Program-made: the position numbers and the translations under genes
Notes under the pieces: generated by a model
What the model was told of the DNA's origin: nothing
What the model saw: only the letters and a program-made list of their open reading frames with translations
Database searches by the model: none
Part shown: positions 1 through 34,866 of the stretch, one piece after another
Layout: each line of letters opens with the position of its first letter
Numbering within the stretch: position 1 is the first letter of the stretch
From: Candidatus Cloacimonadota bacterium
Lineage (GTDB): Bacteria; Cloacimonadota; Cloacimonadia; Cloacimonadales; TCS61
NCBI GenBank assembly: GCA_021157525.1
Contig: JAGGWK010000037.1
Location: 1 to 34,866, forward strand
Direction of reading: 5' to 3'
DNA length: 34,866 bases

Positions 1-157
1 TGAATTAGAAATGAGGAGTGGAGGATCGGCAACTGGCTCAGTGACCTGGGATGGTACCGACAGCAGTGGCCACTTTGTTTCTTCAGGAGTTTATCTGTAT
101 CGCCTTGTGGTAGATAATAAGTCCGTGGCCCAGAAAAAGATGATGCTGATAAAATAG
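1..157 (+). CDS. Secreted protein with FlgD-like/Por-type C-terminal sorting domain (3' end only)
   Basis: The reading frame enters from the left edge (first full codon at base 2) and stops at TAG 155-157. About 51 residues are visible. They carry the core of the short immunoglobulin-like C-terminal domain common in secreted FCB-group proteins: a VTWDGTDSSG turn, then SSGVYLYRL, ending in KKMMLIK. The same pattern (WNGTDAQG, SSGVYFYKM, KKMVLMK) ends the protein at 24092-25078, so the two share a sorting or attachment tail. The catalytic or binding part lies outside the window, so the function is unknown. Export and surface attachment are inferred from family knowledge. Confidence 0.8.
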   Translation, partial: ELEMRSGGSATGSVTWDGTDSSGHFVSSGVYLYRLVVDNKSVAQKKMMLIK

Positions 158-168
158 GGACATCCAGA

Positions 169-202
169 AACTCAGCGGGATCATCTATAATACCGCTAAG
201 TT
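169..202. other. Imperfect inverted repeat after the first gene
   Basis: AACTCAGCGG (169-178) and CCGCTAAGTT (193-202) form a 10-bp stem with one imperfect pair and a 14-base loop, 11 bases after the first stop codon. There is no T-run on either side, so it is at best a weak or factor-assisted terminator. The rest of 158-268 holds only the leader of the next gene, with the ribosome binding sequence AAAGGGGG a few bases before ATG 269. Confidence 0.4.
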
Positions 203-268
203 GATAATGACCAATTACTTCGGTACTTCAGCATTATATGTGATTAAGTAACGTTTAAAGGGGGCGAA

Positions 269-1207
269 ATGACTTTAGATTTAAGATCTTGCACCAATGC
301 TGATTGCATGAATTGTAAGAAGCCTCAAAGAGAGGAGTTTACTGAATCTGGAATATGTAAATTAACCACATCAGTTCTCGATAATTTACCTGTTAGATGT
401 GTCGGATCATGGGCTACTGAAAAAATCTATCGTTTAACACAGTATTTTGGAATATTTGCAAAAGGAATGAGTAAAGCGTGGGTAGGTCTAAATTACATCG
501 AAATATGTTCTGGACCAGGACGATGTACTATCCGAGAAACGGGAGAAGAAATTGATGGAACACCTCTTGCAATTTTGAATAGCCAGTATTTTCAATTTAT
601 TAATAAAGCAGTTTTCATTGATAATTCAGTATCTGCAATTGATACACTTAATATGAGAATTACTAAATTGGGTAAATCTCATTCAAGGGCCGTGTATGGA
701 GATTACAGAGATATAATGTCATTGGAAAGAGCACTTTCTGGTATGAACACAACCTTGCTTACACTTGCTTTTATTGATCCAACCGACTGTAGTGTACCAT
801 TTGAAACGATAAAATATCTTAAAAGGAAGTTTTCGAGAATCGACGTAATTTTCAACTTTGCTTATGGCACTGATATGATAAGGAACATACGCAGAGCAAT
901 AGAAAATCCACAATATCCTGTACGAAAGAAATATGATTTATTTTTCGGTAACAAAGAATTTCTTTCACATCCTGATACTATAAAAATTAAAGACAGTTCA
1001 CCTGAAAATAAAAATCTGGCTAATGCATTTCTAAAGGAATACAAAAAGAATCTAGATAATATTGGACTGAAATTCAGTGCAGAAAAATATGTCAAAAATT
1101 ATTACTGGTTGCTATTTGCATCAGGTCATAAAACGGGATTAAAATTTTGGAATGAGTCTCAAAAAATAGGACCAGATGACCAACGGGAGTTTCATTTTGA
1201 AGATTAA
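269..1207 (+). CDS. tcmP: Three-Cys-motif partner protein TcmP (methyltransferase-like fold)
   Basis: This 312-residue protein matches the TcmP family, named for its fixed pairing with a three-Cys-motif protein, which is the next gene here. Residues 76-84 (YIEICSGPG) resemble the glycine-rich motif I of Rossmann methyltransferases. FIDNS (117-121) resembles the acidic motif II, YGDYRDI (143-149) motif III, and FIDPTD (168-173) the catalytic motif IV. An N-terminal cluster Cys8, Cys13, Cys16 could bind metal. The start is supported by AAAGGGGGCGAA just before the ATG. The gene is clearly AT-rich compared with the flavoprotein gene downstream, suggesting horizontal gain. It overlaps the next gene by 32 bases. 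The biological role of the pair is not established; a mobile or defence role is inferred from its phage-related partner family. Family assignment is firm, enzymatic activity is inference. Confidence 0.85.
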   Translation: MTLDLRSCTNADCMNCKKPQREEFTESGICKLTTSVLDNLPVRCVGSWATEKIYRLTQYFGIFAKGMSKAWVGLNYIEICSGPGRCTIRETGEEIDGTPLAILNSQYFQFINKAVFIDNSVSAIDTLNMRITKLGKSHSRAVYGDYRDIMSLERALSGMNTTLLTLAFIDPTDCSVPFETIKYLKRKFSRIDVIFNFAYGTDMIRNIRRAIENPQYPVRKKYDLFFGNKEFLSHPDTIKIKDSSPENKNLANAFLKEYKKNLDNIGLKFSAEKYVKNYYWLLFASGHKTGLKFWNESQKIGPDDQREFHFED

Positions 1208-1991
1208 AAAAGTTTTCGGAGCCCATGAATGGGCAGATAAAACAGCGAATTGCATCAATGGATGCAAGCATGATTGTCGTTATTGTTATAGTAAGGAAAT
1301 GGCTATTAGGTTTAAGCGTAAAACACCTGACACATGGAAGATAGAAGAAGTTCGGAACAATCAGACAGAGAAGAATTTTAGTAAAAAGAGTGGTTCATTT
1401 ATGTTCCCTTCTTCTCACGATATCCACCCAGATCACTTAAAGGAAAACATTAGATTTTTAAGAAAGCTTCTTTCATCTGGGAATCATATATTGATTGTAA
1501 CAAAACCACATCTGGTTTGTATAAAAGCAATTTGTGAAAATTTTGAAAGAAAAAAGAACCAAATTCTTTTTCGTTTTACAATTGGGTCGGCGGATGATGC
1601 AGTTTTAAAATTCTGGGAACCTGGTGCGCCTGAATATAATGAGCGTTTAGAAAGTCTGAAATATGCTTTTACGCAAGGATTTGAAACAAGTATATCTTGT
1701 GAGCCCATGCTTGATAACCACATAGAAAATGTGATTAATGATACAAGAGATTATGTGACTGATGCAATTTGGATTGGCAAAGCAAACTTCCTTTTGCGTA
1801 GATTAAAAATGAATGGTTATACTGATGAAGAGTCAATCAAACATGCTGAGCAATTAATCAAATGGCAGTCAGATATAAGAATTATAAAGCTTTATACAGC
1901 ATATAAAAACGATAAAAAGATCAAATGGAAAGAGAGTATTAAGAAAGTAGTTGGAATAGATTTACTCACTCAAAGAGGGCTTGATATTTAG
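1176..1991 (+). CDS. Radical SAM / phage Gp37-Gp68-like three-Cys-motif protein
   Basis: This 271-residue protein has the motif Cys30-x3-Cys34-x2-Cys37 (CKHDCRYC), the radical SAM iron-sulfur ligand pattern, with an extra Cys26 just before it. The following blocks (GSFMFPSSHDIHPDH, HILIVTKPHL, ILFRFTIGS, KFWEPGAPEYNERLESL, SISCEPMLD) are those of the spore-photoproduct-lyase-like and Gp37/Gp68 (DUF5131) group. Family knowledge says it uses S-adenosylmethionine to start radical chemistry; the substrate is unknown. The start at 1176 lies inside tcmP, preceded by AGGA, so the two are translationally coupled. The gene shares the AT-rich composition of tcmP and ends shortly before a pair of hairpins. 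The two genes probably form one functional unit. Confidence 0.82.
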   Translation: MTNGSFILKIKKVFGAHEWADKTANCINGCKHDCRYCYSKEMAIRFKRKTPDTWKIEEVRNNQTEKNFSKKSGSFMFPSSHDIHPDHLKENIRFLRKLLSSGNHILIVTKPHLVCIKAICENFERKKNQILFRFTIGSADDAVLKFWEPGAPEYNERLESLKYAFTQGFETSISCEPMLDNHIENVINDTRDYVTDAIWIGKANFLLRRLKMNGYTDEESIKHAEQLIKWQSDIRIIKLYTAYKNDKKIKWKESIKKVVGIDLLTQRGLDI

Positions 1992-2017
1992 ACTGATTTC
2001 TATCTATTATGATAAAT

Positions 2018-2049
2018 TCTGGTTTCCAGTTTTTTACCTGGAAACCAGA
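2018..2049. repeat. Perfect 12-bp inverted repeat (hairpin), possible terminator
   Basis: TCTGGTTTCCAG (2018-2029) and CTGGAAACCAGA (2038-2049) are exact reverse complements around an 8-base T-rich loop. It sits 27 bases after the radical SAM stop codon. On the plus strand no T-run follows the stem, so it is not a textbook intrinsic terminator. It may stabilise the mRNA 3' end or mark a recombination boundary. Confidence 0.7.
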
Positions 2050-2075
2050 CGAACATATAAAGAAACAAATGTTCG
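2050..2075. repeat. Second inverted repeat CGAACAT...ATGTTCG
   Basis: CGAACAT (2050-2056) and ATGTTCG (2069-2075) are exact reverse complements with a 12-base spacer. It abuts the 12-bp hairpin directly, giving two consecutive stem-loops over 58 bases. The arms resemble the CGAAC/GTTCG arms of a Firmicute LexA box, but the spacing is too long for that operator. Confidence 0.55.
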
Positions 2076-2317
2076 TAGCGGAATCTTTTACCCAATTACC
2101 GTTAATGTTCAATAGATCAGGCTTTAGGAAATTCTACAAAAGGGTATTTTCCTCATCTCCCTTCACCCGTTTCCGGTTGGCCTATTTCTGCTAATTCGAG
2201 TTAATTTATGCAATTCGTGGTTTTCCTCTTATCTGTTTATAAGGCGTCAAACAAGGGTGCTACACAGCTCCCAGATTATTCCTTTACACCAGACATCACA
2301 TAAGCAAATTCGCACCT

Positions 2318-3589
2318 ATGAAAGGAAATAGAACAAAAAACAGGTACGATTCTCTGATCATCGGCGGTGGCGCAGCAGGCATGATGGCCGCTATCACCGC
2401 AGCATCCCGTGGCAAGGATGTCGTGATTATTGAGCGTAACAAGATGCTGGGTAAAAAGCTGCTCATCACCGGCAAAGGCCGCTGCAATATCACCAACTTC
2501 TGCGACGTGAAAACCCTTATTGAAAACACGCCTGCCAATGGCCGCTTCATGACCAATGCCTTCTATCGTTTCACTTCTCAGGATGCCATAGACTTTTTTG
2601 AAAATCTGGGCGTGCCAACCAAGGTGGAGCGGGGCAATCGGGTGTTTCCCGTGAGCGATAAAGCCCTGGATGTGGTTTCAGCTCTCACCCGATATCTCAC
2701 CGATCTCGGTGTTACGATACTCTATGAAAAAGTAGTAGATGCCAAAAAGCTGGATGATGGTTTTTGGGTTAAAACCGCAAATGGCGCAGAATTTACCAGC
2801 AAAAAACTGCTGATAACCACCGGGGGAAAAAGTTATCCCGCCACTGGTTCTACCGGCGATGGCTACCGTTTTGCCCGGAAGTTTGGTCACAAAGTTATGC
2901 CCTTTCGGCCATCTCTGGTTCCCATCGTGGCGCACCAGTTTCTTGCCATCCCGGGCCTTCCCGCACCGGCGGTTTCGGTTCCCGCATTACAGGGCGTGTC
3001 TTTGCGCAATGCAGGCATCTCTTTACATGATGTATCCGGCATAGAAGTGTTTCGGGATTTTGGTGAAATGCTCTTCACCCATTTCGGTGTAAGCGGCCCC
3101 ATCATCTTATCTGCTACCGCCCATGTGCAGGATGTCCGCGGCTATCAGCTTATCATCGACCTCAAACCTGCGTTGGATGAAAAGCAGCTGGATCTGCGGC
3201 TTCAACGGGATTTTGAAACCCATTCACGGAAAAGATATGAGAGCGTGCTTAAGGGCTTGCTACCCAGAAAAATGATTCCGGTAATGGTAGAACTTTCTGG
3301 CATCCCGTCAGAAAAACCGGTGCACCAGATTACCCATAATGAGCGAAAACGCCTGGGATTCCTGCTGAAAAATCTCGGTATCAAACTGGAAAAATTTCGG
3401 CCAATTGCAGAAGCAATCATTACCAGTGGTGGGGTGGATGTGCAGGAAATCGAACCCAAAACCATGGAGTCAAAAGTAGTAAAAGACCTCTTCTTTGCCG
3501 GTGAAGTGCTGGATGTGGATGCCTATACCGGCGGCTTTAACCTGCAAATCGCCTGGAGCAGTGGCTACTGCGCTGGCAGCTCACTCTAA
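2318..3589 (+). CDS. NAD(P)/FAD-dependent oxidoreductase, BaiN/HI0933 (YhiN) family
   Basis: This 423-residue cytoplasmic flavoprotein begins with a dinucleotide-binding fold, SLIIGGGAAGMMAAITAA, near residues 10-30. The family block MLGKKLLITGKGRCNITN follows. The middle has LLITTGGKSYPATGSTGDGY. The C-terminus has ITSGGVDVQEI and FFAGEVLDVDAYTGGFNLQ, the second FAD-contact region. Length and motif order are those of full-length HI0933-like proteins (about 400 residues). The exact substrate of most members is not known; the BaiN name comes from bile-acid-inducible relatives and should not be over-read here. No clear ribosome binding site precedes ATG 2318, but no better start exists. Its last 9 bases overlap the end of the convergent lipoprotein gene, leaving no room for a separate terminator. 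Confidence 0.92.
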   Translation: MKGNRTKNRYDSLIIGGGAAGMMAAITAASRGKDVVIIERNKMLGKKLLITGKGRCNITNFCDVKTLIENTPANGRFMTNAFYRFTSQDAIDFFENLGVPTKVERGNRVFPVSDKALDVVSALTRYLTDLGVTILYEKVVDAKKLDDGFWVKTANGAEFTSKKLLITTGGKSYPATGSTGDGYRFARKFGHKVMPFRPSLVPIVAHQFLAIPGLPAPAVSVPALQGVSLRNAGISLHDVSGIEVFRDFGEMLFTHFGVSGPIILSATAHVQDVRGYQLIIDLKPALDEKQLDLRLQRDFETHSRKRYESVLKGLLPRKMIPVMVELSGIPSEKPVHQITHNERKRLGFLLKNLGIKLEKFRPIAEAIITSGGVDVQEIEPKTMESKVVKDLFFAGEVLDVDAYTGGFNLQIAWSSGYCAGSSL

Positions 3590-4831
3590 AATATATAATT
3601 CTCGCTTTATGTAATTAATAGCCGTTTTTTGCCGGGATAGAAATTGATATCCGATAAGACCGTCGATGTGCTCATTGGTTGCGGTGGTGAGATGAGAGAT
3701 ATCAGACGCCAGAAACCGCATGGTATCATAGGTTTGCATCCCAACCTGAAATCCCCGCAAATTCCCGGATTGTATTTCTGTGCGCTCTTTGCTGGCGCCG
3801 CTGAGGGTGTCGGTTTGCACATCTTCAAAGACGATATTTTCCATCAGATTATCATCCAGCAAATTCACCTCAGCACCGGTATCAAGGGCCATCTTCAGGA
3901 TTTTATTCTGATACATGCAAGAAATAACGGGTAGATGTGCGGCCATGGAAAAGCTGATGACCTCTCGTGGTTTTGCATTGGATGCATCCGCTAAAATGGT
4001 TCCTTGGTCATCCAGCTGAAGCAGTGTGATTTCCTGATTCTGGTAATCAAAAATCACCTGGAAAGGCTGCAATTGTTGCTGTGAGATCAAGCCTGATATT
4101 GGTTTGCCCAGTGCGGATTCAATGTGACTGATATCCATGGTAATCGCCTGAAAATCCCTGAGAATGTAGGAGCCCCAGGCAAATTCCTGTACCGGATAGA
4201 CGCTGGAATTTGTGATAGCTCCACTCACGCCCATCCCTGCTACAGAGATATTTTCCGCGCTTATGAAATAACGGCTGTTCAGAATGAGGCTGGGTGCGCC
4301 GGAATCCACCAGAAAATAGCCAGTTGTGTCATTGACCGTGGCTTCTGTCAGCATGAGGTTGTTGGCCAGAATGAAGGGTGCTGTCATCTGGACAGGAAGT
4401 GTGCTTTCCTGCATCTGCGGCTCTTTGGGTTGCTGAGATTGAGTGCGGAAGATGTCGATCTCCACGAAATGTCCATTCGGTGAAAGGATAAGGGTATGCT
4501 TTCGTTTGTTATCGCCACTTTCAAATTCCACTTGGTAGGTGGTATTTTTATCACCATGTTCTTTGCTCTGGATGGTGATGGTGTCGATGTGGTACGGGTA
4601 GCTTTCTACCACCTGCTGTAGTACAGGCCCGGCAAGGTTTGCGGGAACTCCCGGTACTTGATACTCTACATCAAGAAAGGATTCTATTTGGCTGTAATTA
4701 TGGGAATTGAGTGCCTCTTGAAGTGCGGAAATTGCGGCAGGTAATTCTCCCTGTTTGGCAGGTTCTTCTCCCTTATGATTCATATTGCAGGCGGTGCAGA
4801 CAAGGCACAAACAGACTATCAGAAATCGCAT
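3581..4831 (-). CDS. Lipoprotein with two retropepsin-like aspartic protease domains
   Basis: I chose ATG 4831 because GGGAGG lies 5 to 6 bases upstream and the N-terminus becomes MRFLIVCLCLVCTACNMN, a hydrophobic signal ending in a probable lipobox cysteine. The longer frame to 4894 lacks both. The mature 416-residue protein has a linker domain (about residues 30-140), then two aspartic-protease-like halves: FLVDSGAPSLIL (Asp near 176) and MALDTGAEVNLL (Asp near 317). Each half is followed by the hydrophobic-Gly flap element (SGLISQQQL and DGLIGYQFL). This is the pepsin-type arrangement of two D[ST]G half-sites in one chain. It probably acts in the periplasm or on the inner face of the outer membrane. 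The substrate is unknown. It is last in a minus-strand group after a TPR protein and a small barrel-like protein. Confidence 0.8.
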   Translation of the reverse strand: MRFLIVCLCLVCTACNMNHKGEEPAKQGELPAAISALQEALNSHNYSQIESFLDVEYQVPGVPANLAGPVLQQVVESYPYHIDTITIQSKEHGDKNTTYQVEFESGDNKRKHTLILSPNGHFVEIDIFRTQSQQPKEPQMQESTLPVQMTAPFILANNLMLTEATVNDTTGYFLVDSGAPSLILNSRYFISAENISVAGMGVSGAITNSSVYPVQEFAWGSYILRDFQAITMDISHIESALGKPISGLISQQQLQPFQVIFDYQNQEITLLQLDDQGTILADASNAKPREVISFSMAAHLPVISCMYQNKILKMALDTGAEVNLLDDNLMENIVFEDVQTDTLSGASKERTEIQSGNLRGFQVGMQTYDTMRFLASDISHLTTATNEHIDGLIGYQFLSRQKTAINYIKRELYILE

Positions 4832-4899
4832 TACTCCTCCCTTTACAGAAATCGATGCTTCATTGAGTGGTGGGTTACATACATTCATATACAACCGAC

Positions 4900-5181
4900 T
4901 CAGATGCTGAAACGTACACTCAAGCCGATGAGCCAGATGTGTTCACTGAAATCGATATACCGCTGGCCATCAACGTCTTTCCGGGCATACAAATACTTGT
5001 AGAGCCCATAAAATCCCACCTTCCAGAAGAGCCGATAATCCAAGCCGCATTCCACATCAAATACGGGGCCGAATTCCACGGTTTTATTCTGTGCTGCGTC
5101 CTGGTGAGAATCTCCCCAGAGAGATATACCACAAAACAGCACGGCACCCAATATGATCATGGATATTCTTTGTATGCTCAT
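4900..5181 (-). CDS. Small exported beta-barrel-like protein
   Basis: This 93-residue protein starts at ATG 5181, with AAGGAG six bases upstream. The ATG at 5187 would leave no spacing from that site. It has a signal peptide (MSIQRISMIILGAVLFCGISLWG). The remainder alternates hydrophobic and polar residues (EFGPVFDVECGLDYRLFW, GFYGLYKYLYARK) and ends GLSVRFSI, similar to the aromatic-rich last strand of outer-membrane barrels. It is too short for a normal eight-strand barrel, so it may be a truncated or small strand-rich outer-membrane or periplasmic protein. No family was recognised. It lies between the TPR protein and the aspartic-protease-like lipoprotein and is probably co-transcribed with both. 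Confidence 0.6.
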   Translation of the reverse strand: MSIQRISMIILGAVLFCGISLWGDSHQDAAQNKTVEFGPVFDVECGLDYRLFWKVGFYGLYKYLYARKDVDGQRYIDFSEHIWLIGLSVRFSI

Positions 5182-5255
5182 AATCATCTCCTTCCCATCA
5201 TGGGTTTATTGATCTGAGCATTCCATAATATCAGGGCAATTACAGCAACCGATGT

Positions 5256-6455
5256 TTAGATGTATAGAATAAAGTTGCGGAAAAATTCCACAATCACCAT
5301 CAAGGGTAACAGCAGAGCATAAAGCAGTGCCCATCCAGACGCAACCAGAATATTTTTGTGACGTTTTTCGTAGCTGGTTTCGGTGGATTCCGAAGCTTGC
5401 ACTCCGGGAGCAGCCGCCATGTCTGGACGCAGGTAATCTGCTGGTGATGCCGATTTTGGTGGCTTTACCAGGCGATATCTGCGGGTTTGAACAAGATACA
5501 GCGGTGCTCGGGCCGTAAGAAGATAAAGGATAAATGCAATCACCCACAGGATGCCGAGACGATACCAGATTGATGCGGATTCTGCCCGACGGGTGCGATA
5601 ACTTTCGCTGTGCAGCATTTCCCTGGTTTCATCCAGATTGCCGTTTTTAAAAAGATCACCAGCTCCTTTGGCCGCTACTGATGCGGAGATTGCAGCTTCA
5701 CTTTTTAAGATGCCCAGATGTCGCTCTGCCGAGCAGCCCTTAATGCCACCGGTAAAGAAAAACACCAACACCAGAGAAAAAAACAGGGTCATCCATGATC
5801 CCACAAAAACCCGTTTGCGATTGTTCATCAGACGGTTATGCATCTCTTTCTGTCGGGTTTGCAGCCACTTCTCGGTACATCCCAACTTCAGGGATTTGCG
5901 GTACATTTTCCGGGCGATAGTGTATTCTTTACGGGATGCCGGTGTGCGTACATTCTCGCTATTTACCACTGACCAACTGTTGTAGCCACGGTTGAGATAA
6001 TTCAACGCCTCAACGGTTTTCATCGTCGCTTTTTGTTGGGAATCGGGTTTGCTCTTTTTGGCTCGCTTCAGATAAATGGCAGACGATTCAAAATCTTGTT
6101 GAATTGCATAACACTGGGCCAGTTTGATGAGAACCCGGGTGCTTTTTGGATCAACCTCCAAAGCTCTCAGAAAGGCATCGATGGCCTCAGGAAAATGATT
6201 CAGCTCAAAATAACATTCCCCCAAAAGATGCGCAAAAGTATCATCCTTTCTCCCGTTTTTCCGGGCCAGCTCAAAGGACATGCTGGCAGCCTCAAAATCC
6301 TTGATCATGTAATTGCAGGTGCCCGCCATCTCCCACGCTTCGCCGTTTTGATTGTCTTCGCTTACCACCCGGGTAAGGATTTTCAGGGCCTGATTGAATT
6401 CATCATTTTGAAAATGCTGCCAGGCGGCATTGAGCAGTGCTTCGTGATTTTGCAT
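5256..6455 (-). CDS. TPR-repeat membrane protein
   Basis: The start at 6455 is set by AAGGAGC four bases before ATG. The 399-residue protein opens with about four tetratricopeptide repeats over residues 1-145 (AWQHFQNDEFNQALKIL, GTCNYMIKDFEAASMSF, GECYFELNHFPEAIDAF, AQCYAIQQDFESSAIYL), a protein-protein interaction scaffold. After a basic linker come three hydrophobic segments: about residue 220 (SWMTLFFSLVLVFFFTGG), about 300 (ILWVIAFILYLL) and the C-terminal 35 residues (WALLYALLLPLMVIVEFF). The TPR part is probably cytoplasmic and the loop between segments 1 and 2 periplasmic. The function is unknown; neighbours downstream are exported proteins, so an envelope role is likely. Confidence 0.8.
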   Translation of the reverse strand: MQNHEALLNAAWQHFQNDEFNQALKILTRVVSEDNQNGEAWEMAGTCNYMIKDFEAASMSFELARKNGRKDDTFAHLLGECYFELNHFPEAIDAFLRALEVDPKSTRVLIKLAQCYAIQQDFESSAIYLKRAKKSKPDSQQKATMKTVEALNYLNRGYNSWSVVNSENVRTPASRKEYTIARKMYRKSLKLGCTEKWLQTRQKEMHNRLMNNRKRVFVGSWMTLFFSLVLVFFFTGGIKGCSAERHLGILKSEAAISASVAAKGAGDLFKNGNLDETREMLHSESYRTRRAESASIWYRLGILWVIAFILYLLTARAPLYLVQTRRYRLVKPPKSASPADYLRPDMAAAPGVQASESTETSYEKRHKNILVASGWALLYALLLPLMVIVEFFRNFILYI

Positions 6456-6510
6456 AATTGCTCCTTATATTAAATGTGAAATGGATGTGATTTGTTGCAT
6501 CTCATATCCT

Positions 6511-7149
6511 CTATTTTGGTCGATTTATCGTGGCATTGATGCGGTTGATCAGCTTTTCTTTCAAATCGTCGCCATCTTTCCAGAGAATAAAATTCTGATG
6601 ATTTACGTCGAAATGAATCTCTGATTTCATCACTTTCTTTTCAATAACTTCCTTTTCTCCATCTTTTACTTTAATTTCTTGTAATATATAAGTATTAAAC
6701 CAGTCTTCCCTGCACGTATAAATTACCGGAATATTGAGACCTCGTGCATATCCGGCTTCGTAATAGACGCCAGATCGATTGAAGCCTGTTGAACGACCAG
6801 GAATGGGACTTTTCTTAGCAATCCAAAGTAATAAGTTATTTGCTTTTTCAGTGAATGTTGGTGATTGCAATGAATTGAGATGTTTCAGCTCATCAATTGA
6901 GAAAGTTGTAATTCCTGTTCTTACTTTATTGTGTATCCAAGAAGAAGCAATGGCTGCTGTTTCCATGTTGAAATTAAAGGTGAAAGATGAAGGATTTTTA
7001 ATCCCTAATATGAAGTCAACTATATTATCTTTTATTACATAATTACCGCATCGAATACATTCAATTTTCCAACTCGTAACATTGTCTCCATGAGTGTCCC
7101 CTATTTTCGCTGGCGATCCACACACGGGGCATTTTCCCCAATTTGTCAT
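6511..7149 (-). CDS. Zinc-ribbon / TIR-like (nucleoside deoxyribosyltransferase-like) protein, apparently internally deleted
   Basis: GGAGG five bases before ATG 7149 supports the start. The N-terminus is a zinc ribbon (Cys7, Cys10, Cys31, Cys34), followed by a helical region to about residue 115. Residues 127-146 (GVYYEAGYARGLNIPVIYTC) and 179-190 (HFDVNHQNFILW) are the C-terminal blocks of TIR-like or deoxyribosyltransferase-like domains found in predicted defence proteins with the same N-terminus. In the full-length relatives I recall, roughly 90-130 residues lie between the helical region and the VYYEAG block and hold the start of the Rossmann-like domain. Here SPIPGRSTGFNRSGVYYEAG runs straight through, so that core seems missing in frame. 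The gene is AT-rich beside its neighbours. Probably an inactive or altered accessory or defence gene; an unrecognised shorter subfamily is possible. Confidence 0.65.
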   Translation of the reverse strand: MTNWGKCPVCGSPAKIGDTHGDNVTSWKIECIRCGNYVIKDNIVDFILGIKNPSSFTFNFNMETAAIASSWIHNKVRTGITTFSIDELKHLNSLQSPTFTEKANNLLLWIAKKSPIPGRSTGFNRSGVYYEAGYARGLNIPVIYTCREDWFNTYILQEIKVKDGEKEVIEKKVMKSEIHFDVNHQNFILWKDGDDLKEKLINRINATINRPK

Positions 7150-7496
7150 TGTAACCTCCCACCAAAAAATCTGACATCAAAAATCGATGAACGTCATCGT
7201 AAAAGGCAGTTTCAATATTTACAGGGAATCGTCAAGTGTGACGTGGTGTAAAAAGCGAATTTATGGAGATGGGTTCACAGGAAACAGTCTGCCGGGGAAA
7301 TTTGCAGGCTGCTGAAATATGAGATTAATGCCGGCAGAGAAGATGCCTGACAGAAAGCTATGCAGGATTGCATCCATCTTGCTTTTGGAAAAACTGTGCT
7401 CCAGCAGGCGTATCAAAATCTTGATAAGCCATGAGCCGATAAAAATAAAACATTATCGCATAGAGCAGGATGCATCCAGACAAGAGAAGTCCGGTG
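7150..7496. other. 347-base intergenic region
   Basis: No gene was accepted here. It contains the leader of the zinc-ribbon gene, including a short stem CGATGA-ACG-TCATCG (7185-7199) about 35 bases upstream of that gene's start. An 83-codon frame (7319-7570) runs antisense into the end of the repressor gene and lacks any protein-like signal. No T-run terminator for the repressor gene is visible. Confidence 0.5.
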
Positions 7497-8144
7497 CTAT
7501 AGATTTTTTACTGCCATCACAGCGATGCCTACCAATTGGGCTTTTTCCAGCAGCTCTTCCTCCAGAATAAGGGGTGAGTAATCTTTGTTGTAGGGAGACA
7601 GCAAAATCTTGCCTCCTTCGGAAAAAAGACTCACTTTTTTCAAGGTGACTTCATTGTCCACTCGCACCACACATACACGTTCATCAGCTTCTTCCCACTC
7701 CTCATACTGTTTCACAATCACCACATCCCCGTGGGAAATGTAGGGATCCATGCTGTCGCCGTTGGCATAAAAGGCAAAATAGCGGGAAAAATCACCACTG
7801 AGTGAAAGGGTATCAATGAGCACCTGATCTTCGATTTCCGCTTCGGCAATCTCTTCGGGAGAGCCGCAACTCACCTGTGCCACGATAGGCACATTGTAGT
7901 AGGTGTGGGCACCGATTTCACGGATGGCTTCGGATGAAAACATGATGCCGTTGCCGGTGATAAGCCAATTGATGTTGATGTTGTAGACAGAAGCCAGGCG
8001 ATTGAGAAAATTAAAATCAGGCATCGTCTTATCTTTGATATAGCGATTGATCACCACATTCGACATCCCCAGCCGTTTTGCCAGACCGGTTTGAGTGAGA
8101 TCAAGCTTGCGCAACACAGCGCTAAGTCTTTCTCCTAACGTCAT
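7497..8144 (-). CDS. LexA/CI-type transcriptional repressor with S24 self-cleavage domain
   Basis: This 215-residue protein has an XRE-type helix-turn-helix (about residues 5-62; LTQTGLAKRLGMSNVVINRYI) and a C-terminal peptidase S24 domain. The catalytic serine is Ser131 in GDSMDPYISHGDVVIV and the lysine is Lys169 in EVTLKK. The spacing of 38 fits the LexA/UmuD family. The likely scissile bond is Cys93-Gly94 in VSCGSPEE, where LexA has Ala-Gly. RecA filaments are known to trigger self-cleavage in this family. GGAGG precedes ATG 8144. The gene is divergent from the umuD operon, and two matching palindromes lie between them, so it almost certainly represses both itself and the mutagenesis operon. 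It resembles a phage CI repressor more than housekeeping LexA. Confidence 0.9.
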   Translation of the reverse strand: MTLGERLSAVLRKLDLTQTGLAKRLGMSNVVINRYIKDKTMPDFNFLNRLASVYNININWLITGNGIMFSSEAIREIGAHTYYNVPIVAQVSCGSPEEIAEAEIEDQVLIDTLSLSGDFSRYFAFYANGDSMDPYISHGDVVIVKQYEEWEEADERVCVVRVDNEVTLKKVSLFSEGGKILLSPYNKDYSPLILEEELLEKAQLVGIAVMAVKNL

Positions 8145-8171
8145 ATTCCCTCCTTGCAGTCATATCTGCGA

Positions 8172-8187
8172 TTAACTATGGAGTTAA
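8172..8187. promoter_or_regulatory. Putative repressor operator O1 (TTAACT-N4-AGTTAA)
   Basis: TTAACTATGGAGTTAA is a perfect 6-bp dyad with a 4-base centre, located 28 bases upstream of the repressor start. The identical arms recur at 8204-8219. Its position suggests autoregulation of the repressor. The operator role is inferred from repetition, symmetry and location between divergent repressor and SOS-type genes. Confidence 0.75.
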
Positions 8188-8195
8188 AATATAAA

Positions 8196-8222
8196 TTGAC
8201 GGATTAACTGTCTAGTTAAATC
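8196..8222 (+). promoter_or_regulatory. Possible umuD-operon promoter overlapping O2
   Basis: TTGACG (8196-8201) is a good -35 element. TAAATC (8217-8222), 15 bases later, is a weak -10 candidate at the right-hand edge of operator O2, so repressor binding would cover the spacer. On the opposite strand TAGACA followed 15-17 bases later by TATATT or TATTTT, overlapping O1, could serve the repressor gene. Element positions are read by eye only. Confidence 0.4.
8204..8219. promoter_or_regulatory. Putative repressor operator O2 (TTAACT-N4-AGTTAA)
   Basis: TTAACTGTCTAGTTAA has the same two arms as O1 with a different 4-base centre. The centres of O1 and O2 are 32 bp apart, close to three helical turns, which would place two repressor dimers on the same face of the DNA. 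It ends 39 bases before the umuD start. Confidence 0.75.
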
Positions 8223-8258
8223 TTTGGTTCTGAGAAAACAAGGGGATGAGGTAACGAT

Positions 8259-8720
8259 ATGCAGAGTAAAGGAGTTCCGATTGTTCCGGGAGAAGCGGTG
8301 AGCGCGGTGTATACTGCGGCCGTGGATTCTGTCCTGTTGCGCCCGCTGGTGGGAAGTTGCATCCAGGCAGGTTTTCCCTCCCCGGCACAGGATTATATCG
8401 AGCACTCCCTGGACCTCAATGAACATCTGATCAGTCACCCGGTGGCCACCTTTTTTGTGCGGGTGCAAGGCCTTTCCATGGTTAATGCGGGAATTTTCCC
8501 TGATGATATTCTCATTGTCGATCGCTCTCTGGAACCGCGGCACAACTCCATCATTATTGCGGCGGTGGATGGAGAGCTCACGGTAAAGCGTCTTTCCATC
8601 CAAGCCGGATGCTGGCAGCTGTTGCCGGAGAACCCTGAATTTTCCGCCTTTGATATCACCGAGGATACCGATTTTTCGGTGTGGGGCGTGGTGACCTACG
8701 CTATTCATCGGGCGGTGTGA
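8259..8720 (+). CDS. umuD: UmuD-like translesion polymerase V accessory protein
   Basis: This 153-residue S24-family protein has the UmuD cleavage region QAGFPSPAQDYIE (cleavage expected between Ala37 and Gly38), the catalytic Ser73 in GLSMVNAGIFPDDILIVD, and Lys110 in ELTVKRL. The Ser-Lys distance of 37 equals that of E. coli UmuD (Ser60, Lys97). RecA-stimulated self-cleavage gives UmuD', which joins UmuC to form Pol V. The start at 8259 has a GAGGT seven bases upstream. The umuC gene follows after 7 bases. The N-terminal arm before the cleavage site is somewhat longer than in E. coli. Confidence 0.93.
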   Translation: MQSKGVPIVPGEAVSAVYTAAVDSVLLRPLVGSCIQAGFPSPAQDYIEHSLDLNEHLISHPVATFFVRVQGLSMVNAGIFPDDILIVDRSLEPRHNSIIIAAVDGELTVKRLSIQAGCWQLLPENPEFSAFDITEDTDFSVWGVVTYAIHRAV

Positions 8721-8727
8721 GGCGACA

Positions 8728-10011
8728 ATGAAGCGCAACGATCTGGTGGCATTGGTGGATTGCAACAATTTTTATGTCTCCTGCGAGCGGGCGTTTGATC
8801 CCCGTCTGGCGGGCAAGGCTATCGGGATTTTATCAAACAATGACGGCATTATCGTGGCCCTTTCTAACGAATTGAAGGCCTTGGGAGTGAAACGTGGAGC
8901 GGCAGCATTTAAGCTGCCTCCCTGGTTTATAAAAAAGCATGACATCCGGCTTTTTTCCTCCAATTACACCCTCTATGGCGATATGTCTGTCCGGGTGATG
9001 CAGGTGCTTTCCACCTTTACTCCTGAGCTGGAAGTCTATTCCATCGACGAAGCTTTTTTGTCTCTGAAAGGTTTTGAAAACCGCGATCTTACAGCCTATT
9101 GTCACGAGATTCGGCAGACAGTACAGCAATGGTTGGGCTTGCCGGTATCGGTGGGTATTGCTCGCACCAAAACCCTGGCCAAGGTAGCCAATCGAGTGGC
9201 AAAGAAATTTCCCGGCGTTGGGGGCGTGTACAATATGGTGGATCATCCTCGGATGGATAAAGTGCTTTCCTGGGTAGCTGTGGAAGATGTGTGGGGCGTG
9301 GGCCCGCAATATGCCCGGATGTTGCGCAAAGAAGGGATAGAAAATGCCTGGCAGCTATCTCAGGCTGCGCCAAACTGGATACAGCAAAAGATGACTATCG
9401 TGGGTTTGCGCACCGTGCGGGAATTATGCGGCATATCCTGCATCGATATGGAGCTGGACATTGATCCCAAAAAAGAGATTATCTCGTCAAAATCCTTTGG
9501 TATGCCGGTGGATGATTTGCACCTTTTGCAGGAAGCTGCCGCCGCCTATTGCAGTCGTGCGGTGGAAAAGCTGCGGGCTGAACACCAGGTGGCATCGATG
9601 GTGATGGTGTATCTCACCACAAACCGCTTTAAAGAAGAGCCGCAATATGCCAATTACCAGCAGGCGCGGCTGCCGGTGCCATCGGCCTACACACCAGATT
9701 TTCTGGTGCTGGTGCACGCCCTGCTTGAGGACATGTACAAGCGTGGTTTCAACTACAAAAAGGTGGGGGTGATGCTCAGTGAAATCACCCATCAAAGCAA
9801 GGCACCGCTGGATTTTTTTGCACCCACTTACCTGGATGATGAACGAAAGACCATCATGGATTGTGTGGATGGCATAAACCGCCGCTGGGGCAGCCACACC
9901 ATGGATTACGCTGCAATCGGCACACTGCAACCCTGGCAGATGAAACGAGAATTTCTCTCGCCTCACTACACCACTCGCTGGGGAGAATTGCCGGTGGTGA
10001 GGGCCTTATGA
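8728..10011 (+). CDS. umuC: DNA polymerase V catalytic subunit UmuC (Y family)
   Basis: This 427-residue Y-family polymerase carries the palm motifs VDCNNFYVSCE (catalytic Asp, aromatic steric-gate residue) near residue 11 and YSIDEAFL (Asp-Glu) near residue 108. The helix-hairpin-helix block VEDVWGVGPQYARML is near 190, and the little-finger domain follows. SKAPLDFFAP near residue 365 resembles the beta-clamp-binding pentapeptide region of UmuC. Length matches E. coli UmuC (422). A GAGG overlaps the end of umuD, and the stop codon overlaps the dinB start (ATGA), so the three are translationally coupled. It performs error-prone synthesis past DNA lesions with UmuD'. Confidence 0.95.
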   Translation: MKRNDLVALVDCNNFYVSCERAFDPRLAGKAIGILSNNDGIIVALSNELKALGVKRGAAAFKLPPWFIKKHDIRLFSSNYTLYGDMSVRVMQVLSTFTPELEVYSIDEAFLSLKGFENRDLTAYCHEIRQTVQQWLGLPVSVGIARTKTLAKVANRVAKKFPGVGGVYNMVDHPRMDKVLSWVAVEDVWGVGPQYARMLRKEGIENAWQLSQAAPNWIQQKMTIVGLRTVRELCGISCIDMELDIDPKKEIISSKSFGMPVDDLHLLQEAAAAYCSRAVEKLRAEHQVASMVMVYLTTNRFKEEPQYANYQQARLPVPSAYTPDFLVLVHALLEDMYKRGFNYKKVGVMLSEITHQSKAPLDFFAPTYLDDERKTIMDCVDGINRRWGSHTMDYAAIGTLQPWQMKREFLSPHYTTRWGELPVVRAL

Positions 10012-11117
10012 GCTGCCGGAAAATCATTCACGTAGATATGGATGCCTTCTTTGCAGCGGTGGAGATGCGTGACCATCCGGAATATCGGGGAAAGCCGCTG
10101 ATCGTGGGGGGCAAGCCAGACAGCCGCGGAGTGGTTTCCACCTGCAATTACGAAGCACGAAAATATGGGATTCACTCGGCAATGCCCAGCTCTCAGGCTT
10201 ATCGGCTCTGTCCACAGGCGCTTTTTGTGCGGGGAAATTTCGATGCCTACCGGGAAGTCTCCCAACAGGTGCGGGAGATTTTCTATCAGTACACCGATCT
10301 GGTGGAGCCGGTTTCCATCGATGAGGCCTATCTGGATGTCACCGAAAATATCCCCGGCATTGCTTCAGCCACAGAGATAGCCCGACAGATTCGGGCACGC
10401 ATCCGTGAAAAAACAAAACTTACCGCTTCTGCCGGAGTTTCCTACTGCAAATTTCTTGCAAAAGTGGCCTCGGATTTTAATAAACCCGACGGCATCTGCG
10501 TGATCACTCCCAGTCAGGCAGAGGATTTTCTGGCCAAATTGCCGGTGGGGAAATTTCACGGTATCGGCAAAGTGAGTGAGCGGAAATTGCGGAATCTGGG
10601 CATCAAAACCGGTGCCGACCTGAAACGCTGGGAACTCAAGGATTTGCTGAAGCACTTTGGCAAAGCGGGATGCTACTATTACAACATTGTTCGGGGCATA
10701 GATGACCGCCCGGTGCGTACCAGCTGGACCCGTAAATCCATCGGCATGGAGCGCACCTATGCCACCGATGTGGCCGATATGGAGGAGATGAAGCAATCTC
10801 TGGAAAAGATCGGGAAAAAATTGAGCGACAGCATGGCAAAGAAAGGGATCCGGGCGCGCACCATCACCCTCAAAATAAAGTACGATAATTTCCAGCTCAA
10901 TACCCGGGCACTCAGTTTTCCGGAGCCTACCCGGGATGCAAAAATCATCAGCCACAGTGCGGCAAAATTGCTGGAAAAACATTTGGGTACCGATCGCAGC
11001 GTGCGGCTGCTGGGCATCAGTATGAGCCATCTACACCGGGAAGAGGTGAGTTGTGATATCCAGATGATCTTTGATTTTTTCAAAAAAGTGCCATGGAAAT
11101 TGGATGAAGGGAGGTAA
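10008..11117 (+). CDS. dinB: DNA polymerase IV (DinB, Y family)
   Basis: The start is ATG 10008, overlapping the umuC stop by 4 bases and giving MSCRKIIHVDMDAFFAAVE, the standard Pol IV N-terminus with catalytic Asp10 and steric-gate Phe15. The frame is open further upstream, but that part reads inside umuC. PVSIDEAYLDVT (second acidic pair), VSYCKFLAKVASDFNKPDG and KFHGIGKVSERKL (helix-hairpin-helix) follow in order. The little finger ends with IQMIFDFF, which may bind the beta clamp. The length of 369 residues is normal. Two Y-family polymerase genes in direct tandem is unusual and indicates a dedicated damage-tolerance operon. The stop codon overlaps the possible upstream ATG of the SRAP gene. 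Confidence 0.95.
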   Translation: MSCRKIIHVDMDAFFAAVEMRDHPEYRGKPLIVGGKPDSRGVVSTCNYEARKYGIHSAMPSSQAYRLCPQALFVRGNFDAYREVSQQVREIFYQYTDLVEPVSIDEAYLDVTENIPGIASATEIARQIRARIREKTKLTASAGVSYCKFLAKVASDFNKPDGICVITPSQAEDFLAKLPVGKFHGIGKVSERKLRNLGIKTGADLKRWELKDLLKHFGKAGCYYYNIVRGIDDRPVRTSWTRKSIGMERTYATDVADMEEMKQSLEKIGKKLSDSMAKKGIRARTITLKIKYDNFQLNTRALSFPEPTRDAKIISHSAAKLLEKHLGTDRSVRLLGISMSHLHREEVSCDIQMIFDFFKKVPWKLDEGR

Positions 11118-11119
11118 TG

Positions 11120-11776
11120 ATGTGCGGACGTTTTGCCCTGTATAGCAGTGTAAATGCGATAATGGCCTATGCCGACCGGTTGGCTGCAGACGATGCGCCA
11201 TCCTATAATATCACACCTGGATCGTCGATTCTCACAATCAGTCGAGACGGTGATTCCCGAATTTTGAAGCGAAGAATATGGGGACTTGTACCCTTTTGGG
11301 CAAAAGATAAAAAGATAGGAACTCGGTTGATTAATGCGCGAAGCGAATCACTGACCGACAAACCAAGCTTCAAATACGCCTTCCAGAAGCGCCGTTGCCT
11401 GGTTATTGCCGATGGCTTTTTTGAGTGGCGCAAAAGGGATAAACAGCCCTTTTACATCGTCGGCGAGGGACTGCTTTTTTTTGCCGGATTGTGGGAACGT
11501 TGGACGCAGCCCGATGGAACACCTCTGGAAACCACCGCCATTATCACCACCCCAGCCAATGCAACCATGGAGCCGCTACATCACAGGATGCCGGTGATCC
11601 TGGATGCAGAGCAAGCTCAGTTATGGCTGCATCCCTCGCCCAGCTGGATAGCCCTGCACAGTCTGCTGGAATCCACCGCAATGTCACTGTCCATGCATCC
11701 GGTATCGAAGGAGATAAACTCCCCGGCAAACAACCATCCTGGGCTGCTGGAAGAAGTGAATATGGGGCTTTTTTAA
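11120..11776 (+). CDS. SRAP-domain abasic-site protein (YedK/HMCES family)
   Basis: Two ATGs are adjacent (11117, 11120). I chose 11120 because GGGAGG is better spaced and the family requires cysteine at position 2, exposed after removal of methionine. The protein (218 residues) has Cys2 in MCGRF, Asn72 in INARSE, Glu102 in DGFFEW and His155 in HHRMP, matching the YedK active residues Cys2, Asn75, Glu105 and His160. Family knowledge: Cys2 forms a thiazolidine crosslink with abasic sites in single-stranded DNA, shielding them from cleavage and error-prone bypass. It is the last gene of the umuD-umuC-dinB operon, with one to two bases separating it from dinB, so it should be made in step with the two polymerases. 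Confidence 0.93.
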   Translation: MCGRFALYSSVNAIMAYADRLAADDAPSYNITPGSSILTISRDGDSRILKRRIWGLVPFWAKDKKIGTRLINARSESLTDKPSFKYAFQKRRCLVIADGFFEWRKRDKQPFYIVGEGLLFFAGLWERWTQPDGTPLETTAIITTPANATMEPLHHRMPVILDAEQAQLWLHPSPSWIALHSLLESTAMSLSMHPVSKEINSPANNHPGLLEEVNMGLF

Positions 11777-11872
11777 TTCTGCACAACTTTGATGAATCGG
11801 ATGGTCAGGATTGATATCATCATCCAGTGAGGGATAGGGCGAAAAGGATTTGTGACAATACTTCTGGATGCA

Positions 11873-12778
11873 TCACTCTTCATGATACTTCAGCCAACGC
11901 ACCTTCTCTGCCTGCATAAAGTGATCAAATTTGACGGGTTGTTGTGTGGTGATTGTCATCGGTTCGCCGGATACGGGATGGCGAAATTTCAGCTCAACAG
12001 CACACAAAAACAGTCCTTTTCCCTTGAGAATGTTTGGCGGAGTTCCGTACAAGCCGTCGCCCAGAATGGGAGAACCAATTGATGCCATGTGAATCCGTAA
12101 TTGGTGGGTGCGTCCTGTGTGTGGCCACAGGTCTATCAGGGTAAGGTGCTTCGATTTCAACGACGGCACTTCTGTGATTTTCTCGAAGCTGGAATGGGCT
12201 GCTTTTTCATGAACCGGACTATGGATTTCTCCTGACGGCGGCAGGGTTCCCATTACCACGGCGCGGTAACGTTTTTGGATGCCATGGGCTTCCAGCATCC
12301 TGCCAAATGCAGCCACGGTGCGGCGGGTTTTGGCAATGAGCAGCAGTCCTGAAGTGGGAAAATCCAGCCGATGAACCGGCAAAGGGGAGATGAGTGCATC
12401 TGGCTGCGAAGAGGGGGAGATGGTTCCCGGAAGAGCATGGGCGATGGTGCGGAATTTATTGCCGCTCACTTCGATGCCGGCAGGTTTAAAGATCACGGCA
12501 CAATGATCATCTTCAAAGACAGTCGCCAGTTTGAGGGGATAGATTTTTGCCGGTGGAACGTCGGGCTGTTGCATCGTTATCACCATTCCCGGTTTTATGA
12601 AAGTGCCGGTGTTTGCCGTGATACCATCCAGGTTAAACCATCCTTTTTTGATTACCTTTTTGAGGCTTTTACGCGATGGGAATTGGGTGAATATCTCCCG
12701 AGCGTAATCGATAAACCGCACCTTGGGAACATCTGGTGGGATGGTATGATGGAATTGTATTACTTCGTTAAAATTCAT
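11873..12778 (-). CDS. RluA-family RNA pseudouridine synthase
   Basis: The protein has an N-terminal S4-like RNA-binding region (SRKSLKKVIKKGWFNLDG, residues about 35-55). The catalytic domain carries the family signature HRLDFPTSGLLLIAKT with the nucleophilic Asp, and later LIDLWPHTGRTHQLRIHMASIG and LGDGLYG. It converts specific uridines in rRNA or tRNA to pseudouridine in the cytoplasm; the target site cannot be told from the sequence. ATG 12778 is taken as the start (301 residues). The frame is open to a TTG at 12808, and a GTG lies at 12793 inside a G-rich stretch, so the start is uncertain by up to ten residues. Its 3' end faces the SRAP gene with 96 bases between them. Confidence 0.9.
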   Translation of the reverse strand: MNFNEVIQFHHTIPPDVPKVRFIDYAREIFTQFPSRKSLKKVIKKGWFNLDGITANTGTFIKPGMVITMQQPDVPPAKIYPLKLATVFEDDHCAVIFKPAGIEVSGNKFRTIAHALPGTISPSSQPDALISPLPVHRLDFPTSGLLLIAKTRRTVAAFGRMLEAHGIQKRYRAVVMGTLPPSGEIHSPVHEKAAHSSFEKITEVPSLKSKHLTLIDLWPHTGRTHQLRIHMASIGSPILGDGLYGTPPNILKGKGLFLCAVELKFRHPVSGEPMTITTQQPVKFDHFMQAEKVRWLKYHEE

Positions 12779-12908
12779 CTTCTGATAGTTCACCCCCTTT
12801 TCAAACAATCTGAATCATGTTTTTGCTGTTTTACGTCAAGCAAAATGAAATCCGGTGTAATACAAATGTTGGAATCGTAATTGCAACAAGTAAAGCAGGA
12901 GGCCCTTT

Positions 12909-13330
12909 ATGAAACATGGTAGCTGGTTACTGCTCTTGCTTACCTTCATCATTTCCGGATGTTCCACATCCCCAACCCATCAACCTGCAGGTGATGCAAC
13001 ACTCCCCCTTTCTCTGGCTCCGGCCTACGCCATGGGCTACACCGTGAACCAAGTTCGGGCAGCCATCATGAATGGAAACTGGAATGTTGTGGTTTTGCAG
13101 GAGCAGAGCACCCGTCCTGTCGACGATCCTGAGCTGATGTACCAATTCGCCGATTCTCTCTGTACCTTTATCCGGACAGTCAGGGGATGCATCTTGCCCT
13201 GTGTACCTTCTACAGCGAATTCCGGGATGCAGATACTCAGGGCATCCAATGGACTTTTGACCCTGAAATCACCGATGTGCAGCGAGTACAATTGCAGGAT
13301 TGCGCCTGGCTCACGGCCCAACAATTTTAA
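12909..13330 (+). pseudogene. Degraded SGNH-hydrolase-like (DUF4886-like) lipoprotein
   Basis: AGGAGG lies before ATG 12909, followed by an intact lipoprotein signal (MKHGSWLLLLLTFIISGCS). Residues about 43-90 (GYTVNQVRAAIMNGNWNVVVLQEQSTRP onwards) match the middle of SGNH hydrolases of the DUF4886 type. The expected GNSFT catalytic-serine block before it is absent. After FADSLCTFIR near base 13176 the frame breaks: a sensible continuation (SQGMHLALCTFYSEF to the end, stop 13328-13330) is in a different frame. So there appear to be an internal deletion and a frameshift. The uninterrupted original frame runs to 13343 as nonsense-like sequence. Confidence 0.65.
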
Positions 13331-13339
13331 CGAGAAACC

Positions 13340-14137
13340 ATGAAACAAACCATAAAGGTCGCCAGTCTGAACATCGCAAACTATGATGACCACCCGAACT
13401 GGAATACCCGTAAACTCATGATCAGTAAAGAAATTCTGGCTACAAAGCCAGACGTGATTTGCCTGCAGGAGGTGCGCTACAACGCCCTGCATCCTTCCAC
13501 ACGAAATTCGCACCTCAACAGTGCTCAACAGATTTTGGTAGAAGTGCAGAATAACTCGGGTCTTCCCGGTGCCTCTGTTCATACATCAGTCGGGACGCAG
13601 TATCGCCCAATCTCCGATTACCCCTTTTGGGAAGGGCTCTCCATCATCACTGCCCAGCCCATTTCCCAGATCGGCCAACGCAATTTCAGCTGGAAACACA
13701 ACAGTATCGACCTCAATCACCGCATCCTGCAAATGGCTCTACTGAAGATAGGGGAGACAGAGCTTTGTTTGTTCCATACCCACTTTACCTACGACATGAT
13801 GGGATTTTTAGACAACATTCTGGAAACCATAGATTTCTATCTACCCACCAAGCATCGACCGGTGATCTTGATGGGAGACATGAACGTAACACCCGATGCT
13901 CATGAGTTTTCCCATTTGCAGGATGCAGGATTCATCGACTTGTGGCAGCATTTTCAGCCCTATACCGATGGCTTCAGCTACCCGGCAGTCCACCCCATCC
14001 AACGGATAGATTACATGTGGGCAAATGAGCAGGCTGCATCCTTGGTGACGAAAGTGGAACAATGGGCCGTAAAACCTGATGAAACGGGGATACACTGCTC
14101 AGATCATCTGGGCCTGATTGCTACACTGCGCATCTAA
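13340..14137 (+). CDS. Endonuclease/exonuclease/phosphatase (EEP) family hydrolase
   Basis: This 265-residue protein has the EEP metal-site motifs in order: VASLNIANYD near residue 10, ICLQEVRY near 40 (Glu metal ligand), LFHTHFTYD near 147, VILMGDMNVTP near 175 (Asp-x-Asn), RIDYMWAN near 228 and HCSDHLGLIATLRI at the end (Asp-His). There is no signal peptide, so it should be cytoplasmic. The family includes nucleases and phospho- or phosphodiesterases, and sequence alone does not fix the substrate. It is the only intact gene between two pseudogenes (12909-13330 and 14192-14613), which suggests that it is under selection or recent loss around it is incomplete. It starts 9 bases after the upstream remnant. 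Confidence 0.85.
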   Translation: MKQTIKVASLNIANYDDHPNWNTRKLMISKEILATKPDVICLQEVRYNALHPSTRNSHLNSAQQILVEVQNNSGLPGASVHTSVGTQYRPISDYPFWEGLSIITAQPISQIGQRNFSWKHNSIDLNHRILQMALLKIGETELCLFHTHFTYDMMGFLDNILETIDFYLPTKHRPVILMGDMNVTPDAHEFSHLQDAGFIDLWQHFQPYTDGFSYPAVHPIQRIDYMWANEQAASLVTKVEQWAVKPDETGIHCSDHLGLIATLRI

Positions 14138-14191
14138 ATCCTTGCCAAAAAAACCTACTTCTCATAAAAAACGCTCCCAAAGGAGATTGAA

Positions 14192-14613
14192 ATGGAAAGG
14201 TACCAGAATAACCCTGTAATTATGCCGGCAGACATCCCGGATATTGCGCCGCACTTCATCGATGTCACATCTGTTTTTAATTCTGGAGCTACAGTGTATC
14301 AAGACAAAATTCTGCTGATGTTGCGAGTGCAGAATCGCGCTATGACGAGGTATGGCAATTGCCGTCATCATGTAAAATACTGGCCGGGAATAACACCGAA
14401 GCCATCCAGAGTTTTCAATTGATCGGCAAGCCGGTATGGGGCATACAATTTCGTCCTGAAATGGAGCTGGAAGATGGCAACACCATGATAGAGGATCACT
14501 TCATCCGGCATCCTGATGAACGCCGCTTCCTGGCAAATGAGCTGGAGGATGCGGCATCGATAGCGGCAAATCCCAGGATTTTTGATAATTTCGCAGCTGC
14601 CTGTTCCGGGTAG
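14192..14613 (+). pseudogene. Chimeric gene remnant: GH130 N-terminus joined to a class I glutamine amidotransferase C-terminus
   Basis: An intact AAAGGAG precedes ATG 14192. The first 50 or so codons (MERYQNNPVIMPADIPDIAP, then SVFNSGATVYQDKILLMLRVQNR) match the N-terminus of GH130 mannosyl phosphorylases or hydrolases. Near 14335 the sequence changes identity and frame. From there to TAG 14611-14613 it reads SRYDEVWQLPSSCKILAGNN, then GKPVWGIQFRPEMELEDGN, the end of a class I glutamine amidotransferase, where HPE is usual and here reads RPE. A deletion between two once-neighbouring genes would create this junction. The original GH130 frame stops at 14420-14422, so at most a 76-residue peptide is made. 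Confidence 0.7.
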
Positions 14614-14635
14614 ATGCGACACATAAGGAGATTCA

Positions 14636-15739
14636 ATGCGTTATATTTTGATGAGCTTATTATTGGTTTCTGCCCTATGGGGTCTCACGCCATTTAAAGA
14701 CTTTATGCCGGAGCCGCAGATTACGGCCGAACCTCTGCAATATGTCTGTTATCGCACACTGGGCCCGATTACTATTGATGGCACAGCTGCTGAAGCATCC
14801 TGGCAAAAGGCATCCTGGACTGAGACCTTTGTGGATATCGAGGGAGATGCTGAACCAAAGCCAGATTGGAAAACCAGAGTGAAAATGATGTGGGATGACG
14901 ACAATGTATACTTCTTTGCTCAGCTGGAAGAACCTCATGTGTGGGCCACCATCATACAACGGGATGCGGTGATTTTTCATGATAACGATTTCGAGATTTT
15001 TATCGATCCCGATGGAGATAACCACCGCTACTACGAATTTGAGATCAATGCTCTCAATACCGTGAGGGATCTGCTTCTCACACAACCCTACCGCGATGGT
15101 GGATCAGCTCTGGATAATTGGGATATCAAAGGCATGAAGACAGCAGTGCACATCGACGGCACCATAAACAATGCCCGGGATATCGATGGCGGTTGGTCAG
15201 TGGAAGTAGCCATGCCATGGAAAGCTCTGGCGGAATGTGCTCCCCAATCACCCCCAAAGCCGGGTCAGCAATGGCGGGTAAACTTCAGCCGTGTGCAGTG
15301 GAATACCGCTAAAATCGGCAAAAGCTACCAGAAAAAACACAATCCGGAGCATAACTGGGTATGGAGTCCCCAGGGGCTGATAAATATGCATTACCCCGAA
15401 ATGTGGGGCATTGTGCAATTCAGCGATGCCTCCGTGGATAATCAGGTGACACTGTTTTTTAAAGATTTCAAGGACGCAGCCAAGTCCATGATGCAGCAGA
15501 TATATTATCGCGAGCGCACCTATTTTATGATACATGGAAAATTTACCGATTCTCTGGAAAAACTGAAACTGACGCTGGATGTTCCCAGGGAATTTGAAAC
15601 ACCACAGATATTTGTAACACCCCATGGCTTTGATGCGTTTACTATCAGTAATGATGGCTATTATAAGGTACTGATAAATGAAGAGGGACGAAATCAGGTT
15701 TTATGGATGAGAAATCAAAAAAGGCAAAGGAGTAACTGA
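14636..15739 (+). CDS. Exported CBM9-like carbohydrate-binding protein
   Basis: AAGGAG five bases before ATG 14636 sets the start. A short signal peptide (MRYILMSLLLVSALWG) indicates export. Residues about 35-250 form a CBM9-like sugar-binding domain: PITIDGTAAEASWQKASWTE, VKMMWDDDNVYFFAQLEEPH, DNDFEIFIDPDGDNHRYYEF, GGWSVEVAMPWKAL and WRVNFSRVQW are the family blocks. The C-terminal 100 residues are less conserved. Such proteins bind glycans at the cell surface or in the periplasm. It follows the GH130 remnant and its stop overlaps the start of the PfkB kinase (TGATG), so the three look like what is left of a sugar-use operon. Confidence 0.82.
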   Translation: MRYILMSLLLVSALWGLTPFKDFMPEPQITAEPLQYVCYRTLGPITIDGTAAEASWQKASWTETFVDIEGDAEPKPDWKTRVKMMWDDDNVYFFAQLEEPHVWATIIQRDAVIFHDNDFEIFIDPDGDNHRYYEFEINALNTVRDLLLTQPYRDGGSALDNWDIKGMKTAVHIDGTINNARDIDGGWSVEVAMPWKALAECAPQSPPKPGQQWRVNFSRVQWNTAKIGKSYQKKHNPEHNWVWSPQGLINMHYPEMWGIVQFSDASVDNQVTLFFKDFKDAAKSMMQQIYYRERTYFMIHGKFTDSLEKLKLTLDVPREFETPQIFVTPHGFDAFTISNDGYYKVLINEEGRNQVLWMRNQKRQRSN

Positions 15740-16848
15740 TGCAGCTGGATAGCGTTGCTCTGGAACGTTTGCTACTACCACAGAAGCAAAGCTGCATCGT
15801 AGGATTCGATGGCTTTGTCGATGAGATAATTGATGTGGTGCGCACACGCAAGGATGCAGATCACTACATTGCTATGGAGCACATGAGAGAGTTTGCCGAT
15901 CGCATTTCCCGAGCAGCGGGACTGAGTGGCGGCATCGAGATGGTGTGCAAACAAACCAAACTGGGGGGTAATGGTCCCATATTGGCTCGAGCACTTTTGC
16001 AGCATGGTTATGCGATACACTATATCGGTGCCCTGGGTAGAGATTCCATCCATCCGGTATATCACCAATTTGCCAAAGAATGTGCATCGATCATTTCTCT
16101 GGCAGATCCCGGCATCACCGAAGCGCTGGAATTTCATGATGGCAAAATGATGCTGAGCCGCGTAGCTTCGATGAATGATGTGAACTGGATATCCCTGCTG
16201 CGCAAAAAACCGGTTCGGCAACTGAGCTCCATTGCCAGACAAGCCCAGCTCATCGCCTTTACCAATTGGTCATCACTGCTGCGCATGAGCAGCCTTATCG
16301 AAGGTTTCATGAGCTTGCTGGAAGAATCGGATGCCCGGCCCTATCTTTTTTTTGATCTGGCAGATCCCAACAAACGAACCGTAGAAGATATCAGGGAAGT
16401 GCTGGATCAGATGACCGCATTACAGCTCTCGGCAAAGGTAGTGTTTGGCATGAATCGCAACGAATCTGACCTGATAGCCCGGGTGCTGGGAATTGATGCA
16501 TTCCAGCCTGTGGAGCGTGCCATAGCCATCCGGAAGCGCCTCAATATTTCTCAGGTGGTCATCCATCCACTGAAAGGTGCTGCCGCCAGTACTGTTGAAG
16601 GCAGCTGGTGGGTTGATGGCCCTTACACCCCAAAACCCCGCCTCACCACCGGTGCAGGAGATAATTTTAATGCAGGATACTGTCATGGATTGCTCTGCGG
16701 TCTCAGCGTGGAAGAATCACTGTTTTGTGGCGTGAGCACCAGCGGTTATTATGTACGGGAAATGCACTCTCCCAGCACACCGCAATTGCTGGCTTTTATG
16801 CAGCAGTGGCCCCAAACCGCACCCATGCATCCTGCCAAAACCTTATAA
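15739..16848 (+). CDS. PfkB-family carbohydrate kinase
   Basis: This 369-residue protein has the ribokinase/PfkB features: IVGFDGFVDEI near residue 20, the glycine pair in TKLGGNGPILARAL near 75, and the C-terminal signature LTTGAGDNFNAGYCHG around residue 302 with catalytic Asp in GAGD. It phosphorylates a sugar or nucleoside with ATP in the cytoplasm; the substrate is not deducible. AAAGGAG in the end of the CBM9-like gene precedes ATG 15739, and the genes overlap by one base, indicating translational coupling. The neighbouring glycan-binding gene suggests a hexose or related sugar. Confidence 0.88.
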   Translation: MQLDSVALERLLLPQKQSCIVGFDGFVDEIIDVVRTRKDADHYIAMEHMREFADRISRAAGLSGGIEMVCKQTKLGGNGPILARALLQHGYAIHYIGALGRDSIHPVYHQFAKECASIISLADPGITEALEFHDGKMMLSRVASMNDVNWISLLRKKPVRQLSSIARQAQLIAFTNWSSLLRMSSLIEGFMSLLEESDARPYLFFDLADPNKRTVEDIREVLDQMTALQLSAKVVFGMNRNESDLIARVLGIDAFQPVERAIAIRKRLNISQVVIHPLKGAAASTVEGSWWVDGPYTPKPRLTTGAGDNFNAGYCHGLLCGLSVEESLFCGVSTSGYYVREMHSPSTPQLLAFMQQWPQTAPMHPAKTL

Positions 16849-16934
16849 TGCCACAGATAGTAAATGGTTTAATCTTTTGACAACTTGCCATGGAAAACAA
16901 AAAGTGCACAGAAAATGAAAAGACAGGATGCAAA

Positions 16935-19037
16935 ATGAGTTGGAAAACAAAACTGATACTTACAATTTTAGCAATCATCATTACCCTTCATCTAATAAAC
17001 CTGTATGCCATTCCGCAGAAGCAGGAAGTGTTGTTAAAGGTCATCGTAACCGCCCTGGATAGTTGGCATTACGACCCACCAGAACTGGATAATGATTTTT
17101 CCCGGAAAGTCTTTGATCTCTATCTGAAACGAATGGATTATGCCAAACGCTTTTTCATCCAGGAAGACATCAATGCTCTGAATAAATACGCTACCATCAT
17201 CGATAATCAGATTCGGACCAATAAATTTGATTTTTACAATGAGGCAAATCAGCTGTTTGATAAACGACTTAAGGAAACCGAAGATATCATGATGGCTGCT
17301 CTGGATGCTCCCTTTGACTACGGTCGCACCGATTCTCTGGAAAATGACTACGATCTCATCACCTTCCCTGCATCCCTGGAAGAAAAAACCAAGATTTTAC
17401 AGCAGTGGGCGCAGTATCAGGTAGAAACCCGCTACATCGATCTGGTGAGTATCGCAAACGCAGATTCAACAAACCAGGACTCCATAGCATATCTGCAGGA
17501 CGGCGCACCGGTAGATAGCCTGGAAGTGAAAGCCCGGGAATCCATCCAGAAACGGATGCGGAACTATTTCCGGCGCTTGCGGGAGCAAAGTGAAGAGCAG
17601 CGGATTGCACTGTTCATCAATTCCATACTCAATGTATATGATCCCCACACTACCTACATGCCGCCTCTGGAAAAGGAAGATTTTGATATTGATATGACCG
17701 GCCAATATGAAGGTATTGGCGCATCCCTGATGGAAGAAGATGGCTATATCAGCGTGAGTAACCTCATCCCGGGAAGTCCGGCCGCCCGAGGGGGAGAGCT
17801 GGAAGTGGGGGATAAATTCCTCAAAGTTGCTCAAGGTGACGGCGAGGCCGTTGATCTGATTGATATGCCTCTGCGCCAGGCGGTGAAATTGATCCGTGGC
17901 AAGCGGGATACCGTGGTAAGACTCACCGTGCGTAAAGCCGACAAATCGGTGAAGGAAATCTCCATTACCCGGGGTAAAGTAGTGATGGAAGAGACCTACG
18001 CCCGCTCTGCCGTTATCAGGCATGACGGTAAAACCTATGGCTACGTGCAGTTACCCAAATTTTACCGGGACTTTACAAATCCAAATAACCGTAATGCCAC
18101 CGATGATGTGCGAGCAGCATTGGAGAAATTACCAAAAGTGGATGGCCTTGTGCTGGACTTGCGTAACAACTCCGGCGGCGCCTTGCCGGATGCCGTTGAT
18201 ATCGCCGGTTTGTTCATCTCTTCCGGGCCGATTGTACAGGTGCGTTCCAGTTCAGACAAGCGGGAAATCGATTATGATACCGATCCTGCCGTTTATTATG
18301 ACGGCCCGCTGGTGGTGCTGGTAAACAAACTTAGCGCTTCGGCATCCGAGATTTTGGCTGCCGCCCTGCAAGATTATGATCGAGCCGTAATCGCAGGCTC
18401 AGAACAAACCTTCGGTAAGGGTACCGTGCAGACCTTTGTAGATCTTGATAGGATGGTAAATGCACGTCTCGATCCGATAAAACCCCTTGGCTCACTGAAA
18501 TTTACCTACCAGAAATACTATCGGGCAAATGGAAACTCAACCCAGTTTAAAGGCGTAGAGTCCGATATTCTGCTTCCCGATTCCTATGGGCATATTGATA
18601 TTGGTGAAAAGAAACTGGATAATCCACTTCCCTGGGATACTATCGAGCCAGCGGAATTTACCACCTATTCCATCACTGATAAATTATTGAAAAGGCTGGC
18701 TAAGAAGAGCAGTAAGCGAGTGCAGAAAAATGCATCCATGCAAAGCATCAAAGAGCGGGTTAAGCGATTGAAAGAATTGCAGAAAGTTACCCGCCAGCCC
18801 CTCAATCTGCCGATTTTGATAAAGGACTACACCGCAGACCGTCAAGATGTTGATCATGTACGAGACCTATTGAAGAAAGATGTTTTCAGCGATGTAACCT
18901 TAATTGATTATGCGCCGCTGCCTGCGGACAGCACAGCAATTGCCAGGCATCAGGAACGTACCGACACCTGGCTGAAAAACCTGAAAAAAGACATCTTTGT
19001 ACAGGAAGCTACAAACATCCTGCAAGATATGAATTAG
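16935..19037 (+). CDS. prc: Tail-specific / C-terminal processing protease, S41 family (Prc-like)
   Basis: ATG 16935 is preferred: AGGA lies upstream and the protein starts MSWKTKLILTILAIIITLHL, a membrane or signal segment. ATG 16890 lacks a binding site and adds 15 charged residues. The 700-residue protein has the Prc layout: a long N-terminal helical domain (RMDYAKRFFIQEDI), a PDZ domain (GIGASLMEEDGYISVSNLIP, GSPAARGGELEVGD), the S41 core (VDGLVLDLRNNSGGALPDAV; LVNKLSASASEILAAALQDY with catalytic Ser; TFGKGTVQT with catalytic Lys), and the basic C-terminal Prc domain. It cleaves periplasmic proteins at their C-termini. It is followed by a strong terminator and converges on the sigma/anti-sigma/PDZ operon. 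Confidence 0.93.
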   Translation: MSWKTKLILTILAIIITLHLINLYAIPQKQEVLLKVIVTALDSWHYDPPELDNDFSRKVFDLYLKRMDYAKRFFIQEDINALNKYATIIDNQIRTNKFDFYNEANQLFDKRLKETEDIMMAALDAPFDYGRTDSLENDYDLITFPASLEEKTKILQQWAQYQVETRYIDLVSIANADSTNQDSIAYLQDGAPVDSLEVKARESIQKRMRNYFRRLREQSEEQRIALFINSILNVYDPHTTYMPPLEKEDFDIDMTGQYEGIGASLMEEDGYISVSNLIPGSPAARGGELEVGDKFLKVAQGDGEAVDLIDMPLRQAVKLIRGKRDTVVRLTVRKADKSVKEISITRGKVVMEETYARSAVIRHDGKTYGYVQLPKFYRDFTNPNNRNATDDVRAALEKLPKVDGLVLDLRNNSGGALPDAVDIAGLFISSGPIVQVRSSSDKREIDYDTDPAVYYDGPLVVLVNKLSASASEILAAALQDYDRAVIAGSEQTFGKGTVQTFVDLDRMVNARLDPIKPLGSLKFTYQKYYRANGNSTQFKGVESDILLPDSYGHIDIGEKKLDNPLPWDTIEPAEFTTYSITDKLLKRLAKKSSKRVQKNASMQSIKERVKRLKELQKVTRQPLNLPILIKDYTADRQDVDHVRDLLKKDVFSDVTLIDYAPLPADSTAIARHQERTDTWLKNLKKDIFVQEATNILQDMN

Positions 19038-19060
19038 ATAGGCACAAACCGTTCCTAACG

Positions 19061-19104
19061 ACCTCACTGCCATGGATTCACAATGGCGGTGAGGTGGTTT
19101 TTTT
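19061..19104 (+). terminator. Rho-independent terminator of prc
   Basis: ACCTCACTGCCAT (19061-19073) pairs with ATGGCGGTGAGGT (19083-19095) with a single T-G wobble and a 9-base loop, followed by GG and seven T residues. It starts 23 bases after the prc stop codon. Confidence 0.92.
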
Positions 19105-19189
19105 GCTTCAGGAAGGAGGGTTATTACCCATCTCTCCTGGTCAATGAAATAGATCACCACATGCACTACCATCCAGCCTTGGCATTTAG

Positions 19190-19219
19190 ATAAAAAAGAA
19201 CCGCAGCCGAAGCTGCGGT
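19190..19219 (-). terminator. Rho-independent terminator with UUCG tetraloop
   Basis: On the minus strand ACCGCAGC-TTCG-GCTGCGGT (19219 to 19200) forms an 8-bp stem closed by a C(UUCG)G tetraloop, followed by TCTTTTTTA. It lies 30 bases beyond the stop of the triple-PDZ gene and ends the sigma-factor operon. Confidence 0.93.
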
Positions 19220-19248
19220 AGAAGGAAGAATGTGAGGATGAAGGGAAT

Positions 19249-20487
19249 CTATATAAGCTGCTTGCGATAGATAATGACGTCTTCGTCGTCATCACGTTCT
19301 TCTACCTCAAGCTCGCGGGAATCGTCTTGCAACTCCTTGATCTTGATTTTTTTCAAAATCTCCATATCTTTCAGGTTTTTTTCCAGTTCATTAAAATCAA
19401 AATTGAGTTCTTTATCACCATTGATGATATGAATCTCACCATTATCGATGGATATATTGAAATCATCTAAGCCGTACTTTCGCTGGCGAATGACAACATC
19501 TACCTTTTTCTCTTTGCCTTTGCGCAAAACGGTGAGGTTTATTTTGTCCCCGGGATCATGGGCTTTCAGCGCTTTTTTCAGGTCTTTGGCCGTCTCCACA
19601 TCTCTACCGTCTATCTTGATGATGATGTCCCGCTCCTGCAATCCTGCTGAGTCCGCAGGGGAATCTTCGATAACCTTGTCGATGTAAATGCCACTCTCAA
19701 TCTTGTATTTTTTCATCAATTTCTCGGTGAGATCACTGGTATCGAGGCCGATATATTTCTGGTTTGGCAAAAAATGAAACACCTGGGTATTAAGAGGCTC
19801 ATTCCAGAAAATATTGGTTTTCACCGTCTTTTCACCCAGTACCAGCTTCAGCTTTTTCTCCGATCCATCCCGATACACCGTTACATTGATGGCATCCCTG
19901 GGCTGATGATTTCTGAGAATTTTAGTGAGCTGATCTATTGTGTAGATTTTGTCGGAGTCGATCATCAGCAGGATGTCATTTGTCTGGATGCCGGCTGCCT
20001 CGGCGGCTTCACCCGCTAATACTTTCGATATCTTTATCCCATAATTTCCCGAAAGTCCCAGAGCATCATATTCTTTTTGGGAAAGGTCTTCCAAATATAC
20101 TCCCATGTATGGTACTTTCTTTGTGTACCAATCTTCCCGATCAATCAACGTGAGCTTCACACTTTTCACTTTGCCGTCGCGCATCAGTTTCAGCTTGATG
20201 ACATCACCTGGATTATGGCCTTCCAATATCTTGGTAAGTTGATCATGGGTGTATATTTTATCGCTGTCAATGGCGATTATCACATCGTCTTTCCGGATGC
20301 CGGCAGCTTTGGCTGGACTGTTCTCCACCACGCTAGTGATGCGAACGCCATTATTATCTGCTAGTCCCAGCTCATCGGCCTGTTTCATGGTTAAATTGCT
20401 GAGGTACACGCCCAAAAAAGCATTCCCTGCAATAAGAGCAGGCATCAATAAAAGTAACAGTGCAGGCACCAGTAATGCTCGTTTCAC
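19249..20487 (-). CDS. Exported protein with three PDZ domains
   Basis: The start is GTG 20487, with AGGAGG five bases upstream. A signal peptide (MKRALLVPALLLLLMPALIAG) is followed by three PDZ domains, at about residues 22-112, 120-215 and 240-325. The first two are near-copies (NGVRITSVVENSPAKAAGI against YGIKISKVLAGEAAEAAGI, both with DSDKIYT[HI]DQLTKIL). The third has SGIYIDKVIEDSPADSAGL. No protease domain is present, unlike DegP or DegS. The last 60 residues are highly charged. PDZ domains bind protein C-termini, so this is probably a periplasmic sensor or adaptor. It is the third gene of a sigma factor / anti-sigma operon. Confidence 0.85.
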   Translation of the reverse strand: MKRALLVPALLLLLMPALIAGNAFLGVYLSNLTMKQADELGLADNNGVRITSVVENSPAKAAGIRKDDVIIAIDSDKIYTHDQLTKILEGHNPGDVIKLKLMRDGKVKSVKLTLIDREDWYTKKVPYMGVYLEDLSQKEYDALGLSGNYGIKISKVLAGEAAEAAGIQTNDILLMIDSDKIYTIDQLTKILRNHQPRDAINVTVYRDGSEKKLKLVLGEKTVKTNIFWNEPLNTQVFHFLPNQKYIGLDTSDLTEKLMKKYKIESGIYIDKVIEDSPADSAGLQERDIIIKIDGRDVETAKDLKKALKAHDPGDKINLTVLRKGKEKKVDVVIRQRKYGLDDFNISIDNGEIHIINGDKELNFDFNELEKNLKDMEILKKIKIKELQDDSRELEVEERDDDEDVIIYRKQLI

Positions 20488-20528
20488 AGTTTCCTCCTTG
20501 TTATGTTACTTTTGGCTCATGAAATTGG

Positions 20529-20984
20529 TTAATAGCCACCGGTTTGAATCATCTTCACCGGCTTATTGCCAAATTCAGAGACCACCATCACCGCCCCATT
20601 TTTAGGGGAGGTGTATTTACGAATCACATAGGCTTTTTCTTCCTGGAAATTCTGTACTGGAAAATAGGGTGCGATATCGGGATTTTGTAGCGAAGTACCC
20701 TGTAATCCGGCGTAGTTCTTTCCGGCAGTATTGCCTGGATGTCCCTTTGTATCTGCACCGAAGGCGATCTGATTGAGGCGGTAGGCTATGTCCGGATTGA
20801 TAATCGTGGCAAAGCCAAAAATCGCCAAAACACAAGCGCAGGCTATTGCAACCCGCAGCCGCAGTGCTGAACGATGGGGGGTAAAATGGTGCTTAAGCAA
20901 GGATCGGCGCAGTTCATTTTGAAAATTAGTATCTTCGATGGTGGGCACCGAAAGTTGCTCCAGATCCTTATAAAGCTGGTTCAT
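20529..20984 (-). CDS. Probable membrane anti-sigma factor
   Basis: This 151-residue protein has a soluble N-terminal part (residues 1-43), one membrane helix (about 44-62, VAIACACVLAIFGFATII) and a C-terminal domain of about 85 residues expected in the periplasm. AAGGAG lies before ATG 20984. Its start is 17 bases inside the end of the sigma factor gene. That overlap, the single-pass topology and the position directly after an ECF sigma factor suggest an anti-sigma factor. No zinc-binding anti-sigma motif (HxxxCxxC) is present, and the family was not recognised from sequence alone. Confidence 0.65.
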   Translation of the reverse strand: MNQLYKDLEQLSVPTIEDTNFQNELRRSLLKHHFTPHRSALRLRVAIACACVLAIFGFATIINPDIAYRLNQIAFGADTKGHPGNTAGKNYAGLQGTSLQNPDIAPYFPVQNFQEEKAYVIRKYTSPKNGAVMVVSEFGNKPVKMIQTGGY

Positions 20985-21594
20985 CTGTTTGCTCCTTATC
21001 TAACATTTGTCGCATTTTTTTCAGTGTTCGATGTAGCCGTACTTTGATGGCACTCTCTTTTTTGCCCACTATCTGGGCAACCTCTCGTATTGGCCGCTTT
21101 TCAAAATACCGCAGGCTGATAAGGGTTTGTTCCTCTTCACTCAGCCGTTCCAAAACCCGTTTCACACCACTGAAATCCAATGGTTCATGGGGCTGAGGAA
21201 GCCCTTCCCATTTTAATCGCTCATCGATTTTCTGCCGCTTTTTCCGCTCTCGATAATACTGATTCACTTCGTTTACCGCGATGCGAAATAACCACGACGA
21301 AAAGGTGCAGCGACGAGCATCCAATATGCGAAACAAATTGAGCTTCTTCATGGCCTTAAAAAACACATTGGATACGATTTCATGACGCACTGCCTCATCT
21401 TCCACTCTATGGAATACAAAACTATTGATCATCGGAAAATAATTCCGATACAGGTAATCAAACTCTTTCAAGTCTGTCTTTGCCCGCAGGATTCTCTTGT
21501 TTTCTTCTATCAATCTGCTTTCCTTCACATTATCGCATTTAAAACGCCGTACCCCGCTGGGGGTTACATCTTTTTTTCTGGATGCATGAACCAT
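20968..21594 (-). CDS. RNA polymerase sigma factor, ECF type
   Basis: The protein carries sigma region 2 (FDYLYRNYFPMINSFVFHRV, EIVSNVFFKAMKKL, TFSSWLFRIAVNEVNQYYRE) and region 4 (LERLSEEEQTLISLRYFEKR, REVAQIVGKKESAIKVRLHR), with a short linker as in extracytoplasmic-function sigma factors. ATG 21594 gives 208 residues but has no binding site and adds a basic leader of about 28 residues. TTG 21513, with AAGGAA six bases upstream, is a good alternative (181 residues), and GTG 21528 is also possible. It directs RNA polymerase to a special promoter set. Coupling to a membrane protein and a triple-PDZ exported protein suggests response to envelope signals. Confidence 0.9.
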   Translation of the reverse strand: MVHASRKKDVTPSGVRRFKCDNVKESRLIEENKRILRAKTDLKEFDYLYRNYFPMINSFVFHRVEDEAVRHEIVSNVFFKAMKKLNLFRILDARRCTFSSWLFRIAVNEVNQYYRERKKRQKIDERLKWEGLPQPHEPLDFSGVKRVLERLSEEEQTLISLRYFEKRPIREVAQIVGKKESAIKVRLHRTLKKMRQMLDKEQTDEPAL

Positions 21595-21628
21595 GACGGG
21601 TCACTAAAAGATGAGCACCGGTTACAGA

Positions 21629-22174
21629 TCAGCGCTCTGCATCCCATTTAAAAAAAACTTTTGCCCATTGAAATCTGATTCTTGCAGCATCGGCACAACC
21701 TTTATCCTCAGGCCGGTCACCGACGAATAACGACTTTCCCCAATCGATGACAATACCCTTTTGCCATGCAAAAACCTCACACTGCACCAACATCCCATAG
21801 TCGGGCTTGCGTAAAAGTGAACGCATATTGTAGGGAAAAATCTTTCCATCATCCATATGGTAGGCAAAGGTGATGAAGTCGATAGGATTGCGCTGAAACA
21901 GGCTGCTCATATATTCCAGCTCGGCAACATTATCTGCCGGGGTTTTAAATCCGTGAGCCACGCCCCCTTGATTTGTGCATCCACAGATATAATATCCCTG
22001 ATTTTTGTAGTTCCAGAGTGTGGCCTCAACATTAGGCAAAAGTACGATATCTTCGGGTTTTTCGATATGCCTGCCAGTTTTGCTTTTTCGTATGGTGCCA
22101 TCCAGATCTATGCAAAGGGCAGGGGAAACCAGAAATCCGCTGTCTCCGTTGCGATGTGGTTGAATTATATTCAT
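21629..22174 (-). CDS. HAD-superfamily phosphatase (HAD-IIIA, histidinol/heptose-phosphatase-like)
   Basis: ATG 22174 is preferred because GAGAGGAG lies just upstream; the longer frame to 22222 has no such site. The 181-residue protein contains the HAD motifs: ALCIDLDGTIRK (nucleophile Asp and acid-base Asp) near residue 22, CGCTNQGGVAHG (motif II) near 65, a Lys in LLRKPDYGML (motif III) near 120, and LFVGDRPEDKGCADAA (motif IV) near 150. The DGTIR and TNQGG pattern is that of HAD-IIIA enzymes such as heptose bisphosphate and polynucleotide 3' phosphatases. The substrate is not determinable. It lies upstream of the sigma factor operon on the same strand. Confidence 0.82.
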   Translation of the reverse strand: MNIIQPHRNGDSGFLVSPALCIDLDGTIRKSKTGRHIEKPEDIVLLPNVEATLWNYKNQGYYICGCTNQGGVAHGFKTPADNVAELEYMSSLFQRNPIDFITFAYHMDDGKIFPYNMRSLLRKPDYGMLVQCEVFAWQKGIVIDWGKSLFVGDRPEDKGCADAARIRFQWAKVFFKWDAER

Positions 22175-22529
22175 ATTTACTCCTCTCAGAAGCACAAAAT
22201 TATGAAGACCACAGGTTGTCAAATGAGAAACCCTGTACGGCTGCGGACAGTTTCTGTTCTGTTGCGAACAACTCCGGTCTCTAAAATATGAAGAAGTCTG
22301 TTTGGATGAGTATGAGAAGATGAGTGAATTTCGATGGGCTATCGATAGCTATTTCAGATTATTCAATCAGGACATAATAAAAACATTTCCAGTGGGATTG
22401 AGAGAAATGCAAGAAGAGTCAGACAGAGGCGAGCATAGCAGCCATCCCCTATTGTTGACATTCTATTTTATAAGCTTGACTAAAAAGCGGTTGTGATGTT
22501 CTTTAGAAAAAATATTTACGGAGGATTAT
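22175..22529. other. 355-base divergent intergenic region
   Basis: This gap separates the HAD gene (minus) and fprA (plus), so it should hold both promoters. TTGACA at 22455-22460 is a good -35 match, but no convincing -10 stands at the right distance. A short dyad TGTTC-N6-GAACA lies at 22255-22270. A 64-codon frame from a TTG at 22302 has no clear binding site and no recognisable features, and was not accepted. Confidence 0.45.
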
Positions 22530-23708
22530 ATGAATGCACGAAAGATAACTAACAAGGTTTTTTTAATGGGATTTGTAGATTGGGATGCACGTCTTTTTGA
22601 CTCACTCATACCCCTACCTGACGGAACAAGTTATAATGCTTATCTCATTGAAGGGAGTGAAAAGACGGTACTCATCGATACCGTTGAACCGGAATTCGGT
22701 GATGTGCTGTTAGATCAACTATCTGCTGTTAAAAAGCTTGATTACATTGTGTCACTTCACGCTGAACAAGATCACTCTGGGAGTATCCCATCAATACTCG
22801 CAAAATATCCGGAAGCAAAGGTCATAACCAGTATCAGGGCAAAAGATATGCTTATTGACCTATTATCAATTCCGGAGAATAAAATCATAACTGTTGCAGA
22901 TGGCGAAACGCTTTCTCTGGGAGATAAAAACCTTGAGTTCATATATACTCCCTGGGTTCACTGGCCGGAAACCATGTGTGCATACCTTAAAGAGGATAAA
23001 ATACTATTCAGCTGCGATTTCTTTGGTTCTCATATTGCTACTACCGATATTTATGTGAGTGATGAGGGGCGCGTTTACGAAGCTGCAAAACGTTATTTTG
23101 CTGAAATTATGATGCCTTTCAAAAAGATCATCGTAAAAGATATTGATAAAGTTCTTTCTAAGGAAATATCGGTTATTGCTCCAAGTCATGGTCCTTTATA
23201 TCCACGGCCTTCATTTATTATTGATGCCTATAAGGATTGGTTAGAAAGCCCAGCACACAATAAGGTCGTTTTGCCCTACATCTCCATGCATGGGAGTACA
23301 AAAAAAATGGTTGATTATCTGGTTTCTTCTCTTGCTCAAAAGGGAGTTACAGTAGAAATATTCAACCTGGCTGTAACGGATATTGGTAAACTGGCGATAG
23401 CTCTTGTTGATGCGGGAACGATTGTCATCGGGACACCAACTTTGCTTTCCGGTCCACATCCAAATGTTATCTACGGGGCATATTTAGCCAATGTACTACG
23501 ACCTAAAGCGAAGTTTATCTCTATTATAGGCTCCTTTGGCTGGGGAGGTAAAACAGTAGAGATTTTGTCAGGGATGATTTCAAATTTGAAAGTTGAAGTT
23601 CTAAACCCAGTTCTTACGAAAGGATATCCTTTAGAGAGTGATTTCAAAGCGCTGGAAGTTTTAGCCAAAGAGATTGAAATGAAACATAAAGAACAGGGAT
23701 TTACATAA
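22530..23708 (+). CDS. fprA: Flavodiiron protein (A-type flavoprotein, FprA family)
   Basis: GGAGG is just before ATG 22530. The 392-residue protein has the two-domain flavodiiron layout. The metallo-beta-lactamase-like N-domain shows all diiron ligands: His77-x-Glu79-x-Asp81-His82 (HAEQDHSG), His144 (WVHWPET), Asp163 (SCDFFGSH) and His220 (PSHGPLY). The C-terminal flavodoxin domain starts near 245 (LPYISMHGSTKKMVDYL, FMN phosphate loop) and includes TPTLLSGPHP and FGWGGKTVE. Such proteins reduce oxygen to water and/or nitric oxide to nitrous oxide in anaerobes. It appears to be monocistronic, with a long leader region and a downstream hairpin. The sequence is more AT-rich than the neighbours. 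Confidence 0.94.
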   Translation: MNARKITNKVFLMGFVDWDARLFDSLIPLPDGTSYNAYLIEGSEKTVLIDTVEPEFGDVLLDQLSAVKKLDYIVSLHAEQDHSGSIPSILAKYPEAKVITSIRAKDMLIDLLSIPENKIITVADGETLSLGDKNLEFIYTPWVHWPETMCAYLKEDKILFSCDFFGSHIATTDIYVSDEGRVYEAAKRYFAEIMMPFKKIIVKDIDKVLSKEISVIAPSHGPLYPRPSFIIDAYKDWLESPAHNKVVLPYISMHGSTKKMVDYLVSSLAQKGVTVEIFNLAVTDIGKLAIALVDAGTIVIGTPTLLSGPHPNVIYGAYLANVLRPKAKFISIIGSFGWGGKTVEILSGMISNLKVEVLNPVLTKGYPLESDFKALEVLAKEIEMKHKEQGFT

Positions 23709-23773
23709 TAATCATTATTGAACAATTATGTTAAACTGAAGTCCCATTTTTGATTGAACAGGCATAGCTGATT

Positions 23774-23810
23774 AAGAGTTTCCAGGCATCACACATGCAG
23801 GGAAACTCTT
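23774..23810. repeat. Hairpin downstream of fprA
   Basis: AAGAGTTTCC (23774-23783) pairs exactly with GGAAACTCTT (23801-23810). Inside, GCAT and ATGC form a second 4-bp stem with a 5-base loop, separated by small AG/AG internal loops. It lies 66 bases after fprA. No long T-run follows, so it may be a weak terminator or an mRNA 3'-end structure. Confidence 0.6.
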
Positions 23811-24091
23811 CTGGCTAGCGTGCCGGTGCTCTGAATGAAAGATAAAGGAAAATCGCAAAATAACTGCTTGAAACAACTGAGGAGTTAATGGCTAACAACA
23901 ACGCTTCAGCCTCTTATGCTTGGTATCGATTTTTGCATCCATGATGGGGAATAAAGGAAATTTATAAAAGGAAGATGTCTCTTTTTTCGCAACAAAGGAA
24001 ACCTTTTGTGTATTTCTTGAAGAAAAGTGATTGACAATATTAGGGAAGATTGGGTTTTCATAAACCCAAGTTAGTAAATATGGAGGAAAAA
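23811..24091. other. Leader region of the OB-fold/sorting-domain gene
   Basis: No gene was found. TTGACA at 24031-24036 is a plausible -35 element. It is followed by a perfect 8-bp hairpin TTGGGTTT-TCAT-AAACCCAA (24050-24069) that ends 5 bases before the TTAGTAAATAT leading into GGAGG. The hairpin may lie in the 5' untranslated region or overlap the promoter. Confidence 0.45.
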
Positions 24092-25078
24092 ATGAAAAAG
24101 ACAATGTTGTTTTTCTTTTTAGTCACAGCACTGTTTCTCAGTGCGCAGACTTCGGTGTCGATCTATGATATTCAATATACCACAGATCCCGGCACAGGGA
24201 ACACCTATCCGTCACCCTATGATGGCCAGATCGTCATTACAACAGGCATCGTAAATGCCATTAATTTCAAGGGTTATAAGGACAATATTTACATCACCAT
24301 GCCGGAAGGCGGCGAATGGAAGGGCTTGTATGTATATGGCTGCGGCGATACTACGCTGGTAGTTGGTGACGAAGTAGAAGTTACCGGCTCTATCACCGAA
24401 TACTATGGTCTTACCGAGATGAATAACGTTACTTCAACGACTCTGCTTTCCAGCGGCAATGCTGTTCCAGCTCCCGTGATTATCACCACAGAGCAGATGG
24501 CTACAGAAGAAGCCTATGAAAGCGTACTGATTGAACTGAATGACGTCTATGTTTCTCAGGAACTAGACGACCACGGCCAATGGTATGTAGTAGATACGAC
24601 AACCGTTCCATGCCAAGTTGACGACGGCTTTTTCTATCTGGATGCAGTTACACCTCCCATCGTAATTACCTTGGGTGATAACTGGGCTGTTGTACGTGGC
24701 GTTGTAAGCTATTCATATGATGAATATGAATTAAACCCTCGTACTCCTGATGACTTGATTCAAACAGTAGGAGCTGGCCCCGTGGTTACGCCGGTAACAA
24801 ACAGCTTGATTGGTAACTATCCCAATCCTTTCAATCCCACCACAGAAATCGCCTATAATCTTGTTCGGGAAGGGTTTGTAAGCATTGGCATCTATAACGT
24901 AAAAGGGGAAAAAGTAACATCTCTGGTAAACAGCGTAAAAACTGCCGGAGCTCATGAAGTTGTATGGAATGGTACCGATGCACAGGGTTCTAACGTAAGT
25001 AGCGGCGTCTATTTCTACAAGATGAATTCAGATGATACCAATACTACTGACCTTAAGAAAATGGTTTTGATGAAGTAA
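24092..25078 (+). CDS. Secreted OB-fold-like protein with FlgD-like/Por-type C-terminal sorting domain
   Basis: ATG 24092 is the start: GGAGGAAAAA lies directly before it and gives MKKTMLFFFLVTALFLSAQ, a signal peptide. The open frame back to 24050 begins in a hairpin. Residues about 20-225 contain an OB-fold-like region of the kind found with extracellular nucleases (IQYTTDPGTG, YDGQIVITTGIVNAI, DTTLVVGDEVEVTGSITEYY, DNWAVVRGVVSYSYDEYELN, PRTPDDLI). The last 85 residues carry the sorting tail (NSLIGNYPNPFNPTTEIAYN, WNGTDAQGSNVSSGVYFYKM, ending KMVLMK). No nuclease catalytic domain is visible. It is probably a surface or secreted binding protein. A strong bidirectional terminator follows. Confidence 0.8.
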   Translation: MKKTMLFFFLVTALFLSAQTSVSIYDIQYTTDPGTGNTYPSPYDGQIVITTGIVNAINFKGYKDNIYITMPEGGEWKGLYVYGCGDTTLVVGDEVEVTGSITEYYGLTEMNNVTSTTLLSSGNAVPAPVIITTEQMATEEAYESVLIELNDVYVSQELDDHGQWYVVDTTTVPCQVDDGFFYLDAVTPPIVITLGDNWAVVRGVVSYSYDEYELNPRTPDDLIQTVGAGPVVTPVTNSLIGNYPNPFNPTTEIAYNLVREGFVSIGIYNVKGEKVTSLVNSVKTAGAHEVVWNGTDAQGSNVSSGVYFYKMNSDDTNTTDLKKMVLMK

Positions 25079-25092
25079 TTTTTGCTTCGATT

Positions 25093-25125
25093 AAAAAGGG
25101 CGGGAAAAATTCCCGCCCTTTTTTT
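25093..25125. terminator. Bidirectional Rho-independent terminator
   Basis: AAAAAGGGCGGGAA (25093-25106) and TTCCCGCCCTTTTT (25110-25123) form a 14-bp stem with a 3-base loop. T-runs lie on both strands. It serves the convergent pair: the sorting-domain protein (plus, ends 25078) and the TonB-dependent receptor (minus, ends 25141). Confidence 0.95.
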
Positions 25126-25140
25126 ATGATCCTACAGTCT

Positions 25141-28110
25141 TTAGAATCTCACTTCGGTAGTGAGGAAGAAATTGAACAACGGCGCCGGTGTGACGTACAT
25201 GTATTCATTTCCCGTAAGGTAATCATCTACAAACTCACCATCTTCGTTGAAGTATCCACGATTATAGTCAGATCTTACATTTGCCGATGAGTAGTTCTTC
25301 CTATTGAGAATGTTGTTGAAACCGACTTTTACCGAAGCTTTCACATTCCCCAGATTGAAGTTGTATTTGGCATCGGCACCCATCTCAAAGTAATAAGGAA
25401 GTTTTGAGCTTTTCACACTGGTGCTGTCGGCTACGTAATTATCTCCTACCTTCACGTAATTGCTGAAATATTCGTTGGTGTAATTTGCATAGTAATCATC
25501 CCAGAATTTACCGCTGATGCCCAACCGAAGTTTGCCATCCAATGGTACATTTTTAAAAGTATAGCCAATACTACCAGAGGCCATGGTTTCAGGAGAGAAG
25601 GGTACAACCCTATCCACCATCTCCTCTGCCGGAACACCGTCAAAGATGTCCACGTTCATTTCGGTCCAACGGTTTTTCGAGAGGGTGAGTGAACCGTTTG
25701 CATCGATGTTCATCCAATGAAATTTGCTGCTCAGTTCAAAACCCTGATGCCGTGCTTCACCAGCATTCAAAGTAAGATTAGCATCATATTCACGGACGCC
25801 AATGGAGTCTTCTTCTGCATAGTAATATTGCTCGGTAATAGGCAATGACACCCGCTCAATCTTATCGGTATAATCACTGATGTAGTAGTTTGCATCGAAT
25901 TCAAAGAGCTCTCCTTGATACCCGACACCAAACTCAACAGTATTAATTTTTTCAGGATCCAGCTCGCCGTAAAAATGCTCTTCATCCTGATTGTAATAGA
26001 TTCCTGAGCTATCTTGTAAAACAACATTTTTGGTGTAAAGTTGGTTTCCATCGGGGCCATCATAGCCGCTGTACCAGTCACTGGTACGGGGTTCTTTGTA
26101 AGCCAGAGAGTAGTTTGCCCGCACATTGAAATACCGGGACAGGTTGTAGTTTATCCCCACTTTGGGTGAGAAGAAACTGAAGACCTTTTCATAGTCATCA
26201 TCGGTGAATTTCAACAAAGTATCCTGGCCCACCACTTCGGTGATGTTTTTGGTGGAATAGAAGGAAATACCCATTGGCTCACCGGTTCTGAGATCGTACA
26301 ACTCGATGGGATTTTCCTCTACCGAAGAACCATATCGTGCAATCTGTCCATCTATCATGATATTCAGATTATCCAGTGGTTTAAACTGCATCCTTGCAAA
26401 GGCAGATAAATTAAGGACATCGGTAGTGTAGTCATAGGTTTTCTGCATCTTATCAAAAACCTCAATGCTGTCGGGGAATGCGGCATTGAAGTGGCGGAAT
26501 TTTTCACGTTTGCCAATGTGATTGGCGTGCCAGTTACGCATTTCTCCACCCATTACCAAATTTACATTTTTGGTGATATCATAGTCATAATAGGTATTTA
26601 ATCCCATCTGGAAATGGTCGCTGATGGTATTATTTCGCCATGAATAATTGTACCGGGAACGGAAGAAATCAGCTCCCTGGCTGCTGATCAGCTCACCGTC
26701 ATAGGATGGACCAACAACGGGGATCACACCGCCGATAAGCACTGTATCTACCGGGCAAAAGCCGTCCATCACTGCACCATAATTTTCCCAGATGTACAGT
26801 GCATGCTTGGCATATTCTGTTTGCTCAAATCCGGCAGGATCATCTGAATCCATGAAACCATCACGGAAATAAAGGGCACCGGTATTGATGTCGAATTTAT
26901 CCTGATTGATGTATTTACCGCCCCCGTCTCCTTTGGTAACAAAGAGATTGGTCATCATCACCTGATCGTCGTTGATGATCCACTCATCCCGAATTGAGAA
27001 CTGGGGTTTAAAGTAATAATTTTCCTGATAAGCATGATTGTTCCGGTTGTATTCCCGTCCCAGAGTTTTCATCAGTCTGCGATCGGATTTAAAATACACT
27101 TGATTGTGCTCTTGTGGTGCGCCAACAAAGCTGGTGGATATTTTGTGGTTGCCCAAAGCATTCTGCGTTTCCAGACCAAAGGAGTAACCGCTGTAATTGG
27201 TTCCTTCGATATAATAATCACCCTCTTTGCGTTCCAGCATGAGGCTCCAGTTAAATTTACCCCCCATAAGTGCGCCGGAATTGTAGCGAGCTATCACGTT
27301 ATACACATAGGGATTATATGATGTGATATCACCCTTTCCATCAGCTACATCGCCATCGGTACTAAAGCCGCTGTAGGTTGAACGGACGCTAATCTCTTTT
27401 TGGGATTTTGCTCCCATGGTTTCGATGTTCAGGGATCCGCCGAAGGCTCCGGAGCCGTACAGCGAAGAACCGGCACCTTTTTGTACCTGCACCGTTTTTA
27501 CGTTGGATGTCAATCCTGTCCAGTTAGACCAATAGACCTTTTGGCTTTCAGGATCGTTTACCGGGATGCCATTGATGAGCACCTGGATTTTATCTGCTTC
27601 AAAGCCCCGCATGGTAATCTGAGCATCTCCCAGACCTGTGGTGTTGGCAAAGAGCCCGGGAACTTCATCCAGCAATTGCGGGATGTCTTCGGTAGTGTTT
27701 TTATTGGTGATTTCATCCTGACTGATGTTTGTGAAGGCGATTGGCGTTTCCCGCTTTATAGCGCGATTTGCCGAAACCGTATGCCCTTCGATTTTTATCA
27801 TGGATGATTCCAGCGTGACGTTAACCACGGCTGTTACACCGTCGCCGACTTCTACCACCACTTCGGCAGGTTTATAGCCGATGCGATGCAATTGCAGGGT
27901 GTTGATGCCCACGGGAACTTCTTTCATGATGAATGTACCATTGTCTCTGGTGTAGGTTCCCACCTGAGTGCCTACCAGTTGCACTGCGACACCTGCCAAT
28001 TGTTCTTTGGTATCTGCCCGGGTTACTTTACCAGCGATGCGACCTGTTTGTCCAAAGACTAACAGTGGTAACAGACCGATGATACAAAAAATAATGAACT
28101 GTTTTTTCAT
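25141..28110 (-). CDS. TonB-dependent outer-membrane receptor with carboxypeptidase-regulatory-like domain
   Basis: GGAGGTGAA directly precedes ATG 28110. The 989-residue protein has a signal peptide (MKKQFIIFCIIGLLPLLVFG) and a CarboxypepD_reg-like beta-sandwich (residues about 22-103, GRIAGKVTRADTKEQLAGVA). The plug domain follows (about 115-235; EDIPQLLDEVPGLFANTTGL, ITMRGFEADKIQVLINGIPV, VQKGAGSSLYGSGAFGG). The rest is a long beta-barrel ending in aromatic-rich strands with terminal Phe (LFNFFLTTEVRF). It imports a substrate across the outer membrane using TonB energy. The ligand is unknown, and no SusD-like partner gene is adjacent, so glycan import by a SusCD pair is not supported. It is monocistronic between two terminators. 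Confidence 0.95.
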   Translation of the reverse strand: MKKQFIIFCIIGLLPLLVFGQTGRIAGKVTRADTKEQLAGVAVQLVGTQVGTYTRDNGTFIMKEVPVGINTLQLHRIGYKPAEVVVEVGDGVTAVVNVTLESSMIKIEGHTVSANRAIKRETPIAFTNISQDEITNKNTTEDIPQLLDEVPGLFANTTGLGDAQITMRGFEADKIQVLINGIPVNDPESQKVYWSNWTGLTSNVKTVQVQKGAGSSLYGSGAFGGSLNIETMGAKSQKEISVRSTYSGFSTDGDVADGKGDITSYNPYVYNVIARYNSGALMGGKFNWSLMLERKEGDYYIEGTNYSGYSFGLETQNALGNHKISTSFVGAPQEHNQVYFKSDRRLMKTLGREYNRNNHAYQENYYFKPQFSIRDEWIINDDQVMMTNLFVTKGDGGGKYINQDKFDINTGALYFRDGFMDSDDPAGFEQTEYAKHALYIWENYGAVMDGFCPVDTVLIGGVIPVVGPSYDGELISSQGADFFRSRYNYSWRNNTISDHFQMGLNTYYDYDITKNVNLVMGGEMRNWHANHIGKREKFRHFNAAFPDSIEVFDKMQKTYDYTTDVLNLSAFARMQFKPLDNLNIMIDGQIARYGSSVEENPIELYDLRTGEPMGISFYSTKNITEVVGQDTLLKFTDDDYEKVFSFFSPKVGINYNLSRYFNVRANYSLAYKEPRTSDWYSGYDGPDGNQLYTKNVVLQDSSGIYYNQDEEHFYGELDPEKINTVEFGVGYQGELFEFDANYYISDYTDKIERVSLPITEQYYYAEEDSIGVREYDANLTLNAGEARHQGFELSSKFHWMNIDANGSLTLSKNRWTEMNVDIFDGVPAEEMVDRVVPFSPETMASGSIGYTFKNVPLDGKLRLGISGKFWDDYYANYTNEYFSNYVKVGDNYVADSTSVKSSKLPYYFEMGADAKYNFNLGNVKASVKVGFNNILNRKNYSSANVRSDYNRGYFNEDGEFVDDYLTGNEYMYVTPAPLFNFFLTTEVRF

Positions 28111-28211
28111 TTCACCTCCATCTCAATTTTTTTTGAAGAAATTGTGAACGCCCTTTGGTGTCAAGGTGGAATTCAGCAGCAGAAAGATGAGCCATTAACA
28201 AATCACCAGAT

Positions 28212-28238
28212 AAAAAAAATGAGAGCTCGAAGTTCTCA
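28212..28238 (-). terminator. Probable terminator of the uppS-ctpA operon
   Basis: On the minus strand TGAGAAC (28238-28232) pairs with GCTCTCA (28226-28220), with one A-C mismatch, around a TTCGA loop, and eight T residues follow (28219-28212). It lies downstream of the last genes of the long minus-strand operon and upstream of the TonB receptor start. Confidence 0.7.
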
Positions 28239-28299
28239 CAAGAAAAAACCCGCTTCTTTTCAAAAAGGCTGGAAGTTGCTGATGTTCCAATAGTGCTCT

Positions 28300-28491
28300 T
28301 CAGCCTCTTTCAGAATACTCAAAACATCCTGATGACTGCTTTTCCATTTCCTCATTCATCCGGCTATCCAAAAAGGTGATCAGGCCCGGATCGGTAGTGT
28401 TTTTCAACGCCGGATTATACAATGTGACGCTATCGAACTCGGCCTTTATCCCCTGCTTGATGAGCTTCTGTAACGTGTTGTGTCCCATCAT
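28300..28491 (-). CDS. Possible small protein overlapping the end of the S41 protease gene
   Basis: A 63-residue frame starts at tandem ATGs (28491, 28488) inside the last codons of the S41 gene and continues 130 bases past it. It reads MMGHNTLQKLIKQGIKAEFD, then SVTLYNPALKN and LDSRMNEEMEKQ, a balanced soluble composition with amphipathic stretches. No family was recognised and the binding site is weak (AAGAAG). The 20 S41 residues in the overlap (HDGTQHVTEAHQ and on) look less natural than this frame. So either a real small gene overlaps, or a frameshift has altered the S41 tail. Low to moderate confidence. Confidence 0.4.
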   Translation of the reverse strand: MMGHNTLQKLIKQGIKAEFDSVTLYNPALKNTTDPGLITFLDSRMNEEMEKQSSGCFEYSERG

Positions 28492-30079
28492 GTTCTTCTT
28501 TGTTTGTATTACAGCTCTGCGCATAGGCAAACATCTCTTCCAGGGAGCTGAACCGATCAAAAAGCCCAAGAGCTTCCTGCAACTGAGTATCCTCCTTCAT
28601 AGAAACGCGGTAGCTCACTTCGTCGTTAAACTTTGCCTGCAGAATTGTGGCAGTAAGGGATGTTTTCAGGTAGCTTTGAGTGCTGTCCAGGTCTGCCTGA
28701 GTATAGGTAATATCTTCGGGAAGTTGATCCAGAAAATTTGATACTAATGTATCATCGGCGCGGAAATCTACGGTTACATCGTCGGAATGGTCGATCATAT
28801 AATCCACCGCAAAATCGAAGATCACTCCTTTTTGCTGCAATTTCACGGCAAATTGAGTGAGTTTTCTCTGGGGGATAACCAAGTCTGGTGTGATGCCGCC
28901 ACCGCCATACACTTCACGACCGCTTTGGGTGTGATAGATATTTTTGTGGTTTTCCTCCGCCACCTTTTCCTTTTCTTCTTCACTCACTTTTTTGCCCTTG
29001 AGCAACTTGTCATTTACCTCTTTATGGATGCATCTCCCGGAATTGATATAGTATTTTGCAGTGGTTATCTTGATGCCATAGCCATCCGAAAGAGGGAAGA
29101 GCCGCTGCACGGAACCTTTGCCAAAGGAGTTTGTACCCACCACCAGCGCCTTGTCATAATCTTGCAACGAACCGGCAAAAATTTCCGATGCGCTGGCCGA
29201 AGCTTCATTTATCAGTACAATTACCGGATAGCCGCTGCGCATGCGATCAAACCGGGTGACGTAGGTGGTACTGGCTCCCCGTGATGCTCCCTTAGTGAAA
29301 ACAACCCGCTTATCTTTCCCGATAAATTCATTCACTGTATCCACTGCCTGATCCAGCAATCCCCCTGGATTGTACCGCAGGTCAATCAATAAACCCCGCA
29401 TGCCCTCACCTTCCAGCCTGTCCAGCTCACGGCGCAAATCGGCAGCGATGGTGCGACTGAACTGCCGCATCCTGATATAACCAATGCCATTATCCAAAAC
29501 CATTGCGTAGGGAATGCTGTCCACATGGATGATGTCGCGGATCACATCAAATTGCAGTACCTCTTTCACCCCGGGACGGCTGATGCCAATAACCACCAAA
29601 GTGCCTTTTTTACCTCGCATCCGACTGATCACTTCATCGGTTTTCATGCCAACCACGTCTTCGCCATCCACGGTAACGATCTTGTCTCCGGTTCTGATGC
29701 CCAGACGATAGGCTGGCGTACCTTCGATGGGAGAGACCACGGTAATGTAATCCCCCTTTTTATCTATGGTGATGCCCAGGCCGCCAAATTCTCCCTGGGT
29801 GCTACTGTTAAATCGTTCAAAATCTTCGGGCTTAAAGAACACGGTATGTGGATCGGTTTCATCCATCATGCCTTCTATGGCGGCATCAATGAGCTTATCG
29901 ACATCTATATCTTCGACATAATATTCCTGCAATTTATACAAAACTTCGGTGAAAAGATGCACTTTGTTAAAGAAATTCTCATTGGTGTTCTTAGACCACA
30001 GTGGCAACATCAGTGCCAGAAGCAACAGCATCACTATTATGCGGGATGCATTTATGTGGCCGCGATATCTCAATTTCAT
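28430..30079 (-). CDS. ctpA: S41-family C-terminal processing peptidase (CtpA-like)
   Basis: GGAGG lies 8 bases before ATG 30079, which overlaps the tmk stop (ATGA). The 549-residue protein has an N-terminal membrane anchor or signal (IIVMLLLLALMLPLWS), a short helical region (LYKLQEYYVEDIDVDKLIDA) and a PDZ domain (GGLGITIDKKGDYITVVSPI, RTGDKIVTVDGEDV). The S41 core follows: GLLIDLRYNPGGLLDQAV; LINEASASASEIFAGSLQDY with catalytic Ser; TNSFGKGSVQRLFPL with catalytic Lys. It is the shorter CtpA/CtpB type, distinct from the Prc-type gene at 16935. It cleaves exported proteins at the C-terminus. The final 20 residues overlap another frame and may not be original. Confidence 0.93.
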   Translation of the reverse strand: MKLRYRGHINASRIIVMLLLLALMLPLWSKNTNENFFNKVHLFTEVLYKLQEYYVEDIDVDKLIDAAIEGMMDETDPHTVFFKPEDFERFNSSTQGEFGGLGITIDKKGDYITVVSPIEGTPAYRLGIRTGDKIVTVDGEDVVGMKTDEVISRMRGKKGTLVVIGISRPGVKEVLQFDVIRDIIHVDSIPYAMVLDNGIGYIRMRQFSRTIAADLRRELDRLEGEGMRGLLIDLRYNPGGLLDQAVDTVNEFIGKDKRVVFTKGASRGASTTYVTRFDRMRSGYPVIVLINEASASASEIFAGSLQDYDKALVVGTNSFGKGSVQRLFPLSDGYGIKITTAKYYINSGRCIHKEVNDKLLKGKKVSEEEKEKVAEENHKNIYHTQSGREVYGGGGITPDLVIPQRKLTQFAVKLQQKGVIFDFAVDYMIDHSDDVTVDFRADDTLVSNFLDQLPEDITYTQADLDSTQSYLKTSLTATILQAKFNDEVSYRVSMKEDTQLQEALGLFDRFSSLEEMFAYAQSCNTNKEEHDGTQHVTEAHQAGDKGRVR

Positions 30080-30699
30080 TGGTTATTCCTCCATTCTTCC
30101 ACCGCTTTGATGACGTCTAAATGAATCTCATCGATGGATTTTTTACCATCCAGGATAACATAGCGCGCCTGCTCTGATGCGGCAATAGCCAGAAAGCCGT
30201 CCCGCACATTGCGGTGAAATGACAGAGATTCCTTTTCCATGCGGTCGGCATCTTTTGCAGCGATGCGTGAAAGGCCGATCTCGGCGGGGAGATCAACCAA
30301 AAAGGTGATGTCCGGCACCAATCCGTATGTGGCGTAGCGGGTGATGAGGTCGATAATCTGCCGATCTATCTTGCGGGCCGCACCCTGATACGCCAGGGTA
30401 GAGTCATAGTAGCGGTCGGAGATCACCCACATCCCTTTTTGCAATGCCGGGATGATCCATTGGCCGGTGTGTTGACTGCGACTGGCCATATAGAGTAACA
30501 TTTCGGTTTCCGGCAACATCTCGTCATTATCCACGGAAAGCAATATCCGGCGAATTTTTTCAGATATTTCAGGGCCACCGGGTTCTCGGGTGAGAAGGGT
30601 TGGCTGTGATAATTTTTCCAGATACTCTTTCAGCATCTTTGCCTGAGTCGATTTTCCGCATCCTTCGATGCCTTCAAAAGTGATAAAGGTTCCTGTCAT
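30076..30699 (-). CDS. tmk: Thymidylate kinase
   Basis: ATG 30699 is preferred: AAGGA stands 6 bases upstream and the rimI stop overlaps it (ATGA). The frame to 30717 adds six residues only. The 207-residue enzyme has the P-loop FEGIEGCGKSTQ, the TREPGG dTMP-binding loop, the SDRYYDSTLAYQGAARKID block (DRY motif) and the flexible lid region near RMEKESLSFHRNVRDGF. It phosphorylates dTMP to dTDP, essential for DNA synthesis. Its stop overlaps the ctpA start by 4 bases. Confidence 0.95.
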   Translation of the reverse strand: MTGTFITFEGIEGCGKSTQAKMLKEYLEKLSQPTLLTREPGGPEISEKIRRILLSVDNDEMLPETEMLLYMASRSQHTGQWIIPALQKGMWVISDRYYDSTLAYQGAARKIDRQIIDLITRYATYGLVPDITFLVDLPAEIGLSRIAAKDADRMEKESLSFHRNVRDGFLAIAASEQARYVILDGKKSIDEIHLDVIKAVEEWRNNQ

Positions 30700-31136
30700 T
30701 TTTCGTCCTTTTCCCATTTCATTATCATCGCGTCTTCTACTGGATGGCTGTAATATTTTCTTCGCACTCCCACCACCTCAAAGCCGATGCTGCGATAGAG
30801 CGCCAGTGCCGGGAGATTACTCGCCCGCACTTCCAAGAAAAATTCATCGCATCCTTCCTGCTGCATACGATCCATGATGAAGTTCACCAGCCTGCGCCCA
30901 ATGCCTTGGCGCTGAACCTCTACATCCACGCCTACATTGGTTATGGTACATTCATCGAGCACTTTCCAGCAGCAGATGTATCCAGCGATCTGGCCGTGAA
31001 ATTCCGCTACAAAGGCTTCATGAGAATTGAGCTCCTGAATCATCATGGTAGAACTCCAGGGGGAGCTGAAAAGTTGATCTTCCAGCCTCATCACCTGGGG
31101 CAGATCATCCATCTGCATCCGGCGAATCAGCAACAT
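30696..31136 (-). CDS. rimI: GNAT N-acetyltransferase, RimI-like
   Basis: This 146-residue acetyltransferase has the GNAT acetyl-CoA loop VQRQGIGRRLVNFIM and the RimI-type C-terminal block FFLEVRASNLPALALYRSIG, then VVGVRRKYYSHPVEDAMIM. RimI acetylates the N-terminal alanine of ribosomal protein S18. The gene starts at ATG 31136, overlapping the stop of the lytic transglycosylase by one base (TAATG), and ends overlapping tmk, so translation is coupled throughout. Other GNAT targets are possible, but the C-terminal motif favours RimI. Confidence 0.9.
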   Translation of the reverse strand: MLLIRRMQMDDLPQVMRLEDQLFSSPWSSTMMIQELNSHEAFVAEFHGQIAGYICCWKVLDECTITNVGVDVEVQRQGIGRRLVNFIMDRMQQEGCDEFFLEVRASNLPALALYRSIGFEVVGVRRKYYSHPVEDAMIMKWEKDEK

Positions 31137-32593
31137 TAATAGTACAATTTCTGGCCGGGATAGATCATCACTACTCCGCCTTTGTTTTTGAGATTGTTGG
31201 AGGCGATAAGGCGGGTTGCCTTGACCCCCAATTTGTAGGCGATGCCACTTACGGAATCACCCTTTTTCACCACGTACACCCGGTCTTTGCCGTTTTTTGT
31301 TGTTCCCGGTGAGCCGTAGAGTTTCAGCTTCTGTCCCGGATGAATCACATTTGACGTCAGTCCGTTGAGGCTTTTGATCTTTGCCACAGTGGTTTTGTAT
31401 TTACGCGCGATATTATAGAGGTTATCCCCGGATTTAACAATGTGATGGGTGAAAAATCCGGCGTTTTTCTTTAAAAACTGTTTTTCCAGATTGGCCAATT
31501 GTACAGCATTTGCCCTGCTTTTTTTGGGGATTACCACCGTGAATGTGCCGGGAGGCAATACGACGTCATTGAGAGCAGAATAGACTTTACGGCTGCGATG
31601 GTAGATTTTTATCCAGGGATTCAGTTCGCACACTTTGCCCACCGTGGTTCCCTGAGCAATGGCCCAGTTGTCTATCTTATAGTGACCTTTGAGGGTAACG
31701 GTTACCCGCTTGTTGTTTTTCAGCAATGGTTCCTCTCGCTCCAGGCGCTTTCCATAGATCGCCTCTTCGTTTTCAAATATCAGTTTGATAGCAGCGGCCC
31801 GCCATACGTAGTTATGCGATTCATTGGAGCGCATCACCAGATCAAAAAAGTGGCGGCCACCCTGTTGTCTGGCAATTTTCGCGATATTGCCGGCTCCGGA
31901 ATTGTAGCAACTTATTGCCAGTAACCAATCTTCCACATCCCGTTTGGCAAGGTAATTATAGCTGTTGTTCAGGTGTTTTGCTGCACTGACGGTTGACTTA
32001 AATACATCCCGACGTTCATCCACAAATTCATCTATCTGCATCCCATAGCCGGTGGCGGTTCCCTTCATAAATTGCCAGATGCCAGCCGCACCTACCCGCG
32101 ATGTAGCCATGGGGCTGAGGTTGCTTTCGGCGACTGCCAGGTATTTGGCATCCAGAGGAACATTGTATTGGGCAAATATAGAATCGAAAATGGCGAAATA
32201 TTTGCCGCTGCGGGGAATGGTTCGATGGGCAGATTTGAGCTCCTGCTTGAATATCTTTTCAAATTTAGCCCGATTTCGTTCGTTTTTCAAATCGAAGAGG
32301 GTGCCAGCAAAAACCATGGAATCGGGAATCTGAAAATTCTGATTCACGGCAATGCGGCTGTTAGACACATCCAAGGCTGTGGAGAGAGAATCAACCGAGA
32401 AAATAAACTCCTGTATCAATGCATAAAGAGAATCGATCTCGGCATCCTTTTGCCTCAGTAATGTGCGTAGGGAATCGGCTTCGTAAGTGGTAAAGCGCAC
32501 CGAAGTAGGATGTGGCTCCTGCGGAGAGATAAGTTCATTGAATGCGCATCCGGTGATGAGCAAGACAATAAGTACGGGGATAATTGATTTCAT
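31136..32593 (-). CDS. Lipoprotein lytic transglycosylase with two LysM domains (MltD-like)
   Basis: ATG 32593 is chosen: AGAGGA lies six bases upstream and gives MKSIIPVLIVLLITGCAF, a signal with lipobox LITGC. The 485-residue protein has a coiled-coil-like stretch (about residues 40-75, DSLRTLLRQKDAEIDSLYAL). A soluble lytic transglycosylase domain follows: LAVAESNLSPMATSRVGAAG with catalytic Glu, GIWQFMKGTATGYGM, and LLAISCYNSGAGNIAKI. Two C-terminal LysM repeats complete it (HHIVKSGDNLYNIARKYKTT; VYVVKKGDSVSGIAYKLGV). It cuts glycan strands of peptidoglycan in the periplasm, anchored to the outer membrane. It lies 11 bases after rfbB. Confidence 0.92.
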   Translation of the reverse strand: MKSIIPVLIVLLITGCAFNELISPQEPHPTSVRFTTYEADSLRTLLRQKDAEIDSLYALIQEFIFSVDSLSTALDVSNSRIAVNQNFQIPDSMVFAGTLFDLKNERNRAKFEKIFKQELKSAHRTIPRSGKYFAIFDSIFAQYNVPLDAKYLAVAESNLSPMATSRVGAAGIWQFMKGTATGYGMQIDEFVDERRDVFKSTVSAAKHLNNSYNYLAKRDVEDWLLAISCYNSGAGNIAKIARQQGGRHFFDLVMRSNESHNYVWRAAAIKLIFENEEAIYGKRLEREEPLLKNNKRVTVTLKGHYKIDNWAIAQGTTVGKVCELNPWIKIYHRSRKVYSALNDVVLPPGTFTVVIPKKSRANAVQLANLEKQFLKKNAGFFTHHIVKSGDNLYNIARKYKTTVAKIKSLNGLTSNVIHPGQKLKLYGSPGTTKNGKDRVYVVKKGDSVSGIAYKLGVKATRLIASNNLKNKGGVVMIYPGQKLYY

Positions 32594-32604
32594 AAACATT
32601 CCTC

Positions 32605-33618
32605 TTATTTGTTTGTGTCGAAGTGGCAATGGTGGGCAGTGGCAGGTTGCTCAAGCCAATGGGGGTGGGAGCAGTACCACTGGATGGTTTCCCGCAGGCC
32701 GTCAGCCAGGGAGATGCGGGGTTTCCACCCCAGAGCAGCGATTTTCTGCCAGTTCAGCGCATAACGCTGGTCGTGGCCCGGGCGATCTGCCACGTGCTGT
32801 ATGCTATTTATTGGCGCATCCAGGATATGTAAAATGGTTTCGATAATCTGGAGATTTGTCAGGCAATCATCGGTTCCGACATTATAAATTTCCCCCGAAG
32901 TGCCATAAAGGAGGACAGTGACGATGGCGGTGCAAAAATCTCTCACATGAATCCAGGAGCGCATCTGCAGGCCGCTACCATAAACGGGTAACGGCTGGTT
33001 TGCCAAAGCGCGGGAGATCATCAGGGGAATGAGTTTTTCAGGAAATTGATGACTGCCATAGTTATTGGTGCTACGCAAAATAATCACCGGCGTTTTCCAG
33101 GTTGTCCACGCTACCTGAGCCAGCATATCACCAGCCGCTTTACTGGCGGCATAGTTGTTTGTCGGTGTCAGCGGAGCCGTTTCTGTGCAGGATGCCGGTG
33201 CTGGAACAGTGCCATAGACTTCATCGGTGGAGATATGTATAAAGCGTGAGATTGCATTTCTGCGAGCTGCATCCAGCAAAATCTGAGTACCCAGAATGTT
33301 GGTACGCAAAAAGGGTTCAGGATCTTTTATCCCTCTATCTACATGGGTTTCTGCGGCAAAATGAACAACCACATCGGGTAAAAAATTACTGAACACCTGA
33401 GCCACTTTGGTAGAATCGGTCACGTCGCCCCGGGTAAATTGGAAATGCGGGTGAGAGTTTACGTCATCCAGATTGTGGAGATTCCCCGCATAGGTAAGGG
33501 CATCAAAGCAGAGAACATGCCAGTGGGGAAATTCGCGCAGGATGTGGCGAATAAAGATCGAGCCAATAAAACCGGCACCACCGGTAACGAGCAGGCGATG
33601 AGAGCTGGTTGCATCCAT
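32605..33618 (-). CDS. rfbB: dTDP-glucose 4,6-dehydratase
   Basis: This 337-residue extended short-chain dehydrogenase has the NAD-binding TGGAGFIGS (residues 12-20), VVHFAAETHVDRGIKDP, the catalytic ISTDEVYG with Thr131-Asp132-Glu133, and Tyr156-x3-Lys160 (YAASK). RSTNNYGSHQFPEKLIPLMI and DRPGHDQRYA are further RfbB-specific blocks. It converts dTDP-glucose to dTDP-4-keto-6-deoxyglucose for rhamnose and other deoxysugars. ATG 33618 lies 2 bases after the cdsA stop. The usual partners rfbA, rfbC and rfbD are not next to it here; it is embedded in an envelope-lipid operon. Confidence 0.93.
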   Translation of the reverse strand: MDATSSHRLLVTGGAGFIGSIFIRHILREFPHWHVLCFDALTYAGNLHNLDDVNSHPHFQFTRGDVTDSTKVAQVFSNFLPDVVVHFAAETHVDRGIKDPEPFLRTNILGTQILLDAARRNAISRFIHISTDEVYGTVPAPASCTETAPLTPTNNYAASKAAGDMLAQVAWTTWKTPVIILRSTNNYGSHQFPEKLIPLMISRALANQPLPVYGSGLQMRSWIHVRDFCTAIVTVLLYGTSGEIYNVGTDDCLTNLQIIETILHILDAPINSIQHVADRPGHDQRYALNWQKIAALGWKPRISLADGLRETIQWYCSHPHWLEQPATAHHCHFDTNK

Positions 33619-33620
33619 GA

Positions 33621-34406
33621 CTAAAAAAACAACCCTTGGAGTAGATAAAAGACCGGAGCGGCCAGGAGCAGGCTGTCGAAGCGATCCAGAAGGCCACCGT
33701 GGCCAGGAAGAAGTTGCGAGCTGTCTTTCACGCCAAAATCACGTTTCAGTACTGACTCCATAAGATCACCCAGTTGGCCGAAAATGCCCACAGAGACTGC
33801 CAGGCTGAAGCCCACCCACAGAGAACGGTGGAATATGAACCAGGTTGCCAGACCACTGATAAGGGCAAAAACGAAACCGGCCAAAAATCCTTCGATGGAT
33901 TTGCTGGGACTGGCTTTGAACACGCCTCGGTGTTTGCCGAATCGCATCCCGATAAAATAGGCGCCGCTATCGGTAATCCAGATAATGCTGAGAAGGGCGA
34001 TGATGAGGAACCTTCCGTCCGGTAAAGAACGGATGCGGACGATGGTGCTGCTGAAAAGCCCGGAGTATATTACCATGAAGAGGCTGGCGGAGATCCGTTG
34101 GATAGCGCCATGATAATCGTGGGTAAAGAGGTCATTTCCCAAAATAATGATAAAAGTAACGGTAATGGCTAACATTGTGGTTTGAAGGTCAAAGAGGGCC
34201 GCTGCCAGATATACCGAAGCACCTAAAAGAAGAATGACTTTCGGTAAAATGACATGACGAGAGAGAAACATCTCTCGCATCTCATAATGCTGGATGACTA
34301 CGACCATGCCGAAGAAGGCGGTTATGGAAAATCCTCCCAGATAGAAGATGGCGAGAAGGAGGGGAATAAATATGATTGCGATAAGAAAACGTTTGATGAG
34401 TTCCAT
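33621..34406 (-). CDS. cdsA: Phosphatidate cytidylyltransferase (CDP-diglyceride synthase)
   Basis: This 261-residue integral membrane protein has about seven to eight hydrophobic segments. It carries the CdsA signature near the C-terminus: SVLKRDFGVKDSSQLLPGHG followed by GLLDRFDS. It makes CDP-diacylglycerol from phosphatidic acid and CTP at the inner membrane. Its ATG lies 2 bases after the uppS stop, the classic uppS-cdsA order. The usual next genes dxr and rseP are absent and replaced by rfbB. Confidence 0.95.
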   Translation of the reverse strand: MELIKRFLIAIIFIPLLLAIFYLGGFSITAFFGMVVVIQHYEMREMFLSRHVILPKVILLLGASVYLAAALFDLQTTMLAITVTFIIILGNDLFTHDYHGAIQRISASLFMVIYSGLFSSTIVRIRSLPDGRFLIIALLSIIWITDSGAYFIGMRFGKHRGVFKASPSKSIEGFLAGFVFALISGLATWFIFHRSLWVGFSLAVSVGIFGQLGDLMESVLKRDFGVKDSSQLLPGHGGLLDRFDSLLLAAPVFYLLQGLFF

Positions 34407-34408
34407 GG

Positions 34409-34866
34409 TTATCTTCCTCCAAAGCGGCGTTTACGCGCCTGATAATCCAGCAGAGCCTGAACAAACTCTGCCTTGGTAAAGTCTGGCCAAAGGGTATTGA
34501 TAAACCATAATTCGCTGTAGGCGCTTTGCCAGATGAGAAAATTGGAAAGCCGCTGTTCTCCGCTGGTGCGTATCACCAGATCAGGGTCTGGTATCCCCGC
34601 CGTATAAAGGGCGTTTGCCAGCATTGTTTCATCGATATCATCAGGAGAAATGATGCCCGCCTGCACGTTTTGGGCAATGATTTTTACGCCTTCTATCAGC
34701 TCTTTGCGGCCGCCATAATTCATGGCAATGTTAAGGTACATTTTGTCATGATGCCAGCTGCGTTTACAGGTTGCCATGGCCTTGGTATAATAATCTTGCT
34801 CCAGATGCTCTTTGCTTCCCAAAAAGTGGATATTTATCTTCTTTTCCAACAATTCATCGATCTCTT
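34409..34866 (-). CDS. uppS: Undecaprenyl diphosphate synthase (partial, N-terminus beyond window)
   Basis: The frame is open to the right edge. 152 residues are visible, with the conserved C-terminal half of cis-prenyltransferases: LNIAMNYGGRKELIEGVKII, DPDLVIRTSGEQRLSNFLIW, QSAYSELWFINTLWPDF and a basic end (DYQARKRRFGGR). The N-terminal part with the catalytic Asp and the farnesyl-diphosphate site should lie outside the window, about 90-100 residues. It makes the C55 lipid carrier for peptidoglycan and surface glycans. The TTG codon at 34852 is internal, not a start. Confidence 0.95.
   Translation of the reverse strand, partial: EIDELLEKKINIHFLGSKEHLEQDYYTKAMATCKRSWHHDKMYLNIAMNYGGRKELIEGVKIIAQNVQAGIISPDDIDETMLANALYTAGIPDPDLVIRTSGEQRLSNFLIWQSAYSELWFINTLWPDFTKAEFVQALLDYQARKRRFGGR

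Follow-up and report, generated by a model that had tools for sequence, protein, structure and literature searches.

Does a self-cleaving-type repressor encoded back to back with translesion polymerase genes serve as the private switch of a possibly mobile cassette, or does it run the SOS response of the whole cell? The question is raised by a locus in a 34,866-nucleotide contig of a Candidatus Cloacimonadota bacterium (JAGGWK010000037.1; the whole analyzed stretch is hereafter the window), for which the original prediction proposed a dedicated LexA/CI-like repressor, separate from a housekeeping LexA. Our analysis points instead to a locus that is very probably the SOS core of a Cloacimonadota family without canonical LexA, in which the repressor would govern itself, the umuD-umuC-dinB-SRAP operon, and recA.

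The five-gene DNA-damage cassette is real, and all of the predicted genes are present where they had been placed. The repressor gene (7497–8144, minus strand) encodes a 215-residue CI-type protein with an N-terminal HTH_3 domain (43 bits) and a Peptidase_S24 domain (66.6 bits). Four genes diverge from it on the plus strand. The first is umuD (8259–8720), coding for the Pol V subunit, with an S24 match of 101.8 bits, an Ala37-Gly38 bond, and the residues Ser73 and Lys110. It is followed after 7 nt by umuC (8728–10011), the catalytic subunit of Pol V, which contains IMS, IMS_C, and DUF4113 domains; a Pol V of the UmuD2C type is defined by a UmuC with DUF4113 next to a UmuD that has both the cleavage bond and the Ser-Lys dyad, as here. 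The umuC gene overlaps dinB (10008–11117), which scores above the NCBIfam cut-off for Pol IV, in an ATGA at 10008–10011. The dinB stop codon TAA (11115–11117) shares a base with a first SRAP ATG at 11117; the SRAP gene most likely starts at the second ATG (11120–11776, beginning MCGRF) because no other start leaves a cysteine at position 2. Its product, an abasic-site protein of the YedK/HMCES family (224.9 bits), carries the complete active-site set of that family: Cys2, Asn72, Glu102, and His154. Thus, domain matches and gene junctions agree with a divergent repressor and a tightly coupled operon, and the proposal of a single regulated operon with a self-cleaving-type repressor is supported. 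The catalytic residues proposed for UmuD (Ser73/Lys110) and three of those proposed for SRAP (Cys2, Asn72, Glu102) stand, whereas the histidine, given as His155, is His154 when the SRAP motif HHRMP is aligned to IHDRRP of YedK. A genome search found two Y-family polymerases, both within this operon.

The company of SRAP genes is itself familiar, since Aravind et al. (2013, PMC3765255) had described them beside umuC-umuD or dinB, in some cases together with lexA. The present locus differs from those operons in uniting both polymerase sets and SRAP in one operon, with a CI-type repressor and a double operator.

The repressor is not a canonical LexA. It has HTH_3 in place of the LexA_DNA_bind winged helix (PF01726) that accompanies S24 in LexA, and the lexA model TIGR00498 scores 56.7 bits, below its cut-off of 110.95, over residues 84–213 only. 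Its architecture is that of the non-canonical LexA proteins, with a PF01381 HTH_3 N-domain and an S24 C-domain, and it has the Ala/Cys-Gly bond and Ser-Lys dyad of a cleavable protein: cleavage is predicted at Cys93-Gly94, with Ser131/Lys169 as the catalytic dyad. All four of these residues are invariant in 24 orthologues, as are most residues of the recognition helix (S28, V30, V31, N33, R34, Y35). A structure model (pLDDT 88) backs the domain assignment and says nothing on DNA specificity; the S24 domain models on LexA/UmuD, and the ImmR HTH domain matches the N-terminal domain alone. Downstream of the repressor gene, on the same strand, the window encodes a 212-residue protein (6511–7149, minus strand) without a Pfam, NCBIfam, or PADLOC match.

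The 114-bp gap between the repressor gene and umuD contains two perfect 16-bp dyads, TTAACT-N4-AGTTAA, 32 bp apart; two matches occurred in none of 100 shuffled versions of this promoter. Putative operator A (TTAACTATGGAGTTAA, 8172–8187) lies proximal to the repressor gene, and putative operator B (TTAACTGTCTAGTTAA, 8204–8219) follows 32 bp from A. The sole sigma-70-like promoter found in the gap, a consensus match only, reads toward the repressor (TAGACA-17-TATTTT, 8186–8214, minus strand) and overlaps both dyads: operator A overlaps the end of the predicted −10 element, and operator B contains the predicted −35 element (TAGACA). Paired dyads spaced by 30–33 bp, mostly 32 bp, recur in 22 of 26 promoters of repressor orthologues.

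The distribution of the dyad in the host genome links this promoter to recA. Across the assembly, which spans 2.23 Mb and is 98.5% complete, there are three exact copies, where about 0.09 would be expected by chance, and allowing one mismatch adds none. Two copies are those of the shared divergent promoter. The third (5107–5122 of locus L004) falls within the 3′-terminal part of thpR, ~110 bp ahead of recA, of which the genome has one copy, so that the exact-dyad regulon of this genome comprises the divergent promoter and recA only. A looser pattern, TTAWCYNNNNRGWTAA, yields five more weak sites. The genome also has just two S24 genes, the repressor and umuD: a search of the 98.5%-complete assembly found neither a LexA nor a further S24 gene, and its one PF01726 match falls at the C terminus of an unrelated 485-residue protein without S24. 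The proposed search for a second lexA in the same genome thus came back empty, and there is no housekeeping LexA from which the repressor could be separate, unless the small missing part of the assembly contains a lexA gene. The same holds more widely, as canonical LexA is missing at its cut-off from 124 of 125 Cloacimonadota genomes. The lone canonical LexA, at locus L199 (G047:C7:9730-10326), comes from a genome 88% complete with 5% contamination and may be real or sit on a stray contig.

These data bear on the idea that the repressor is a private local switch, ruling its own gene and the adjacent operon while another regulator runs the general SOS response. That two of the three exact dyads in the host genome fall in the shared promoter fits such a switch, as does the lack of an exact recA dyad in six repressor-bearing relatives (G001, G003, G004, G017, G018, G019). 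We nevertheless regard it as improbable, given the absence of any LexA or other S24 repressor gene from the host genome and the persistence of the recA dyad: an exact copy stands at the matching place inside thpR in 19 of the 30 family genomes checked, single and nearly always reading TTAACTACAGAGTTAA. Third codon positions of thpR are 98% identical within the dyad, compared with 65% upstream and 42% downstream, a comparison that is partly circular because the rows were selected for the 12 outer dyad bases; the central ACAG, outside that selection, is also nearly constant. Bare counts of TTAACYNNNNRGTTAA across the family do not exceed a reversed control in many genomes and are therefore uninformative, so that only placement and pairing of the sites tell. 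Since the same dyad precedes recA and no other LexA or S24 repressor gene was found, the protein appears to be the master regulator of the SOS response, and the only one in the host's family, rather than a private extra switch.

Orthologues of the repressor (55–65% identity) occur in 27 of the 41 genomes of the host's family. They are confined to this one family and spread across many of its genera, and all 26 named orthologue loci in a scan of GTDB contigs are from Cloacimonadota. Three genera besides that of the host have the complete order repressor|umuD-umuC-dinB-SRAP (L041, L044, L046), and a further three follow it as far as the contig reaches (L042, L043, L057), so the arrangement is not peculiar to this genome. 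In other genera, umuD-umuC-dinB-SRAP is unlinked to the repressor gene (e.g., G006, G020, G023, G030, G033), and the dyads are nonetheless present before it, usually paired. Altogether, 17 of 22 umuD promoters of repressor-bearing genomes contain an exact dyad, usually as a pair 32 bp apart. The sites on unlinked umuDC operons are the strongest sequence evidence that the repressor would act in trans, and they also weigh against a switch of purely local reach. The RecA tree is poorly resolved and dates neither the separation of repressor and umuDC nor the ancestral state of their linkage.

Binding of the repressor to these dyads is something we infer from sequence, which leaves room for a different, unlinked transcription factor as their owner, with the S24 repressor incidental. 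We consider this very improbable, since the strongest paired sites overlap the predicted elements of the promoter that drives the repressor gene, and genera without the repressor (g8, g10, g15) also have no dyad at umuD or recA. At the genus level, repressor and dyads are associated (Fisher test, p = 0.007 for umuD and 0.029 for recA, with a grouping chosen after seeing the data). Co-occurrence per genome is not significant (p = 0.07 and 0.08), partly because the metagenome-assembled genomes are fragmentary; four of them (G013, G016, G105, G106) keep dyads without a detected repressor. Genus g5 is a true exception, with the repressor and no dyad at either recA or umuD. Outside the family, genome G046 from another family of the order has a distant HTH-S24 protein directly followed by umuC (L038), and several HTH-S24 proteins of other Cloacimonadota families may be their SOS repressors.

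The suggestion that the cassette is mobile did not hold up. A recently acquired phage or mobile module, in which the repressor would be a prophage CI and the operon its cargo, could account for the HTH_3-S24 architecture and for the best PHROG match of the repressor, a phage transcriptional repressor family (125 bits). It might also account for a low-GC (33–36%) gene pair at 269–1991 of the window, about 5.5 kb from the repressor locus, which encodes a three-Cys-motif partner TcmP and a radical SAM protein and looks like an inserted island; the radical SAM protein weakly matches the candidate defence system PDC-M41. Yet a repressor profile found no relatives in viral contigs, tblastn against phages and plasmids yielded nothing closer than CI-type proteins of at most about 32% identity (best phage match 30%), and no integrase or phage gene occurs among the scanned neighbours. 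Moreover, repressor divergence tracks RecA divergence over 22 genomes (Mantel rho 0.76, against a highest value of 0.49 among 2000 permutations), and the orthologues span many genera of a single family. We therefore reject a mobile cassette, and recent acquisition from a phage appears extremely unlikely; the phage-like architecture makes an old phage origin of the repressor possible.

With the repressor as SOS master regulator, the following mechanism is proposed. The CI-type repressor would bind the two TTAACT-N4-AGTTAA dyads, whose 32-bp spacing corresponds to about three helical turns, so that two dimers would probably sit on one face of the DNA, possibly in a cooperative manner. The bound protein would silence both the gene that encodes it and the divergent umuD-umuC-dinB-SRAP operon, and it would also occupy the single dyad in front of recA. 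Upon DNA damage, RecA filaments would stimulate self-cleavage at Cys93-Gly94 by Ser131/Lys169, and cleavage would release recA, Pol V, Pol IV, SRAP, and more repressor.

In some relatives, the putative regulon is larger. A dyad precedes rarA/mgsA in four loci (L154 at 916, L165 at 1903, L167 at 1625, L175 at 1803), and single or double dyads precede a gene that diverges from a murI-like gene and encodes an mrfA-like DEAD+MZB helicase with an HNH-like segment (L146 at 3250/3282, L147 at 2686/2718, L171 at 2465; double in two of these loci). The dyad TTAACTCTATAGTTAA, or a variant of it, stands before an ECF-like sigma gene (L149 at 2233, L153 at 2276, L157 at 2550, L176 at 2218), whose ~320-residue product has weak similarity to ECF sigma factors. 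rarA and the mrfA-like helicase are DNA-repair genes, as expected of an SOS regulon. None of the three is covered in the host genome, which has no further exact dyad.

How does this repressor compare with known regulators? Like canonical LexA, it has an S24 domain, a Ser-Lys dyad, and a core regulon, here predicted, of recA, umuDC, dinB, and itself; the LexA winged helix is missing. A close parallel is the non-canonical LexA described in Bacteroidetes by Sanchez-Osuna et al. (2021, PMC8565304), who found the family only in that phylum. These proteins likewise join a phage-CI-like HTH_3 N-domain to an S24 C-domain, occur in a lineage without canonical LexA, target their own gene as well as umuDC and dinB (here predicted), and can be divergent from a polymerase gene. 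They differ in phylum, in the Cys-Gly cleavage bond predicted here, and in their operators: the Cloacimonadota dyad, TTAACT-N4-AGTTAA and usually doubled at 32 bp, conforms to neither CTAA-N5-TTAG nor GGA-N5-TCC. In silico, we find what is expected of a non-canonical LexA, namely a repressor encoded on the chromosome, with candidate sites ahead of its own gene, recA, and translesion polymerase genes, and the protein would count as LexA under the functional definition of PMC8565304 if shown to control these genes. The repressor is thus best read as a non-canonical LexA that is analogous to the Bacteroidetes proteins and has a small SOS regulon.

Two further systems offer partial likenesses. FddR of Francisella (PMC13148647) is an autoregulated CI-type S24 repressor of a divergent unit and serves the damage response of a lineage in which no LexA-run SOS response operates, as predicted here for autoregulation and damage response; FddR binds GTG-N11-CAC and recA is not induced in its response, whereas the dyad described here lies on both recA and umuD-umuC-dinB-SRAP. 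UmuDAb of Acinetobacter, also an S24 protein, controls the polymerases in place of a missing LexA, as we predict for the Cloacimonadota repressor, which, unlike UmuDAb, is a protein separate from an HTH-free UmuD. A literature search found no earlier description of the TTAACT-N4-AGTTAA operator or of an SOS regulon in Cloacimonadota.

The family would be informative on the rebuilding of SOS networks once LexA has been lost, as it contains genera with repressor and umuDC linked or unlinked, with or without predicted recA control, and with larger putative regulons. Tentatively, Cloacimonadota may have rebuilt their SOS response independently of Bacteroidetes, by capturing a phage-type repressor that at first ran a self-contained divergent unit; its operator would then have spread to recA, inside thpR, and in some genera to rarA, the mrfA-like helicase, and the sigma factor, while umuDC moved away. 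If so, living genera would show intermediate steps of the SOS-network reconstruction proposed for Francisella. If the assignment of the repressor is correct, Cloacimonadota would join the lineages whose SOS response is run by a phage-type repressor, here through an operator of its own and with a regulon small enough for outright testing, and the assignment would predict when these largely uncultured bacteria produce two mutagenic polymerases together with an abasic-site shield.
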